64,000 bases of DNA from Roseibium aquae (GTDB taxonomy: Bacteria; Pseudomonadota; Alphaproteobacteria; Rhizobiales; Stappiaceae). A model generated the notes under the pieces. It worked only from the letters and a program-made list of their open reading frames with translations. It was not told where the DNA came from and made no database searches. The stretch spans positions 1 to 64,000 of the forward strand of contig NZ_VXDC01000014.1 of the NCBI RefSeq assembly GCF_008711285.1, in the 5' to 3' direction. This document shows positions 1 through 64,000 of this stretch, piece after piece; the stretch's first letter is position 1; the number at the start of each line of letters is the position of its first letter. The position numbers and the translations under genes were made by a program.

Positions 1-92
1 CCCGGTTGACCTAGAAGATCAGCGTACCTGCGTAACTCTTGCTCAAGTGCCAGACAGTCAAACCATCCAGCCGCAAGGCCAACGCCGTCCAC
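1..92 (-). CDS. Possible 5' end of a gene running off the left edge
   Basis: On the minus strand a GTG at 90-92 follows a purine-rich AAGGAAGGGAAGC stretch that could serve as a ribosome-binding site. It opens a frame with no stop to the window edge, about 30 codons. The encoded peptide contains ALEQELRRYADLLGQP, which reads like an amphipathic helix. Against it, the codons include TTA, AGG, CTA and GGT, which are uncommon in the genes to the right, and I recognise no family. It would be transcribed divergently from the M23 peptidase gene. It may be chance. Confidence 0.28.
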   Translation of the reverse strand, partial: MDGVGLAAGWFDCLALEQELRRYADLLGQP

Positions 93-602
93 GCTTCCCT
101 TCCTTCAAATCCTAATTGTCAAAGAACTGACCCAAAGGTCACAGCTTCTCACATCCCAGACGCTGAACAACCTGCCTTTAAGCCAGGTGTCATAACTGTC
201 TTTTCCGGTGAAGCCGACGATGAAGGACGCCGCGAAAAGGCGGCGCCGCCGTCGATGGGTGGGTTATACGCAGGCCGGTTTTGGGAGTCAACACGAATTG
301 TCAAAAAAGATTCACATAAGAGCGCCAGGACGACGGCCGGTCGATCGTCCGGCCCGTCCCGCCCATCTGTTCCGGCCGGGTTCGCGAAGCGGGAGGGTGG
401 GATCGCCACCAGGGCGTCTGATCGATCCGCCCGATTCCCGGAATTGACCTTTTCGCGCGTTCCGGGCACCTTTTCAGCACCAGTCGCCACATCGGCGTCT
501 TAATATCGACGTTTTCGTGGCCGACCAGTCGACCATGGGCAAACGCGGGGCAGTTCCCTGACCATAAACGTTTCTCTCGAACAGCAGTTTTGACCAGACC
601 CG
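93..602. other. Long intergenic stretch without a supported gene
   Basis: About 510 bases lie between the possible left-edge gene and the M23 peptidase. Open frames exist on both strands but overlap each other and show no recognisable motif, start context or domain. The stretch probably carries the promoter of the M23 gene, but I could not pick out convincing -35/-10 boxes. Confidence 0.5.
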
Positions 603-2570
603 ATGCAATTTGGATCGCGACATCTCCACAAGCAGGCCGATATATGTCTCGGCGAAGAACCACCGCTCGTCATGCATGGCGATCAGCATGTGCTGAAAGA
701 CCGGCGTCAGGTCTCGATCCGGTGGCTAACCGGTACGGTCCTGACCGGCGTGACATCTGTGGCCCTGATGGGGGGGGCGTTAACGGCGGCTCTTGACGGA
801 CATTATTCACTGGCCGCCGCGCTCGCGCCGACCGGTCTCAATGGACTTGAGGAGGATACCGAGCTGGTCGCGAAGGGAGACCGGATCACCAAATCCGCGA
901 CGGCTTTCTCCAACAAACAGATCATAGACGTGAATGTTGTCGCGCGCGAAGGCGAACGCGACCACATCCGCGTGCGCCCCTATGCGCTGGTCAGTTCGAC
1001 CCTTGCCACCCGGACCGATCCGGAACTGGCCGCCGCGATTCCCGCCTTCAATCCGCTCAACATGTTTTCCGACGTCCAGATCACACCGCTGGCCACGCCA
1101 AACACCCCGCTTCTCTCGGAGAGCATTTATGGCGCAAAGGTAGAAGGAGAGGTCAGCATCAGCCTGACATCCTTTCCGCTCGATGCGCTACCGGCGCGGG
1201 GCGGATCAGCGCTGTCCGAACCCGAGATTGAATATGAAGTGCGCCAATCCGCGCGCTTCCTGATGGGGACTGCCGTTGATGCGGCGGCCCGCGCGGTTGT
1301 CGATCCGGGCCGGTTTGATTTCAATTTGGCGCGCCAGCCCGATCTTGCGCGTTACGCGGTCCGCATCACGCCTGAAAATGTATCCTTTGTATCAAAGCGC
1401 GACGATGAAGCGCGATTTGTGGGCATGGATGAGAAAATCATCCCGATCACGGAAGAAGCCGATTTTCAGGACGTGCTTCAGGACCATGATGCGACCCCTG
1501 AGGAAGCGGAGCTGATCTACAACGCATTCGCAACGGCGTTCGGTTTCGAAAACCTGATTGCCGGTCAGCGCCTGCGGATCGGCTATGCCCCCAGCCCGGA
1601 TGAGACCGGCCGCATGCGGCCGGAACGGATCAGCCTTTATTCCGATACCGACCATCAGGCCACGGTTGCCCGGTCGGACACCGGGGCCTTCGTGAAGGCG
1701 AAAGCGCCGGCAACATTCCTCGCTGATGCGTTTGCGGAAGCAGACCGCATTTCCTATGGCGGCCCCACTCCGGCGATTTACGACAGCCTCTACCAGACAG
1801 GGCTGGAGCAGGCGCTGTCGCAACCGGTCATTGACGAACTGATCCGGATTTATTCCTTCGATGTTGATTTCAACTCGCGGGTCCAGCCCGGAGATGCGCT
1901 CGAGCTGTTCTTTGCGGCCGACGAAACTGTCAACTCAGAAACCCCGGAAATCCTGTTCACAAGACTGACGACGGGCTCCAGCGAGCGTTTGTTCTACCGG
2001 TTCCGGACACCTGATGATGGGATCGTCGATTATTATGATGAGAACGGCCAGAGCGCCAAGAAATTCCTCATGCGCAAACCATTGTCCAGTGGCCGGTTCA
2101 GATCGGGGTTCGGCATGCGCGTCCACCCGATCCACAAATACCGGAAGATGCACACAGGTGTGGACTGGTCTGCCCCACGCGGCACGCCGATCATGGCCGC
2201 GGGGAACGGGACCATTGTCAAAGCGGGATGGTCTTCCGGCTATGGCCGGCGCATCGAGTTGCGGCACGCCAATGGGTATACCACGACATATAGCCATTTG
2301 ACCGGTTTTGCCGAAGGCATTCGGGAAGGCGGACAGGTGTCACAAGGTCAGATCATTGGCTATGTCGGATCGACCGGGCTGTCCACGGGCCCGCACCTTC
2401 ACTACGAAGTCAAGGTCAACGGTCGATTTGTCGACCCAATGCGGATTCGCCTGCCGCGCGGACGCGTTCTGGACGGCGACATGCTGGCGGCCTTCCAGCA
2501 GGAACGCCAGCGGATCGATACGCTTATCGACCGTGCACGCGTGCCCTCACGGGTTGCCTCGGCACAGTAA
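603..2570 (+). CDS. M23 family metallopeptidase (LytM-type cell-wall endopeptidase)
   Basis: Predicted zinc endopeptidase acting on peptidoglycan cross-links on the periplasmic side of the inner membrane. The 655-residue product has a short cytoplasmic N-terminus, one hydrophobic segment at about residues 41-63 (signal anchor), a long middle part with a LysM-like stretch near residues 295-330, and a C-terminal M23 domain. The zinc ligands are visible as HTGVD starting at H517 and HLH at 598-600. The architecture resembles Csd3/MepM-type enzymes. The start at 603 is the first ATG after an in-frame stop at 591 and keeps an N-terminal LGEEPPL motif that, as I recall, rhizobial homologues share; an ATG at 672 is possible. 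No clear ribosome-binding site precedes it. Family assignment is firm, physiological substrate inferred. Confidence 0.93.
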   Translation: MQFGSRHLHKQADICLGEEPPLVMHGDQHVLKDRRQVSIRWLTGTVLTGVTSVALMGGALTAALDGHYSLAAALAPTGLNGLEEDTELVAKGDRITKSATAFSNKQIIDVNVVAREGERDHIRVRPYALVSSTLATRTDPELAAAIPAFNPLNMFSDVQITPLATPNTPLLSESIYGAKVEGEVSISLTSFPLDALPARGGSALSEPEIEYEVRQSARFLMGTAVDAAARAVVDPGRFDFNLARQPDLARYAVRITPENVSFVSKRDDEARFVGMDEKIIPITEEADFQDVLQDHDATPEEAELIYNAFATAFGFENLIAGQRLRIGYAPSPDETGRMRPERISLYSDTDHQATVARSDTGAFVKAKAPATFLADAFAEADRISYGGPTPAIYDSLYQTGLEQALSQPVIDELIRIYSFDVDFNSRVQPGDALELFFAADETVNSETPEILFTRLTTGSSERLFYRFRTPDDGIVDYYDENGQSAKKFLMRKPLSSGRFRSGFGMRVHPIHKYRKMHTGVDWSAPRGTPIMAAGNGTIVKAGWSSGYGRRIELRHANGYTTTYSHLTGFAEGIREGGQVSQGQIIGYVGSTGLSTGPHLHYEVKVNGRFVDPMRIRLPRGRVLDGDMLAAFQQERQRIDTLIDRARVPSRVASAQ

Positions 2571-2589
2571 GACCTCATCCGTGGTATGA

Positions 2590-2611
2590 GAGCCGGCCCG
2601 GCAGCCGGCTC
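2590..2611 (+). terminator. GC-rich hairpin after the M23 gene
   Basis: GAGCCGGC and GCCGGCTC form an 8-bp perfect stem with a 6-base loop, 20 bases after the M23 stop. There is no T-tract, so if it stops transcription it is not a classical intrinsic terminator. Confidence 0.4.
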
Positions 2612-2730
2612 AACCTCCGGTTCGAGCTGATGACATGCAGGCCCTGGAATACACCTCGCTCCGGCTGAAGCGGTACACGTCCGTCTGACCGGAAGAATTG
2701 GGCGCAATCTCGAAGTATTGGAACATTTCT

Positions 2731-2770
2731 CCTGACCAGATTGATCACGAAGCGATCCAATCTGGTCAGG
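2731..2770. repeat. 13-bp inverted repeat between M23 and clpB
   Basis: CCTGACCAGATTG (2731-2743) is mirrored exactly by CAATCTGGTCAGG (2758-2770) around a 14-base centre; an extra ATC/GAT extends the stem with a one-base bulge. It sits between two converging genes and has no T-run. It could be a bidirectional terminator, a REP-like dispersed palindrome or a protein site. I saw no second full copy in this window. Confidence 0.5.
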
Positions 2771-2877
2771 AAATGGTGTCAGCCGCAACGGCCCGCCCCA
2801 TTCATTGTTTGTCCCTGCGATGCAAGAGCATCACAAAGACACCGGCCGAGCCGCCGATGCTCGCGATTGGCCGGCCA

Positions 2878-5475
2878 TCACGCTGCGGCCGCCTCGCCCT
2901 GCCGGTTGGCGAACACCAGACGATCGCCGCCCGCGCTCACTTCCACGGTCTGTCCGTCCAGGATTTGCCCGGCCAGCAGCTTCTCGGCCAGTGGATCCTG
3001 AACCTCCTTTTGAATGACACGCTTCAGGGGCCGGGCGCCGTAGGCCGGATCGTACCCTTTTAGGGCCAGCCAGGCGAGCGCATCGTCATGAAGCTGAAGT
3101 GTGATCTTCCGCTCGGCAAGGAGGCTACGCAGACGATCCAGTTGGATCTTCACGATATCGGCCATCTGGTTGCGCTGCAGACGATGGAACAAGACAATTT
3201 CATCCAGCCGATTCAAGAACTCGGGACGGAAATGTCCCCGAACGGCCCCCATCACTTCGTCACGCACCGCAGAACTGTCCTGCCCCTCGGGCTGGTTCAC
3301 GAGATACTCCGCGCCCAGGTTGGAGGTCATGATGATCAAGGTGTTGCGGAAGTCCACCGTGCGTCCCTGACCATCAGTCAGCCGTCCGTCGTCCAAGACC
3401 TGCAAGAGCACGTTGAAGACATCCGAATGGGCCTTTTCGATCTCGTCGAACAGGACAACCTGATAGGGCCGCCGACGGACCGCTTCCGTCAACGCGCCCC
3501 CTTCTTCGTAGCCGACATACCCGGGAGGCGCACCGATCAGGCGGGCGACCGAATGCTTTTCCATGTATTCCGACATATCGATGCGAACCATGGCGCTGTC
3601 GTCATCGAACAGGAAATTCGCCAGCGCCTTGGTCAGCTCGGTCTTGCCCACGCCGGTCGGCCCGAGGAACATGAACGAACCGATCGGGCGATTTGGATCC
3701 TGAAGCCCTGCCCGTGCCCGGCGGACGGCCGTTGATACCGCATGAATGGCCTCCGATTGCCCGATCACCCGGCCAGCCAGCATGTCCTCCATGCGCAAGA
3801 GTTTGTCCCGTTCACCTTCCAGCATCTTGTCAACCGGGATGCCCGTCCACTTGGACACGACCTGCGCGACGTGGGAGGAACTGACGGCCTCGTCGACCAT
3901 AGCCCCCTCGTCGTCGGCCGCCTCGGCCTCCTGAAGCTTGCGCTCCAGATCAGGGATGACCCCGTATGCGAGTTCGCCGGCCTTTGCCAGGTCACCGCGC
4001 CGCTGCGCGATTTCCAGATCGATACGGGCCTGTTCCAACTGCTCCTTGATCTTCTGTTCAAGATTCAGTTTTTCCTTTTCGCCTTGCCATCGGGCGGTCA
4101 GGACGGCCGATTTTTCCTCCAGACCGGACAATTCCGCCTCCAGCTTTGCCAGCCGGTCCCTCGACGCTTCGTCATCCTCGGCGTTCAATGCCTCGCGCTC
4201 GATCTTTAACTGGATGATGCGCCGGTCAAGCTCATCAAGTTCCTCTGGCTTGGAATCGACTTGCATGCGCAACCGGCTGGCAGCCTCGTCGACCAGATCG
4301 ATCGCCTTGTCGGGCAGGAAACGGTCGGTTATATACCGGTTGGACAAAGTTGCAGCCGACACGATTGCCGCATCGGTGATCCGTACGCCATGGTGAAGCT
4401 CGTATTTGTCCTTGATCCCCCGCAAGATCGAAATCGTGTCCTCAACGGTCGGTTCACTCACGAAAACGGGTTGAAAACGCCGTGCGAGCGCAGCGTCCTT
4501 TTCTACGTGCTTGCGGTATTCATCGAGGGTGGTCGCACCAATGCAGTGAAGCTCGCCGCGCGCGAGGGCAGGTTTCAGCAGGTTGGATGCATCCATAGCC
4601 CCTTCCGCCTTGCCCGCCCCAACCAGCGTGTGCATCTCATCGATGAAGAGGACGATTTTTCCCGCAGCGCTCTCCACTTCCGACAAGATCGCTTTCAGCC
4701 GCTCTTCGAATTCACCCCGATATTTCGCCCCGGCGATGAGCGAGCCCATATCGAGCGCCAGAAGCTGCTTGTCTTTCAAGGATTCTGGAACATCGCCATT
4801 GACAATCCGCAGAGCCAACCCTTCGGCGATGGCGGTCTTGCCCACACCAGGCTCGCCGATCAAGACCGGATTGTTCTTTGTTCTGCGGGACAGAACCTGG
4901 ACTGTCCTGCGAATTTCCTCGTCGCGGCCAATCACGGGGTCGAGCCGGCCTTCCCGGGCCACCTGTGTCAGATCGCGAGCGTATTTTTTCAAGGCGTCAT
5001 ACTGGCTTTCAGCAGAAGCGCTGTCGGCCGTGCGGCCCTGGCGAAGACTGTTGATGGCTTCATTCAGCGCATTGGGTGTCACCCCGGCTCCTGCCAGAAG
5101 CTTCGCGGCTTCACTGTCACCATCCATGGCGATCGCAAGCAAAAGCCTTTCGACCGTCACATAGCTGTCTCCAGCCTTTTCAGCCACTTTTTCCGCCTGA
5201 TCGAACAATCGGGCGGTCGCCTGCGCAAGATAGAGCTGCCCGGTCCCGCCGGAGACCTTGGGCTTCTTTGAAAGGGTTGCCTCCAGATTGGCCTGGATCG
5301 ATTTGACGTCTCCGCCAGCCCGGGTCACCAGTCCGGCAGCCATGCCTTCGGGGTCATCCAGCAATACCTTAAGGATGTGTTCGGGCGTGAACTGCTGGTG
5401 CCCTTGCCCGAGAGCGTAGGTTTGAGCGGACTGGACAAATCCACGCGCGCGCTCCGTGTATTTCTCGAAATTCAT
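2878..5475 (-). CDS. clpB: ATP-dependent disaggregase ClpB (Hsp104 family)
   Basis: Cytoplasmic AAA+ chaperone that threads aggregated proteins for refolding together with DnaK. The 865-residue product starts [15 protein letters not shown] and carries the double Clp N-domain, a first ATPase module with GEPGVGKT near residue 208, a long coiled-coil middle domain near residues 400-525, and a second module with GPTGVGKT near residue 607 followed by the conserved [13 protein letters not shown] pore loop. No internal P-site for ClpP docking is expected, which fits ClpB rather than ClpA. The start at 5475 was chosen because AAGGAGG lies just upstream; a longer in-frame ATG at 5577 lacks one. It is the last gene of the minus-strand lysC-to-clpB block, with its own candidate heat-shock promoter. 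Confidence 0.98.
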
Positions 5476-5575
5476 AATCTGTCCTCCTTTTCGTCCAACC
5501 ACCCGAAGCATGATGGACGTTTGGGATATGGGCCCCGCAGATCGGGCACCCATGCGGTCTCGTGACCGCCCTTTC

Positions 5576-5604
5576 ATATAGGTGTTGCAAATTCAACACA
5601 AAAG
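5576..5604 (-). promoter_or_regulatory. Candidate heat-shock promoter of clpB
   Basis: Read on the minus strand, CCTATAT (5576-5582) matches the -10 of alphaproteobacterial RpoH promoters; a weak CTTTTG (5599-5604) lies 16 bases upstream as -35. The spacer contains the inverted repeat TGTTG/CAACA (5583-5598). The start of transcription would fall about 94 bases before the clpB ATG. The -35 match is poor, so this is a suggestion. Confidence 0.35.
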
Positions 5605-5730
5605 GGGATAGCGCGTGTTTGCTCAGCCTGAAAACAAAAACGCGGCCCCTTTACAGGCACCGCGTTTTATTCGCACAAGCTTTTGTAGGGCTTTCTCGGG
5701 ATCAGAGACGACCGGTAGGCAGCCGCGCCG

Positions 5731-6453
5731 TTATTCGCCCGCAGCAACCACTTCCGCGTCGACGGCCTCAGCTGGCTTCTTCGTTTGTCTCGTCCGGGCT
5801 GCGCGCCGGGCTCTGGGCTTCTCCGCCGCGTCTGCCTCCACGCCTCCGGCGCCGCCTTCCCCTTCGCCCGCTGCTGCCAGAGCATCGCTGTCCGGATCCG
5901 TGCCGGACAAATCGGAGGCAACGCGCTTGGGTGCACGGGCACGGGGTGTCCGCACCCGGCGCTTTGGCTTTTCGTCGTCAGCGTCGCCTGTGCCCGCTTC
6001 GCCCCGGCCGCCGTTTCCATTGACCTGGCCTGCCGCATCAATGGTCGGCATGCTTTCTATGAAAGGCTGCGGGCTATCCTCGTCAACGACGGAAACGTCC
6101 GGCTGGTCGAGCGGGGGCTGCTCACCCATTTGGGACGGTGCAGATCCACTTCCCTGGTGCAATTCGCTGCCGTCCTCGTGCTCTGAACGCGCGTTCTGCT
6201 GAACCGTCTGAGGCTGAGCGGCTGCGATAATGCGCAGATAGTGCTCCGCGTGCTGGAGATAGTTCTCCGACATCACACGGTCGCCGGAAGCTTGAGCGTC
6301 CCGCGCCAGCTGTTGGTATTTTTCCGCGACATGCTGGGCAGTTCCGCGGATCTTAACGTCTGGACCATTCGATTCGTAGGTCCGTGAAAGCGGATTCGGA
6401 CCCTTGCGGCCCCGTCCTCGCATGCGCTTGTTGCTTTGATTTCCTGGTCTCAT
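5731..6453 (-). CDS. DUF4167 domain protein
   Basis: Protein of unknown function, 240 residues, found across Hyphomicrobiales. The N-terminal part (residues 1 to about 75) is the conserved DUF4167 region, rich in Arg/Gly/Asn at the start and then helical (AQHVAEKYQQLARDAQASGD). The rest is low-complexity: Gly/Asp/Glu-rich, then a basic Lys/Arg/Ala tail. The basic start and tail suggest RNA or DNA contact, but this is inference. The start at 6453 (MRPGNQSNKRMRG) follows the family; longer frames upstream are not conserved-looking. It lies between prmC and clpB, the usual place in this group. Two hairpins in its leader are listed separately. Confidence 0.85.
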   Translation of the reverse strand: MRPGNQSNKRMRGRGRKGPNPLSRTYESNGPDVKIRGTAQHVAEKYQQLARDAQASGDRVMSENYLQHAEHYLRIIAAAQPQTVQQNARSEHEDGSELHQGSGSAPSQMGEQPPLDQPDVSVVDEDSPQPFIESMPTIDAAGQVNGNGGRGEAGTGDADDEKPKRRVRTPRARAPKRVASDLSGTDPDSDALAAAGEGEGGAGGVEADAAEKPRARRAARTRQTKKPAEAVDAEVVAAGE

Positions 6454-6812
6454 CCTGCCGTTTTCTCTTAAGGAACGGCGGTCGGCGAAACGCCGACCCA
6501 ACATCGGGATTAAAAAATACCGATACGAAATTTTCGCCGAAACCCCGGCGCTTACGAGCGGCCCGTCTGCTGTAAACCGGACACGGCTCTCTCGGCCGCT
6601 TCCGACCGTCTGATCACCGCTTGTATATTCGACAATCCCTAATCCCGGAAACACCCGTTCGACACAGGTTTAAACCGTTATGCCTGCGCTTGTCCCCACG
6701 TTTCCGGAGAGACATGCTGCTGAACGCCGATCACATTTCCAGTCTCGGTGTCGCGAACCTAGCGCTTTCCGCCGGGATTTCCAAGCGCTTTTTCGCACTT
6801 GGATCAAAACGC
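6454..6812. other. Leader and intergenic region between prmC and DUF4167
   Basis: A 359-base gap between two genes on the same strand. The part nearest DUF4167 holds two hairpins (6457-6498). The remainder has AT-rich patches near 6510-6540 that may carry a promoter, but I cannot name the boxes. No gene seen. Confidence 0.5.
6457..6498 (-). promoter_or_regulatory. Two adjacent hairpins in the DUF4167 mRNA leader
   Basis: On the transcript, GGTCGGCG/CGCCGACC (6480-6498) makes an 8-bp stem with a 3-base loop. Immediately after it GCCGTT/AACGGC (6457-6462 with 6474-6479) makes a second 6-bp stem that ends three bases before the start codon and holds the purine-rich AAGAG in its loop. The second hairpin would control access to the ribosome-binding region. 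Seen directly; regulatory role inferred. Confidence 0.45.
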
Positions 6813-7661
6813 TCAAGGCTCTGGCAATCGCGCCATGATCATGCGCGGGTGACCAGACAGGTCCCTCCGCATTTCGATGCCGGTGAACCCTTGGCCGGTC
6901 AACAAACCGCTTACAGAAACGTCCTGATCGTATCCGATTTCAAGCAGAAGCCGCCCACCCGGCCGCAATTTTTGACCGGCCTGCCGGCTGATCCGGCGAT
7001 AGGCAGATAGGCCGTCCGGCCCGCCGTCCAGGGCCAGCAGAGGATCGTGAACACGAACTGATTCGTCCAACGAGCCTATCACCGGAGAGGGGATGTAGGG
7101 CGGGTTGGAAATTATCCAATCGAGGCCGGGGGCGAGCGGCGTGCCAAAGTCGGCGCGCACGGGCAGCAAGCGATCACCGACCCCATGGCGGTGGGCATTG
7201 GCGCAGGCGCACTGCAAGGCCGTTTCAGAAAGATCCACTCCAAGCCCAAACGCCGCCGGGCGGTTCACGAGGATCGAAACGGCAATCGCCCCGGTACCGG
7301 TTCCCAGGTCGGCAAATGTAAAGGCATCGCTCTCATGCGTGGCCTCCAGTACGGTCTCCACGAGCAATTCTGTATCGGGACGGGGCTCCAGGGTCGCAGC
7401 ATTCAATTCGAAGGGCAGTCCGAAAAACTCACGTTCGCCCACAAGACGGCCAACCGGAACGCCGCACAGGCGCAAGTCTGCCAACCGGTCCGTGTCGGCT
7501 TTCACATCATGACCGGCGGTTTCGTCCCAGCGCATCGGCAGATCCATCGGCGCGATGCGGGCGGCATGAGATACCAGAACCCGTGCGTCCAAATCAGCCG
7601 TTGGGAGACCTGCCGACCTGAACCGGTCGCGGATCGCCCGGTAGACATCCCAGAGGGTCAC
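6813..7661 (-). CDS. prmC: Release-factor glutamine methyltransferase PrmC
   Basis: Transfers a methyl group from S-adenosylmethionine to the glutamine of the GGQ motif of peptide release factors. The 282-residue product has the family layout: a helical N-terminal substrate-binding region, an AdoMet motif [12 protein letters not shown] near residues 117-128, and the catalytic NPPY at 186-189. Its start overlaps the stop of prfA by four bases (ATGA type), so the enzyme is translationally coupled to its own substrate. Length and motifs are standard. Confidence 0.97.
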
Positions 7662-8737
7662 GCTGTGCCTTCTTCCGCCGCAAGGAGCGTGGCTTGGTGA
7701 TCAACGGTCAGCGCTTCGATCACTTCATTGAGCCCTTCTCCCGCCAGAATCTGCTCCAGCTTGTACAAGGTGAGCCCGATCCGATGGTCGGTGACCCGGC
7801 CCTGCGGAAAATTATAGGTGCGAATCCGCTCGGAACGATCGCCGGACCCCACCTGGACACGCCGCGCTTCGGTTCGTTCGTTCGCCGCGCGCGCGCGTTC
7901 CTCGTCATAGATCCGGGCGCGGAGCAGCTGCATGGCTTTCGCCTTGTTCTTGTGCTGGGATCGTTCATCTTGAACGGAAACAACGATCCCGGTCGGCGCA
8001 TGGGTGATCCGAACCGCGGAATCAGTGGTGTTGACATGCTGTCCACCCGCGCCGGACGCACGAAAGGTATCTATGCGCAAATCGCTGTCCTGGATGTCTA
8101 TGTCCACATCCTCGGCCTGTGGAAGAACGGCGACGGTTGCCGCAGACGTGTGGATACGGCCACCAGATTCGGTCGTAGGCACCCTTTGAACGCGATGCAC
8201 GCCGGACTCAAATTTCAGCCGGGCAAAGACGTTTTCACCGGATACGGACGCAATGACTTCCTTGTAGCCGCCGACTTCGCCCTCGCTGGCCGACAGGATT
8301 TCAACCTTCCAGCCGTTCAGTTCCGCATATCTCTGGTACATCCGGAACAGGTCGCCGGCAAACAGCGCAGCCTCGTCCCCACCGGTACCGGCCCGAACTT
8401 CCAAAATCGCATCATTGGCATCGGCCGCGTCTTTGGGCAGAAGCCCGAGGCGCACGGCTTTCCCGAGCACTTCGACTTTTTCGCCCAGTTCATCTGCTTC
8501 CACTTCCGCCAGTTCGCGCATTTCCGGGTCTGTGGCACTGTCCTCCAGCAAGGTCAGTGTCCCTTTGAGATCGGCTTCCACCTGGATCAAAGCGCGGATC
8601 TTTTGCACCAACGGCTCAAGCCCGGAATATTCGCGCGACAGTTTGACATAGGTCGCCGGATCCGGATTGGCTGACATCTGGTGCTCGATTTCAGCGAAAC
8701 GGTCCAACAGTGTATCGAGCTTTTGACGCGCCAACAT
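7658..8737 (-). CDS. prfA: Peptide chain release factor 1
   Basis: Recognises UAA and UAG stop codons and triggers peptide release on the ribosome. The 359-residue product has the RF1 layout with the peptidyl-hydrolysis loop GAGGQHVN, where Q233 is the residue methylated by PrmC, encoded next door. The N-terminus [19 protein letters not shown] is typical. Distance to the upstream ptsP stop is 45 bases, so it is probably in the same transcript. Confidence 0.98.
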
Positions 8738-8782
8738 GCGCTCACGTCTCCTGTAAGGATCTGATAGGATAAGATAGCAAAG

Positions 8783-11050
8783 CTAGAGCGAAACGTTCAT
8801 TTCGCTTGCGAAGCGCTTTAACAAAGCCCGGATGTCCGTGTCCGAATGGCCAGGTTCCAGCCTCGGCAGAATACGCGCGGACAACCGGCTGGCGTCCAGC
8901 GTACGGACCATCGCCTTGACCGGACCTAGGCTGGCCGGAGACATTGACAGATCCCGATAGCCAAGGGCGATCAAAGCCATGGCTTCGAGCGGCCGGCCAG
9001 CAAGTTCACCGCACAAGGTGACAGGAACATGGTTTGCCTGCCCGGCGAGAACGATCTGCCTCAAGGCCCTCAAGAAGCTGATGTTCAAACTATCGAACCG
9101 GTTGGCGACGCGCGTGTTTCCACGATCGGCGGCGCAGAAAAACTGAAACAAATCGTTCGAGCCAACCGACACAAAGTCGACATGGGTCATCAATTCGTCC
9201 AGTTGAAACAAAAGTGAGGGCACCTCGATCATGACGCCCAGCCGGATGGATTCGGGAACGGCGTGGCCATGGCGCTTGAGGTGGGCAAGCTCCTTTTCCA
9301 CCAGGTTGCGCGCCTTGAGAAACTCGTCCACTTCGACAACCATAGGAAACATGAGCTTCAATTCACGCCCCACTGCCGCCGTGAGCAGCGCGCGGATCTG
9401 CGTTCGCAGCAAACCTGGACGATCCAGACCAAGACGCAGGGCCCGCCATCCCATCGCCGGGTTTTCTTCCTGGATCGACCGGAGGTAAGGCAGGACCTTG
9501 TCCCCACCGATATCGAGGGACCGAAAAGTCACGGCCTTCCCACCGGCAGCTTCCAGCACCTGCTGATATTGCGCTTTCTGCTCCCCCATTCGCGGAAAGG
9601 ACGATGCGACCATGAACTGCAGTTCGGTACGGAACAGACCCACCCCCGCAGCCCCCGCTTCCGACAGATGCGGCAAGTCCACCAAAAGCCCGGCATTCAT
9701 CTGCAGCGTGATGTCAACACCATCCTTGGTGATCGATGGCTTTGTTCGCAACCTGCGGTATTGCGCTTGCCGCCTTGCACGAAAGCGAACCTTTTCCGCA
9801 TAGGCCTGTTGAACATCGTGGGGCGGACGCAGGTGAACGTCGCCGGCATCGCCATCGACGATAATCGCGTCCCCCGCGTCGGCCAGACTGACGATATCGT
9901 CGACCTGTCCCACCAAGGGTATGCCCAGCGCCCGCGCGACAATCGTGATGTGGCTTGTGGCCCCGCCCTCTTCCAGCACCAGTCCACGGATCCGGTCCCG
10001 GCCATAATCCAAAAGCTCCGCAGCTCCCATGTTGCGGGCGACAAGGATGGCGTCTTCGGGCAATTCAGACGCGTGGGGGCCATGTTTGCGGCCCATCAAC
10101 TCCCGGATGAGGCGGTGGGCCAGATCGTCAAGATCGTGCAAACGTTCCCGAAGATAGGGATCGGTCTGCCGGAGCATGCGGGCACGCGTATCACTCTGCA
10201 CCTTCTCGACGGCGGCCTCCGCCGTCAGACCGTTGCGGATGGCTTCCTCGATCCGGCGGATCCACCCCCTGTCGTGAGCGAACATCCGGTACGCCTCAAG
10301 AACCTCCCGGTGCTCACCCGCCGCCGCGACATCGCCACTGGCGAGAAGATCGTCGATGGATACCCGCAAACGGGTGATTGCCGCATCAAGACGGGCGCTT
10401 TCCGCATCCGGGTCCTCGGCGATCAGATTGGTGACGACCACCCGCGGCTCATGTAGGACGACATGCCCCATACCAACGCCTTCCGCCAGGCCCATCGCAG
10501 AGACATGGATCGGACGGGACAAGTCCAGACCTGTACCCTTTTGAGCGATGGCCTCGAGCTCGCCTGCAGCCACCATTTCGGCGATCAGCATGGCGGTCGT
10601 CTGAAGCGCTTCCACCTCATCTTCCAGATAGGTGCGATGCGACTTGTTTTGAACAACAAGCACGCCAAGAGTCCGGCCCGCTCTCAGGATTGGCACACCG
10701 AGGAAAGAGTTGTAGGCCTCTTCCCCAGTTTCAGGCAGATAGGCGAATCCGGGATGCGCACGGGCATTCGGCAGGTTGAGAGGCCTTGCTTCGGCGGCAA
10801 TCAACCCAACCAGGCCTTCCCCCACGCGCAAGGACGCCTGATGAACGGCATCACGATTGAGGCCTTCGGTTGCATAGAGTTCCAGAACACCGTCTGCCCG
10901 CAAGATGTAGACGGAACACACTTCGGCAACGACATTGGACGCGATCAACACCACGATCTTGTCGAGCCGTTCTTGAGCCTTTATCGGCTCCGCCATGACC
11001 TCGCGCAGCCGCCGGAGCAACAGGCGCGGACCAGCGAGGCTGCTTCGCAT
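8783..11050 (-). CDS. ptsP: Phosphoenolpyruvate-protein phosphotransferase PtsP (enzyme I-Ntr)
   Basis: First enzyme of the nitrogen-type phosphotransferase system: takes phosphate from PEP and passes it to the NPr (PtsO) carrier. The 755-residue protein has an N-terminal GAF domain (about residues 25-165), which in this family senses glutamine or other ligands, then the enzyme I N-domain, the phosphohistidine motif GGATSHITIVAR with H367, and the C-terminal PEP-binding TIM barrel with a GVGLFRTELQFM signature. AGAGGTGAGC precedes the ATG. It sits between lysC and prfA, the usual place in Hyphomicrobiales. The 76 bases to lysC allow co-transcription. Confidence 0.97.
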   Translation of the reverse strand: MRSSLAGPRLLLRRLREVMAEPIKAQERLDKIVVLIASNVVAEVCSVYILRADGVLELYATEGLNRDAVHQASLRVGEGLVGLIAAEARPLNLPNARAHPGFAYLPETGEEAYNSFLGVPILRAGRTLGVLVVQNKSHRTYLEDEVEALQTTAMLIAEMVAAGELEAIAQKGTGLDLSRPIHVSAMGLAEGVGMGHVVLHEPRVVVTNLIAEDPDAESARLDAAITRLRVSIDDLLASGDVAAAGEHREVLEAYRMFAHDRGWIRRIEEAIRNGLTAEAAVEKVQSDTRARMLRQTDPYLRERLHDLDDLAHRLIRELMGRKHGPHASELPEDAILVARNMGAAELLDYGRDRIRGLVLEEGGATSHITIVARALGIPLVGQVDDIVSLADAGDAIIVDGDAGDVHLRPPHDVQQAYAEKVRFRARRQAQYRRLRTKPSITKDGVDITLQMNAGLLVDLPHLSEAGAAGVGLFRTELQFMVASSFPRMGEQKAQYQQVLEAAGGKAVTFRSLDIGGDKVLPYLRSIQEENPAMGWRALRLGLDRPGLLRTQIRALLTAAVGRELKLMFPMVVEVDEFLKARNLVEKELAHLKRHGHAVPESIRLGVMIEVPSLLFQLDELMTHVDFVSVGSNDLFQFFCAADRGNTRVANRFDSLNISFLRALRQIVLAGQANHVPVTLCGELAGRPLEAMALIALGYRDLSMSPASLGPVKAMVRTLDASRLSARILPRLEPGHSDTDIRALLKRFASEMNVSL

Positions 11051-11126
11051 TGCTCACCTCTACCCGTGTCTGGGCCCGCACGTTACCCGAGCCGCCCCCC
11101 GCGATCGCCGAACGCTCGGCGGATCT

Positions 11127-12377
11127 TTATCCATCCAAACCGTATAGCGAATGGAGAGTCCGAACGGCAAGTTCCGTATAGGCAGAATCAATAAGAACGG
11201 AAATTTTTATCTCTGAAGTTGTTATGGCGCGAATATTTATGCCTTTTTCCGCCAAACCCCGGAAACACTGCGCAGCCACACCCGCATGAGACCGCATACC
11301 GATTCCGATCACCGAGACCTTCACGACATCGGTTGCCCACTCGACGTTCTGGAAACCGATTTCGCGGCGATTGGCCTCAAGAACTGACAGCGCGCGCTGA
11401 TAATCCGTCTCGGGCACTGTGAAGGTGATATCGGTCGTTTTCCCATCCGGAGAGATATTTTGGACAATCATGTCGACGTTGATATTCGCATCGGCAAGCG
11501 GTCCGAACACCGATTGGGCCACCCCGGGTTTGTCCGCCACATCGCGGATTGAGATCTGGGCTTCATCTTTGGCAAACGCAATGCCGGTCACAACTTGCTG
11601 TTCCACGAGTTCATCCTCGTCGCAGATTAGGGTTCCAGGGGGAAGATTTCCGTCGCCGACCTGTGGCGCATCCGGATCATCGAAACTTGAACGCACGAAC
11701 GTGGGCACTCCATGTACCATGGCCATTTCGACCGAACGCACCTGAAGCACCTTGGCGCCCAGCGAGGCCATTTCCAGCATCTCTTCAAACGACACGCGAT
11801 CCAGCCGCCTGGCCTTCGGTACGATCCGCGGATCGGTTGTGTAGACACCGTCAACATCGGTGTAAATGTCGCAACGGTCGGCCTTGATCGCGGCGGCGAT
11901 GGCGACGGCGCTTGTATCGGACCCGCCCCGGCCGAGGGTGGATATGCGATTGTCCGGAGACAATCCCTGAAAACCCGCCATTACGGCGACCTGCCCCTGC
12001 CCAAGACGGTCGATCAGGACGCTGCCATCGATCTCGCGGATGCGGGCGGCGCCATGGTTTTCGTCGGTTTTGATCGGCACCTGCCAACCCTGCCAGGAGC
12101 GGGCGTTGACGCCCAAATCCTGCAATACGATGGCCAATAGCCCGGACGTGACCTGCTCACCAGAGGCGACCACCGCATCGTACTCACGGGCATCGTGCAG
12201 GGGCGACGCCTGGCGGCAATACTCAACAAGCTTGTTGGTCTGGCCGGCCATGGCCGAGACAACAACCGCCACTTCATGCCCGGCATCGACCTCCCGTTTC
12301 ACGTGGCGGGCCACGTTTCGGATACGGTCGAGGTCGGCCACAGAGGTACCGCCGAATTTCATAACCAGTCGCGCCAT
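11127..12377 (-). CDS. lysC: Aspartate kinase
   Basis: Phosphorylates aspartate in the first step to lysine, threonine and methionine. The 416-residue product begins MARLVMKFGGTSV, the kinase nucleotide-binding start, and contains the GRGGSDTSAVA substrate motif. Two ACT domains in the C-terminal third (from about residue 265) bind amino-acid effectors, so feedback inhibition is expected. The open frame extends 114 codons upstream, but that extension covers the lysC-ubiG promoter gap and even enters ubiG, so the internal ATG at 12377 is the real start. Head of the minus-strand block. Confidence 0.97.
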   Translation of the reverse strand: MARLVMKFGGTSVADLDRIRNVARHVKREVDAGHEVAVVVSAMAGQTNKLVEYCRQASPLHDAREYDAVVASGEQVTSGLLAIVLQDLGVNARSWQGWQVPIKTDENHGAARIREIDGSVLIDRLGQGQVAVMAGFQGLSPDNRISTLGRGGSDTSAVAIAAAIKADRCDIYTDVDGVYTTDPRIVPKARRLDRVSFEEMLEMASLGAKVLQVRSVEMAMVHGVPTFVRSSFDDPDAPQVGDGNLPPGTLICDEDELVEQQVVTGIAFAKDEAQISIRDVADKPGVAQSVFGPLADANINVDMIVQNISPDGKTTDITFTVPETDYQRALSVLEANRREIGFQNVEWATDVVKVSVIGIGMRSHAGVAAQCFRGLAEKGINIRAITTSEIKISVLIDSAYTELAVRTLHSLYGLDG

Positions 12378-12554
12378 ATCGATCGTCGTCGTCTTGAGTT
12401 GAAGCTGGAACGCAGAACGCGCCCGTTGGATCGGGCGCCATGCATACAGCCCCAGCGGAAAAGCCGCAACTGCACTGCTTGACAAATCACCCGGGACCTT
12501 AGAACGACAAAGGGAGAAAGCGCGCGCGGCGAACCCACATGGAAGGATATCGGC

Positions 12555-13316
12555 ATGAGCACCCACACGGACTCCGGGACAGGAACCGTCGACAAGGATG
12601 AAGTGGCGCGCTTTTCGGCGCTGGCCCAGGAGTGGTGGAATCCAGCTGGTAAATTCAAGCCTCTCCACAAGTTCAATCCGGTCCGCCTCACCTATATCAA
12701 AGAGCAGGTTTGCGCGCATTTTGGACGCGATCCGAAAGCATCCAACGCTTTCGAAGGTCTACGGTTTCTCGATATCGGCTGCGGTGGAGGCTTGCTGAGT
12801 GAACCGATGGCCCGCCTTGGAGCCGATGTTGTCGGTGCAGATCCATCGACCACCAACATCGAGGTGGCGAAGATCCACATGGTCCAGTCCGGTCTCGAGA
12901 TCGACTACCGCGCTACGACAGCCGAAGACCTTGCGCAGGCCGGAGAAACCTTCGACGTCATCCTGAACATGGAAGTCGTGGAGCACGTCGCCGATGTTCC
13001 AATGTTTCTGACAAAAACCGCGAACATGGTGCGCCCGGGCGGGCTGATGTTCATCGCGACCATCAACCGGACCTTCAAGGCCTATGCCTTGGCGATTGTC
13101 GGAGCGGAATATGTTCTACGCTGGCTGCCGAAGGGCACCCATAGCTATGACAAGCTTGTCAAGCCGGATGAGATCGAAGGTCCGTTCGGCGAAGCGGGGT
13201 TGTCAATCATCGACCGCACGGGGGTTTTCTACAACCCGGTCAGCGACAGCTGGAACAAGAGCCGCGACATGGACGTCAACTACATGATGCTAGCGGAACG
13301 CCCCAAAGCCTCATGA
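12555..13316 (+). CDS. ubiG: Ubiquinone biosynthesis O-methyltransferase UbiG
   Basis: Catalyses both O-methylations in ubiquinone synthesis, at the membrane surface. The 253-residue protein shows the UbiG N-terminus ([19 protein letters not shown]), the AdoMet motif [15 protein letters not shown] at about residues 73-87 and the acidic end of the next strand VVGADPS. GGAAGGATATC before the ATG is a fair ribosome-binding site. Divergent from lysC, as in many alphaproteobacteria; the next gene overlaps its stop by four bases. Confidence 0.97.
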
Positions 13317-14008
13317 GGGAACCGATTGTCTTCATTCCCGGCCTCCTTTGCGATGAGCTTGTCTATGCTCCCCAAATCGCCGCGTTCGCCGATCATCCCA
13401 TTCTGATCGCAAACCATCGCGACCACGGCAGCATACGGGAAATCGCCGCATCCATTCTCGAGGCCGGACCTGAAAGGTTTGCCCTGATCGGACTGTCCAT
13501 GGGCGGCTACATCGCCATGGAGATCATGAGAGTAGCCCCCGGGCGGGTGACGCGTCTGTCCCTTCTGGATACAAATGCACGGCCGGACACACCCGACCAG
13601 ACGGAGCGGCGCCTGTTTTTGATAGAACTCGCTCGGAAAAAAGACTTCAAAAAAATTCCCCATCTCCTGTTTCCCGGTTTTGTTCACCAGAGCCGCGAAG
13701 ATGACGAGCAGCTCCGTGCGATCGTGGTCGAGATGGCCATGACCACGGGCCCGGACGCCTTCATCCGGCAACAGACCGCCTTGATCAACCGGATCGATTC
13801 CCGCCCGCATCTGGCCGCCATCGACTGCCCGGCTCTCGTGGTCGTCGGAGAAGGCGACCGTTTGACACCGCCGGAGCTTTCAGAAGAAATCCACGCCCTC
13901 ATCCCGCGCAGCTGTCTCGCAGTCATTCGCGGAAGCGGACATCTTTCAACGCTGGAGGAGCCCGCACAGACCACTTCGGTGCTAAAGTCATGGATGGAAT
14001 CCTCCTGA
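13313..14008 (+). CDS. Alpha/beta hydrolase
   Basis: A 231-residue alpha/beta-hydrolase-fold enzyme of unknown substrate. The nucleophile elbow GLSMGG is present at about residues 60-65, with an acid in [11 protein letters not shown] and a histidine in GSGHLSTLE completing a likely Ser-Asp-His triad. It lacks a signal peptide, so it should be cytoplasmic. Its start overlaps the ubiG stop (ATGA), so it is translationally coupled to quinone synthesis; whether that means a functional link is unknown. Confidence 0.85.
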
Positions 14009-14044
14009 ACCGTTTCCTTCCTGGAAAAAGTTACCTCTCATATA

Positions 14045-14057
14045 TGATTTAGATCAA
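14045..14057 (+). promoter_or_regulatory. FNR/FixK-like box upstream of the phasin-like gene
   Basis: TGATTTAGATCAA fits the TTGAT-N4-ATCAA consensus of FNR/FixK/FnrL regulators at 9 of 10 defined positions (the first T is A). It lies 97 bases before the phasin-like ATG, far enough to act as a class II activation site with a promoter in between. Seen directly; the regulator is inferred. Confidence 0.5.
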
Positions 14058-14153
14058 ATCCGGTGCCCGGTTGCTGTCTTACGATTCTGCGCCGCTCAAA
14101 CGGGCCTCGCCTGACTGTGGAAGCGCCCGGCGAAGCGACGAGAGGAGGATGAC

Positions 14154-14567
14154 ATGTCAACGAGGACCAACATTCCCTTCCCCTATCTGGCCTTTGGCAA
14201 CGAGACGTTCCGCGGCACTTTTGAGTTCTGGCGGCCGGACAGACTGACGGCGAATGCCGAGGTGAAGGTGACCGACGACATTGAGACCGTCCAGAGCATG
14301 TTCTGGAATCATGCCGAACGGGCATTTGAAAACCACTTGGCATTTGTTGAAAAGCGCCTGAAAGCGGATTTGGACTGTGCAGAGGACCTTGGACACTGCG
14401 GCAGGCCCGAAGACGCAATCAACCGGCTTGGAACGTTTTTCACCGAGATGGTGACCGATTACACCGAGCATGCCAAACATCAGATCAAGGAGTTCCAGCC
14501 GGACGCACTGGAAGACCTCGGCAGTGGCGGCCGCATCAAGCGGGAGGCGAAAGAAGGCGACGGGTGA
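14154..14567 (+). CDS. Phasin family protein (putative)
   Basis: A 137-residue, mostly helical soluble protein. Residues about 45-115 follow the phasin pattern, with FVEKRLKADLDCAEDLGHC and a DYTEHAKHQIKEF helix. Phasins coat polyhydroxybutyrate granules and limit their size; some small alphaproteobacterial members have other, stress-related roles. AGAGGAGGATGAC upstream is a very strong ribosome-binding site. It stands alone, behind an FNR/FixK-like box, which suggests induction under low oxygen. The methylsuccinyl-CoA dehydrogenase encoded elsewhere in the window shows that the host runs the acetyl-CoA assimilation pathway linked to polyhydroxybutyrate. Family assignment is by pattern and could be wrong. 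Confidence 0.65.
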   Translation: MSTRTNIPFPYLAFGNETFRGTFEFWRPDRLTANAEVKVTDDIETVQSMFWNHAERAFENHLAFVEKRLKADLDCAEDLGHCGRPEDAINRLGTFFTEMVTDYTEHAKHQIKEFQPDALEDLGSGGRIKREAKEGDG

Positions 14568-14681
14568 AGGCGCACCGCACCCGGGCATCAGGCCTTCGGA
14601 AAACGCGCGAGGCGCCGAGATCTTGGAAAAAGCCGGTTTCCGAGCGATAAGCGGCCCTTGCCGGTTGCGCGCTGGACCGGT

Positions 14682-15206
14682 TCAGTTGGCGTCCTCGGGC
14701 GGAGCGGGCAGCGGCAGGATGTCAATGCCCTCATCGAGAAGGGCCTCTGCGTCTTTGCGCGTGGTTTCGCCGTAGATGGTGCGTTCCTGAGTTTCCCCAT
14801 GATGCATTTTGCGTGCCTCCCGGGCGAAATCGCTGCCGACGTTCTCGGCGTTGGCGATAATTTGCGCCCTGAGCAGGCGATAGGCGGCCGCAATCTCCTT
14901 CTGACGCAGGTCAGGGGGCAGGATCGCGGCTGTGTTGGAGGGAGGCGCCACTGCGGCCCCCGATACGGAGACCGGATCCGATTCCCTCATACTGCCGTCC
15001 TTGTTTCCCGCGGGTTCGGCCGATCGCGCTTCCCGGCTTCGGGACGTGGAAACGGCGGGCGCCATCAGCCCTTTGACAATCTGCAAACTCCCGCAGAGGG
15101 GACAAGACAGATGGCCGCCCGTTTGTTGGCGATCGAAGTCACTTGAATTGCGAAACCAACCTTCGGAGGCGTGGCCCGAGTCGCACACCAAACTGTATCG
15201 GATCAC
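14682..15206 (-). CDS. DUF1178 family protein
   Basis: A 174-residue protein of unknown function common in alphaproteobacteria. It begins MIRYSLVCDSGHASEGWFR, with Cys8 and His11 and a CPLC pair near residues 35-38 that look like a zinc-binding site. The C-terminal half is helical with the family's conserved HHGETQERTIYGET stretch. The start is GTG and its first bases overlap the stop of the upstream amidase (GTGA), so the two are coupled. Last gene of the comF-grxC-amidase-DUF1178 group. Confidence 0.88.
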   Translation of the reverse strand: MIRYSLVCDSGHASEGWFRNSSDFDRQQTGGHLSCPLCGSLQIVKGLMAPAVSTSRSREARSAEPAGNKDGSMRESDPVSVSGAAVAPPSNTAAILPPDLRQKEIAAAYRLLRAQIIANAENVGSDFAREARKMHHGETQERTIYGETTRKDAEALLDEGIDILPLPAPPEDAN

Positions 15207-16063
15207 GAAGTCAGCTCCTCGGGCCTCGCCACCGCAACGTTCTTCATCGTGAAGGGTCTTGTGTTGGATAAATTCGGAATGCTTCTGCGGGCCTTGCCAA
15301 CCATCTTCAAGTCGATGGCGGCCGTTATGAAGCCCGGTTCGCCATTGTCACATTCAGCGCAGATCTGACCCCATGGATCGACGATGACGCTGTGTCCGAA
15401 AGTCTGGCGCCCGTCCTCGTGTTGCCCGCCTTGCGCGGCGGAGATCATGAAAGCACCGTTTTCAATGGCGCGGGCGCGCTGCAGGACATGCCAATGCGCC
15501 TTCCCCGTTTGCCGTGTGAAGGCCGCCGGTGCCGTCAGAACTTGGGCACCATGAAGGGCCTGCGCGCGAAACAGATCCGGAAATCGAACATCATAGCAAA
15601 TGCCAAGCCCAAGCTTCATCAAGGGAAGGTCGACAAGGATCGCGCACTCACCCGGATTGTAGGTCGCCGACTCCCGCCAGCTTTCGCCATCGGGCAGATC
15701 GACGTCGAACATATGGATCTTGTCGTAACGGGCGAGTGTCTCTCCACCCGGCCCGAACACGAATGCCCTGTTGACGGCCCGCGCCTCGCCAGCTCGGATC
15801 GCCAAGGACCCCGCATGGAGATAGATGCCCAGGCGTTTGGCAAGGCGAGCAAAGGCGCGGACAAACGGATCGTCTTCCTCCGGTGCGATGCGGTCGAAAA
15901 GTTCTTCCCGGGAACGAACCAGCACATTGGTCATTTCCGGGGTCTGAATGTACCGTGCACCTTTCTCTGCGGCCGAACAAATGAGCCGTTCGGCAACATC
16001 GAGATTTTCCTCGACGCTGCGGCCACTGCGCAGTTGGACGCAGGCGGCGACAAACTCTTGCAT
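15203..16063 (-). CDS. Carbon-nitrogen hydrolase (nitrilase superfamily, Nit2/omega-amidase-like)
   Basis: A 286-residue cytoplasmic amidase of the nitrilase fold. The catalytic Glu-Lys-Cys triad is visible in TPEMTN, YDKIHMFD and GLGICYDVRFP. The DVDLPDGESWRES loop is typical of Nit1/Nit2-type enzymes, which hydrolyse deaminated glutathione or omega-amides of 2-oxo acids. The ATG at 16063 follows GGAAGGGGGACC; an in-frame GTG at 16081 is less likely. It lies 29 bases after grxC and overlaps DUF1178, so a glutathione-repair role next to a glutaredoxin is attractive but inferred. Confidence 0.92.
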   Translation of the reverse strand: MQEFVAACVQLRSGRSVEENLDVAERLICSAAEKGARYIQTPEMTNVLVRSREELFDRIAPEEDDPFVRAFARLAKRLGIYLHAGSLAIRAGEARAVNRAFVFGPGGETLARYDKIHMFDVDLPDGESWRESATYNPGECAILVDLPLMKLGLGICYDVRFPDLFRAQALHGAQVLTAPAAFTRQTGKAHWHVLQRARAIENGAFMISAAQGGQHEDGRQTFGHSVIVDPWGQICAECDNGEPGFITAAIDLKMVGKARRSIPNLSNTRPFTMKNVAVARPEELTS

Positions 16064-16092
16064 TCGGTCCCCCTTCCGCACTCAAAAACGGA

Positions 16093-16353
16093 TCATACGG
16101 CCAGCAGGCTGTCCAGCTTGCCCGCACGCTCCAGTTCGTGCAACTCGTCGCAACCGCCGACATGTACGTCGCCGATAAAGATCTGCGGGAAGGTCGATCG
16201 CCCGTTTGCTTTCTTGATCATTTCCTGTCGAAGCGCCGGATCGAAGGTCGCGTCCTCTTCCCGGTACGAAACGCCTTTCTTGTCCAACAGGCGTTTCGCT
16301 GCCGTGCAGAACCCACAAAGCTGGCGAGTGTAAATCACAACATTTGCCGTCAT
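16093..16353 (-). CDS. grxC: Glutaredoxin 3
   Basis: Small thiol-disulfide oxidoreductase (86 residues) reduced by glutathione. The dithiol active site is CGFC at residues 13-16; the glutathione-binding TFPQIF and GGCDEL motifs follow. Length and sequence are standard for GrxC. It is 84 bases downstream of comF and just before the amidase. Confidence 0.96.
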   Translation of the reverse strand: MTANVVIYTRQLCGFCTAAKRLLDKKGVSYREEDATFDPALRQEMIKKANGRSTFPQIFIGDVHVGGCDELHELERAGKLDSLLAV

Positions 16354-16437
16354 CTATCTTCCTCAGTCCGCGAACCGCGCCATTTCATCTTGTCGCTTAT
16401 ATGCGGCCAGACTGGCCTGCCACAAGTCATCAACCTG

Positions 16438-17250
16438 TTACAGTTTATCTTTCAGTTCTGCGCCATGTTCCCTAGCCATGCCCGCCGGGTCGGCGATCGC
16501 AAAAACCAAAACGTCGATCTGCCGCGCCCCTGCCTGTTTCAAAACCTTTACGCACGCCGCCATCGTGGCTCCCGTGGTCATGACATCATCCACCAGCAGG
16601 ACCGGGCGGCCGAAAACCCGAGATCCAGCATCTGGCGTCAATGCAATAGCGCCGCGCAGGTTCTTCTGCCGCTCGGTGGCATTCAGGCCAACCTGCGCGC
16701 GGGTGTGCCGCGTTCGCCTCAACAAGTCCGGGACGAACTCGCTATCGCAAAGACTTGCCACAACCTTTGCAAGATCGGCCGACTGGTTAAACCGTCTTTG
16801 CAGCAGCCGGCGCGGATGGAGCGGAACAGGTGCGATCAGCGGCCTGTCCCGCAAAAGCTCCGTCCCGGCGCGCGCCATCCAGCGCCCCATCGAAAGGGCA
16901 AGGTGCCGGCGCCGGGCGAATTTCAAGCCAAGAACCAGGTCGCGCGCTGGACCGGAATACCAGCACGCTCCCCGGGCACGATCAAAAGCGGGAGGAAACG
17001 CGATGGCACGCGGGCTGAGCGCATCGACACCCACCTCATGCTCGAACGGCGTCCCATATCGCAAACACCATGGCTGCTCGAGGAATCTCACGCGCGACCA
17101 GCAGGCACCGCACAGCCCATGCCCCTTGTGACCCGTTACGGTGTCGCATGTCAAACAGCGTGGCGGCAGCAGAAAGTCGAGGATACCCCGGCCGGTGATA
17201 CCCGCACCGGCGGACATGAACCGCATCACGTCTGAGTAACCCCGACCCAT
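16438..17250 (-). CDS. ComF family phosphoribosyltransferase-like protein
   Basis: A 270-residue ComF/GntX-type protein. The N-terminus has a zinc-ribbon-like CLTC at 32-35 and CGAC at 47-50; the C-terminal type I phosphoribosyltransferase domain carries the PRPP loop VLLVDDVMTTGAT. In naturally competent bacteria ComF helps DNA uptake; in alphaproteobacteria its role is unclear. It heads the grxC-amidase-DUF1178 group and is divergent from the methyltransferase gene. Confidence 0.9.
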   Translation of the reverse strand: MGRGYSDVMRFMSAGAGITGRGILDFLLPPRCLTCDTVTGHKGHGLCGACWSRVRFLEQPWCLRYGTPFEHEVGVDALSPRAIAFPPAFDRARGACWYSGPARDLVLGLKFARRRHLALSMGRWMARAGTELLRDRPLIAPVPLHPRRLLQRRFNQSADLAKVVASLCDSEFVPDLLRRTRHTRAQVGLNATERQKNLRGAIALTPDAGSRVFGRPVLLVDDVMTTGATMAACVKVLKQAGARQIDVLVFAIADPAGMAREHGAELKDKL

Positions 17251-17347
17251 TGCACCACCTCACAGAAACGATCCTAGCATGTTTTTGACCTGATCCCTTC
17301 CAATGCCATATGAGGGGGATCAGTTGGCGCCTACAATCGGAAAGCCC

Positions 17348-18265
17348 ATGGATCAGGCAAACCTCTTCGAACGGAATCTGTTGAAGCAAAGAGCAAAGCG
17401 GGCCCTTGAACGGCAAACGGCGGGAATGGATTTCCTGTTCAAAGCCATCGCGGACGATCTCGGGGTCCGGCTGTCGGCGATCCAACGCGAATTTGGCTTT
17501 GCCTTGGATCTCGGCGGGCATGCGGGCCACATATCGGCGATGCTGCGCGCCAGCGGAAAGGCAGACACGATCATCCGGGCCGATCTGTTCCACTCCGACC
17601 CAGCGCTGCCGCCGCCCGATCTGGTTCTGGACGACGAATTCCTGCCGTTTGGCCCCGGCACGCTCGATTTGATTGTGGCCGGGCCAGCCCTTTGTTTCGT
17701 AAACGACCTACCCGGTGTCCTGATGCAGATCCGAAAAGCTCTGCGCCCGGATGGACTGTTCCTTGCCTCAATTCCGGGAAGCGGAACGCTACAGGAACTT
17801 CGAGATGTCTTGCTGCGAACCGAGATCGAGCGAACTGGCGGCGGGTCTCCTCGTGTCTCCCCTTTCGCTGACACACGCGATCTGGGAGCCTTGTTGCAAC
17901 GGGCAGGGTTCGCGCTTCCCGTAGCGGATGTCGACCTGCTGACCGTGCGCTACGATACGATTTTCAATCTTATGGCCGATTTGCGGGCAATGGGCGCGAC
18001 CTCTGTGCTTCGCGAGAGGCCGGCCAACCCGGTGAGCAAGGATTTCTTCATTCGCGCAGGCGAGCTTTACGCCCTCACCCATGCCGACCCGGACGGCCGG
18101 ATCCGGGCGACAATCTCTGTTGTTTCTCTAAGCGGTTGGGCGCCTCATGAGAGCCAGCAGAAACCGCTACGGCCAGGCTCAGCCAAATCGAGACTGGCCG
18201 ACGCCCTAGGCGCCAAGGAAGTCAAACTTGGAGAAACCAGATCGGAGAAAAGCAGCGGCAGGTGA
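17348..18265 (+). CDS. SAM-dependent methyltransferase (BioC/NDUFAF5-like)
   Basis: A 305-residue class I methyltransferase-like protein. It starts MDQANLFERNLLKQRAKRA, the typical helical lead of the alphaproteobacterial group related to mitochondrial NDUFAF5, then a degenerate AdoMet motif (LDLGGHAGH, about residues 55-63) and a DLIVAGPALCFVNDLP stretch in place of the usual acidic motif. NDUFAF5 modifies an arginine of complex I subunit NDUFS7, so a respiratory assembly role is possible. The ATG at 17348 follows GGAAAG; an earlier ATG at 17303 lacks one. The tail past residue 255 is low-complexity. Confidence 0.8.
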   Translation: MDQANLFERNLLKQRAKRALERQTAGMDFLFKAIADDLGVRLSAIQREFGFALDLGGHAGHISAMLRASGKADTIIRADLFHSDPALPPPDLVLDDEFLPFGPGTLDLIVAGPALCFVNDLPGVLMQIRKALRPDGLFLASIPGSGTLQELRDVLLRTEIERTGGGSPRVSPFADTRDLGALLQRAGFALPVADVDLLTVRYDTIFNLMADLRAMGATSVLRERPANPVSKDFFIRAGELYALTHADPDGRIRATISVVSLSGWAPHESQQKPLRPGSAKSRLADALGAKEVKLGETRSEKSSGR

Positions 18266-18284
18266 ATGCGGTACGGCCTTGAAC

Positions 18285-18503
18285 CTAGGTTTGTGGGGGT
18301 GGGTTCAAGGTTGTGGAAATGGTTTCAAAGGCATCGCCAATCGATGTTCCGATGGCAGCCATGGTTCCCATAATGGCCACAATGATAAGACCAAGCATCA
18401 AGCCGTATTCAACAGCTGTGGCGCCGCTATCGTCCGTTCGAAAGGTTTTGCAGGCATACAGAAACTTCGATGCGATATCGGAGATTTCACAGACCGGGCG
18501 CAT
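18285..18503 (-). CDS. Flp family type IVb pilin (orphan)
   Basis: A 72-residue prepilin. The class III leader and cleavage region lead into SGATAVEYGLMLGLIIVA, the characteristic Flp hydrophobic helix with Glu at the expected position. The leader (about 30 residues from the ATG at 18503) is longer than usual and contains two cysteines. A TTG at 18530 in the same frame could extend it by nine codons. No cpaA/tad secretion genes are nearby, so assembly would depend on a tad locus elsewhere. It follows mutT by 31 bases on the same strand. Confidence 0.82.
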   Translation of the reverse strand: MRPVCEISDIASKFLYACKTFRTDDSGATAVEYGLMLGLIIVAIMGTMAAIGTSIGDAFETISTTLNPPPQT

Positions 18504-18534
18504 CGCGAAAACCTTCTGACCAGGGTTCAAACAT

Positions 18535-18942
18535 TCAATTCGGCGCCAGGTCCAAGAGGTGCGGTATCAATGGCTCATCTGCTTCGGGCATCGGATAGTC
18601 CCGCAATCGAAGCGGACGAACCCATTTCAGGGCCTGCCCTTCTTGTCCACGCGCGGTGCCTTCCCACCGCCGGCACACGTAAAGTGGCATCAACAGGTGA
18701 AAATCTTCATAACGATGGCTGGCGAAGGTCAGCGGCGCCAAGCACGTTTCGTTAACGGTTATGCCCAGTTCTTCGTAAAGTTCTCGGATAAGTGTTTCTT
18801 CCGGACGCTCCCCGGCTTCCACCTTGCCGCCCGGAAACTCCCACAATCCGGCCATGGCCTTGCCTTCCGGACGCTGAGCCAACAGAATCCGTCCGTCAGG
18901 GTCGATCAAGGCACAAGCCGCCACGAGAACCAGTCTGCCCAT
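18535..18942 (-). CDS. mutT: MutT-type Nudix hydrolase, 8-oxo-dGTP diphosphatase
   Basis: Removes 8-oxo-dGTP from the nucleotide pool and so prevents A:T to C:G changes. The 135-residue product has a complete Nudix box at residues 39-61 (G-x5-E-x7-REL-x-EE-x-G-I) preceded by LWEFPGGK, as in MutT. It lies 79 bases downstream of argJ on the same strand, an arrangement I recall from other alphaproteobacteria. Confidence 0.93.
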   Translation of the reverse strand: MGRLVLVAACALIDPDGRILLAQRPEGKAMAGLWEFPGGKVEAGERPEETLIRELYEELGITVNETCLAPLTFASHRYEDFHLLMPLYVCRRWEGTARGQEGQALKWVRPLRLRDYPMPEADEPLIPHLLDLAPN

Positions 18943-19021
18943 TCCGGATGTTCCAATTCTGATCAGGGAAAAAAGAGTTCGTTAACTTGCAAAGGGCTCA
19001 CAGCGCGGAACACCGACCCGC

Positions 19022-20260
19022 CTAGCTTCGATAGTCCCCGTTGATCGCAACATACTCTTTGGTCAGATCGCAGGTCCACACGCGGAAGGATCCGCTACCC
19101 AAACCCAGATCAACCCGCAAAACGATCTCGGCTTGCTTCATCACCTCCGACGCGGCTTCCTCGCTATAGCCCGGATCGCGCGCTCCATTGACAGCAACCC
19201 GCACATCGCCGAACCAAATCGCCAACCGGTCCCGGTCGGCGGGTTCACCGGCCTTTCCAACGGCCATCACGACACGGCCCCAATTGGCGTCCTCGCCGGC
19301 AAACGCCGTCTTGACCAGAGGCGAATTCGCGATCGAAAGGGCGATCTTCTTGGCAGATAGATCCGTTTCAGCGCCCTCGACCTGCACTTCCACGAACTTC
19401 CGGGCGCCTTCGCCATCGCGCGCGATCTGCTGCGCGAGGTCCTGCATGACATCACGCAAGGCAAGCAACAGGCCGTCCGCCCGAGGATCTTCGACCGTGT
19501 CGATCGGCTCGAGCCCGGATTGACGCGCCGCTCCGGTCGCAAACACCAGCACCGTATCGGAGGTTGACGTGTCGCTGTCGACAGTCACCGCGTTGAAGCT
19601 GTTCTCGACCTCGCGAGACAGCGCGGACTGGAGAACTGCGGAGGACACCGGGGCATCTGTAAATATGAAAGACAACATTGTCGCCATATCCGGCGCAATC
19701 ATGCCTGCGCCTTTCGCGATCCCGTTGATGTGAACCATTACACCATCAATTTCCACAGACGCCGTGGCAATCTTCGGAAAGGTGTCCGTGGTCATGATCG
19801 CTCTGGCGGCGTCCAGCCAGGACGTGGTCATCCGCCCCGACATGCCGTGCAACGGATCCTCAAACTTTCGGGCATCGAGCGGTTCGCCGATCACGCCGGT
19901 CGAGGCGAGAAAGATCTCGGAAGGACTGCAATCCAGAGCACGAGCGGCGATCTCCGCCGAAAGGCGCACCGTCTCAACCCCGGTCTTGCCAGTAAATGCA
20001 TTCGCATTTCCCGAGTTTACCAGAAGCCCCCGGGCGACGCCTCCGCCCAACTGCTGTCGGCACCAATCAACCGGTGCCGACGGGCATTTGGACTTTGTGA
20101 ACACACCGGCGACAGTGGTGCCGGGCGACAACGATGCCAGCAGGACGTCGGTTCGGTTCTTGTACTTGATCCCCGCTTCTGCTGTGGCAAGCCGCACACC
20201 CTTGATATCGGGCATCTCGGGAAAGGAGGTGGGAGCAAGCGGCGACACGGTCTCGGTCAT
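19022..20260 (-). CDS. argJ: Bifunctional glutamate N-acetyltransferase / amino-acid acetyltransferase ArgJ
   Basis: Recycles the acetyl group in arginine synthesis: moves it from N-acetylornithine to glutamate. The 412-residue precursor is self-cleaved before a threonine into alpha and beta chains; the cleavage motif [14 protein letters not shown] is present with T194 as nucleophile. The C-terminal [12 protein letters not shown] is typical. The ATG at 20260 follows AGGAACAT; a 36-codon extension upstream overlaps the terminator of the parvulin gene and is unlikely. Confidence 0.97.
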
Positions 20261-20338
20261 GATGAAATGTTCCTGGCAGTTGTCACCGCAGCCATGCCTG
20301 ATGCCGCTTTGCTTCGCAAGCCGGAAACGCACCCGGAA

Positions 20339-20376
20339 AAAAGGGTTCGGGCCGCCATGGCGGCCCAAACCCTTTT
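20339..20376 (-). terminator. Terminator after the parvulin gene
   Basis: An 18-base arm (20339-20356) pairs with 20359-20376 with one mismatch around a 2-base loop. The stem has a GC-rich core (GGGCCGCC/GGCGGCCC) and A/T ends (AAAA before, TTTT after), so it can act as an intrinsic terminator in either direction. It separates the parvulin gene from argJ, so argJ probably has its own promoter or relies on read-through. Confidence 0.8.
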
Positions 20377-20395
20377 CAATGCGGTTTTCGCTGAT

Positions 20396-21247
20396 CTATT
20401 CGGAGCGGGGCGCGTCTTTAAGGTCTTCATCCAGAATTTCGACAGCCGCGTTTGCTTTCAGCGCCTCCATGGTTTCGGCGTATTTCTCGCGTGCCAATTG
20501 CTGACGCAGCTGTGGGGCGACCTCTGCCAGTTTCGGCTTGGGTTGCGTCCTGCGGTCTTCCAGTTTGATCACATGCCATCCAAATTGGGTCTCTACCGGC
20601 TCTTCTGTGATCTGGCCCGGTTCGAGCGCTAGTACCGCATCTTCGAAAGGCTTTACCATCTGACCTTTCGTGAAATACCCCAGATCGCCGCCATTGGGAC
20701 CGGAGGGACCGGTAGAGCGTTCTTTGGCCAATTCGGCAAAGTCAGCGCCCGCCTCAAGCTCCTTTATGACCGCTTCAGCTTCGGCCTTTTCCTCGACCAG
20801 GATGTGACGGGCATTGAGCTCCTCTTCACCCTGATAGTCGGCGAAGGTCTCGGCGTAGGCTGTCTCGAGATCCGCATCGGTGATGGCCCCTTCCACTTCC
20901 TGCGCGATGTAGGCGTTTCGGAGTGCCCGGAGAGTCAGGAAATCGATCTGCCTTTGAAAGTCGGGATCCTGATCGATTTTCGCGTCGCGGGCCGCCTGGG
21001 CCAGGATCTCCATGTCGACAAGGACATCAAGCAGAATCGCTCGCCATTGAGCTGGCGGGAACCTCTGCAGCTCTTGGCCCAGGTCCTGGGCGGCAAAGGC
21101 CAGATCCGCTTCGGTGATTTCCGTCTCGCCAACCGTCGCGACCACATCATCCGGTTCGGAGGCGTTAACCGTAGCGGAACCGATAAAAACGGCCAATGCG
21201 GGTATGAGAAGAGACCCAAAGGGTCGGCGAATGGTGTTTTGGAACAT
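20396..21247 (-). CDS. Parvulin-type peptidyl-prolyl cis-trans isomerase, periplasmic
   Basis: A 283-residue exported folding factor of the SurA/PrsA type. Signal peptide at residues 1-29 (hydrophobic LLIPALAVFIGSATVNA), a helical SurA-like N-domain, then the rotamase (PPIC) domain at about residues 143-235 with ARHILVEE, NGGDLGYFTKGQMVKPFE and FGWHVIKLED. The ATG at 21247 follows AAAAGGACA; longer frames upstream run into the promoter gap. It is divergent from secA, which exports such proteins; this pairing is common in the order. Confidence 0.94.
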   Translation of the reverse strand: MFQNTIRRPFGSLLIPALAVFIGSATVNASEPDDVVATVGETEITEADLAFAAQDLGQELQRFPPAQWRAILLDVLVDMEILAQAARDAKIDQDPDFQRQIDFLTLRALRNAYIAQEVEGAITDADLETAYAETFADYQGEEELNARHILVEEKAEAEAVIKELEAGADFAELAKERSTGPSGPNGGDLGYFTKGQMVKPFEDAVLALEPGQITEEPVETQFGWHVIKLEDRRTQPKPKLAEVAPQLRQQLAREKYAETMEALKANAAVEILDEDLKDAPRSE

Positions 21248-21341
21248 CGAGTGTCCTTTTCCGTCCGATCGAGAATGATTTGGCGTTGAAGCGCGCCCGG
21301 CGCAACGTGTGAGCGTCGCACCTTTGCGCAAGGCGCCAGCG

Positions 21342-21370
21342 TTGACAACTATCGGGGGTCCTCTTATCTG
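21342..21370 (+). promoter_or_regulatory. Housekeeping promoter of secA
   Basis: TTGACA (21342-21347) and TATCTG (21365-21370) are separated by exactly 17 bases, a near-ideal sigma-70 type promoter. Transcription should start near 21377, leaving a leader of about 150 bases before the secA ATG at 21527. Confidence 0.7.
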
Positions 21371-21526
21371 TCGAGCGTCCATCCCACGCGGGGTGGCAAC
21401 CGTATTCGCCGCGCGGCTTAGGCTCCAAGACCGGACCACCCAGCGAGCGTGGATACCAATTGAGACGATTTCATGGGCTGGCGCGAGATCGGCAAGACGC
21501 GCCGCCCGATAAGGAAGGACCGCCAC

Positions 21527-24307
21527 ATGGCTGGCCTTGGTGCCCTCGCCCGGAAAATATTTGGATCTTCGAACGACCGGAAAGTCAAATCCTTCAGGTC
21601 GAAGGTTTCTCAAATCAATGCGCTGGAAAGCGATCTGCAGGCCCTATCCGATGAACAGTTGCGGGCCCGAACCGACGACTTCCGGACGCAAATCGCGAAT
21701 GGCGCCTCACTGGACGACCTGCTGGTCCCGGCATTTGCAACGGCCCGGGAGGCTGCCCGACGCGCCCTTGGCCAGCGGCATTACGATGTACAGCTGATAG
21801 GCGGCATGGTGCTCAATTCCGGGCAGATCTCGGAAATGCGGACCGGTGAGGGCAAGACATTGGTTGCCACGGCGCCGGTCTATCTCAATGCCTTGACCGG
21901 CCGGGGCGTACATGTGGTTACCGTGAACGACTATCTCGCCCAGCGCGACAGCGCCTGGATGGGGCAGGTATACAAGTTCCTCGGCCTGTCCGTCGGCTGC
22001 ATCGTCCATGGTCTGTCGGATGATGAACGGCGCGCCGCCTATGCCGCGGACGTCACCTACGGCACAAACAACGAGTTTGGTTTCGACTATCTGCGCGACA
22101 ACATGAAGCATGACCGGGCCTCGATGGTTCAGCGCGGACATGCGTTTGCGATTGTCGATGAGGTGGATTCGATTCTGATCGATGAGGCGCGAACGCCTCT
22201 GATAATTTCCGGCCCCTTGGAAGATCGCAGCGAGTTCTACAACACGGTCGACGCCTTCATTCCCCATCTGGGGGAGGAAGACTACGAGTTGGATGAAAAG
22301 CAGCGGTCGGCGACCTTTACCGAAGCCGGCAACGAGAAGCTGGAGACACTGCTTCGCGAAGCGGATCTGCTGAAGGGCGAGTCCCTCTACGACGTGGAAA
22401 ACGTGTCGGTCGTGCATCACTTGCAGCAAGCATTGAAGGCGCACAAGCTGTTTCAGCGCGACAAGGACTACATTGTGCGCAACGGCGAAGTGGTGATCAT
22501 CGACGAGTTCACCGGCCGCATGATGCCCGGACGCCGTTTCTCGGAAGGCTTGCACCAGGCGCTGGAAGCAAAGGAAAAAGCCAGGATTCAACCGGAAAAC
22601 CAGACCCTGGCGTCGATTACCTTCCAGAACTATTTCCGCATGTATGACAAGCTGGCCGGCATGACCGGAACGGCATCCACGGAAGCGGACGAGTTTGCCG
22701 ACATCTATGGCCTTGAAGTGGTCGAAATTCCGACAAACCTTCCGGTTTCCCGCATCGACGAACATGATGAAGTCTACCGGACATTCGAGGAAAAATTCGG
22801 CGCGATCGTCAATCTGATCGATGACTGCAAGGAGCGCGGTCAACCTGTTCTGGTCGGCACGACATCCATTGAGAAGTCCGAATATCTTGCGGAACGCCTG
22901 AAGAAGCATGGTTACAAGCAAGTCGACGTGACTGATGCGAAGGCCTTGAAAGCCGCCAGGGAAAAAGGTGCCAACTCCAAGGTCTTCTTCGTCCTGAATG
23001 CCCGCTACCACGAGCAGGAAGCGATGATCATCGCCGAGGCCGGCTTCCCCGGCGCGGTGACAATTGCAACCAACATGGCCGGCCGCGGGACAGACATTCA
23101 GCTCGGCGGCAACCCTGAGATGCGAATTTCGCAGGAGCTCGGTGATCTGCCGGAAGGCGAGGAGCGGGCGGCCAAGGAAGCCGCGATCCGCGCGGAAATC
23201 GAGACGCTCAAGAAACAGGCGCTCGACGCGGGCGGGCTGTACGTGATCGGAACGGAACGGCACGAAAGCCGACGGATAGACAACCAGTTGCGGGGCCGCT
23301 CGGGCCGCCAGGGCGATCCGGGCCGTTCGAAGTTCTTCCTGTCCCTTCAGGATGATCTGATGCGGATCTTCGGATCGGACCGGATGGATTCCATGCTGCA
23401 GAAGCTTGGTCTTGAGGAAGGCGAAGCGATTACCCATCCGTGGATCAACCGGGCTCTGGCGAAAGCGCAGCAAAAGGTCGAGGCGCGCAATTTCGATATT
23501 CGGAAAAACCTTCTGAAGTTCGACAACGTCATGAACGACCAGCGGCACGTGGTCTTCGACCAGCGCATCGATCTGATGGACGGTGAGAACCTTCAAGAGA
23601 CGGTGGCCGACATGCGCCACGATGTCATCGAAGACCTGGTATCGCGCCATATTCCGGAACGGGCCTATCCCGAGCAGTGGGACACCGAAGGCCTTCAGGA
23701 AGAAGTGCGCACGCTGCTCAATCTCGACTTGCCCGTCAAGGACTGGGCGAACGAGGAAGGCATTGCGGACGAAGAGGTGCGCGACCGCCTGAAGCGGGCG
23801 GCCGATGAAGCGATGGCCCAAAAAGTTGCCCGCTACACGCCAGCCCTGTGGCGCCAGGTGGAAAAGTCGATCCTGCTCCAAACACTGGATAACCTCTGGC
23901 GTGAGCACCTGTCGAACCTCGATCATCTTCGTTCCGTTGTCGGGTTCCGCGGCTACGGCCAGCGTGACCCGCTGCAGGAGTACAAGACCGAAGCCTTCAC
24001 ACTGTTTGAATCCATGCTCGCCCAGCTCCGCCAGGTGACCACCAGCCAATTGCTGCGTCTGGAACTGGTTCAGGAACAGGCACCGGCGATCACCGCACCG
24101 GCCCCCTTGCCCGAAATGCACGCACATCACATTGATCCCCTCACCGGTGAAGACGAGCTTGCTGCGGCGGATGCACGTTTGGCCGCCATGACTCCGGGCC
24201 AGCGTGATCCCAACAACCCGGCGACCTGGGGCAAGGTCGGGCGCAACGAGACGTGTCCCTGCGGTTCGGGCAAGAAATTCAAGCACTGTCACGGCGCCCT
24301 GGTCTAG
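21527..24307 (+). CDS. secA: Preprotein translocase ATPase SecA
   Basis: Motor that drives unfolded proteins through the SecYEG channel at the inner membrane. The 926-residue product has the DEAD-type motor with MRTGEGKT near residue 107 and [16 protein letters not shown], the second nucleotide-binding domain with NMAGRGTDI, and a C-terminal zinc-binding tail [14 protein letters not shown] for SecB contact. The ATG at 21527 follows AAGGAAGGACCGCC; an in-frame ATG at 21473 would add 18 basic residues and has a poorer start context. Own promoter upstream and terminator downstream, so monocistronic. Confidence 0.98.
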
Positions 24308-24435
24308 GGCCATCCACAGACGATCAAGCCCTAGATCAGGGGGCGTTTCATCGGAACCGATTTCACGCCCCAAGCTGATCGCTTCTCGAGTAGGCGCGCA
24401 TTGGGCGTTTCAAGCGAAACACCCGGTGCGCTAGT

Positions 24436-24466
24436 GGCCAGACCCCGGTGGGTCTGGCCTTTTTCT
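24436..24466 (+). terminator. Intrinsic terminator after secA
   Basis: GGCCAGACCC and GGGTCTGGCC form a perfect 10-bp stem with a CGGT loop, followed by TTTTTCTT. A textbook rho-independent terminator, 128 bases past the secA stop and before the glycosyltransferase gene. Confidence 0.93.
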
Positions 24467-24517
24467 TGGAAATCCGGCAGTTTGCGCGAAAGTTCAGACA
24501 AAAGAAGACCCGCCCCG

Positions 24518-25546
24518 ATGCAAGCCCCCACCCCACATGCCAGTTCGTTCTATCTCTCCCGCAGGGCAGCGGCACGCACGGACCGGCCGCGCATCGATCT
24601 TCTCGTCCCCGTTTACAACGAAGCCGAAGTGATTTCGCCTTTTCTGGAGGAAACACGCGGGGTTCTGGACAAGCTGGGTCTTCCTTATCAGTATATTTTT
24701 GTCGACGACGGAAGCCGTGACGCCACCGCCGAGACGATTGCCGGTGAACTGCGCAATGGATTGCCCGGCCGACTGATCTCCCTGTCCCGGAATTTTGGCA
24801 AGGAAGCGGCCATGTCCGCCGGATTGGCTCACGCAGAGGGCGACATCCTGGTGATCCTGGATGCGGATTTGCAGGATCCGCCGGACCTCATTCCGCAGAT
24901 GGTTGAGGGCTGGCGATCCGGATATGACGTCGTTTACGGTGTGCGCGTGGACAGGTCTTCCGACACCTTGGTGAAACGATCGACGGCCGGACTCTTCTAC
25001 CGGGTCTTCAACCGCCTCGCCAATATCGACATGCCTGCAAATGCCGGAGATTTCCGGCTCCTCGACCGCGCCGTCGTCAATGCTCTCCTGCAACTGCCCG
25101 AGCGGAACCGTTTCATGAAGGGCTTGTTCGCCTGGGTCGGATTTCCGGCCATGGCCGTTCCCTATGAGCGGCCTGCGCGGCGGGCGGGCGAGGGCAAATG
25201 GAACTATTGGAAGCTCTGGAACTTCGCGATTGACGGCCTCACCGCCTTCACCACCCTGCCGCTGCGGATCTGGCTGTATGGCGGGGCTGTGGTTGCAGGA
25301 CTGGGCTTCCTCTATGCTATTTTCCTCATTCTACGCGTCATGATTCACGGGATCGATGTACCGGGATATGCCTCGCTTATGGTCGCGGTGCTGGTGTTTT
25401 CCGGGGTTCAACTTTTGTCGATTGGCATGATCGGGGAGTATGTGGCGCGGCTGTTCAACGAAGCCAAACAACGGCCTCTTTATCTGGTGCAAGACGTCAT
25501 CCATGGCGAGACCACGCTTGAGAAGAAAGAGGCTCAACATGACTAG
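24518..25546 (+). CDS. GtrB-like polyprenyl-phosphate glycosyltransferase (GT2)
   Basis: Predicted to move a sugar from a nucleotide donor to undecaprenyl phosphate on the cytoplasmic face of the inner membrane. The 342-residue protein has a GT2 catalytic domain with LLVPVYNEAE at the start and DILVILDADLQDPPDL as the metal-binding core, then two C-terminal membrane helices (about residues 250-275 and 290-313), as in GtrB, ArnC and DPM1-type enzymes. The ATG at 24518 was preferred to one at 24401, which precedes the secA terminator. Its last 8 bases overlap the GtrA-like gene, so the two are coupled. Confidence 0.92.
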   Translation: MQAPTPHASSFYLSRRAAARTDRPRIDLLVPVYNEAEVISPFLEETRGVLDKLGLPYQYIFVDDGSRDATAETIAGELRNGLPGRLISLSRNFGKEAAMSAGLAHAEGDILVILDADLQDPPDLIPQMVEGWRSGYDVVYGVRVDRSSDTLVKRSTAGLFYRVFNRLANIDMPANAGDFRLLDRAVVNALLQLPERNRFMKGLFAWVGFPAMAVPYERPARRAGEGKWNYWKLWNFAIDGLTAFTTLPLRIWLYGGAVVAGLGFLYAIFLILRVMIHGIDVPGYASLMVAVLVFSGVQLLSIGMIGEYVARLFNEAKQRPLYLVQDVIHGETTLEKKEAQHD

Positions 25547-25973
25547 GTCCGCGGATGCCGCGGGCTGGATGAAAGCCGAGGCCGGCAAGGCCGGGCGGTT
25601 TGCCGTTGTCGGCGCGCTCGCGACACTCGTCCACACGACCGTTTCCCTCGGCTTGCTTCAAAGCGGAATGCTCCAGGCCTTCCCCGCCAATGTGGCAGGC
25701 TTTCTGGTTGCCTTTTGTTTCTCCTTTGCCGGCCATCACTTCTGGAGCTTTGCGGAGCCCAACGGACACAGCCGAACCACGCACAGAATGCGCCGTTTCT
25801 TCATCATCGCCCTGGCTGGCTTTATGGTTAATTCCGGAGTGCTGACCGCTTGGCTCGCCCTGACACCCTGGCCCGAGAGTATCGGGCTTGTGGTGGCGAT
25901 CGCGATCGTGCCCGGGCTGAGTTTTCTTGGGGCCCGCCTTTGGGCTTTTTCCGCCCCCAGTCGGACATCCTAA
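25539..25973 (+). CDS. GtrA-like membrane protein (putative lipid-linked sugar flippase)
   Basis: A 144-residue protein with four predicted membrane helices, matching the GtrA family by size and by the opening AGRFAVVGALATLVHTTVS-like pattern. GtrA proteins are thought to flip polyprenyl-phosphate sugars to the periplasm. It overlaps the GtrB-like gene by 8 bases and is followed 18 bases later by a GT39-type transferase, completing a Gtr-type set. Confidence 0.87.
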   Translation: MTRSADAAGWMKAEAGKAGRFAVVGALATLVHTTVSLGLLQSGMLQAFPANVAGFLVAFCFSFAGHHFWSFAEPNGHSRTTHRMRRFFIIALAGFMVNSGVLTAWLALTPWPESIGLVVAIAIVPGLSFLGARLWAFSAPSRTS

Positions 25974-25991
25974 CCCGTTTCGAGACAGACA

Positions 25992-27509
25992 ATGACAGCA
26001 GGCCGCGCCGCGCTTTTCTATGCTGGGTCCTTGTGCCTCCTATGGGCGTTGGTCCCCAGCCTTCTCTTCCCCAATCCGCCACTGGACGTGGTGGAGGGGT
26101 ATGCCTGGGGGCGGGAAATGGCGCTCGGCTACACCAAGCACCCGCCGATGCAGGCCTGGCTTTTGGAGATCAGTTTCCAATTAACCGGAGGCAGCAGCTT
26201 TGGCGGATATTGGCTCAGCGCCCTTTCAATCGCCGCTGGCTATGCATTCATATGGGCCTTGGCGCGGCGGATGGGCCTGTCGCAAAACCAGGCATTCTGG
26301 GCGGTTGTCCTGACCAGCGTCACTTTCTATTTCACGATACCCGTACCGGAATTCAATCCCAACATCCTGCAAATTCCTGTGTGGGCGGGAATGATTTTCT
26401 TCTTTCATAGGGGGCTGTCCGAGAACCGGATGGCAGACTGGATCGCCCTGGGCGTCCTGGCTGCTTTCGGCCTCTACACCAAATACTTCGTGGCCCTCCT
26501 GATCGGTGCAATCGGCCTCTACGCCCTTGTCTTTCCGGCCGGATGGCGGATCTTGGCGAAACCGGGACCCTATGTGGCGGCAGCAACAGCCATGATCCTG
26601 ATCGCACCGCATGTCGTCTGGCTGATCCAAACCGACTTCATCACGTTCAGTTATGCGGCAAGCCGCAGTGTCGGAGCCCAGAACTGGTTCGACCACGTCT
26701 ACAACCCGCTCAATTTTCTTGCGGCGCAGATCGCCAATCACGGCGGTCTGTTTTTGGTGTGTCTGGCCGGATTGGGGATCGCGGGCGTCGCGGCTCTGCG
26801 AAAGTCCGGCCAGTTCGATGCTTCGGAAGCGGCAGACACGCAAGACCGGCGGTTTCTCATTTGGTTCGCATCAGTCCCCCTGACCGTTGTGCTTTTGACC
26901 TCGCTTGCCACAGGAAACGACTTCAAACACATGTGGGGCACGCCAATGTTTGTGCTCTCCGGGGTCCTGACCGTCTGGTTCCTCAGGCTACCTGGGGCAT
27001 TCACCGCCCCACGGCGCGCACTCGCGGTCGCCTGCATGCTTCAGATCGTTGTGTTCGGCGCAACGATCGGACAGGCCAGTTTCGAACCGCTTTGGAAAAC
27101 CAAACAAACCCGCATTCACTATCCCGGAGCGGCCATTGCCGCCGAACTGACCGCGATCTGGCGGACAGAAACCGGAACGCACCTGGCCTATGTTGCGGGT
27201 GATATGTGGTCCACCGCGAACATCACCTTGTTCTCGCCGGACCGTCCGAGCATGTTTCTGGAGCATGATCTCTCGCAATCGCCTTGGATCGACTTTTCCG
27301 ATGTCCAGAAAAAAGGTGTCATGATTGTTTGGCGCGGCGAGGAAAGCCTGCCCCCCGCTGGCATTCTCCAACGATATCCCGCCCTGACCGCACAAGGTGT
27401 ATTTGATGCACCCTATGCCGGAGGCGGGAAAATGCCGCCTGCGGTCGTAAACTGGACAATCATTCCGGCAGGCTCGGTGGCCCACGATCCTGAAGCGCAG
27501 ACGGAATAG
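25992..27509 (+). CDS. GT39/ArnT-type integral membrane glycosyltransferase
   Basis: A 505-residue polytopic protein of the PMT/ArnT fold, with about ten membrane helices in the first 350 residues and a periplasmic C-terminal part. The first periplasmic loop carries PPLDVVEGYAWGREM, the acidic motif used for catalysis in this fold, followed by YTKHPPMQAWLLE. Such enzymes use polyprenyl-phosphate sugars as donors to glycosylate lipid A, O-antigen or other envelope targets. As third gene after GtrB and GtrA homologues it is the likely acceptor-specific transferase. Acceptor unknown. Confidence 0.88.
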   Translation: MTAGRAALFYAGSLCLLWALVPSLLFPNPPLDVVEGYAWGREMALGYTKHPPMQAWLLEISFQLTGGSSFGGYWLSALSIAAGYAFIWALARRMGLSQNQAFWAVVLTSVTFYFTIPVPEFNPNILQIPVWAGMIFFFHRGLSENRMADWIALGVLAAFGLYTKYFVALLIGAIGLYALVFPAGWRILAKPGPYVAAATAMILIAPHVVWLIQTDFITFSYAASRSVGAQNWFDHVYNPLNFLAAQIANHGGLFLVCLAGLGIAGVAALRKSGQFDASEAADTQDRRFLIWFASVPLTVVLLTSLATGNDFKHMWGTPMFVLSGVLTVWFLRLPGAFTAPRRALAVACMLQIVVFGATIGQASFEPLWKTKQTRIHYPGAAIAAELTAIWRTETGTHLAYVAGDMWSTANITLFSPDRPSMFLEHDLSQSPWIDFSDVQKKGVMIVWRGEESLPPAGILQRYPALTAQGVFDAPYAGGGKMPPAVVNWTIIPAGSVAHDPEAQTE

Positions 27510-27554
27510 CCAATTCTCATGGTAGTAGCCCCAACCAATGGATAATCTGCCAGC

Positions 27555-28760
27555 ATGACACAGGCGCGCGACATTGATGCTGTCGAAGACTGGCTGATTG
27601 GCCAGGCTTTGGCGTCTTCTTCTTTGCCGTCGATGTTCGGACAGTTGTGTGACCGTCTAAGAGACGCCGGCCTCAAGATTGACCGCACGGCTCTCGGATG
27701 GTCGACCCTCCACCCGCTTATAGAAGCCGAGATGGCTTTCTGGGAAAGCGGTTTGTCTGTTCATCATGAAACTTACGCCCATAACGAAACCGGCTCGGAT
27801 GCATGGCTCAACAGTCCCATGCGCGCCGCCCTTTTTACCGACGAGAAACTCTTGCGACGGCGGCTCACAGGGACCCCGGAGGATCTCGGCTTTCCAATCC
27901 TGACGCATCTCGCTGGCCTGGGTTACTCGGACTATTTCGTGCTCGCCACAGGGTTTGAAATCCCGGCCTTGCTTGATGAGGGTGAAGAGACTGGCATTTT
28001 AGTCAGTTGGGCAACAAAGGCGCCCGGCGGGTTTTCGAATGAAGACCTTGAGACCATTGCTCACGTTCAGAAACGCTTCGCTCTTGCCGCCAGAGCCAGC
28101 GTGCAAGCGCAGATTACTGAAACGCTTGCACAAACCTATTTGGGCGGAATTGCCGGAAAAAAGGTCCTGGCCGGGCAAATCCGGCGCGGTGACGGAGAGC
28201 GGATCGCCGCGGTCATTTTCTACAGCGATATGCGCCATTCGACAGAAATCGCAGAGGCACTGGGCGCGGATTGCTATATCACGTGGCTGAACAGCTATTT
28301 CGAGGCCACCGCCGGTCCGGTCATAGAATGCGGCGGCGAAATTCTCGATTTCATCGGCGATGCGGTGCTGGCGGTCTTCCCGATCGATGCGGAAGGTTTG
28401 GCAACGGCGGTCGAGCGAGCGCTCAGAGCGTCCGGGGAAGCCCGCCGGCGGATCGCCATGGTGAACGCATCCGGGCTTTCCACTCAGACCCTCAAGGCAG
28501 GCATAGCGCTTTCGGTCGGAGATGTGATGTTCGGCAATATTGGCATTCCCGAGCGGCTGAGCTTTTCCGTCATAGGACAGACCGTCCATGCCGCCGCCCG
28601 GATAGAGGCGCTGACAAAGCAGGTTGGGGTAGACCTCTTGATCACAAAGGAGATCGCGGACCTGCAACCCAAACTGGCCCGCCCCGTTGGCAGCTATCAC
28701 CTGAGCGGTTTTTCTGCCGATCAACCGCTGTTCACACTCGACTTGAGTGACGGAAGCTAA
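27555..28760 (+). CDS. Class III adenylate/guanylate cyclase-like protein with altered active site
   Basis: A 401-residue soluble protein: an N-terminal sensory-like region (about 1-195, possibly GAF-like) and a C-terminal class III cyclase domain (about 215-395). Both metal-binding aspartates are present, D225 in FYSDMRHST and D269 in FIGDAVLAVF, and the transition-state arginine R349 too. Two other key sites differ: the position four residues before D269, usually Lys (adenine recognition), is D265, and the asparagine four residues before R349 is H345 (QTVHAAAR). It may make cyclic nucleotide poorly, use another substrate, or act as a regulator. Follows the GT39 gene by 45 bases. Confidence 0.85.
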   Translation: MTQARDIDAVEDWLIGQALASSSLPSMFGQLCDRLRDAGLKIDRTALGWSTLHPLIEAEMAFWESGLSVHHETYAHNETGSDAWLNSPMRAALFTDEKLLRRRLTGTPEDLGFPILTHLAGLGYSDYFVLATGFEIPALLDEGEETGILVSWATKAPGGFSNEDLETIAHVQKRFALAARASVQAQITETLAQTYLGGIAGKKVLAGQIRRGDGERIAAVIFYSDMRHSTEIAEALGADCYITWLNSYFEATAGPVIECGGEILDFIGDAVLAVFPIDAEGLATAVERALRASGEARRRIAMVNASGLSTQTLKAGIALSVGDVMFGNIGIPERLSFSVIGQTVHAAARIEALTKQVGVDLLITKEIADLQPKLARPVGSYHLSGFSADQPLFTLDLSDGS

Positions 28761-29362
28761 AGGACCTTGACCTTGGTGCCCACCCGAATCTGCTCGTACA
28801 GGTGTTCCACATCCTCGTTGAACATACGGATGCAGCCGGAGGAGACGGCCCGTCCAATACTCCAGTCCTCGTTGGTTCCGTGGATACGATAGAGTGTATT
28901 CCCGAGATAGAGGGCGCGTGCGCCAAGCGGGTTTTCGGGGCCGCCCGGCATATAGGAAGGCAGGTTCCGGCCGTTCTTGCGCTCACGGACAATCATTTCC
29001 TGCGGCGGCGTCCAGCCCGGCCATTTCCGTTTGGCCGTGATCTTTTCAGTGCCCTTCCAGGTAAAGCCTTCCCGGCCGACACCAATGCCGTAACGCATCG
29101 CCTTGCCGTTCTCCTGAACGTGATACAGCCACCGCCGCCTGGTATCGATGACAATGGTTCCCGGCTCCACATTGCTGCGGTAAGTCACCATCTTGCGCTG
29201 ATATTTCTTCCGGGCGATCTCGCTGGCTGCATCCGTCGTCAGCTTATAGGTCTGCCAGGTTCCGGTGCTCGGATCAAAGAACCGGTTTGAAGCTTCCGCC
29301 GGAGCAGCGCCAACCACGGCAACCGCACAGACCAAACCAAGTATCGCCCGCTTCATCTTCAT
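28757..29362 (-). CDS. L,D-transpeptidase (YkuD domain)
   Basis: Exported 201-residue enzyme that makes 3-3 cross-links in peptidoglycan or attaches proteins to it. A signal peptide (MKMKRAILGLVCAVAVVGAA, residues 1-25) precedes a YkuD domain with the catalytic motif IHGTNEDW then SSGCIRM, nucleophile C177. The ATG at 29362 was chosen because it opens the signal peptide; the frame continues upstream without support. Its stop overlaps the stop of the converging cyclase gene. Confidence 0.95.
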   Translation of the reverse strand: MKMKRAILGLVCAVAVVGAAPAEASNRFFDPSTGTWQTYKLTTDAASEIARKKYQRKMVTYRSNVEPGTIVIDTRRRWLYHVQENGKAMRYGIGVGREGFTWKGTEKITAKRKWPGWTPPQEMIVRERKNGRNLPSYMPGGPENPLGARALYLGNTLYRIHGTNEDWSIGRAVSSGCIRMFNEDVEHLYEQIRVGTKVKVL

Positions 29363-29522
29363 CGCCTTCGTTCCCCCATGCAGCTCAAAGCATATGCCAA
29401 CCCGGCTTCGGCACTGGTCAAATTGCGCAAGATTGGTTAACCCGTTCTTAAGACCTCGCCCGGCCACACTCAAGCCGTGGTTTCCCCACAAGGCATTTCA
29501 CTCACCGTTTCCGGAGCCATCC

Positions 29523-30320
29523 ATGACCGAACTTCGCCCCGCCCCTCCGGCCGTTTTGCCGTTCCACGAGCAGCCGGACGAAACCGGGAACAGGGGCGCG
29601 CCAATCGTTCTCCTGCACGGGTTCGGCGGAGACCGGCAAACCTTCATCAACATTCAGACCGCACTTGCCCGGTACCGCCGTTCCATTGCCTTCGATCTGC
29701 CTGGGCATGGCCAGGCGCTCGATTGGCCGCGGATTGGAAATGCGGCCATCGCGGCCAAAGCAGTGCAGCAATCTCTTGAAGCTCTCGGCCTCAGCCGGGT
29801 TCATCTGGTCGGCCATTCGATGGGGGGAGCCGTCGCGGCCCTTGTCGCGCTCCGCACTCCACAGACAGTCGCCAGTCTGACCCTCCTTGCCCCCGGCGGT
29901 TTCGGACCGGAAATCAATGCAAAGCTGCTCAAGCGCTATGCGAGCGCCAGCGATGCGGAGACGCTGGAAATGCTGCTTGAAAATTTCTTCGGCTATGAGT
30001 TCAAGCTTCCGAAATTCCTGGCGGAAGCCGCCGCCGAAAGCCGCAAAAGACCCGGCGCTGTAGCCACTCTGAAAGCGATTGTGGAAGAAATCACGGATGG
30101 CCCGGTCCAGAAAACACTGCCAGTGAAGGATCTTGCGGACCTGCCAATGCCGATCAAGGTGATCTGGGGAACACAAGACCGCGTTCTGCCGACCCGCCAG
30201 GCTCACAAGCTGCCGGGTCAGATCGCGACCCATGTGTTTGACCGGGTCGGACATATGCCGCATCTTGAGGTCCCGGCAGAGGTGGTCCGCCTGATCAAGC
30301 AAAACGCCGCTTCGGAATGA
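29523..30320 (+). CDS. Alpha/beta hydrolase (acetoin-dehydrogenase-E2-like fold group)
   Basis: A 265-residue alpha/beta hydrolase with the oxyanion HGFGGD segment, nucleophile elbow VGHSMGG, acid in WGTQDRVLP and catalytic histidine in DRVGHMPHLE. The sequence resembles the hydrolase half of acetoin-dehydrogenase E2-like proteins but has no lipoyl domain. Substrate unknown. It is divergent from the L,D-transpeptidase gene and converges on the flavoprotein gene. Confidence 0.88.
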   Translation: MTELRPAPPAVLPFHEQPDETGNRGAPIVLLHGFGGDRQTFINIQTALARYRRSIAFDLPGHGQALDWPRIGNAAIAAKAVQQSLEALGLSRVHLVGHSMGGAVAALVALRTPQTVASLTLLAPGGFGPEINAKLLKRYASASDAETLEMLLENFFGYEFKLPKFLAEAAAESRKRPGAVATLKAIVEEITDGPVQKTLPVKDLADLPMPIKVIWGTQDRVLPTRQAHKLPGQIATHVFDRVGHMPHLEVPAEVVRLIKQNAASE

Positions 30321-30347
30321 TCTTGCGGACACACAGTTCCACGGGAA

Positions 30348-31535
30348 TCAGGCGCCCGGCAACAGGTCCTCGCGCCAAGCCTCGCCGATCACACGGCGGG
30401 CCATCATGTGAGACCGCGGCGAATTGATGCTGTCGACAGCAATCAGCTGCCCGTTCTTCAGATAGGCAACATAGAACTTGTGGTCTTCTGGAGACCCGAC
30501 AACCACGGTGTTGTCGTACTCATCCGAGAGCCCGGCAATCTGAAGCTTGATGTCATACTGGTCGGACCAGAACCATGGCAGGGGATCATAGTCGACCTCA
30601 CCGCCGCACAAAGCGGTCGCAACCGCCTTGGCCTGATCGATCGCGTTTTGAACACTCTCCATACGGACGGATCGCCCGTAACGGGCCGAGAAGAAGCGGC
30701 TGCAATCGCCGGCAGCGAAGATGCACTCATCGCTTGTCTGGCCGGCGCCGTCGACGAGAATGCCGTTGTCCGTTTCAAGACCCGCTTCGGCCGCAAGCTC
30801 ATCGTTGGGCTGCGCACCGACCGCAACGAGAATCAGGTCCGACGGGATGGTTTTGCCTGACGACAACAGGACGCCGTCGATACCCTCGGCTGTGCCCTCG
30901 ATTGCATCAACACCGGTATCGAGAAGCAACGTGACGCCTCTGGCCCGGTGCAGACCGGCGAAATAGCTGGATACCTGCGGCGAAACCACCCGTTTCATCG
31001 GCCGGTCCAGCGCCTCCACAACGGTCACCGCCTTGCCCATGCCTTGCGCAACAGCCGCGACCTCGAGCCCAATATAACCGGCTCCAATGATAACGATGGT
31101 CTTGGCAGCCACCATGCGCATGCGGATGGCATCCACATCCACCATGCCACGGAGGGTCATCACACCGGGCAAATCACTTCCGGGCAAGTCCAAGGTGCGG
31201 GATCGTGTTCCGGTGGCAAGAACCAGACGGCCGTAATCAAGCGTATCGCCGTTCGCCAGCCGAATTCTTTTGGCTGCACGATCAATTCCGGTCACGCGCG
31301 TGTCCGGGATCAGATCGATATTGTGGGTCGTGTAGAACGCGGGAGGGCGCAGATACAACGCCTCCGCACCCAGATCTCCGGCTAGGTACTTTTTCGACAA
31401 AGGTGGCCGCTGATAGGGCGGATGGGGCTCCTCACCGATCAGACGGATCGGACCTTCATGACCTTCCGCACGCAAAGACTGGGCAACCTGGGCCCCGGCC
31501 TGGCCCGCGCCGACAATAACGATTGTTTCCTGCAT
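30348..31535 (-). CDS. FAD-dependent ferredoxin/rubredoxin reductase-like oxidoreductase
   Basis: A 395-residue flavoprotein of the putidaredoxin reductase type that passes electrons from NAD(P)H to a small iron-sulfur protein. It starts with the FAD-binding VIVGAGQAGAQVAQSL, has a conserved PPYQRPPLSK stretch, a second nucleotide motif IIGAGYIGLEVAA for NAD(P)H, and the C-terminal FAD motif CIFAAGDCS. The C-terminal reductase domain ends in WREDLLPGA. Alternative in-frame ATGs at 31544 and 31559 are possible. No ferredoxin or P450 gene is adjacent, so the partner is unknown. Confidence 0.93.
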   Translation of the reverse strand: MQETIVIVGAGQAGAQVAQSLRAEGHEGPIRLIGEEPHPPYQRPPLSKKYLAGDLGAEALYLRPPAFYTTHNIDLIPDTRVTGIDRAAKRIRLANGDTLDYGRLVLATGTRSRTLDLPGSDLPGVMTLRGMVDVDAIRMRMVAAKTIVIIGAGYIGLEVAAVAQGMGKAVTVVEALDRPMKRVVSPQVSSYFAGLHRARGVTLLLDTGVDAIEGTAEGIDGVLLSSGKTIPSDLILVAVGAQPNDELAAEAGLETDNGILVDGAGQTSDECIFAAGDCSRFFSARYGRSVRMESVQNAIDQAKAVATALCGGEVDYDPLPWFWSDQYDIKLQIAGLSDEYDNTVVVGSPEDHKFYVAYLKNGQLIAVDSINSPRSHMMARRVIGEAWREDLLPGA

Positions 31536-31684
31536 TCCTGACATGCCTGCTTCGGTCATTGATGGAATGCGTTGCGTAGCATAGGGCCGCGGTTTTTTCC
31601 AAACGATCAAGCCGCAGGCGCGTCACCACACCACGGCGGCGGCCCGCGACATGCCCTTCAGCGCTTGGTCCAGTTTCCGCCGGT

Positions 31685-33691
31685 TCAAGCAGCCCGCACA
31701 TCCGCGAGAAATTCGGAGATTTCCTGACGGATGACCCGGCCCTGTTCGGCGAGTGAATTGGCGAGTTGTTCCACCTGATCCCCGGTTGCCCGGGCATGGT
31801 GGGCGGCCGAGCCGACCGCGGACATGCGGGTTGCACCTTCCCGGGATTTCTCGGAGGCATGGCTGACATTTTCCGCAATCACCCGGACCGCGTTTTCCTG
31901 ATTTTCGACGGCGCTGGCCACACTTGACGCCAGGCCCTCCATTTCGGAAATGATTTCGCTGACCTGCTCGATGGCAACAACGGCATCGCTGGTCGATCCT
32001 TGAATGGATTCGACCTGGGACGCGATTTCTTCGGTCGCTTTCGAGGTTTGTTCAGCCAATTGCTTCACCTCCGCCGCTACCACCGCGAACCCCTTTCCGG
32101 CTTCTCCGGCGCGGGCGGCCTCGATTGTCGCATTGAGCGCCAGAAGGTTGGTCTGGTTCGCGATATCCCGGATCAATCCCATGACCTCACCAATGCGATC
32201 GGCTGCCGCCGACAGCGTTTGCATGGTCTCAAACGTCCCGCTCGCGCTTTCGACCGCTTTTTGCGCAACCGATGTCGACTTTGTCGCCTGGCTCGAAATC
32301 TGATTGATCGAGGCGGCCAATTCATCCGTCGATTGGCTCGCCCGGGCCACATTCTCAGTGGCCACCTGTGCTGCGGCTCCCGCGCTCGCGGCCTCGTTCG
32401 ACACGTCGTCGGACGCGGTTTCCATGGACCTGGACGTCTCCAGCAAATTTTCGGTCGCTGTATCGAGATTGCCCAGCGCAGCTGCCACGGTTGCCTCGAA
32501 ACCGGCGATCAGATGCTCCAAACGATCCACGCGCTCATCCCGCTTGCGGTTCTCTTCTTGCTGCGAAGCAGCCAGATGTCGCCGTTCAATGGCATTGTCG
32601 CGAAAGACCTGCACGCTCCTTGCCATGGCCGCGATTTCCGTTCGTCCGCCAGACGCTGGCAGGTCGACTTCCGTTTCGCCGGATGCCAATTTCTCCATAG
32701 CCTGACGAAGCCGGGCAAGCGGGCCGGAAATCGATCCGCCGATCACAACAGCAAACCCGGTCAGGACAACGAGCAAACCCGCAATCAGACTGCCAACAAT
32801 GGCCGTCGAGACCGATCGCGCGGCGGCCAACTCATCCCCGGCCACAATCTCGCTCTGCCGAACAGCTTCGTTTAACGCATTGATATGTGGAGGGATCAAG
32901 GCGAACAGGTCTTCAAGCAAAACCAGACTGTCGCCGAACTCGGCAAGCGCCTGCGTGTAGTCGTCGAAGGTCGCCCGGTAGCTGGTCATGTTCTGCGCGA
33001 TTTCATCCTTGATCGCATTTTGTATATAGGCTTTTCCAAGAAGTTCCTCGAAGCTGGCAAATACCGTATCGAACGCCTCCTTGGCCTCTGGAGTGCGGTT
33101 GAGCGTGTATTCTTTTTCGGAAAGCTGAACAGCCAGAATGGCCCGGGCCAGCTTCTCGAAATCAGGTCCGCCACCGAACTTCAACTCCTCTTGCAACCGG
33201 TCCTGCACCGCCCCCGACAATTCGTCCAGCTGCTTGCGCAGGCCACTTTGGGAGGTGTAGCCGATCCGGTTCTGCAGCGTGTCGAGCATCTCGAACGCCC
33301 CCTGCGTACCCTCAAGCGTATCGCGAACATCGGCGATTTCAGCGGACAAGCCGGCGGCCGCCGGCTTTTGCCCGATTTCGGCCAGCACTTCTTTCGCGTT
33401 GGCAAGAGTGGAATTGAACTCGGCAAATAGATCCGCGCCAGGCCTCGATAAATAGGCCTTTTCGATAACCCGCATGTCATTTGCGCGCGCCGTCAAATCC
33501 GCGACATCATGAGCCATCATGGCGCTCGCTTCAAAGCTGCGGAACGCTGTGCCGACCGCGTTCTGGCTCCACCAGAACACCAACCCCATGACGATCAGCC
33601 CGAATGCGGTCAAGACGCTCAAGCACAAGATCCGGGCCCTGACGGTCAGGTTTCCCAGAAAACCGGCACCGGTGAAGGAAGGTGTGCGCAT
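31685..33691 (-). CDS. Methyl-accepting chemotaxis protein with large periplasmic helical sensor
   Basis: A 668-residue transmembrane chemoreceptor. TM1 is at about residues 20-42, TM2 at about 297-322. The 250-residue periplasmic part is all-helical, of the size of a helical bimodular (HBM) sensor, which in characterised members binds organic acids or similar small ligands. A HAMP domain follows, then a second helical segment and the signalling domain with the conserved hairpin [20 protein letters not shown]. No C-terminal CheR/CheB pentapeptide is present. It stands alone, with no che genes nearby. Ligand unknown. Confidence 0.95.
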
Positions 33692-33741
33692 CGATCGCCT
33701 GCTCCGCTGTCGCTTTGAACGTTACTTTGGACAAGTTGGCG

Positions 33742-33754
33742 TTTAACCGTTAAA
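33742..33754. promoter_or_regulatory. Palindrome TTTAACCGTTAAA in a divergent promoter region
   Basis: A perfect 13-base palindrome (TTTAAC-C-GTTAAA) lies 50 bases upstream of the chemoreceptor start and 83 bases upstream of the EamA start. It could be an operator. A related TTTAACCGTCAAA occurs upstream of the MarR gene near 54700. AT-rich palindromes this short can arise by chance. Confidence 0.25.
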
Positions 33755-33836
33755 GAAGTGCTCCTGTTCAAGCTCCAGCCAGCAGATTTCACTGCGAAAC
33801 CGCACCTGATTATAGGTGGTGCAAATCCAACCCTAA

Positions 33837-34739
33837 TTGAATGCAGGCCATTTCTTGCGCCCCTTTCTAGTCAGCTCCGCACCCTTCCTATTCGTTCTCC
33901 TGTGGTCCACCGGCTTCATTGGCTCGAAACTCGGCGCCCCCTATGCCGACCCCATGGTGTTTCTCAGTGTCCGCTTCCTGGCGGTCCTGCCGTGTCTTGT
34001 CCTGATCGGTCTGTTTCTGGGCGCGCGCTGGCCGAAGGACGGGGTGGCCATCGGCCATTGTATTGTTACCGGAATGCTCGTGCACGGCATCTATCTGGGC
34101 GGCATTTTTTGGGCAATCGACCAGGGAATGCCGGCAGGCGCCAGTGCGATTGTGGTCGGCTTGCAGCCTGTGTTGAGCGCGGTCACAGCCGCAGCGCTGT
34201 TGAGCGAGCAGATCCGGCCGAAACACTGGGCCGGTTTGGTGCTTGGCGGGCTTGGACTGGTTCTCGTTCTTGGACCCAAACTTCAGACCGCGGGATCGGG
34301 CATAGGTCCGGCGACCATCGGGGCCGCCTTCATCGCCGTTCTGGCCATCAGCATCGGCACCGTCTACCAGAAGCGTTTCGTCCCCAATACGGATTTGCTT
34401 GCCGCGACCTTCTGGCAATATATCGGAGCACTCGCGGTCACGCTGCCCCTGTCGGCGGCCGAAAGCTGGACGATCGAATGGTCGGGACAGTTTCTCTTTG
34501 CCCTGGGATGGCTCGTTGCCGTTCTGTCAATCGGGGCAATCCTGCTGCTTATGTTGCTTATCCGGCAAGGGGCGGTTTCACAGGTTGCCTCGCTGTTCTA
34601 CCTCGTGCCGGTCGCCACAGCGATCGAGAGCTACTTCCTGTTCGGCGAAGTGCTGATGCCCATCCAGATCGCAGGCATGGCGCTGGTGGTCGGCGCGGTC
34701 CTGATCATCCGGAGCCGCCTGTTCGAAACACCGAATTAG
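33837..34739 (+). CDS. EamA/DMT family transporter
   Basis: Integral membrane protein of about 300 residues with ten predicted helices in two EamA repeats (about residues 10-135 and 150-295), a metabolite exporter fold of unknown substrate. The frame has no ATG in a plausible place: the candidates are TTG at 33837 and TTG at 33852; the second has AGG at a good distance. The conserved WSTGFIGSKLGAP and WAIDQGMPAGASAIV stretches place it in the common alphaproteobacterial subgroup. Confidence 0.87.
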   Translation: MNAGHFLRPFLVSSAPFLFVLLWSTGFIGSKLGAPYADPMVFLSVRFLAVLPCLVLIGLFLGARWPKDGVAIGHCIVTGMLVHGIYLGGIFWAIDQGMPAGASAIVVGLQPVLSAVTAAALLSEQIRPKHWAGLVLGGLGLVLVLGPKLQTAGSGIGPATIGAAFIAVLAISIGTVYQKRFVPNTDLLAATFWQYIGALAVTLPLSAAESWTIEWSGQFLFALGWLVAVLSIGAILLLMLLIRQGAVSQVASLFYLVPVATAIESYFLFGEVLMPIQIAGMALVVGAVLIIRSRLFETPN

Positions 34740-34784
34740 CGGCTGCGGTCCTTTTCACCGGCCCTGCAGCAAGGACAAGCCGCT
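34738..34784. terminator. Hairpin between converging EamA and YihY genes
   Basis: AGCGGCT (34738-34744) with GTCCTT (34748-34753) pairs with AAGGAC (34771-34776) and AGCCGCT (34778-34784), a 13-bp stem with a small internal loop. It overlaps the EamA stop. No T-run. A probable shared 3'-end structure for the two converging genes. Confidence 0.45.
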
Positions 34785-34825
34785 CCCCGCCGGACGTTCG
34801 CCATGGATCCCGCCTCAGGCCCCTC

Positions 34826-35680
34826 TCATCGGGCAGGCTCGGGTTTGCGTTGCCGCACCAAAGCGGCATTCAATTCACCACCGAGAATGAAAGCCGCGGA
34901 ACAGATATAGAGGAAGACCAATGCCGACATGATGCCGGCCAAGCCCCCATAGGTGGTCACATAATTAGCAAAACTGGCGAGGTATGCGCCAAAAGCCGAT
35001 CCAGCCGCCATCCACATGACAAGGGTCGCCAGCACGCCGGGAACAAGTTCGAAAAAAGACCGCCGCCCAATCGGCAAGGCCCAATGGGCCACGAACAAGC
35101 CGATGGTTACCAGCGAACCGGCAACCACGTACCGGGCGACGCCGATCGACAGCAGGAAGTTTTCGACACTTGGCATCCACTGCGTCAGCGCCCTGATCGC
35201 GAGCGGCGCGAGGACGACCAGAAACGTGAAACCGATCATGACGATGGCGCCAAGAATGACAAGGCCGAGCGACTGCAAGCGCAGGAAAATGAAATTCCGC
35301 GTCTCATTCTGCCGATAAGCGCGGTTCAAAGCGGTGCGCAGCGCTTCGACGCCATTCGAAGCGAACCAGAGCGCGGCAAGAACACCAAACGTGAGAATGT
35401 CCCCGCGCGGTTCGGTCAGAACGCGCTGAACCTCGTTGACCACGGGCTGCGCGACGTTCTGGGGCCAGGTGTCAAAAAGAAGGCTCGAAGCCTGATCGGC
35501 CGCATTGTGGAGCCCCATGAAACCCGCCAGAGCCGCGATGAAAATCAGCAGCGGAAACAAGGCCAAAAGGCCTGACAGAGCGACATGGGAGGCCATGGCG
35601 AACCCGTCATCGCGGCTGAAATGGCCGACCGCATCCGATAGAACACGATACGCACCCGACTTGAAAAGCATCTGTAACAT
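34826..35680 (-). CDS. YihY/virulence factor BrkB family membrane protein
   Basis: A 284-residue inner-membrane protein with six or so predicted helices, of the family often misnamed ribonuclease BN. The family hallmark ASHVALSGLLALFPLLIFI and the later YGGLAGIMSALVFLYICS segment are present. Function of the family is not settled. The ATG at 35680 was preferred; a TTG at 35716 would add 12 residues. Confidence 0.9.
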   Translation of the reverse strand: MLQMLFKSGAYRVLSDAVGHFSRDDGFAMASHVALSGLLALFPLLIFIAALAGFMGLHNAADQASSLLFDTWPQNVAQPVVNEVQRVLTEPRGDILTFGVLAALWFASNGVEALRTALNRAYRQNETRNFIFLRLQSLGLVILGAIVMIGFTFLVVLAPLAIRALTQWMPSVENFLLSIGVARYVVAGSLVTIGLFVAHWALPIGRRSFFELVPGVLATLVMWMAAGSAFGAYLASFANYVTTYGGLAGIMSALVFLYICSAAFILGGELNAALVRQRKPEPAR

Positions 35681-35846
35681 GATCTTGTTGTGGCGGTTCC
35701 AGCGTAACAACGTCAAGCCGGCAGGCCATGAGGCAACTCATCATCCCAAAGGCTTATAAATGCGGGCTCGACATCGGAGCTACCGCGGCGCAACATAGCT
35801 ACCCAAACAGCGATAAGAAAGAAACATTCGAAAACGGAGAGCCTGA

Positions 35847-37535
35847 ATGTCAAGTGCAGTGATGCCTGTCCCGGATCCCGGTCATTCCTTTCTCGACATG
35901 ACGGAGCGTGCCGTCGGGAGCCTTGACGCCCTTGTCGATACCGCAGCGCGGAAAATTCGCGAAAACGTCTCTGCCGACGGTCGCATTTCGTCCAGCGCGC
36001 TGGAGCGGGAGCAGCGGGCCACGCATGGCCTGGCTTGGCTGGCCACTTATGCGGAAGCACTGCGTCAGATGCACGGGTATGCGGTCCGGTTGAGCGAGGC
36101 GGGTGCGTTCGGCGAGCTTGAAGAACTTCTGGTCCGGCTCAGTTTCTCCGAATACCTGTCCCAGACCTTCGGCGGCATACCGATGAACCAGGGGGAATTC
36201 GTCCGCCCCGCGGATCTCGGCCTATCTGCGGCCGATTGCGCAAAGGCCCGCACGAACGACGTTGAAGAACTGATCGCGACGGGCAACACGACCGAAATCC
36301 GGAACCGGATCACAGATCTCATTCGCCACAAAGCTGGTGAATCCGTGTTTGGCGCGACGGGGCTGGACGACACAATGGAGCAGATCCGCAATGAAATGCG
36401 GCGCTTTTCGGAGGACAAGGTTACCCCCTACGCCCACGAGTGGCATTTGAAAAACGACTACATCCCGCTCGATGTGATCGCTCAAATGGCCGAACTTGGC
36501 GTTTTCGGACTGACCATCCCGGAGGAATACGGCGGGCTTGGCCTCGGAAAGGAGGCAATGTGTGTCGTGTCGGAAGAATTGTCCCGGGCCTATATCGGCG
36601 TCGGATCGCTCGGGACCAGGTCGGAAATCGCGGCGGAACTGATCTTGTGCGGGGGCACGGAAGACCAAAAGCAGAAATGGCTTCCCAGAATTGCCTCCGG
36701 CGAGATCCTCCCGACCGCCGTCTTTACGGAACCGAACACCGGCTCCGACCTGGCATCTCTCAGAACCCGTGCCGTGAAGGACGGGGACGTTTGGAAGGTG
36801 AATGGCAACAAGACGTGGATCACCCATCCCGTTCGGGCTGACGTGATGACCCTCCTGGCCCGGACCAATCCCGACGAACCGGGTTACAAGGGCCTGTCCA
36901 TGTTCCTCGCGGAAAAACCACGCGGATCGGATGAGGACCCGTTCCCCGCGCCGGGCATGACCGGCGGCGAGATCGAGGTTCTGGGCTATCGCGGCATGAA
37001 GGAATACGAGATTGCTTTCGACGATTTCGAAGTCAGCGCTGAGAATCTTCTCGGCCAAGTCGAAGGCCAAGGCTTCAAGCAGCTGATGCAGACTTTCGAG
37101 GGCGCCCGGATCCAGACCGCTGCCCGGGCGATCGGGGTGGCCCAGTCCGCGCTTGATATCGGGTTGAAATACGCCGAGGACCGCGTTCAGTTCGGCAAAC
37201 CGCTCATCGCTTTCCCCCGCGTATCCGACAAGCTTGCCATCATGGCTGCGGAAACCATGGTCGCCCGGCAGCTGACCTATTTCTCCGCATGGGAAAAGGA
37301 TTCTGGCCGCCGCTGCGATCTGGAGGCCGGCATGGCCAAGTTGCTGGGGGCCCGCGTTGCCTGGGCGGCGGCCGACAATGCGCTGCAGATCCACGGTGGC
37401 AATGGGTTTGCGCTCGAATATGCGATCTCCCGCATCCTGTGCGACGCCCGCATTTTGAACATTTTCGAAGGCGCTGCGGAAATCCAGGCGCAGGTGATCG
37501 CGCGCAGGCTGCTTGAGACACGCGGGCTTGACTGA
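35847..37535 (+). CDS. mcd: (2S)-methylsuccinyl-CoA dehydrogenase
   Basis: FAD enzyme oxidising methylsuccinyl-CoA to mesaconyl-CoA in the ethylmalonyl-CoA pathway for acetyl-CoA assimilation. At 562 residues it is much longer than ordinary acyl-CoA dehydrogenases; the extra 165 residues at the N-terminus (with HGLAWLATYAEALRQMHGY) are characteristic of Mcd. The catalytic part has TAVFTEPNTGSDLASLRT, GNKTWITHPVRADVMTLL and the C-terminal LQIHGGNGFALEYAISR. GGAGAGCCTGA precedes the ATG. The gene is on its own; other pathway genes are not in the window. Recognition is by the N-terminal extension and strong overall resemblance to the Rhodobacter enzyme. Confidence 0.92.
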   Translation: MSSAVMPVPDPGHSFLDMTERAVGSLDALVDTAARKIRENVSADGRISSSALEREQRATHGLAWLATYAEALRQMHGYAVRLSEAGAFGELEELLVRLSFSEYLSQTFGGIPMNQGEFVRPADLGLSAADCAKARTNDVEELIATGNTTEIRNRITDLIRHKAGESVFGATGLDDTMEQIRNEMRRFSEDKVTPYAHEWHLKNDYIPLDVIAQMAELGVFGLTIPEEYGGLGLGKEAMCVVSEELSRAYIGVGSLGTRSEIAAELILCGGTEDQKQKWLPRIASGEILPTAVFTEPNTGSDLASLRTRAVKDGDVWKVNGNKTWITHPVRADVMTLLARTNPDEPGYKGLSMFLAEKPRGSDEDPFPAPGMTGGEIEVLGYRGMKEYEIAFDDFEVSAENLLGQVEGQGFKQLMQTFEGARIQTAARAIGVAQSALDIGLKYAEDRVQFGKPLIAFPRVSDKLAIMAAETMVARQLTYFSAWEKDSGRRCDLEAGMAKLLGARVAWAAADNALQIHGGNGFALEYAISRILCDARILNIFEGAAEIQAQVIARRLLETRGLD

Positions 37536-37553
37536 AGAGTAGATCAACAATCA

Positions 37554-37584
37554 CAGCACAAGCGGCGCAGCGCCGCTTGTGCTG
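37554..37584 (+). terminator. Long perfect hairpin after mcd
   Basis: A 31-base palindrome with 15-base arms around a single central base, GC-rich in the middle (AAGCGGCGC/GCGCCGCTT), starts 19 bases after the mcd stop. There is no T-tract behind it. Likely a transcript-end or mRNA-stabilising hairpin. Confidence 0.6.
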
Positions 37585-37668
37585 ATACACATGAGAAGCC
37601 GTTTTCGGGACGCATTGATTTTTGCCGTGGATCCCCCATCTAAATGCATGCCCCGATAGAGAAAGGTC

Positions 37669-38076
37669 ATGACCGCATCTTCTTCCTTCAAAGACCTTGG
37701 TTTTGATCCTGAAATCCTCGGCCCCGAGGAGGAGCAGAAAGAGTCTGTGCGGCTGAAGCTCCTGCGCACGATGCGGAAGGCCGCGAAATACGTTCCATTC
37801 ATGCAGGACGTGGTTGCCGGATATTATTGTGCCCTTGACCCGGCCACGCCGACAAAGGTCCGGGCCTCCATCTTTGCGGCACTGGCCTATTTCGTTCTGC
37901 CAATCGATGTTGTCCCGGATTTTGTAGTCGGACTCGGGTTTGGCGACGACGCGACAATCCTAATGGCGACGCTGACGATGATCCGCGCCCATCTGCGCCC
38001 TGAGCACTACGCTCTGGCAAAGGAAGCACTGGAGGAGGACACCTTGCCTGACCCGGATTTTTCCGCAAAACGCTGA
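37669..38076 (+). CDS. DUF1232 (YkvA) family protein
   Basis: A 135-residue protein with the DUF1232 core at about residues 60-100 (AALAYFVLPIDVVPDFVVG), which forms one hydrophobic, probably membrane-associated helix followed by an acidic GFGDDA turn. Function of the family is unknown. GAAAGGTC precedes the ATG. It converges with the following membrane protein gene, with 3 bases between stops. Confidence 0.9.
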   Translation: MTASSSFKDLGFDPEILGPEEEQKESVRLKLLRTMRKAAKYVPFMQDVVAGYYCALDPATPTKVRASIFAALAYFVLPIDVVPDFVVGLGFGDDATILMATLTMIRAHLRPEHYALAKEALEEDTLPDPDFSAKR

Positions 38077-38079
38077 ATG

Positions 38080-38538
38080 TCAATCATTGTTTGTGACACC
38101 GGCGCCCGAACCAAGCAGGCGCCAGCATCCGGCAAAACGCCCCGCGCATATCCAATAAGCGGTGCCTGCGAAAAATCCGCTGGCAAGCGCGACCGGCAGC
38201 CCCGGTCTGACACCATCGGCGCCACCCGACGGATCGCCGACAATCCACAAGACCGCCCCCACCGCACCGCCCATGCCAACATGGTAGACCCAACTGCGCC
38301 ACCGGAACACTTCCGCAAAACCTGCAAGAACAACAGCCGGAAGGAGAGAGGTAGCGCCGATAGCCCCCGTCACCATAAAACCGGTTCCGATAACCGCTGC
38401 AAACCCCGCCAGATTCGGTTGCGCGGATACCACTTCGAAAAAACCCCAGGCGATAAACAGGCCGGCAGCCAGAAACGCCAGGATCAGCCCTGCAGTGATG
38501 CGAACAGTCTGAAGAACAAAAAGGCGGCCCGAAATCAT
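38080..38538 (-). CDS. Hypothetical membrane protein
   Basis: A 152-residue protein with four predicted membrane helices (about 12-34, 40-70, 83-103 and 113-133) and no motif I recognise. Ala/Gly-rich helices and normal codon use argue for a real gene. It is divergent from infC by 333 bases. Function unknown. Confidence 0.65.
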   Translation of the reverse strand: MISGRLFVLQTVRITAGLILAFLAAGLFIAWGFFEVVSAQPNLAGFAAVIGTGFMVTGAIGATSLLPAVVLAGFAEVFRWRSWVYHVGMGGAVGAVLWIVGDPSGGADGVRPGLPVALASGFFAGTAYWICAGRFAGCWRLLGSGAGVTNND

Positions 38539-38871
38539 GAATACGCCTCCTTGGGATTGTGCAGCATGGCGCCTTCATAAGGGGATTTCGACCGCTGCGC
38601 CATAGCCGGCCAAACTCAGACGGTGCGGCGCGGTCGCCAGGGGGCATCCGGAAGGCCGGTGACCCTAAGATATGCAAATGATGAAAAAGACCCGCCATTT
38701 CCGGCGGAACCGATGGATTCCGGTTGACTTTTGGCCGGTTTGACCAGAGTTTCTTGGCTTGGCCAGATTGATGAGGTCAAGCTTCACCTCGGCGCTTGCG
38801 TACGAGGGTTTTTGTGCATCCGCATGCGGATGCATCGCATTTAAAGAGAAACGACAGAGGAGATCGCGACC
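38539..38871. other. Region upstream of infC with palindrome
   Basis: A 333-base divergent gap. It should hold promoters for infC and the membrane protein gene. TTGACT at about 38723 could be a -35, but I cannot fix a -10. The main structure is a 20-base palindrome at 38815-38834. No gene seen. Confidence 0.5.
38815..38834 (+). promoter_or_regulatory. Perfect palindrome in the infC leader
   Basis: TGCATCCGCATGCGGATGCA is a perfect 20-base palindrome ending 37 bases before the infC start. As RNA it gives an 8-bp stem with a 4-base loop directly upstream of the Shine-Dalgarno sequence. A role in translational control or attenuation is possible. Confidence 0.45.
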
Positions 38872-39411
38872 ATTCGCCGTCCGTTCCGCGCCCCGCCTCC
38901 GACCAAGGAAGGTCCGCGCACCAACAATGAAATTCGCGTCCGTGAAGTCCAGTTGATTGATCACGAGGGCAACAACCGCGGCATCATTCCGACGGAAGAG
39001 GCGATGGATATCGCCGCCGAAGCCGGAATGGATCTGGTTGAAATCCAACCAAACGCACAGCCCCCAGTCTGCAAGATCCTCGACTATGGGCGCTACAAAT
39101 ACCAGTCTCAGAAGAAAGCCGCCGAGGCGCGCAAAAAGCAGAAGACCGTCGAGATCAAAGAGATCAAGATGCGTCCTAACATCGACACCCACGATTACGA
39201 GGTGAAGATGCGGAACATGCTGCGCTTCTTCAACGACGGCGACAAGGTCAAGGTAACGCTGCGATTCAGGGGCCGCGAGATGGCCCACCAGGACCTCGGC
39301 ATGAAGCTTTTGGAAAAGGTTCGCGAAGAAACGGCGGAAATCGCAAAAGTCGAATCCTCTCCACGGCTTGAAGGCCGCCAAATGGTCATGGTTCTGGCGC
39401 CGCTGAAATAA
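38872..39411 (+). CDS. infC: Translation initiation factor IF-3, starting at ATT
   Basis: Prevents premature subunit joining and proofreads start codons. The correct reading frame has no ATG near the expected N-terminus. It begins at ATT (38872), nine bases after AGAGGAG, and gives a 179-residue protein opening with [20 protein letters not shown], the normal IF-3 start. ATT is also the start in Escherichia coli and underlies autoregulation, because IF-3 discriminates against it. A TTG at 38953 would remove 27 conserved residues. Both IF-3 domains are present, with [13 protein letters not shown] in the C-domain. rpmI and rplT do not follow; a terminator does. Confidence 0.96.
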
Positions 39412-39443
39412 GCGCGCTGCAGATCCCGCCGGACAGACATCGG

Positions 39444-39471
39444 AAAACCCCGCCAAATGGTGGGGTTTTTG
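39444..39471 (+). terminator. Intrinsic terminator after infC
   Basis: AAACCCCGCC pairs with GGTGGGGTTT across an AAAT loop with one G-T pair, followed by a T-run. Located 33 bases past the infC stop, it makes infC monocistronic; the A-run on the other side may also serve the converging gene. Confidence 0.88.
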
Positions 39472-39504
39472 CTTTGACACGCTTGCCTGCGCGGACGTTA
39501 CACT

Positions 39505-40518
39505 TCACTCGATCTCGGCCCAGGCTCCCGTCTTTTCCGAAGCGAAAAGGGCATCCAGCGTTTTCATATTCTGCAATGCATCGGCAGGACCGTAGGGCGG
39601 ATCGATTTCCCCCAAAAACGAAAGGGCAAAGATATCCGTCAACTCCGCATACTGATCGCTCACCGGAAGCGTTTCGCAGATTGCGGCAGCGTCCGCAAAC
39701 TTCGATCCGTCATCCAACCGCAGTACCATGCCTTCATTGCCCGGCGCATTGTACGGAATGAGAATCTCCAGACGCTTTTCTGTTCCGACGAGCTGGATCC
39801 GCTGATAGGGGGTCAGTTGTGTCGCCACAGTGAAGTCGAGACGGCGGCCATTCCCAAAATCAACGAGGGCGCTGGCGACGCGATCTGTTCCAAACTGCGG
39901 GTCCCGATCAATCAGGGAAATGGCCCGTTTCGGTTCAGCTTCAAAGAAATAGCGGCCAGCCACGATCGGGTAGCAGCCAATGTCCATCAGGCCGCCGCCA
40001 CCAATATCGGCCATGTTCCGGATGTTGGCCGGATCTGAATTGAAGTAGCTGAAGAAGGACTGCACCACCTTCAGTTCACCCAAGGCACCGGAGCGGACGA
40101 TCTCCCGTGCCCGGATCCATTGGGGATGCGCCCGGACCATGAACGCTTCAGCCACCAGCCGGCCTTCCGGCAGGTTCATGAGCCGTCGGGCCTCTTCCGC
40201 ATTCAGGGCGATCGGCTTCTCGCACAGCACATGCTTGCCCGCCTCTACGGCCTGCAAGGTCAAGGGCACGTGCAGATGGTTGGGCAACGGATTGTAGATC
40301 GCATCAATATCCGGATCCGAGAGAAGCTCATCGTAGGACCCATAAGCCTTCGCGATGCCGAGGGCCGATGCGGTTTCCATTGCCCGACCGAGATCCCGGG
40401 AAGCGATGGCTGCCGCTACTCCGTATTTGGAGTTCTGAATACCCGGAATGACTTTCTCCCGGCCAATTTTCGCGGTCGACAGAATGCCCCAGCGGACCAC
40501 CTTGCTCGCATCGCCCAT
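39505..40518 (-). CDS. Gfo/Idh/MocA family NAD(P)-dependent oxidoreductase
   Basis: A 337-residue sugar or polyol dehydrogenase-like protein. The N-terminal Rossmann fold (WGILSTAKIGREKVIPGI) binds NAD(P); the family lysine is in HVLCEKPIALNAEEA; a C-terminal beta-sheet domain binds substrate, with GGGGLMDIGCYPI near the active site. It is closest in pattern to glucose-fructose oxidoreductase / xylose dehydrogenase types without a secretion signal. Substrate unknown. Confidence 0.92.
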   Translation of the reverse strand: MGDASKVVRWGILSTAKIGREKVIPGIQNSKYGVAAAIASRDLGRAMETASALGIAKAYGSYDELLSDPDIDAIYNPLPNHLHVPLTLQAVEAGKHVLCEKPIALNAEEARRLMNLPEGRLVAEAFMVRAHPQWIRAREIVRSGALGELKVVQSFFSYFNSDPANIRNMADIGGGGLMDIGCYPIVAGRYFFEAEPKRAISLIDRDPQFGTDRVASALVDFGNGRRLDFTVATQLTPYQRIQLVGTEKRLEILIPYNAPGNEGMVLRLDDGSKFADAAAICETLPVSDQYAELTDIFALSFLGEIDPPYGPADALQNMKTLDALFASEKTGAWAEIE

Positions 40519-40539
40519 GATGTACGCACCTCACAGTTT

Positions 40540-40579
40540 GGATCGGTCGGTATGTCCTAACTTGTTAACTGACCGATCC
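40540..40579. repeat. Inverted repeat between Gfo/Idh and PPK2 genes
   Basis: GGATCGGTC (40540-40548) and GACCGATCC (40571-40579) are perfect 9-base arms around 22 bases; three further pairs including one G-T extend the stem inward. It lies 21 bases upstream of the dehydrogenase start and 42 bases past the PPK2 stop. It could be an operator for the dehydrogenase gene or a 3'-end hairpin of ppk2. Confidence 0.5.
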
Positions 40580-40621
40580 GCAACTGCAACGCCCCTGTAG
40601 GCCACACCGGTGGCGAGCTTC

Positions 40622-41530
40622 TCAGTACTTTTCAGGAACATAAAGGTGGTCGGGCAGGACCTTGCGCTCATAATCGGGATTGAACACCCGGTCCGGCAGC
40701 GTGATCGGCTCGTGTGCGATCTCGTGATAGGGAATCATGGACAGGAAGTGGCTGATGCAGTTCAGGCGCGCGCGTTTTTTGTCGTTGCCTTCGACAATGA
40801 ACCAGGGTGCTTCTGGAATGTTCGTCCGCTCGAATATGTCTTCCTTGGCCTTGGTGTAGTCTTCCCAGCGGACCCGTGATTGCAGATCCATCGGCGACAA
40901 TTTCCACTGTTTGAGCGGATCGTGAATACGCATGAGAAAGCGCAGTTGCTGCTCTTCGTCGGTGATCGAAAACCAGTATTTGATAAGGCGGATACCGGAA
41001 CGCACGAGCATGCGCTCAAACTCGGGTACGTCATTGAAGAATTGCTCCACCTGATCGTCGGAGGCAAACCCCATGACGCGTTCGACGCCCGACCGGTTGT
41101 ACCAGGAACGGTCGAACAACACGATTTCACCACCCGCGGGCAGGTGCGGCACATAGCGCTGAAAATACCACTGGCTCTTCTCCCGCTCGCTGGGCGCGGG
41201 AAGCGCGACGACCCGGCACACACGCGGATTGAGCCGCTGGGTGATCCGTTTGATCACCCCGCCCTTTCCCGCCGCATCCCGGCCTTCAAAGACCACGACG
41301 ACTTTTTCGTTGGTATGCTGCACCCAGTCCTGAAGCTTGACCAGTTCCGACTGCAAGCGCAGCAGCTCGTGAAAATAGACGTTCCGGTCCAGCGTCGACT
41401 TGTGCTTCTTGTCCGAAATGAATGCCAGATCCTTGGCGATCAGATTGTCGTCAATCTCCATCTCCAGCTCTTCATCAAGGCCGTCCGCCCATTCGGCTTC
41501 CACCCAGGTTTTTGCGCTGTCGTCGCTCAT
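40622..41530 (-). CDS. ppk2: Polyphosphate kinase 2, class I
   Basis: Uses polyphosphate to phosphorylate nucleoside diphosphates (or the reverse). The 302-residue protein has one PPK2 domain with Walker A FEGRDAAGKGG (G83-G91), Walker B VLFDRSWYNRSGVERVMGF, and the lid motif beyond it. A single domain of this size with an acidic N-terminal extension fits class I enzymes. Divergent from the TetR regulator with 198 bases between. Confidence 0.95.
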   Translation of the reverse strand: MSDDSAKTWVEAEWADGLDEELEMEIDDNLIAKDLAFISDKKHKSTLDRNVYFHELLRLQSELVKLQDWVQHTNEKVVVVFEGRDAAGKGGVIKRITQRLNPRVCRVVALPAPSEREKSQWYFQRYVPHLPAGGEIVLFDRSWYNRSGVERVMGFASDDQVEQFFNDVPEFERMLVRSGIRLIKYWFSITDEEQQLRFLMRIHDPLKQWKLSPMDLQSRVRWEDYTKAKEDIFERTNIPEAPWFIVEGNDKKRARLNCISHFLSMIPYHEIAHEPITLPDRVFNPDYERKVLPDHLYVPEKY

Positions 41531-41677
41531 CGTCGCTCCTCATGATGCACCAGGTGGCCTTCACCCGGACCACTACTGTGAACCCCGGCAGTGTGTCCGT
41601 TTTTTTACATCCAGGCCAGCCAAACCGCTTTTATGCGAAATGGTTGGACGAAGGACGGGAAATGCCGTCAAACCCAC

Positions 41678-41706
41678 TTGAAAATGAATGATCGTTCATT
41701 TATTTC
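41678..41706 (+). promoter_or_regulatory. Promoter with embedded palindromic operator for the tetR-mcc operon
   Basis: TTGAAA (41678-41683) and TATTTC (41701-41706) are 17 bases apart. The spacer is almost entirely the inverted repeat AATGAA-TGATCG-TTCATT (41683-41700). A TetR dimer bound there would block RNA polymerase, which suggests autorepression by the first gene of the operon. The ATG of that gene is 23 bases past the -10. Confidence 0.65.
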
Positions 41707-41728
41707 TTGAGGGAGGGAGGATCGGCAC

Positions 41729-42355
41729 ATGCCCTCAAAGGCGCAACGCCCGGTTCAGGGAAAGAGAAGACAAACAGCGTCGAAGGTCCGGGCGGCCGCC
41801 CTGACCCTGTTTGCCAGGTATGGCTATGCCGCCGTGTCGATGCGCCAGATCGCTTCCGAGGTGGGTGTTCAGCCCGGCGCGCTCTACAATCACTTTCCCA
41901 CCAAACAGGATATACTCAAGGACCTGATGCTCTCCCATATGGGAGAGCTTCTGACAGCTTGGACAAGTGCCAAACCACATCCTCAAACCGACCCACTGGT
42001 GGCCTTCGCCCGGTTCCATATCCGCTATCACATGGAGCGGGCCGACGAGGTGTTCGTGTCCTACATGGAACTCAGAAACCTCGAAGCGGACAATTTCGCG
42101 GCCGTGGATGCCGAACGCCGGAGGTATGAGGCCATCCTCACCGGCATTCTCGAAGATGGGGCGGCCAACGGCCGCTACGCTCTTGACGATCCCAAGGTGA
42201 CCACGCGCGCCCTGATCGCAATGCTCACAGGGATTGCAACGTGGTATCGGGCAAGCGGCACTTTGAGCCGGCAAACTGTCGAGGATTACTACATCAATCT
42301 TGTCTGCCGGGCCGTAAGCCTTGAGCCTGGCAAAACTCAACGGGAGAACGGATGA
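41729..42355 (+). CDS. TetR family transcriptional regulator
   Basis: A 208-residue repressor-type protein with an N-terminal TetR helix-turn-helix (about residues 18-64: [20 protein letters not shown] then [15 protein letters not shown]) and a helical ligand domain. GAGGGAGGGAGGATC before the ATG is a strong ribosome-binding site. It is the first gene of the leucine-degradation operon, one base before mccB, and a palindrome sits in the promoter. The likely ligand is a pathway acyl-CoA, by analogy with regulators of this type; that is inferred. Confidence 0.93.
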
Positions 42356-42356
42356 C

Positions 42357-43964
42357 ATGAGCATCCTGAAATCAGGCCTGACCCCGCGCAGCGAGGCCTT
42401 TGCCGCGAACCGGGCGGCGCATGAAAAGGCGATGGAGGCTGTGAAAGCCGCCGCGCAAGTCGCCCTTGATGGCGGTGGGCCAACCGCGCGTGAGCGCCAC
42501 GTGTCCCGGGGCAAGATCCTGCCGCGCGAGCGTGTCTCGCGGCTGCTCGATCCCGGCTCTCCCTTTCTCGAAGTCGGCATGATGGCCGCGCACGGGCTCT
42601 ATGATGGCGCGGCCCCGTCCGCCGGCATGATCGCCGGCATCGGCCGGATCGAGGGCCAGGAGGTCATGATCCTGGCGAACGATGCCACCGTGAAGGGCGG
42701 CACTTACTATCCCATGTCCGTCAAGAAGCACCTGCGGGCGCAGGAGATCGCCGAGCAGAACAACCTTCCTTGTGTCTATCTGGTCGACAGCGGCGGCGCG
42801 AACCTGCCGAACCAGGATGAGGTTTTTCCCGACAAGGACCATTTCGGCCGCATCTTCTTCAACCAGGCCAACATGTCGGCCAAGGGCATTGCCCAGATCG
42901 CGGTGGTCATGGGCTCCTGCACGGCCGGCGGCGCGTATGTCCCGGCCATGTCCGACGAGACCATCATCGTCAAGAACCAGGGCACGATCTTTCTGGCAGG
43001 CCCGCCACTGGTCAAGGCGGCAACCGGCGAGGAGGTCACAGCCGAAGATCTCGGCGGCGGCGATGTGCACACGCGCCTGTCCGGTGTCGCCGATCATCTG
43101 GCGCGCGACGATGCGCATGCGCTGGCCCTCGCGCGAAGGGCTGTTGCCAATCTCAACCGGGAGAAATTTGCAGATGTCAGTTTGCAAGCACCGGAAGATC
43201 CGCTTTATGATCCGGACGAAATCCTGGGCGTTGTTCCGGCCGACCTGAAAACGCCCTACGACATCCGCGAAGTGATCGCCCGTGTCGTCGACGGCTCGCG
43301 GTTCGACGAATTCAAGGCCCGCTACGGCACAACGCTGGTCTGCGGCTTTGCCCATATTCACGGCATCCCAGTCGGCATCATCGCGAATAACGGCGTTCTG
43401 TTTTCCGAAAGCGCGGTCAAGGGCGCACATTTCGTCGAGTTGTGCTCCCAGCGCAAGATCCCTCTGGTTTTCCTGCAAAACATCACCGGCTTCATGGTCG
43501 GGCGGACCTATGAAAGCGGCGGTATCGCCAAGGATGGCGCAAAGCTGGTGACGGCCGTTGCCACCACATCGGTTCCCAAGATCACCATGCTTGTGGGCGG
43601 GTCCTTCGGGGCAGGCAATTATGGCATGTGCGGACGGGCCTACAATCCCCGCTTTCTGTGGACCTGGCCGAATTCCCGGATCTCGGTCATGGGCGGCGAA
43701 CAAGCCGCCGGCGTGCTGGCCACGGTCCGCCGGGAGGGGATTGAACGAAAAGGCGGTTCATGGTCGGCGGAAGAGGAAACCGCCTTCAAACAGCCGATCA
43801 TCGATCAATTCGAAGAGCAGGGACACCCGCTCTACGCCACCGCCCGTCTTTGGGACGATGGCATCGTCGACCCGCGCAAGACCCGTGACATTCTGGGACT
43901 TTCGCTCTCGGCCGCCCTCAATGCACCGATCGAAGACACGAAATTTGGCCTGTTCCGGATGTGA
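42357..43964 (+). CDS. mccB: 3-methylcrotonyl-CoA carboxylase, carboxyltransferase (beta) subunit
   Basis: Transfers the carboxyl group from biotin to 3-methylcrotonyl-CoA. The 535-residue length is the family's. The crotonase-type N- and C-halves are visible: [37 protein letters not shown], then [14 protein letters not shown] and [16 protein letters not shown]. The ATG at 42357, after GGGAGAACG, is preferred to an earlier in-frame start that overlaps tetR. Neighbours (biotin carboxylase, HMG-CoA lyase, hydratase) fix the substrate as methylcrotonyl-CoA rather than propionyl- or geranyl-CoA, though geranyl-CoA carboxylase is close in sequence. Confidence 0.94.
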
Positions 43965-43975
43965 GGAAACAACAC

Positions 43976-45970
43976 ATGTTCAAGAAAATCCTCATTGCCA
44001 ACCGTGGCGAGATTGCCTGCCGGGTCATGGAAACCGCCAAAGGGCTCGGTATTCGTACCGTCGCTGTGTTCTCGGATGCAGATGCCAATGCCAAGCATGT
44101 GGCCATGGCCGACGAGGCCTACCACATTGGCCCCGCCCCGGTGTCTGAAAGCTACCTGAAGATCGACAAGCTGATAGACGTTTGCCGGCGAAGCGGCGCT
44201 GAAGCGGTGCATCCTGGCTACGGATTTTTGTCGGAAAACCCGGACTTTGTCGACGCGCTGGAGGCCGCGGGCATCACCTTCATCGGGCCGAGCGCGGCCG
44301 CGATCCGGGCCATGGGCCTCAAGGACGCGGCCAAGGCCTTGATGGAAAAAGCAGGTGTGCCGGTCGTGCCCGGCTATCACCGAGACACGCAGGATCCCGG
44401 CTTTTTGCAGATCCAGGCCGGCAAGATCGGCTATCCGGTCCTGATCAAGGCCCGCGCGGGCGGCGGCGGCAAGGGCATGCGCCGGGTCGACAGGCCAGAA
44501 GACTTCATGTCAGCGCTCAAATCGGCACAGCGCGAAGGCGAGGCCAGCTTCGGCGACGGCCGGGTCCTGATCGAGAAGTACCTTACCAAGCCGCGGCATA
44601 TCGAGATCCAGGTCTTTGGCGACAACCACGGCAATGTCGTGCATCTGTTCGAACGGGACTGCTCGCTGCAACGCCGCCACCAGAAGGTGATCGAGGAAGC
44701 GCCCGCCCCGGACATGCCGGAGGAGATGCGGGCCGCCATGGGTGAAGCGGCCGTGAAGGCTGCTAAGGCCATCGGCTATTCGGGAGCAGGCACGATCGAG
44801 TTCATCGCTGACGTGTCCGAAGGGCTCCGGGCAGACCGGTTCTATTTCATGGAAATGAACACCCGCCTTCAGGTGGAGCATCCGGTCACGGAGATGATTA
44901 CCGGAGAAGATCTCGTGGAATGGCAGCTTCGCGTTGCCGCCGGCGCCCCGTTGCCGAAGACCCAGGATGAGCTCTCCTTCTCGGGCTGGGCGTTCGAGGC
45001 GCGGCTTTACGCCGAAGATGCCGCCAAGGGCTTTCTGCCCGCCATCGGCACCCTCACGCACCTTAACCTTCCCGAGGCCCAGGCGCGGATCGACAGCGGC
45101 GTGCGCGCAGGCGACGAAATCTCGCCGTTTTACGATCCGATGATTGCCAAGATCATCGTACATGGCGCGACCCGCGAAGCGGCGCTCGGCAAATTACTGG
45201 CCAGCCTTGAGGCAACGGAGGTCGCCGGCTGCGTCACCAATGCGTCTTTTCTGGCGGCGCTATGCCGGAATGCCGGATTTGCGAAAGGCGATGTCGACAC
45301 CGGTTTGATCGACCGGGATCTCGACACGCTGATTGCCGAGCCGCCAACGCCGGAAGACGCGATTGCCCTGGCTGCAATGGCGGCCCTCGGACTCACTCGC
45401 CCGCAGACCGGGTCCGATCCGTTTGACCGTCTTGCCGGGTGGCGCATATGGAGCGCGTCGCGCCAATTCGCGCTTCTGGAAATCGAGGGCGAGCGTCAGG
45501 ACATCGAAGTCCATGCGCTCGGCGACATGCGGTTCTCGGTTCACCTTGCCAGCGCTCCGCAAGACTACAAGCTGGTGTCGATCGACGGTGCGCGGATCAC
45601 CTTCGACCGCAACGGCCTGCGCAAATCCGGTGTGGTGACACCGGATGTCGGCGGTCTGGCCGTGTTCCTGGATGGACGGGCCTTCCGCATCGGTTGCCCG
45701 GATCCTCTGAGCGCAGACGAGGACAGCGCCGAGGCGGGCGATCAGATCATCGCGCCAATGCCGGGTCTTGTGAAGGAGATGAACGCCCAGCCGGGTGAGA
45801 CTGTGACCAAGGACCAGCCGCTGGTCATCCTGGAAGCCATGAAAATGGAACACACACTCAAAGCCCCGCGTGATGGCGTGATTGGGGAAGTGTTCGCGCA
45901 GGCGGGCGAACAGGTTCTCGACGGGACAATCCTCTTGGCGCTGGAGGCGGAGAATGAGACTTCTGCCTGA
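43976..45970 (+). CDS. mccA: 3-methylcrotonyl-CoA carboxylase, biotin-carrying (alpha) subunit
   Basis: Carboxylates its own biotin with ATP and bicarbonate. The 664-residue protein has the biotin carboxylase start FKKILIANRGEIACRV, the glycine-rich ATP loop (KARAGGGGKGMRRV), catalytic MNTRLQVEHPVTE, and a C-terminal biotinyl domain with EAMKMEH, biotin on K623. GAGGAAAC precedes the ATG at 43976, 11 bases after mccB. Its last 17 bases overlap the acyl-CoA synthetase gene. Confidence 0.96.
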   Translation: MFKKILIANRGEIACRVMETAKGLGIRTVAVFSDADANAKHVAMADEAYHIGPAPVSESYLKIDKLIDVCRRSGAEAVHPGYGFLSENPDFVDALEAAGITFIGPSAAAIRAMGLKDAAKALMEKAGVPVVPGYHRDTQDPGFLQIQAGKIGYPVLIKARAGGGGKGMRRVDRPEDFMSALKSAQREGEASFGDGRVLIEKYLTKPRHIEIQVFGDNHGNVVHLFERDCSLQRRHQKVIEEAPAPDMPEEMRAAMGEAAVKAAKAIGYSGAGTIEFIADVSEGLRADRFYFMEMNTRLQVEHPVTEMITGEDLVEWQLRVAAGAPLPKTQDELSFSGWAFEARLYAEDAAKGFLPAIGTLTHLNLPEAQARIDSGVRAGDEISPFYDPMIAKIIVHGATREAALGKLLASLEATEVAGCVTNASFLAALCRNAGFAKGDVDTGLIDRDLDTLIAEPPTPEDAIALAAMAALGLTRPQTGSDPFDRLAGWRIWSASRQFALLEIEGERQDIEVHALGDMRFSVHLASAPQDYKLVSIDGARITFDRNGLRKSGVVTPDVGGLAVFLDGRAFRIGCPDPLSADEDSAEAGDQIIAPMPGLVKEMNAQPGETVTKDQPLVILEAMKMEHTLKAPRDGVIGEVFAQAGEQVLDGTILLALEAENETSA

Positions 45971-47588
45971 GACGAACAGCTACGGGAACCTGACGGAAAA
46001 TTTTGTGTGGCAGATCCCGGAGAAGTTCAACATCGGGGTCGCCATCTGCGACGCGTGGGCGGACAAGGACCCGGACCGGGAAGCCCTTGTGTTTGCGGAG
46101 GACGGTGGGGATGTTACCTCCTATTCCTATGCCGACCTCAAGCGGCTTTCGAACCAGCTCGCGAACCTTTTGAAAGACCGCGGCGTTCAGCCCGGTGACC
46201 GGGTCGGCGTTCTCATGCCGCAGCGCCCGGAAGCCGCTATTGCCCATATCGCCGCGCTGAAGCTGGGGGCGATCACCATCCCGCTGTTCACATTGTTCGG
46301 CGAAGAGGCCCTGTCCTACCGGCTCGGAAACTCGGGCGCGAAAGCCGTGATCACGGATGAGAACGGCGCGGTCAAACTCAGCGGGCTGAGGGATCAGTTG
46401 CCCCATCTTTCGACCCTGTTCTGTGCCGACGGGGCAGCTGAGGGTGCGGAGGATCTGTGGGGCCATATGCGGGGCCACGAAGATACCTTCACACCATTCG
46501 AGACCCGTTCTGACGATCCGGCCTTGATCATCTATACCTCCGGCACCACCGGCCAGCCCAAGGGCGCCCTGCACGCTCACCGCGTTCTGCTCGGCCATCT
46601 GCCAGGTGTCGAGATGAGCCACGATTTCCTGGGCCAGCCGGGCGACCGGATCTGGACACCGGCCGACTGGGCCTGGATCGGCGGGCTACTGGATGTTCTC
46701 ATGCCGGCGCTTTATCTCGGCGTGCCGGTCGTCGCTTGCCGGTTCCGGAAGTTCACCGCGGAAGCCGCGTTTCAGCTGTTGCAGGATCACAAGATCCGCA
46801 ACGCCTTCCTGCCGCCCACCGCACTGAAGATGATGCGCCAGATCGAAGCGCCGCAAGACCGCTGGACCTTGAATGTGCGATCGGTGGCTTCTGGCGGCGA
46901 AACGCTTGGCGCGGAACTGATCGACTGGGGCCGGCGCACCTTTGGCCTGACAATCAACGAATTCTACGGCCAGACCGAGTGCAACATGATTGTCTCCAGT
47001 TGCGCGGCCATCATGGAAGCCCGCCCGGGGGTGATGGGCCGGGCCGTTCCCGGACATCAGGTCGATGTTGTGGATGAGGCCGGCAAGCCGGCACCCGATG
47101 GGGTTCTGGGCACGATCGCGGTCAAGTCGCCCGATCCGGTCATGTTTTTGGGATACTGGAACAATGCCGATGCAACGCGCCGCAAGTTCACCGGCGAATG
47201 GCTTTTGACCGGCGATACAGGCCAGCGCGACGCGGACGGATGGATCCGGTTCGTCGGCCGCGATGACGATGTCATTACCTCGTCCGGCTACCGCATTGGA
47301 CCCGGCGAGATTGAGGACTGTCTCCTCAAGCACCCCGCCGTCGCGATGGCGGGCGTGGTTGGCAAGCCGGATCAGCGCCGCACGGAGATCGTCAAGGCCT
47401 ACATCGTCTTGAAATCCGATATCGAGCCCTCTGACGCATTGGCGGAGGAGATTGCGAGCTTCGTCAAAATCCGCCTGGCGGCCCATGAATATCCCCGCGA
47501 AGTCGCCTTTGTCGACGCCCTCCCCATGACAACCACAGGCAAGGTGATCCGCAAGGAATTGCGCGCCCGCGCAGAAGCAGAAGAATGA
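45954..47588 (+). CDS. AMP-forming acyl-CoA synthetase
   Basis: Activates a carboxylic acid to its CoA ester. The 544-residue protein has the adenylate-forming signature IIYTSGTTGQPKGALHAH, a FYGQTECN motif, the TGDTGQRDADGW hinge region and the catalytic lysine in TTTGKVIRKELR. The pattern is of the medium-chain (ACSM-like) group. Inside an MCC operon the likely acid is isovalerate or 3-methylcrotonate, inferred only from context. The start overlaps mccA by 17 bases; an earlier in-frame ATG at 45882 lies deep inside mccA. Confidence 0.92.
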   Translation: MRLLPETNSYGNLTENFVWQIPEKFNIGVAICDAWADKDPDREALVFAEDGGDVTSYSYADLKRLSNQLANLLKDRGVQPGDRVGVLMPQRPEAAIAHIAALKLGAITIPLFTLFGEEALSYRLGNSGAKAVITDENGAVKLSGLRDQLPHLSTLFCADGAAEGAEDLWGHMRGHEDTFTPFETRSDDPALIIYTSGTTGQPKGALHAHRVLLGHLPGVEMSHDFLGQPGDRIWTPADWAWIGGLLDVLMPALYLGVPVVACRFRKFTAEAAFQLLQDHKIRNAFLPPTALKMMRQIEAPQDRWTLNVRSVASGGETLGAELIDWGRRTFGLTINEFYGQTECNMIVSSCAAIMEARPGVMGRAVPGHQVDVVDEAGKPAPDGVLGTIAVKSPDPVMFLGYWNNADATRRKFTGEWLLTGDTGQRDADGWIRFVGRDDDVITSSGYRIGPGEIEDCLLKHPAVAMAGVVGKPDQRRTEIVKAYIVLKSDIEPSDALAEEIASFVKIRLAAHEYPREVAFVDALPMTTTGKVIRKELRARAEAEE

Positions 47589-47598
47589 GTGATCCGCA

Positions 47599-48450
47599 AT
47601 GACAGATTTTGTCACCCTGTTTGAAATGGGACCGCGCGACGGCCTGCAAAACGAAAAGAAGCTGATCGCGACAGCGGACAAGATCCGCCTCGTCGACTTG
47701 CTGTCCGCCTGCGGGTTCCGCAAGATCGAGGTCACCAGCTTCGTTAGCCCCAAATGGGTTCCGCAAATGGCGGATGCGGCCGAGGTGATGGAAGGGATTT
47801 ACCGGCATCCGGCGGTGACATATGCGGTCTTGACGCCGAATGTAAAAGGATATGGCGCAGCCAAGCGCGCCTTGGCGGATGAAGTGGCGATCTTTGGCTC
47901 CGCCTCGGAAGGCTTTTCCAGGAAAAACATCAACTGTTCGATTGCCGAGAGCATCGAGCGATTCAAGCCGCTTCTGGAAAAAGCGCGGCACGACGAAATC
48001 CCGGTGCGGGGTTACGTTTCCTGCGTGACCGACTGCCCATACGATGGACCGACCCCGCCGGAAAAGGTCGCCGAAGTGGCAAAAACGCTCTTCGATTTGG
48101 GGTGCTATGAGGTCTCCCTCGGCGACACGATCGGGGCGGGAACACCAGAAACGATTGGCCGAATGCTCGATGCCGTGCTGGACCATGTCCCTGCCGAAAA
48201 ACTCGCTGGCCACTATCACGACACCAAGGGCCGCGCATTGGATAACATTGAAATCAGCCTTGAAAAGGGCTTGAGAACATTCGACGCGGCTGTCGGCGGA
48301 CTTGGCGGCTGCCCCTATGCGCCGGGAGCCAAGGGCAATGTGGCGACCGAGGCGGTCGTCGAGCTCTTGAACCGCGGCGGATATCAAACCGGCATTGACC
48401 TCGACCGCCTGCGCGAAGCCGCCGGTTTCGCGCATTCCTTGAGAGGGTGA
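47599..48450 (+). CDS. Hydroxymethylglutaryl-CoA lyase
   Basis: Splits 3-hydroxy-3-methylglutaryl-CoA into acetoacetate and acetyl-CoA, the last step of leucine breakdown. The 283-residue TIM-barrel protein has EMGPRDGLQNE at the start, the metal-binding HYHDTKGRALDN and the active-site loop GLGGCPYAPGAKGN with C238. Starts ten bases after the synthetase stop. Confidence 0.97.
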   Translation: MTDFVTLFEMGPRDGLQNEKKLIATADKIRLVDLLSACGFRKIEVTSFVSPKWVPQMADAAEVMEGIYRHPAVTYAVLTPNVKGYGAAKRALADEVAIFGSASEGFSRKNINCSIAESIERFKPLLEKARHDEIPVRGYVSCVTDCPYDGPTPPEKVAEVAKTLFDLGCYEVSLGDTIGAGTPETIGRMLDAVLDHVPAEKLAGHYHDTKGRALDNIEISLEKGLRTFDAAVGGLGGCPYAPGAKGNVATEAVVELLNRGGYQTGIDLDRLREAAGFAHSLRG

Positions 48451-48455
48451 TAAGC

Positions 48456-49244
48456 ATGACGTTTGAAACAATTTCAGTTGAGACGGATGCCCGCGGCGTT
48501 GCAACCCTGACGCTGAACACGCCGGACAAGCACAATGCGCTTTCCGCGCGCATGATCGAGGAACTGACCGCTGCCGCGGCGACCCTGGGGACCGACGCCA
48601 CCATACGTGCTGTTGTCCTGACGGGGGCAGGCAAGAGCTTCTGTGCAGGCGGCGACCTGGGCTGGATGCGCGAGCAGTTCCATGCGGATCGTCAAACCCG
48701 CATGATCGAGGCGCGTAAACTGGCCATGATGCTGAAAGCGTTGAACGAACTTCCCAAGCCGCTGATCGGACGGGTCCAGGGTCAGGCCTTCGGAGGCGGC
48801 GTGGGGATGATGAGCGTCTGCGATACGGTCATCGCAGTTGAAACTGCCAAGTTCGGGCTGACCGAAGTGAGGCTTGGACTGATCCCGGCAACCATCAGCC
48901 CGTATGTTCTGGCCCGGATGGGCGAAGGCAAGGCCCGCCGGGTTTTCATGTCCGCCCGCATCTTCGGCGCGGCGGAAGCCCGTGATCTGGATCTCGTCGC
49001 AAGCGTTGTTCCGGAGGCCGAGCTTGACGCCGCCATCGACGCGGAAATCAAACCCTATCTGGCTGCGGCACCGGCGGCCGTTGCCGCAGCGAAAGCCCTT
49101 GCCCGATCCCTGGGTCCGGACATCAGCGAAAGCGTGATAGACGCGACCATAGAACGTTTGGCAGACACCTGGGAAACACCTGAAGCCCAGGATGGAATCG
49201 CCGCATTTTTCGAAAAGCGCAAACCCGAATGGGCCCAAAGCTGA
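48456..49244 (+). CDS. Enoyl-CoA hydratase, probable methylglutaconyl-CoA hydratase
   Basis: A 262-residue crotonase-fold enzyme. Oxyanion-hole segments are SFCAGGDLGWMRE and GQAFGGGVGMMSVCD; the general acid/base glutamate is in GLTEVRLGLIPATISPYV, a stretch typical of LiuC-type hydratases. With MCC and HMG-CoA lyase it completes the path from methylcrotonyl-CoA to acetoacetate. The ATG at 48456 follows GAGAGGGTG; an in-frame GTG at 48447 overlaps the lyase gene. Last gene of the operon. Confidence 0.92.
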   Translation: MTFETISVETDARGVATLTLNTPDKHNALSARMIEELTAAAATLGTDATIRAVVLTGAGKSFCAGGDLGWMREQFHADRQTRMIEARKLAMMLKALNELPKPLIGRVQGQAFGGGVGMMSVCDTVIAVETAKFGLTEVRLGLIPATISPYVLARMGEGKARRVFMSARIFGAAEARDLDLVASVVPEAELDAAIDAEIKPYLAAAPAAVAAAKALARSLGPDISESVIDATIERLADTWETPEAQDGIAAFFEKRKPEWAQS

Positions 49245-49250
49245 TCCGTC

Positions 49251-50075
49251 TCAAATCTTCCGCCGGGCATGATTGACGAGTGCGGCGATCCGGGCGATTT
49301 GTTTTTGTTCAGGCAGATGCAAGAGCCCGGGTTTCTGGGTCCGGCTGTCCATCCGTTCGCGCCTCTTTCGGATATTCTGCCGTTCGCGTTCGCTCAGGCC
49401 CTCCGGCAATTCCACACCGGCCCGGTCCATGCCAATGAGAACCTTTTTCATGTCGGGAATGAGCTCGGTTGAGATCGTGAACTCGGTTCCGTCATAGCGA
49501 ACCAGGACGAGCGTTCGGCTTTCCTCTTCGGCCGTCAGCAGGGTGACCTTGTTGCGGGAAGAGGAACCGAGCGCGGTGATATATGCCGCAAGACCCGTCT
49601 TCGAGCGGCGGTCCCGCAGCCGCGCTTGCCGCACGTCTTCATAGCGCACCCGGGTGCGCAAGCCTGTTTCCGCAAACTCGAAACCGTTTCCAAAAAAACG
49701 GGCCCAGGATGTCCTTTGGCGGATCGAGAGCACAAAGAAGGGTATGGAAAGACTGGCGGGAATGAACAACAGAAGATATCCCGCCTGCCCCGCACCTGCA
49801 GCGGAATAAAGGCCAATCAGCATCAAGGACAGGCAGGCGGCGGCAATGACGAAACCGAAGAGATCGGTGACCCAGATCGGCATGGGCGGTTCTGGGCGCA
49901 CAGCACCGGTTGGCAGCTTCGGCAAGGGCATGGCCGCGTAAATGCCCAGCGCCGCCAACCAGCAGATCAATCCGATGACCGGGGTCATGAACGTGAACGC
50001 TCCGACGGATCCCAGGATCATCAGGCACAACGGCAAGAGTCGCCGGAAGACTTCCAGTTTCGCCGCCTTTCCCAT
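49251..50075 (-). CDS. Hypothetical membrane protein with a PH-like soluble part
   Basis: A 274-residue protein I do not recognise. The first 120 residues carry about four hydrophobic helices in two pairs. Residues 125-215 look like a beta-rich, PH-like domain (FEFAETGLRTRVRYEDV, then TEFTISTELIPDMKKVL), as in bacterial PH-domain membrane proteins. A basic, helical tail follows (SERERQNIRKRRERM). It converges on the hydratase gene with 6 bases between stops. Confidence 0.7.
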   Translation of the reverse strand: MGKAAKLEVFRRLLPLCLMILGSVGAFTFMTPVIGLICWLAALGIYAAMPLPKLPTGAVRPEPPMPIWVTDLFGFVIAAACLSLMLIGLYSAAGAGQAGYLLLFIPASLSIPFFVLSIRQRTSWARFFGNGFEFAETGLRTRVRYEDVRQARLRDRRSKTGLAAYITALGSSSRNKVTLLTAEEESRTLVLVRYDGTEFTISTELIPDMKKVLIGMDRAGVELPEGLSERERQNIRKRRERMDSRTQKPGLLHLPEQKQIARIAALVNHARRKI

Positions 50076-50377
50076 ACCCTTGGCCCCGCGTGAGTCTGCA
50101 GTTTCGTGCAGCCGATCAATTCGGCCCGAAAATGAACGCGCAAGCTTGCGCGAAGGTCAAGGCCAAGTTTCGGCCGCCTCTCCAACTACCAACGACATTT
50201 TGGAGCATCAGCCCAACTCAGACCCCGAAAGCCAGAGCTGTCGAAACACAACCAACCCAATCCGCCATCGCTCAATTTGGAGCGTAACGTGTGGGAACAG
50301 GGAAAAGTTGCGCCGCCGTACCGTGATTGCCAGGGCCGCTCCTGGCCAAAACAACTTCAATTCTAAAGGACTACGCC
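50076..50377. other. Divergent promoter region upstream of the glycerate kinase gene
   Basis: A 302-base gap between two diverging genes. It contains the 16-base palindrome at 50137-50152 and an AAAGGA ribosome-binding site just before the TTG start of the kinase. I could not name promoter boxes. No gene seen. Confidence 0.5.
50137..50152. promoter_or_regulatory. Perfect 16-base palindrome
   Basis: CGCGCAAGCTTGCGCG lies 62 bases upstream of the unknown membrane protein gene and 226 bases upstream of the kinase. A dimeric regulator could bind here; the LacI-type protein encoded beyond the kinase is one candidate, but its family usually prefers a central CG, which this site lacks. Confidence 0.3.
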
Positions 50378-51517
50378 TTGCGCCTCGACGATGCAAAACA
50401 AGACCTCAAACACCTCTTCATGATGGGAATTGCCGCTGTCCAGGGAGAAACCGCCGTCGCAGAGGCTTTGGAAGCCGAAAAAACAGCCCCGTTCGACGCG
50501 GTATTGGCAATCGGGAAAGCTGCATGCTCCATGTATCTGGGCGCGCTGCCCTTCCTCGCCCGACATCACCAGGCTCTAGTGATCACAAAATACGCCCATT
50601 CCGAAGACCCACGCCTTGCCGGAACACCAGCGGACATCCTGGAAAGCAGCCATCCCATCCCCAATGACAACAGTCTGAGCGCTGGCCAAAAGGCGCTCGA
50701 CTTTGTTCAGGCCTGTGATTCGAACACAAATCTGTTGGTCTTGGTTTCCGGCGGTGCATCCGCGCTAGCCGAGGTGCTCGTGGATGGCACCAGTCTGGAT
50801 GAATACCGCAATTTGAACGAAAGATTGATTTCGGGCGGAGCGGACATTGCCGAAATCAATGCACAGCGGAAAAGGCTGTCGCGCATCAAGGCCGGGCGGC
50901 TCCTGAGCCACTTTCATGGAGGCCGTGTCCTGACACTGGCCATTTCCGATGTTGCAGGGGACGATATCGGGGTCATAGGGTCCGGGATAGGCGCTTGTTC
51001 CAATCGCGACATCAATTATCGCGGGAAAATCATCGCATCGAACGCGATTGCACGGCACCGGATCGTCGCGACGGGTAGGGAGCGGGGCTATGCGATCGGG
51101 TCGGAAGCCGAAAACCTTTACGGCGATGTGGGAGCTGTGGCGACCCGGCTCGATGAAATCTGGACGGATGGTCAGCCCGGTCTTTATGTCTTTGGCGGCG
51201 AACCAACCATAGAATTGCCACCGAACCCCGGCGAGGGCGGTCGCAATCAGGCTCTGGCGCTGCTCTTGGCGCAGCGGATCCAAAACCGCCCGGACCTTGT
51301 CATCCTGGTTGGCGGAACAGATGGCACCGATGGCGTGACAGCGTCAGCCGGAGGGCTTGTTGACGGGCAGACCTGGTTCCGGGCACCCGATCCGGAACTG
51401 GCGCTCTCGACCGCCAATTCGGGCCGCTATCTGCGCGAGGCGGGGGATGTCCTGGTGACGGGACCAACAGGAACCAACGTGATGGACCTGGTCTTGGCGG
51501 TGAAGACGGCGGGGTGA
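50378..51517 (+). CDS. Glycerate 2-kinase (GckA/TtuD, MOFRL type)
   Basis: Phosphorylates D-glycerate to 2-phosphoglycerate, feeding hydroxypyruvate or tartrate breakdown into glycolysis. The 379-residue protein has the DUF4147 domain with AIGKAACSMYLGA, VSGGASALAEV and RKRLSRIKAGRL, and the C-terminal MOFRL domain with GGEPTIELP, GEGGRNQALAL and GGTDGTDGVT. The start is TTG at 50378, five to seven bases after AAAGGA; no ATG fits, and a TTG at 50327 lacks a ribosome-binding site. It converges on the LacI gene. Confidence 0.92.
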   Translation: MRLDDAKQDLKHLFMMGIAAVQGETAVAEALEAEKTAPFDAVLAIGKAACSMYLGALPFLARHHQALVITKYAHSEDPRLAGTPADILESSHPIPNDNSLSAGQKALDFVQACDSNTNLLVLVSGGASALAEVLVDGTSLDEYRNLNERLISGGADIAEINAQRKRLSRIKAGRLLSHFHGGRVLTLAISDVAGDDIGVIGSGIGACSNRDINYRGKIIASNAIARHRIVATGRERGYAIGSEAENLYGDVGAVATRLDEIWTDGQPGLYVFGGEPTIELPPNPGEGGRNQALALLLAQRIQNRPDLVILVGGTDGTDGVTASAGGLVDGQTWFRAPDPELALSTANSGRYLREAGDVLVTGPTGTNVMDLVLAVKTAG

Positions 51518-51567
51518 AGTCTGCGCCCGTCACCCAAACTGTTTTACGTTCCCGGTGCGGGCCGTTT

Positions 51568-52722
51568 TCATTCGCTGATTTGCGGAGCGAGGCGAACCCC
51601 CTTTGCGGGCGCGCTCTCGCGGATCCGCAGTTCCGGCTCGATCAGGATCGGACTATTGGGCACCCGCTCTCCCGCGATTTGTCTCAGCAGTGTCAGTGCG
51701 GCGAGACGTCCGATCTTGCCTGCATGATTGCGAACGGTCGTCAGTGCCGGCGTTCGACTGTCCACCCCTTCGATATCGTCATACCCGGTGATCGCCATTT
51801 CCGGCCCCGGCTCTATGCCAACTCGGCGAAGACCCGTCATCAGCCCAAGGGCCACAAGGTCGTTGAAGGCAACGAGAGCCGTCGGTCTTTGTTCCAGCGC
51901 CAGGACCGCCCGCACAGCCCCGCGTCCGTCCGCTTGGGTCATCAACTCTGGAAGATCAAGCTGCTGTTCCGGATCAATGCCCGCTTCCTGAAGGGCCTTA
52001 AGCCAACCCGCGTGGCGGTCCCTGCCGGTGGAACTCGACCGGCGCCCTCCAATCATGCCGATCCGCTTATGTCCAAGCGCAAGCACATGCCGTGTCATCC
52101 GATAACTGCCTGTCATGTCGTCACCGCGGACGCAGGGAGCCCAAACGCCCTTGACCTCGCGGGCGACGAGTGTTGTTGGCAATCCTTGATCGATCAGCCG
52201 GTTGATCTCTTCGGTCGTCGTACCGACCGAAGGACAAAGGATCAGCCCGTCGGCACGATGCTGCAGCAGTGTCTTGAGAAAGGCACGCTGACGGTTCACA
52301 TCGTCGCGATGATTGCAGATGAAGATCATCTGCCCCTGTTCTTCCATGACGTCTTCGAGTGCGGAAAACACCTCGGCGAAATACGGGTTCAAGATGTCAT
52401 GAACCGCTACACCGATTATCTGGGAACGGGACGTCCGCAGCGATGCGGCGGAACGATTGTAGATGTAGCCGACCCGGTCAGCTGTTTCCTTGACCTTGAG
52501 CCGCGTGTCTTCAGCGACAAGCGGACTGTCCCTCAAGGCAAGGGAGACCGTGGCCGTTGAAATCCCCAATTCGTCAGCGATGTGACCTAGCGTCAGGCGT
52601 TTGCCCGGCCTGACCGGCACGCCTTCCTCATCCGCCAACACGGCCCGGGAGATCCCGGCACTGTGGTCGCCCTGCCCCTTTTCCGCAGACGGTTTCGAGG
52701 GAGATCCGGCGTCATCTGACAT
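51568..52722 (-). CDS. LacI family transcriptional regulator
   Basis: A 384-residue regulator. About 40 variable residues precede the helix-turn-helix (LTLGHIADELGISTATVSLA, about residues 43-62), then the hinge and a periplasmic-binding-protein-like sensor domain with HDILNPYFAEVF and a C-terminal dimer part. Ligand is presumably a sugar or sugar acid. It converges on the glycerate kinase gene and follows an EamA gene on the same strand; either could be its target. The start at 52722 excludes a 40-codon unsupported extension. Confidence 0.92.
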   Translation of the reverse strand: MSDDAGSPSKPSAEKGQGDHSAGISRAVLADEEGVPVRPGKRLTLGHIADELGISTATVSLALRDSPLVAEDTRLKVKETADRVGYIYNRSAASLRTSRSQIIGVAVHDILNPYFAEVFSALEDVMEEQGQMIFICNHRDDVNRQRAFLKTLLQHRADGLILCPSVGTTTEEINRLIDQGLPTTLVAREVKGVWAPCVRGDDMTGSYRMTRHVLALGHKRIGMIGGRRSSSTGRDRHAGWLKALQEAGIDPEQQLDLPELMTQADGRGAVRAVLALEQRPTALVAFNDLVALGLMTGLRRVGIEPGPEMAITGYDDIEGVDSRTPALTTVRNHAGKIGRLAALTLLRQIAGERVPNSPILIEPELRIRESAPAKGVRLAPQISE

Positions 52723-52908
52723 CGTCTGTTTCACAATCCGAATGTGGCCCGGAACATGGCTCCGGCAAGTCTTGGCGCCAGGTGGCAGATCGCGGTTTCC
52801 AAGGACTGCAGGCACCGGATCGCGTGCGGAGGTTAGCGCCACCCTCTTGAAATTGCGACTGTAAACTGATTTCGCATTGCTGCGAGAACCCGAATTCCGC
52901 GAGCCCCA

Positions 52909-53853
52909 TCAACGTTCGGGAGGAAGTTCCGTGGCCACGGCAGTCCCTTTGACCCGTTCCCGGTACAAGATGAAGAGGCCCGAAGCAACGACGACAGAGG
53001 CGCCAGCAAGTGTGGCCCAGGACGGCACATCCGAGAAAATCAAATAACCCAGCGCGATCATCCAGACGATCTGGACATAAATGAACGGTGCAAGCACCGG
53101 CGCCGGCGAGATCCGGTGGGCGGCAATGAACAGCCAGTGGCCGAGTGCGCCCCAGACGCCGGTCGACAGCAGCAAGAGCCAGATCGTCAGCTCCGACGGG
53201 GTCTCCCAGACAGCCAAGCCGGCCGGCGCTGTCGCCAGCGCCGCGACAATCCCAGAAATAAACAGCATGCCCGCCGGAGACTCGGTTTCCGTCAACATAC
53301 GGGTCAACAAGGCGTAGAGCGCATAGGTCATCATGGCGGCAACAGAGTAGAGGGCCGCCCAGTGCATCCCGCCCATGCCCGGTTGGGTGACGATGAGAAC
53401 CCCGATAAAGCCGACGATGATGGCAATCCAGCGCTTGAGCCCCGCCCATTCCCCCAGAAGCGGGCCGGCCAGTGCGGTGACGACAAAGGGCGTGGCAAAC
53501 ATGATCGACATGGTTTCGGCAAGCTGGAGATATTGAACCGCCAGAAAATTGAAAACGGTGGTGAGAAGAAGACAGACCGCGCGCACGCCCTGCAGGACAG
53601 GCCGCCCCGTCTTCAAAATATCCGGGTTCGCCCAGACCCGGAACATCAAGAACGCGAGCACCACATGACTAAGAAAGCGGATCCAGACAATCTGCAGTGT
53701 TGGGACATGACTGCCGAGATATTTCGCCGTCGCATCGAGAATCGAAAAACACAGGCAGGCGAGGACGAGAAGCGCGATGCCAAGAATGGGATTGGCCGAG
53801 GCACGCGCAGGGGTATTGTCCCCGGTGTCAGGGGCCGGCTGGGTCATCCGCAT
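52909..53853 (-). CDS. EamA/DMT family transporter
   Basis: A 314-residue membrane protein with ten predicted helices in two EamA repeats. The motif CLCFSILDATAKYLG near the first helix is typical of the RhaT/S-adenosylmethionine-uptake-like DMT group in alphaproteobacteria. Substrate unknown. The ATG at 53853 or 53847 is the start; the frame upstream is open but unsupported. It lies between MarR and LacI genes, all on the minus strand. Confidence 0.9.
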   Translation of the reverse strand: MRMTQPAPDTGDNTPARASANPILGIALLVLACLCFSILDATAKYLGSHVPTLQIVWIRFLSHVVLAFLMFRVWANPDILKTGRPVLQGVRAVCLLLTTVFNFLAVQYLQLAETMSIMFATPFVVTALAGPLLGEWAGLKRWIAIIVGFIGVLIVTQPGMGGMHWAALYSVAAMMTYALYALLTRMLTETESPAGMLFISGIVAALATAPAGLAVWETPSELTIWLLLLSTGVWGALGHWLFIAAHRISPAPVLAPFIYVQIVWMIALGYLIFSDVPSWATLAGASVVVASGLFILYRERVKGTAVATELPPER

Positions 53854-54100
53854 AACTCGTTGTCGGCGTGGTTGGAGCAACCAGGCAGGGCTATGATCTC
53901 TTAGGACAGCGGAACCTCCGCAGCGCGACCTGATCGTCAACCCGGTGAACCTAGTGGCGCGGTTTGAAAAGGGGCGCAGGCAGAACGGCGGCGGCACTTG
54001 CCTGATAACAATAAAGACCACCGTCGACGTTCCCAAGGCCGGTTGCGTCACAAACGGTACGCCTCCGTACCCACCGGGACGAGCACGATCCCGGAAACCG

Positions 54101-54616
54101 TCAAGCCGCCGTCAACTCGTCGCTCTTGCTGCCAGCTTTGCCCTCATCATCTTCCATATCCGCATCGTGTTCTGGATCATTATCGACGGAAAGCGCCAGA
54201 TTCTTCTCAACCTGGCGAAGCAGTTTGCGCAGCTTTTTCCTGTCTTTGTCATCCAGACCAGCCATTGCTTCGCGCTCAAGACGCTTCCAGGACTTGTCAA
54301 CGGACTCGACGAGGGCGCGGCCTGCTTCGGTCAGATGAACACGGGCAAGCCGGCCATCGGTATCGGAGACTTGCCGGCGGACATATCCTTGCGCGGACAG
54401 CCGGGTCACCATCTTTGTCACGGTGGGAGGTTGGACGCCCAGCGCCAGGGCCAATTGACTCATTGTCCGTCCGTCGGCATCCGCCAGGACCTTCAGAACC
54501 AACTCCTGACCCGGGTGAAGACCGATGCGCATCAAATGGCTACCCGAGCGCGACCTGAGGGCCTTGGAGGCCTGAACAAGACGGAATGTCACGCTTTTCT
54601 TGTAGTTGAAAGCCAT
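54101..54616 (-). CDS. MarR family transcriptional regulator
   Basis: A 171-residue winged-helix regulator. The DNA-binding region is at about residues 40-100: SQLALALGVQPPTVTKMVTRL as recognition helix (read with one break), followed by the wing VSDTDGRLARVHLT. The C-terminal helices are Lys/Arg/Glu-rich and end in an acidic tail (NDPEHDADMEDDEG). MarR proteins typically sense phenolics or oxidants; two quinone-reductase-like genes lie upstream on the same strand, 120 bases away, and are the natural targets. Confidence 0.93.
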   Translation of the reverse strand: MAFNYKKSVTFRLVQASKALRSRSGSHLMRIGLHPGQELVLKVLADADGRTMSQLALALGVQPPTVTKMVTRLSAQGYVRRQVSDTDGRLARVHLTEAGRALVESVDKSWKRLEREAMAGLDDKDRKKLRKLLRQVEKNLALSVDNDPEHDADMEDDEGKAGSKSDELTAA

Positions 54617-54736
54617 TTTGATAGTCCCCATCACCGTCAACGGTCCGCAACGCGGCCAAAACCAGACGCCGCATGTCACAACCAGTAATCGGGGTGTTTA
54701 ACCGTCAAATGACAATGCTGTCCCGAACGCAGCTTT

Positions 54737-55324
54737 TTAAAAGCCGGCAAGCTTTTTCTGTATTTTTTGGAGGTAATCAGACCGGCTTTCAGGGGTCGAA
54801 CTGTCCATTTTGTAGTGCGCGAGATAGAGCGACCGGCAATTTGGGGCGCACAACGCGCGAATCCCCCGCAAAATGGTTTTCCGGCCGGGTTCGCCCATCA
54901 GCTTGGAGACCAGCCAGCTCGCCCCGCAGGTTGTCACAACGCCAACCTTTTGGATATGAAGCATTTTTGGCTTCATGGGCGCCCTTTCCGTCGGCATCTC
55001 AAAGGTCACATGCGGCACCCAGACGCGATCGAGCCAGCCCTTGAGCATGGCTGGCAACCCAAACCACCAGGTTGGATAGACAAAAAGCAGTTTGTCGCAC
55101 CAGGCGAGATGCTCCAGGTGTTCGGCAACCGGTGTCTGATTGCTGGCGGCATCATGGTACCCCCGGCGCTCATCGGCGGACATGGCCGGATTGAACCCCA
55201 TGGCGTAAAGGTCAAGCACACGAACCTCGTTTCCGCCCTGTTCAAGCGTATCGACAACCTGGGCACAAACGGCTGCGCTGAAGCTCTCCTGGCATGGGTG
55301 GCAGTAGACAACCAGCACACGCAT
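54737..55324 (-). CDS. Flavodoxin-fold NAD(P)H:quinone reductase-like protein (second of pair)
   Basis: A 195-residue FMN-type flavodoxin_2 protein related to KefF/MdaB/NQO. It starts MRVLVVYCHPCQESF, the phosphate-binding loop, and has the flavin-contacting YPTWWFGLPAMLKGWLDRV. Such enzymes reduce quinones by two electrons, avoiding semiquinones. Its ATG shares one base with the stop of the paralogue upstream (TGATG), so the pair is coupled. Confidence 0.92.
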   Translation of the reverse strand: MRVLVVYCHPCQESFSAAVCAQVVDTLEQGGNEVRVLDLYAMGFNPAMSADERRGYHDAASNQTPVAEHLEHLAWCDKLLFVYPTWWFGLPAMLKGWLDRVWVPHVTFEMPTERAPMKPKMLHIQKVGVVTTCGASWLVSKLMGEPGRKTILRGIRALCAPNCRSLYLAHYKMDSSTPESRSDYLQKIQKKLAGF

Positions 55325-55905
55325 CAAAAGGTCTCCATGGCGCGGCCGACACGATCCAGAAAGCGATGACGCGATGGAGCGTCGGCGCGATTCATGTTAT
55401 AGAGCGCATGATAACGGAACGCGGCGCCCGGACGGATAAGCGCCCGCAAAACCCGCCCTGCGAGCTTTCGAGGCGGATCCCCCACCAGCAGGACGCGGAA
55501 CCGCGAACCGCCATAGGTGGTAACGACTGACAGTTTTCGAATATGTGTCAAGGCTGGAACCACCTCACCGCCGCGCATCTTGAAAGAAACACCGGGAAGA
55601 AAGACGCGATCGAAATATCCCTTTAAAATGGCGGGATGCCCGAAATTCCAAACCGGCGCAACGATCACCAATGCCTCCGCTGCGAGCAGCCGGTCCACAT
55701 GGGACGCAACCGTCCGGCGGTTGTCCGGGATGTCGTGGTAGCCCAACCGCTCCTGGCGGGAAAGCAGCGGATCGAACCCTTCCGCGTAAAGATCGCAATC
55801 ATCAATATCGTGCCCGGCATGGGTCAAGCCCTCTACAACCCGGTGATGCAGGGACGCTGCAAAACTGGTTTCAACCGGATGGGCATACAGCACAAGAACC
55901 CGCAC
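55324..55905 (-). CDS. Flavodoxin-fold NAD(P)H:quinone reductase-like protein (first of pair)
   Basis: A 193-residue paralogue of the next gene with the same fold: MRVLVLYAHPVETSFAASL, then APVWNFGHPAILKGYFDRVF and a VVTTYGGSRFR loop. The WNFG variant of the flavin loop and other differences suggest a distinct substrate. It is the first gene of the pair; the promoter should lie in the 107 bases after the FAD-oxidase gene. Confidence 0.92.
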   Translation of the reverse strand: MRVLVLYAHPVETSFAASLHHRVVEGLTHAGHDIDDCDLYAEGFDPLLSRQERLGYHDIPDNRRTVASHVDRLLAAEALVIVAPVWNFGHPAILKGYFDRVFLPGVSFKMRGGEVVPALTHIRKLSVVTTYGGSRFRVLLVGDPPRKLAGRVLRALIRPGAAFRYHALYNMNRADAPSRHRFLDRVGRAMETF

Positions 55906-56012
55906 CTAGCCTCCCACGAAGTGGTGATCTGGCCACACGAAACCAGAACCGGCTATCCACCGTATTTCCCGGCTCCGCATTGTGCGGTGTTGCGGCGCAA
56001 TGTCACACAGCC

Positions 56013-57425
56013 TCACGACTCCCCCCTTTGCAAGCCAGGAAAAAGAAACAACTTGTCGGAAGAAAAATCGTAGCTCGGATCTTCCCAGGCGATCATCTTG
56101 CCCGGATTCAGAAGCCCTTTTGGATCCGCCTTGCGCTTGAAATCGAGTTGAACCTGATCGGTCTGCTTCATCCCGCCCTCCTCGAGGGTGTAGCGGTGCG
56201 GATTGAAGATCGGACAGCCATTGTCTTCGTGCAGCTTGATAATCTCGTTAAGCCGCTCTTCATTGGTGTAGCGCACGACCGGCAAACCAAAACAGGTCAC
56301 CTTCCCATCGAAGCGCACGTATTCCAGGTGACCGGGGACTTCGTCCCCGAGCAACTCGGTGATCTTGCGCACGCGTTCGACCTGGTTGGGGAAGGGATAA
56401 AGAACCTGGAGGTAAGTGATCGAAGGATCGACCCGCAGCCCGCGCAAAGTGGTGTGGTTCCATGTCAGCTCGTATGCGGGCGGCAATCCCTTCTTTTCCG
56501 CGTCGGTCGCCGTGTCGGACCGGTAAAGCAGCTCTGCCCTGGGGTTGCGGGCAACGAAGGCGGTAAAGGCATCCATGGCAAACGGCGCCACCATGCACAC
56601 CACGACAGAGGTTTCCCGGCGCAGAAATTTCTGATGCCTCAGAAAGTAATCGTGCGGCAGGGGGGCCGCGATCGGTGCGATTTCCTTGAGCAGCAATCCG
56701 TCACGGTTGCCCAGATCGTCTGCGAAGTGGACGCTGTCCATGAACGTTTTGAAGCCGACAATCACATCGACCCAGTCATAGGAAGCCGTCAGGGGCATCT
56801 CAACTTCGGTAATCACGCCGTTGGTACCATAGGCATGCAGCACCTTTTGCAAATCTTCCCCCTGAAGGTCGAGGACTTTCGGCTCAGCTTCCATAGTGAC
56901 GACCCGAAGGCGGATGACGTTGCCGAGATCGCGCAAGCCCCCCCAATTGATCGATCCGATTCCGCCCGACCCACCGGCGACGAACCCGCCGATCGTTGCC
57001 GTGCGGTAGGTCGAGGGATGCATCCGCAACTCCTGACCAGACTGCGCCCCCGCCTTTTCGTCGATGTCCGAGAGGATGGCACCCGCTTCGGCAACAACGA
57101 CACCCGGACGGATCTGCTTGACTGCCCGCATCTCGGCCAGGTTGAGCACAACACCGCCCGAGAGCGGCATGGCCTGCCCGTAATTCCCCGTTCCCGCACC
57201 CCGCGCGGTCACCGGCACATCATGAGCATAACAGGCCCGCAGGACCTGTATGACTTCGGCTTCGTTTCTGGGGGTGACGACAAGATCGCCCGTCACATGA
57301 TCCAGTTGCTGTTTCAGGACTGGCGAGTACCAAAAAAAGTCCCGGCTCTTCTGCTTCACGATCTGGGGATTGTCCTCAATGGCAATCCCTGCGATATCCT
57401 GCACAAGCCGCTCCAGATCGCTCAT
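56013..57425 (-). CDS. FAD-binding (PCMH-type, GlcD-like) oxidoreductase
   Basis: A 470-residue flavoprotein of the vanillyl-alcohol-oxidase/GlcD superfamily. The PCMH FAD-binding domain (about residues 40-225) shows LVVTPRNEAEVIQVLRAC, ARGAGTGNYGQAMPLSGG and ATIGGFVAGGSGGIGSINWG. The C-terminal part ends in LLNPGKMIAWED, as in GlcD and lactate/2-hydroxyacid oxidases. Its start overlaps the deaminase-like gene by 4 bases (ATGA), so it belongs to the ABC-deaminase operon. The substrate is probably the deaminated product of that pathway or a hydroxyacid fragment of it; inference. Confidence 0.9.
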   Translation of the reverse strand: MSDLERLVQDIAGIAIEDNPQIVKQKSRDFFWYSPVLKQQLDHVTGDLVVTPRNEAEVIQVLRACYAHDVPVTARGAGTGNYGQAMPLSGGVVLNLAEMRAVKQIRPGVVVAEAGAILSDIDEKAGAQSGQELRMHPSTYRTATIGGFVAGGSGGIGSINWGGLRDLGNVIRLRVVTMEAEPKVLDLQGEDLQKVLHAYGTNGVITEVEMPLTASYDWVDVIVGFKTFMDSVHFADDLGNRDGLLLKEIAPIAAPLPHDYFLRHQKFLRRETSVVVCMVAPFAMDAFTAFVARNPRAELLYRSDTATDAEKKGLPPAYELTWNHTTLRGLRVDPSITYLQVLYPFPNQVERVRKITELLGDEVPGHLEYVRFDGKVTCFGLPVVRYTNEERLNEIIKLHEDNGCPIFNPHRYTLEEGGMKQTDQVQLDFKRKADPKGLLNPGKMIAWEDPSYDFSSDKLFLFPGLQRGES

Positions 57426-58774
57426 GTCACCTTATCCTCGGTCTTCATCAAATGGTCGAGCTCCCGAAAATCGGGAAGCGTCCGGTCAATCGTTCGGCCC
57501 GCGCGCAAGACTGTACGCGGCCCATGTGGACGGCTCAGGAGTTCATTCCAGGACCGGACACGAAAAATCAGGACATCCGCGGGCCCGCCTACTTCGAAGC
57601 GCCCGGCTGCTAAACCGATCATGTCCGCCGGCCCGGAACTGACCGCCGTGATCCAGTCCCCCACCGGGTGATCAAGATGCGCTATGCGCGTTGCCTGCGC
57701 ATAGACCTCGATCAAGTCGAGATCACCATAAGCGAAGAACGGATCCCGGGTATTGTCGGATGCAACGGCCACCGGAATCCCGCGATCTTTCAGCTCGTGC
57801 AGGAGAGTGACGCCCCGGCGGCGCGGTGTTCGCTCCTTCTGCCGGTCCTGAAGATAAAGATTGCACATCGGCAACGACACGACGCCGATCCCGGCTTGTG
57901 CAACCAAATCGAGCGTTTCCTGAATGTGCTTTTCCGGCTGCATGGCGAGGGAACAACAGTGCCCGGCCACGATCCGCCCTGGAAACTGCAAGCGCAGCGC
58001 CGTTTCCGCGATCTTCTTCAGGCTCACGGCCTCGGGGTCGAGGGTTTCATCGACATGAAAATCGAGATCCAGCCCCCGTTCCATGGCCGTTCGAAAGACC
58101 GCTTCGAGATCGCGTTCCAAATCCGGCACCATATAGGTCACGCCCCCCAAAACACCGCCGTTTTGAGCCATGCGGTCCGCAATCCGGGGCAGATAACCGG
58201 GATCCTCGGCTACACGCTCGATCCCGAAGAGGCAGACGCCCTGCATCGCGATCCGGCCCGCCCACCGATCCCGCATCATCTCGAACACGGGCCACGATAT
58301 GCCGTCTTGCGGAGGCAAGCTGTCGATATGGGTGCGGATGACAGCTGTTCCGTGGGCATAGGCACAGCGAAGGGCAAACTCCATACGCGCAGTCAAATCT
58401 GCGGCAGACCAGTTGGCCGCCCGGTCTTCACCGACGGCTGTCAGTGCGCCCATGAAACTCCCGTCGGGGTTGGGTTTGCGCGGCCAGATATGCCCTTTGT
58501 CGAGATGGGTATGCATATCGACAAGGCAGGGCAGAACCAATCCGCCATCCAGATCGACCCGGGCATCCGACCCTGCTGACGGCCGGGAACCGGACAGCGG
58601 TTGGATTGCCGCGATGCGGCCGTTCCGGATCTCGATGTCCACGGCAAGCAAATCGCCGTCTTGGAGCGACTGCGATCCGGATGGAAGCGGATCCTTGAGC
58701 AAGGAGGCAGGGACCCGGCCATTGAGCAGAACCGCATCGCCGGTTAAGGGAACACATAAGGCGTCCATGGACAT
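57422..58774 (-). CDS. Cytosine-deaminase-like amidohydrolase
   Basis: A 450-residue metal-dependent TIM-barrel hydrolase of the CodA/AtzC group. Metal ligands are seen as HTHLD (H88, H90), FHVDETLD, AGHCCSLA and SDNTRDPF. CodA deaminates cytosine, and relatives act on isocytosine, creatinine or hydroxylated heterocycles, so the natural substrate is open. It lies between the permease (one-base overlap, TAATG) and the FAD oxidase (4-base overlap), so transport, deamination and oxidation are coupled in translation. Confidence 0.92.
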   Translation of the reverse strand: MSMDALCVPLTGDAVLLNGRVPASLLKDPLPSGSQSLQDGDLLAVDIEIRNGRIAAIQPLSGSRPSAGSDARVDLDGGLVLPCLVDMHTHLDKGHIWPRKPNPDGSFMGALTAVGEDRAANWSAADLTARMEFALRCAYAHGTAVIRTHIDSLPPQDGISWPVFEMMRDRWAGRIAMQGVCLFGIERVAEDPGYLPRIADRMAQNGGVLGGVTYMVPDLERDLEAVFRTAMERGLDLDFHVDETLDPEAVSLKKIAETALRLQFPGRIVAGHCCSLAMQPEKHIQETLDLVAQAGIGVVSLPMCNLYLQDRQKERTPRRRGVTLLHELKDRGIPVAVASDNTRDPFFAYGDLDLIEVYAQATRIAHLDHPVGDWITAVSSGPADMIGLAAGRFEVGGPADVLIFRVRSWNELLSRPHGPRTVLRAGRTIDRTLPDFRELDHLMKTEDKVT

Positions 58775-59655
58775 TAATGCTCCCGCTTGAGTGCACTTTC
58801 ATGCCACGAGCGCAGCAGAAGATGCGAAATGAGATTCATGACAAGGAAAATCAGGATCCCGGTCACCGAAATGAGAAGGAGCGCGGCGAACATGCGCGGC
58901 ATGTTCAAACGGTAGCTTGCTTCCAGGATTTGATTGGCCAGACCCGATCCGGAGCCTGCCGAACCGGCAACAAATTCCGCGACAATGGCCCCGATCAGCG
59001 ATAACCCGCCCGCGATACGTAAACCGCCGAGAAAATATGGCATCGCGGCTGGCAGACGAAGATAGCGCAAGGTCTGCCAGCGGGTTGCCCCGTAAAGGGC
59101 GAACAGGCTCCGCAAGTTGTGATCGGCCGAGTTCAGCCCGAGGGTCGTGTTCGACAACACCGGAAAAAAGGCGACAATCCAAGCGCAGATCAGCAAACCG
59201 GCCTGCACTGAGTCCACATAGATGAAAATCAACGGGGCGATCGCGATGATCGGCGTCACCTGCAAGATGACGGCAAACGGAAAGAACGAGATCTCGATCC
59301 ATTTCGACTGCGTGAAAAGGACAGCCAATGCCAGGCCACCGACGGTGGCGATAAACAGCGCCCCGAAGGTGATTTTCAGCGTGTTGAGAAGTGCGACCGA
59401 CAAGATCGGCCAGTCTGCGATGAGCGCTTCCAGCACAAGTCCGGGCCTTGGAACGATGTAGTGCGGAATCTCGTTCCAGACGCAGACCCGGTCCCAAAGC
59501 ACAACAGACAAAGCAAGGATCACGACCGGCAGCAGCCATCGTCCGACCCGTTCGCGCCGGGCCGCACGCAACTTCGCGACTTCCGCCGGATCGAGCCCGA
59601 CCGTCGCGTTGGGCATGGGAGCTTCAAGTCCATGTTGTTCACTTGCAACGGTCAT
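58774..59655 (-). CDS. ABC transporter permease (NitT/TauT/ThiX type)
   Basis: A 293-residue inner-membrane permease with six predicted helices and the BPD_transp_1 coupling loop ALYGATRWQTLRYLRLPAAM contacting the ATPase. The type is that of nitrate/taurine/sulfonate and thiamine-pyrimidine importers. Overlaps the deaminase-like gene by one base and follows the ATPase gene by 32 bases. Confidence 0.94.
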   Translation of the reverse strand: MTVASEQHGLEAPMPNATVGLDPAEVAKLRAARRERVGRWLLPVVILALSVVLWDRVCVWNEIPHYIVPRPGLVLEALIADWPILSVALLNTLKITFGALFIATVGGLALAVLFTQSKWIEISFFPFAVILQVTPIIAIAPLIFIYVDSVQAGLLICAWIVAFFPVLSNTTLGLNSADHNLRSLFALYGATRWQTLRYLRLPAAMPYFLGGLRIAGGLSLIGAIVAEFVAGSAGSGSGLANQILEASYRLNMPRMFAALLLISVTGILIFLVMNLISHLLLRSWHESALKREH

Positions 59656-59687
59656 GATCCCCCCATCAGCCCTTTGGAAGACGTATG

Positions 59688-60503
59688 CTACAGGTGGTCA
59701 TTTGCATCCATCGCACTGTGCAAAGCCTGCGAAACCGACCGGCAATGATCCGCATAGAGAGTGGAGGTGCGGAACGCCTCGGTCCGCGGATAAGGAGCAT
59801 CGATTGCGATGTCGTTCACAATCCGCCCAGGCCGGGCGGCCATCACAACGATGCGGTTCGACAAATAGACGCTTTCAAACACCGAATGGGTGACGAAGAT
59901 CACTGTCCAGCCAAACCGCTGCCAGAGGGCCAGAAGATCGTTGTTCAGCTTGAACCGGGTGATCTCATCGAGCGCCGCGAACGGTTCGTCCATCAGAAGA
60001 ACCTTCGGCTTTGTCACCAAGGCCCGGGCGATGGAGACCCGCATTTTCATGCCGCCAGACAGTTCGCGCGGATAGCTTTGTGCAAAGCTGGCAAGACCGA
60101 CCATTTCCAGGGCTTCCATGACCGTGTCCCGCGCCGCCGATTTCGAGATCCCCTTCAAGCGCAAGGGCAGCCAAACATTGCCGAAAACGGTCGCCCAGGG
60201 CATCAGCGTCGGCTCCTGGAAGACAAAACTGAGTTCGTGCTCGGGTTGGGATGCCGTTTCCTGTGGCCAGCGCAGACGGCCGGAGGTCGGACCTGTCAGC
60301 CCAGAAATGATCCGCAAGGCCGTCGACTTACCGCAGCCCGACGGCCCCAGAAGCGACAGGAACTCGCCAGCCCGGATACCGAGCGACAAATCCTTCAAGG
60401 CAACCGTTCCATTTGAGAATGTTTTGGACACCCCTTCCAGGGAGACAATATCTCCCTGCGGGCCCACGTCTTGGGACGCCTTGACCAGTGTTTTGGCTAT
60501 CAT
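59688..60503 (-). CDS. ABC transporter ATP-binding protein (NitT/TauT type)
   Basis: A 271-residue ATPase with Walker A GPSGCGKST, Q-loop FQEPTLMPW, signature LSGGMKMRVSIARAL, Walker B VLLMDEPFAALDE and H-loop VTHSVFES. Sequence type matches SsuB/TauB/ThiZ. Sits between the binding-protein and permease genes on the same strand. Confidence 0.95.
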   Translation of the reverse strand: MIAKTLVKASQDVGPQGDIVSLEGVSKTFSNGTVALKDLSLGIRAGEFLSLLGPSGCGKSTALRIISGLTGPTSGRLRWPQETASQPEHELSFVFQEPTLMPWATVFGNVWLPLRLKGISKSAARDTVMEALEMVGLASFAQSYPRELSGGMKMRVSIARALVTKPKVLLMDEPFAALDEITRFKLNNDLLALWQRFGWTVIFVTHSVFESVYLSNRIVVMAARPGRIVNDIAIDAPYPRTEAFRTSTLYADHCRSVSQALHSAMDANDHL

Positions 60504-60572
60504 TCACCGCACCACAGGAACATGTTCAAACCAGGTGTTTGAGCAAACGCCTGGGTCGGGCATTTTGGATAT

Positions 60573-61583
60573 CTAGTTCGCAAGCAAGGCCGCCTTCTCT
60601 TCGAGCCCAACGCCCTTGTTCACAAATTCAAGGGTATAGGCCTGAGTGTAATCCACGTCGGCGCTCACAACACCGGCGGCGACCATCTTGTCGTAGAAAG
60701 ACTTGTTCCGCTCGTCCGTCATCGCGCCGATGCCCATGGTCTCCGCATCTCCGCTGTCAACGATCCCGTATTCCTTGAGCTTTTCGATGGAGAAGGCAAG
60801 CTGGGCGTCCGACATTCCCGGATTGTCGGCCTTGATCAGGTCAAGCGCGGCGGAATTGTCGCCGTACAGGAAATTGACCCAGCCGATGGCGGACGCGTCT
60901 ACAAAGCACGCCACAACCTCGGGCTTGGTTTCGATCAACTCGTTGCGCGTTTCAACGGTGGTGGAATAGGTATCGTACCCGAAATCCGCAATGAGGAAGA
61001 TATTTGGCTCGAACCCGCCTTCCGTTTGCACCGCGAAGGGCTCCGAGGTCACGTACCCCTGCTGACCCACGCGCGGATCAGCGATGAAGGGCGCCGGATT
61101 GAATGTGTAAGGCCGGACCTGGTCGAGCGAAAAACCGAACTCCGACACCATCCACTGATAGTAGGAATTAAGCCCGGCCTTACCGAGCAACAGGTTGATC
61201 CCCTTGAGACTTTCCCATGTATCCAGACCCTGCCCCGGATGGGTCATGATGATCTGCGGCTCTTTCTGGAAATGAGCGGCCACCACCTTTGTCGGAATCC
61301 CCTGCTCCACGGCGGAGAAGGCTTGAAGCATGCTTCCGCCCATCAGAAAATCGATCTTTCCTGTGGGGAGCAGGATCCGGTTGTTCACTTGCGGTCCACC
61401 GGGCCGGATCTCGACCTGAATGCCGCACGCTTCATATGTTCCATCGGCAACGGCTTGATAGTAACCGCCATGTTCGGCCTGCGCGACCCAGTTGGTGCCG
61501 AAAACAACCTTTTCCAAGTCCTGGGCACCGGCTGGTACCGAGGCCATCACAACAGCAAGTCCAAGTCCATAGATCACTCGCAT
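60573..61583 (-). CDS. ABC transporter substrate-binding protein (NMT1/THI5-like)
   Basis: A 336-residue periplasmic protein. Signal peptide at residues 1-20 (MRVIYGLGLAVVMASVPAGA). The fold is that of the NMT1/SsuA-like family: VVFGTNWVAQAEHGGYYQAV at the start, then GGPQVNNRILLPTGKIDFLM and a C-terminal lobe. Members bind thiamine pyrimidine (HMP), riboflavin, sulfonates or nitrate. GAGGGGAAC precedes the ATG at 61583; the frame extends 34 codons further upstream without support. First gene of the ABC-deaminase-oxidase operon. Confidence 0.93.
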   Translation of the reverse strand: MRVIYGLGLAVVMASVPAGAQDLEKVVFGTNWVAQAEHGGYYQAVADGTYEACGIQVEIRPGGPQVNNRILLPTGKIDFLMGGSMLQAFSAVEQGIPTKVVAAHFQKEPQIIMTHPGQGLDTWESLKGINLLLGKAGLNSYYQWMVSEFGFSLDQVRPYTFNPAPFIADPRVGQQGYVTSEPFAVQTEGGFEPNIFLIADFGYDTYSTTVETRNELIETKPEVVACFVDASAIGWVNFLYGDNSAALDLIKADNPGMSDAQLAFSIEKLKEYGIVDSGDAETMGIGAMTDERNKSFYDKMVAAGVVSADVDYTQAYTLEFVNKGVGLEEKAALLAN

Positions 61584-61983
61584 TTGGCACGTTCCCCTCT
61601 GGTTCCAGGTATGCGTCAGGTCATGCCCCACAGGTCCTGCCTTCGCATCCGCCGATCTCTGACTGCCATGCAACCCTCGCGCCAACCGGGTTTTCCATAT
61701 TTATTCAAGACTTAGCGTGTCACTCTCAAGGACACGGCCTGTAAATCCGCCGGCAAACCAATCGATTGCTGCATTATTGTGCACAGCCTCACCTGACATG
61801 CAAAGCCTATCCGCTCCGTTGATTGTGGCGGGGAGCATTTCAACCGAGAGAACAAGGCACCCCCAGAAAAAAGATGCCCTACCGACATGGAAGTTGCAGA
61901 CTTCTTCGCGAAAGCCGTTTCCGGCGCGCGGCGGACTGGTCTAGGCTGATCTGGAACCTGAAACATCCAAGGGAGCCAAACTC
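61584..61983. other. Divergent promoter region between binding-protein and RidA genes
   Basis: A 400-base gap with a relatively AT-rich middle (about 61690-61790). A short inverted repeat CGTGTC/GACACG (61716-61736) is the only structure I noted. It must carry promoters for both arms of the heterocycle locus; I could not name the boxes. No gene seen. Confidence 0.5.
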
Positions 61984-62370
61984 ATGTTGCAAGCGCTTCT
62001 GCCGAAGAAAATCCGCGCGCCTTTCGCTCGCTACAGCCATGGTATGGTCGTCCCGGCCGGACATCGGGTGGCATTCGCTTCGGGCCAGCTCGGCATATCG
62101 GCCGAAGACCAAGTGCCTCCGGATATCATCGGCCAGACCCGGCTTTGTTTCGAGAACATTTCTGCCATTCTCGCGGACGCCGGCATGAGCATGCATGATC
62201 TTGTGCGGATCAATGCCTTCGTCACCGCACGCGAGCACTTGGAAGGCTACATGCAAATCCGCGACACGGTGATCGGCACACCTCCCCCAGCTTCCACCTT
62301 GATGATTGTCTCGGGTTTCGCAAGACCCGAATTCCTGGTTGAGGTCGAAGTGATCGCTGCGGCTCCCTGA
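61984..62370 (+). CDS. RidA/YjgF family protein
   Basis: A 128-residue trimer-forming protein. RidA hydrolyses reactive enamine/imine intermediates; other subfamilies are dedicated to one catabolic pathway. The binding-pocket arginine is in GFARPEFLVEVEVIAA; the usual PARST stretch is PASTLMIVS here, so it belongs to a divergent subfamily. It heads the arm divergent from the ABC operon and precedes the 8-oxoguanine-deaminase-like gene, which suggests a pathway-specific deaminase role. Confidence 0.92.
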   Translation: MLQALLPKKIRAPFARYSHGMVVPAGHRVAFASGQLGISAEDQVPPDIIGQTRLCFENISAILADAGMSMHDLVRINAFVTAREHLEGYMQIRDTVIGTPPPASTLMIVSGFARPEFLVEVEVIAAAP

Positions 62371-62565
62371 CCGTTGAACTTGACCCTTGAACCTGATCAT
62401 CATCGCCGGATGGTGACCTCCCTGTAGCACCTCCCGGATCGCGGCCTTGCCTTACGGTCCGAAGCACAGGCACTAAAATCCGATATAAATCCTGCCCTCA
62501 TCCAATTCGGGCGGAGTGTCCCATGCCGTCCTCAAAGCCTGTAGGTTTATTCAAGGAAACCGGTC

Positions 62566-63909
62566 ATGCGCATCTGGATCAAAAACCCGCTCGCGATCCT
62601 TGCAGATAACGCGGGAGGCGGGCTGGTCGTCGAGAACGGCGAGATTAGCGAACTCTTGCCTTCCGGCACCCAGCCGAGCGTGCCGGCCGACGGCATATAC
62701 GATGCGAGCAATCACGTTGTGTTGCCGGGATTGATCAATACCCATCATCACTTCTATCAAACGCTGACCCGTGCCCATCCGGATGCCATCAACAAAGAGC
62801 TGTTTCCCTGGTTGAAGGCCCTTTATCCGATCTGGGCCCAAAACCTCACACCGGACAACTTCCGGATCGCTACACGGCTGGCGCTCACAGAACTGTTGCT
62901 GTCAGGCTGTACCACGGCCGCCGATCATCACTATGTCTTTCCAGCCGGTCTGGAAAACGCAATGGATATTCAGGCGGAGGAGGCCGAAAGGGTCGGCCTG
63001 CGCATGACCTTGACCCGCGGATCCATGAATCTGTCGCAAAAAGACGGCGGCTTGCCGCCAGACAGCATCGTCCAGGACGAGGACACCATTTTGAGCGACT
63101 GCGAAAGGGTCCTGTCCCGCTATCACAATCGCTCCAAAGGAGCTCGGTTGCAGGTCGCGCTGTCGCCATGCTCGCCTTTTTCCGTGACGCCCAGATTGAT
63201 GCGCGAAACCGCATCCCTAGCCGAGAAGCATGACTGCCGCCTTCATACTCATCTTGGCGAAACACATGACGAGAACAGCTTTTGCCTCGAACGATTTCGA
63301 TGCCGCCCGGTTGACTATCTGGAGGAGACCGGATGGCTCGGCTCAAGAACATGGCTCGCCCACGGCATTCATTTCAACGATGACGAAATCCGCCGCCTTG
63401 GCCATGCATGCGTCGGTGTCTGTCACTGTCCGACCTCCAACATGGTGCTGGCATCGGGGCATTGCCGGACCAAAGACCTCGAAGCGGCGGGGTGCCCTGT
63501 GGGCTTGGGCGTTGACGGCTCGGCTTCAAATGACAACTCGAACCTGATCGAAGGCGTGCGCCATGCCTTGATGATCAACCGGCTGACCTACGATGCGGCG
63601 TCCGTCAGTCATCTGGACGCTCTGCGCTGGGCAACAAAGGGATCGGCCCGGTGCCTCGGGCGCGAGGATATCGGCGAAATCACACCGGGAAAGATGGCCG
63701 ACCTGGCTTTTTACAAGCTGGATGAATTGCGTTTTTCCGGGGCGGGCGATCCGATTGCGGCGATTGTCCTGTGCGGGGCCCATCGGGCGGACCGGGTAAT
63801 GGTCGGCGGCGAGTGGCTGGTCGAGGACGGCCAACCGGCGAGGCTCGATGCGCATCGGCTCCGGCGGGAGCACAGCGCCGCGGCGCTGGACTTTGTCCGC
63901 CGGCTTTGA
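62566..63909 (+). CDS. 8-oxoguanine deaminase-like amidohydrolase
   Basis: A 447-residue amidohydrolase of the AtzA/TrzN/8-oxoguanine deaminase group. Metal ligands: LINTHHHFYQTLTRAHPD (H60-H62), HTHLGETHDE, HGIHFND and GVDGSASNDNSN. The NTHHHFYQT variant with LFPWLKALYPIWA downstream is characteristic of bacterial 8-oxoguanine deaminases; isoxanthopterin deaminases are close relatives. AAGGAAACCGGTC precedes the ATG. It follows the RidA gene by 195 bases. Product would be uric acid if the substrate is 8-oxoguanine. Confidence 0.92.
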   Translation: MRIWIKNPLAILADNAGGGLVVENGEISELLPSGTQPSVPADGIYDASNHVVLPGLINTHHHFYQTLTRAHPDAINKELFPWLKALYPIWAQNLTPDNFRIATRLALTELLLSGCTTAADHHYVFPAGLENAMDIQAEEAERVGLRMTLTRGSMNLSQKDGGLPPDSIVQDEDTILSDCERVLSRYHNRSKGARLQVALSPCSPFSVTPRLMRETASLAEKHDCRLHTHLGETHDENSFCLERFRCRPVDYLEETGWLGSRTWLAHGIHFNDDEIRRLGHACVGVCHCPTSNMVLASGHCRTKDLEAAGCPVGLGVDGSASNDNSNLIEGVRHALMINRLTYDAASVSHLDALRWATKGSARCLGREDIGEITPGKMADLAFYKLDELRFSGAGDPIAAIVLCGAHRADRVMVGGEWLVEDGQPARLDAHRLRREHSAAALDFVRRL

Positions 63910-63923
63910 CGGCGCGCCGCTTG

Positions 63924-64000
63924 TCAGTTTGCCCGTTCTCGCACATTCAATGCGCTGGCGAAAAACGGGATCGCGAGGCTTAAAACCATCACGACGGCAA
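63924..64000 (-). CDS. 3' end of a membrane protein gene cut by the right edge
   Basis: On the minus strand a frame enters from the edge and stops with TGA at 63924-63926. The last 24 residues are a hydrophobic helix (VVMVLSLAIPFFASALN) followed by VRERAN, the look of the last helix and short cytoplasmic tail of a transporter, possibly an ABC permease. It converges on the 8-oxoguanine-deaminase-like gene with 14 bases between stops. Family not recognisable from so little. Confidence 0.6.
   Translation of the reverse strand, partial: AVVMVLSLAIPFFASALNVRERAN

Follow-up and report, generated by a model that had tools for sequence, protein, structure and literature searches.

Gene content and organization of the locus

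The window, i.e. the whole analysed stretch of 64,000 nucleotides of the Roseibium aquae contig NZ_VXDC01000014.1, carries a minus-strand arm with an NMT1-type ABC transporter, an amidohydrolase, an FAD enzyme and two reductases, and a plus-strand arm with a Rid-superfamily protein and a second amidohydrolase (Table 1). All genes of the initial annotation were recovered with ORF and Pfam/NCBIfam searches at the same coordinates and on the same strands. On the minus strand, the genes of the FAD enzyme and the deaminase and those of reductases a and b overlap by 4 bases, and the deaminase and permease genes have one base in common; this arrangement is as in a single transcription unit. The NMT1 gene more likely starts with the ATG at 61583, giving a protein of 336 aa with a signal-peptide-like start, than with the TTG at 61685. 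The contig runs on past the window to position 68760, and a creatininase-family gene on this extension was missed by the initial annotation, which was confined to the window.

Table 1. Features of the locus, with the assignment on which each name is based.
Feature	Position	Strand	Basis
MarR-family regulator, operon membership doubtful	54101-54679	-	Pfam MarR
NAD(P)H reductase b, flavodoxin fold	54737-55327	-	Pfam Flavodoxin_2
NAD(P)H reductase a, flavodoxin fold	55324-55905	-	Pfam Flavodoxin_2
FAD_binding_4 flavoenzyme, relative of 6v42	56013-57425	-	Pfam FAD_binding_4; similarity to 6v42
Amidohydrolase named cytosine deaminase, read as putative pterin deaminase	57422-58774	-	NCBIfam PRK07583
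ABC transporter permease	58774-59655	-	Pfam BPD_transp_1
ABC transporter ATPase	59688-60503	-	Pfam ABC_tran
NMT1/THI5-like periplasmic binding protein	60573-61583 (ORF as listed to 61685)	-	Pfam NMT1
Rid-superfamily protein without catalytic Arg	61984-62370	+	Pfam Ribonuc_L-PSP
8-oxoguanine-deaminase-like amidohydrolase, optional neighbour	62566-63909	+	NCBIfam PRK08203
Creatininase-family gene, beyond the window	66544-67404 (contig)		Member of creatininase family

Conservation of the gene set

Conservation was assessed in 80 loci from GTDB genomes with the best-matching FAD enzymes, a sample chosen by similarity of that enzyme and made up of mutually related loci, and in a second sample of 22 more divergent loci. 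All six minus-arm gene kinds are present in 76 of the 80 best loci, with the ATPase in 77, the permease in 78 and the Rid gene in 75. The divergent loci contain the deaminase in 18 cases (missing from 4), the ATPase in 18, the binding protein in 17, the permease in 16, the reductase in 14 and the Rid gene in 12. A creatininase-family gene recurs in the module as well, in 65/80 loci by tblastn, a figure preferred over the 61/80 obtained by ORF clustering. The same linkage, in other gene orders, is found in alpha-, beta- and gammaproteobacterial records. The FAD enzyme was detected in 131 of 397 Hyphomicrobiales genomes, and a broader FAD-enzyme model matched 32 of 398 Pseudomonadota.

The clustering of the module genes exceeds chance. 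Neighbourhood conservation, on which the initial annotation let its proposal stand or fall, is strong: binding protein, ATPase, permease, deaminase, FAD enzyme, flavodoxin-type reductase and Rid gene occur together in 75 of the 80 best loci.

Relationship of the FAD enzyme to a folate-catabolism oxygenase

The FAD enzyme, which we take to be of the VAO type, is 67% identical to PDB entry 6v42 over residues 2-461 of the 462 used (E 2.5e-216 in the sequence search). Structural alignment gives the same fold (Z 42.5, 59% identity), based on a middling structure model (pLDDT 73) that mainly served to reach PDB titles. The title of 6v42 reads 'Crystal structure of the flavin oxygenase with cofactor bound involved in folate catabolism'; no paper was found under this code, and the role in folate catabolism is known from the title alone. 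Both 6v42 and the window enzyme fall within one 30-row clade (support 100/99), with more distant copies outside. The tree rows next to 6v42, two from Mesorhizobium and one from Rhizobiaceae, belong to loci with the same set of genes; the gene neighbourhood of 6v42 itself was not located, matches reaching about 75% at best among the loci and genomes searched and 66% among plasmids. On these sequence comparisons, the window enzyme is assigned to the clade of 6v42-type oxygenases putatively involved in folate catabolism. Because a relative of the FAD enzyme has been solved under such a title, the label 'uncharacterised' that the locus had been given is dropped.

Amidohydrolase of the operon

The operon amidohydrolase matches NCBIfam PRK07583 (cytosine deaminase) with 633 bits against a cut-off of 403. 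Its metal-binding and catalytic residues (HxH, H..E, H, D) are invariant in all 22 aligned sequences, and among ten deaminases compared, eight match all four search patterns while those of Roseateles and Salipiger miss one each. In CodA, Asp315, which follows the catalytic Asp, is reported to be critical for cytosine specificity (PMC6186785). This CodA-type Asp is absent from the window protein, which has Asn341 in its place, as do all 22 aligned sequences. The name cytosine deaminase is taken to be too narrow.

A characterised pterin deaminase is the 399 aa PDA of Variovorax sp. F1, for which PMC9513972 gives 37.0% identity to Arad3529 and a downstream gene annotated as endoribonuclease, here read as Rid-type. 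In the Pantoea module, too, a Rid gene comes after a deaminase of 399 aa. For the operon deaminase of R. johnstonii, identity is 37 and 35% with the module deaminases of two named betaproteobacterial records, and only 28% with that of Pantoea.

Rid protein and reductases

All 24 Rid proteins aligned lack an Arg at residues 101-106. The catalytic place, Arg105 in E. coli TdcF, is occupied by Ser104 according to the YabJ and YjgH alignments and by Ala103 according to the TdcF alignment. This Arg is described as required for imine hydrolysis, with about 10% of RidA proteins carrying Ser, and what the Arg-less Rid4-Rid7 groups do is called completely unknown (PMC4433059). Since the catalytic Arg is missing throughout, the role of 'reactive-imine handler' first assigned to this protein is unsupported.

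At least one flavodoxin-type reductase gene is present in 80/80 best loci, some relatives having a single reductase of the pair. The Pantoea module has a PDR/VanB-type reductase in place of the flavodoxin-type, which we count as support for a role of the reductases as electron source. The reductase pair, whose membership had been left undecided, belongs to the gene set.

Creatininase and MarR genes as parts of a possible second module

The creatininase gene past the window end is the only one of its genome. In a first creatininase tree, long branches met, and 17 of 58 rows were removed for a second tree. In the latter, a 23-row clade with the window-genome copy is split from 18 operon-embedded copies with support 100/99, placing that copy outside the operon-embedded clade. 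The riboflavin-pathway formamidase BrbF is described in a MarR-creatininase-CobW gene order (PMC9478397), and a further creatininase-family gene stands in this order in genomes G339, G129 and G350, all of one family; the G350 operon clusters with named Rhizobium rows. A LacI-type gene adjoins the MarR gene of this site in G339, as it does in the window. Elsewhere, MarR, MFS, SprA-related and creatininase genes occur together without the operon (G043) or with a lone ATPase (G046). The MarR gene and the only creatininase resemble the surroundings of the riboflavin-pathway formamidase as far as PMC9478397 portrays them, and the plus-strand deaminase and this creatininase appear to belong to a second module at the same site.

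Two merged modules would comprise a pterin core and a flanking riboflavin-precursor neighbourhood, with LacI, MarR, a BrbF-type formamidase and the 8-oxoguanine-deaminase-like enzyme, whose substrates would be 2-amino-4-oxopyrimidines. We consider this an even call; it overlaps with the pterin reading set out in the Discussion and departs from it only in its view of the plus-strand deaminase, MarR and creatininase. The gene orders and the tree split above speak for it. Against it, the BrbF-type rows were recognised by gene neighbours alone, the window-genome row joins the MarR-creatininase-CobW rows with 91/87 on a long stem in a tree that does not contain SMc02977, and the MarR genes of loci L200-L202 are only 34-45% identical to the window MarR. 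Moreover, the 23-row clade is not purely biosynthetic, because a Labrenzia copy adjoining a Rid gene falls in it.

A MarR operator was also sought. In a dyad search of 22 divergent intergenic regions, the window scored no better than shuffles. A motif matching at 11/12 places was confined to six loci that are related to each other (L032-L036, L057), and it was put down to shared ancestry.

Binding protein and the thiamin-pyrimidine alternative

The AlphaFold model of the binding protein (pLDDT 88) is nearest to thiamin-bound 4nmy (Z 29.1), the pyrimidine-binding ThiY 3ix1 (27.7) and Thi5 (25.7), with PqqT (22.1), SsuA (21.7) and NrtA (20.1) ranking lower. In this model, the predicted fold is of the thiamin/pyrimidine-type NMT1 class. 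The ranking is headed by thiamin- and FAMP-binding proteins.

The same folds, together with the above-cut-off match of the deaminase to the cytosine deaminase family, would also suit catabolism of the thiamin pyrimidine (HMP) or another aminopyrimidine, with NMT1-type import, deamination by the amidohydrolase, side-chain oxidation by the FAD enzyme and ring opening by the creatininase. As thiamin-type folds come out above every other fold in the list for the binding protein, its ligand may be a thiamin pyrimidine; the pathway as a whole is improbable given an FAD enzyme in the clade of the folate-catabolism oxygenase.

The 8-oxoguanine-deaminase-like gene

The plus-strand amidohydrolase exceeds the cut-off of the NCBIfam equivalog PRK08203 (668 bits, cut-off 532). 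With up to four candidates scored per genome, its gene lies within 15 kb of the FAD-enzyme gene in 39 of the 62 genomes with both; it was not found in 69 of the 131 FAD-enzyme genomes, and another 51 genomes carry it but no FAD enzyme. Of 20 loci in which it does not lie near a FAD enzyme, 9 show it in same-strand tandem with a creatininase gene. The gene is an optional neighbour of the operon. Because of these counts and the tandem, the earlier placement of both deaminases on one path is unsupported. The N2,N2-dimethylguanine hydrolase described in PMC13054789 was considered as a candidate role for this enzyme and set aside.

Salvage of 8-oxopurines or purines, in which this gene would be central and the remaining enzymes would degrade urate-like products, is highly improbable: the PRK08203 score and the linkage in 39 genomes favour it, but the gene is absent from many FAD-enzyme genomes, occurs alone and forms its own tandem, and a purine-only reading is rejected on co-occurrence despite a match to XdhA (xanthine dehydrogenase) elsewhere in the genome. 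This match, above the cut-off and on another contig, also means that the classical purine path, said to be absent from the window, cannot be called absent from the organism.

Discussion

We consider it probable that the operon serves the uptake and catabolism of pterins (oxidised folate rings). Uptake and oxidative ring breakdown are proposed because of the kinship with 6v42, the thiamin/pyrimidine-type fold of the binding protein, the lack of the CodA Asp and the occurrence of a pterin deaminase beside a Rid-type gene. The initial annotation is supported in proposing an importer with stepwise breakdown of an aminated ring, pterin being among the options it named; its view that the substrate is not readable from sequence gives way to a better readable case, in which the FAD-enzyme clade, fold and deaminase residues point to a pterin.

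We infer the step order, the exact pterin, the electron source and the creatininase and Rid substrates as follows. The NMT1-type ABC transporter would import the pterin, and the amidohydrolase would remove its 2-amino group to give a lumazine. This deaminated pteridine would then be oxygenated by the FAD enzyme, which probably receives its electrons from the flavodoxin-type reductases. In most relatives examined, the creatininase-family hydrolase may subsequently cleave the product at an amide or lactam bond, and the Rid-fold protein, which lacks the imine-hydrolase Arg, would carry out a further step.

In a fuller scheme, which we judge rather unlikely, the genes would encode a complete route for opening the pteridine: the flavin oxygenase would open the pyrazine ring to a 5-acylamino-pyrimidine, a creatininase-type hydrolase akin to BrbF would deacylate it, and the Arg-less Rid protein would perform a new reaction. 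In Roseibium genomes like that of the window, where the operon lacks its own creatininase and lies beside a single BrbF-like copy and the 8-oxoguanine-deaminase-like enzyme, this scheme would let one enzyme serve both flavin synthesis and pterin breakdown.

Folate breakdown in the environment is described as not fully understood in PMC9513972, which, in the portion drawn on here, traces the folate path only as far as deaminated products. Open-licence literature on a full pterin pathway yielded only deaminase work among the matches listed. The gene set is widespread and little-studied. By naming a candidate transporter and candidate enzymes for the steps after the deaminase, the operon supplies parts from which the path can therefore be rebuilt in the test tube. 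It also places a Rid protein that lacks the imine-hydrolase Arg in a defined genetic context.

Comparison with known systems

The amidohydrolase resembles pterin deaminase (EC 3.5.4.11; Arad3529, Variovorax PDA) as a predicted deaminating hydrolase beside a Rid-type gene, and the 37 and 35% identities between R. johnstonii and betaproteobacterial deaminases resemble the 36-37% reported between the two known enzymes. The window protein differs in being longer (450 aa) and in carrying a cytosine deaminase name. PDB entry 2paj is presumably an isoxanthopterin deaminase.

With 6v42/6v43, the FAD enzyme shares sequence, fold and clade, and the nearest tree rows lie in the same operon kind, a comparison in which the role comes from the PDB title and the gene context of 6v42 was not located. 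BrbF has in common with the window-genome creatininase the family and a MarR neighbour, and the window-genome copy sits in the 23-row clade that also includes the copies in MarR-creatininase-CobW order; however, BrbF is biosynthetic, and in the window genome the operon separates MarR from the creatininase.

The Rut pyrimidine pathway (RutA-G) comprises a flavin oxygenase (RutA), a reductase, a Rid-family protein and an amide hydrolase. The operon resembles it in outline, including the transporter, and RutB/biuret-hydrolase-like genes, below family cut-offs, lie near two relatives. It is not a Rut member: its oxygenase is of the FAD_binding_4 rather than the RutA type, and its hydrolase is of the creatininase type.

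Layout of the locus

Family matches bore out the gene layout proposed in the initial annotation, in which a minus-strand run faces two plus-strand genes. Three pairs of neighbouring genes in the locus share 1-4 bases, and 61583 is the more likely start of the binding-protein gene. Contig 5, whose initial 64000 bases form the window (genome size 4.4 Mb), extends to 68760 and carries there the only PF02633 match of the genome, a creatininase-family gene. Among the matches listed, the nearest named relatives of the FAD enzyme belong to Roseibium and other Stappiaceae.

Features of the locus and its flanks (contig positions)
Feature	Position	Strand	Remark
DUF4147/MOFRL protein	50327-51517		presumably of the glycerate kinase type
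LacI regulator	51568-52842
EamA transporter	52909-54051
MarR regulator	54101-54679	-
Two Flavodoxin_2 reductases		-	minus-strand run
FAD_binding_4 flavoenzyme (FAD enzyme)	56013-57425	-	minus-strand run
Amidohydrolase (deaminase)	57422-58774	-	minus-strand run; named cytosine deaminase
Permease		-	minus-strand run
ATPase		-	minus-strand run
NMT1-type binding protein		-	minus-strand run
Rid-type gene	61984-62370	+	faces minus-strand run
8-oxoguanine-deaminase-like amidohydrolase	62566-63909	+	faces minus-strand run
Creatininase-family gene	66544-67404		beyond window, after an MFS gene and an SprA-related gene

Conservation of the module

A GTDB contig scan for the FAD enzyme returned at least 588 confirmed relatives. 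The best 80 loci, which are related to one another and in part truncated at contig ends, were kept. The deaminase and at least one reductase were present in all 80, followed by the permease (78), ATPase (77), binding protein (76), Rid gene (75), creatininase (65), 8-oxoguanine-deaminase-like gene (20) and MarR (17). All six minus-arm gene kinds were complete in 76/80 and joined by the Rid gene in 75/80, an outcome in favour of the linkage that the initial annotation had proposed to check. A LacI regulator lies near the operon in 12 of the 80 loci and an EamA transporter in 15.

In an even draw across the phylum, 32 of 398 genomes encoded the FAD enzyme, at 37 places. The 22 loci fetched from this draw represent 23 of these places, chiefly divergent ones, and contained the deaminase and ATPase (18 each), binding protein and creatininase (17 each), permease (16), reductase (14), Rid gene (12), MarR (2) and 8-oxoguanine-deaminase-like gene (1). 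RutB/biuret-hydrolase-like genes, scoring under the cut-offs of those families, lie near two divergent copies (L123, 10736-11551; L128, 4760-5557).

Other gene orders of the same module occur on plasmid records of Rhizobium johnstonii, Pantoea, a Comamonadaceae, Roseateles (flagged 'unverified organism') and Salipiger. The Pantoea module, in the stretch shown, has a PDR/VanB-type reductase in place of the flavodoxin-type, suggesting that the FAD enzyme draws its electrons from the reductase.

The 8-oxoguanine-deaminase-like gene is an optional neighbour of the operon. Among 397 Hyphomicrobiales genomes, the FAD enzyme was found in 131 (6v42, a solved relative, as query) and the 8-oxoguanine-deaminase-like gene in 113 (E 1e-170 or better). 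With the FAD enzyme at E 1e-150 or better and up to four candidates scored per genome, both were present in 62 genomes, within 15 kb in 39 of these; the 8-oxoguanine-deaminase-like gene was alone in 51 and the FAD enzyme in 69. From the 74 genomes in which the former was alone or not within 15 kb, 20 loci were fetched: nine had a same-strand tandem with a creatininase gene (gap ≤ 330 bases), and this tandem was missing in 11. At L164, which belongs to these nine, transporter, Rid and MarR genes are present too, the FAD enzyme being absent there.

Proposed history of the operon and its flanks

The FAD enzyme matches PDB 6v42 (E 2.5e-216, 67% identity), titled 'Crystal structure of the flavin oxygenase with cofactor bound involved in folate catabolism'. 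A predicted model of the window enzyme, of middling confidence, aligned with 6v42 across 431 residues (Z 42.5), above lactate dehydrogenases (Z 27). The window enzyme and 6v42 both fall within a 30-row clade (100/99) of a 47-row tree, where the neighbours of 6v42 are one Rhizobiaceae and two Mesorhizobium rows; distant copies lie outside this clade. Two genomes of the window's genus, G046 (L142) and G065 (L143), carry a Rhizobium-like operon copy with 65 and 64% FAD-enzyme identity. Both lie within the Rhizobiaceae group (support 100/100), suggesting that the operon was lost and then regained by horizontal transfer. Other Stappiaceae (L138-L140) have a second FAD-enzyme-family copy at about 9.3 kb (42-43% identity); the stretch around it gave no match to the module's deaminase or binding protein, and L139 and L140 encode a creatininase resembling that of the window genome within about 9 kb of it.

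In a 41-row creatininase tree, operon-embedded copies form an 18-row clade. CobW-linked rows belong to the other clade (23 rows, separated from the first at 100/99), where the window genome's copy joins them more closely at 91/87; this clade also takes in Labrenzia copies adjoining a Rid gene. G339, G129 and G350, all of one family, have two or three creatininase-family genes each, one inside the operon and another in the order MarR-creatininase-CobW, the setting of the riboflavin-pathway formamidase BrbF in PMC9478397. A LacI-type gene adjoins the CobW-linked MarR in G339; the window likewise has one near its own MarR. G043 has MarR, MFS, SprA-related and creatininase genes together, without the operon between them, and G046 has a lone ATPase at this site (71% identical to the operon's), its operon copy lying elsewhere. 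From this tree placement and these two arrangements, MarR and creatininase seem to be the older neighbours, between which the operon came or went. Single ABC ATPases beside MarR (50-71% identity to the operon's) were seen in L141 (G047), L152, L153, L155 and L203 (G046); in these stretches neither the binding protein nor the permease of the operon had a match, and the ATPases may be remnants or have a function of their own.

Predicted substrate and pathway

The binding-protein model is nearest in fold to thiamin-bound 4nmy (Z 29.1), FAMP-binding ThiY (27.7) and Thi5 (25.7), followed by PQQ-binding PqqT (22.1), a sulfonate binder (21.7) and a nitrate binder (20.1). The window deaminase keeps its metal and catalytic residues. 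The Asp described as critical for CodA specificity in PMC6186785 is replaced by Asn in 22/22 aligned deaminases. The operon deaminase of R. johnstonii shares 37% identity with the Comamonadaceae and L131 copies, 35% with those of Roseateles and Salipiger and 28% with that of Pantoea. The Pantoea module has a 399-aa deaminase followed by a Rid gene; PMC9513972 describes a Variovorax pterin deaminase of 399 aa, 37.0% identical to the known pterin deaminase Arad3529, with an endoribonuclease-annotated gene downstream. Taken together, the 6v42 match, the binding-protein fold, the Asn replacement and this putative link to known pterin deaminases point to pterins as the predicted substrate. A relative of the module deaminases on the atrazine plasmid pADP-1 of Pseudomonas sp. 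ADP (L144, 10815-12146; 55% identity with the L131 copy, 81% of which is covered) adjoins BMP-type ABC genes and atzDEF genes.

In the proposed pathway, a pterin would be imported and hydrolytically deaminated to a lumazine, which the FAD enzyme would oxygenate with electrons from the reductases; a creatininase-family enzyme would then hydrolyse the product before the Rid protein acts. The creatininase step is modelled by analogy on BrbF, a family member that deformylates a 5-formylamino-pyrimidine (PMC9478397). If the oxygenase does open the pyrazine ring, we infer an acylamino-pyrimidine akin to the BrbF substrate.

The role of reactive-imine handler assigned to the Rid protein in the initial annotation did not hold: no Arg occurs at residues 101-106 in any of 24 aligned proteins, and imine hydrolysis needs a catalytic Arg. 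The catalytic place is taken by an invariant Ser104 in alignments to YabJ and YjgH, versus residue 103 in that to TdcF; Tyr17 and Glu120 are kept in 24/24. In PMC4433059, the source for the Arg requirement, Ser is given for about 10% of RidA proteins, and Rid4-Rid7 lack the catalytic Arg and are of unknown activity.

The finding is real and the outline in the initial annotation was right; the later chemistry, the roles of the Arg-less Rid protein and the creatininase, and a possible sharing of the flank module with riboflavin synthesis are now testable. The label 'uncharacterised' goes too far: the oxygenase family is already labelled as belonging to folate catabolism, and a pterin deaminase family is known.
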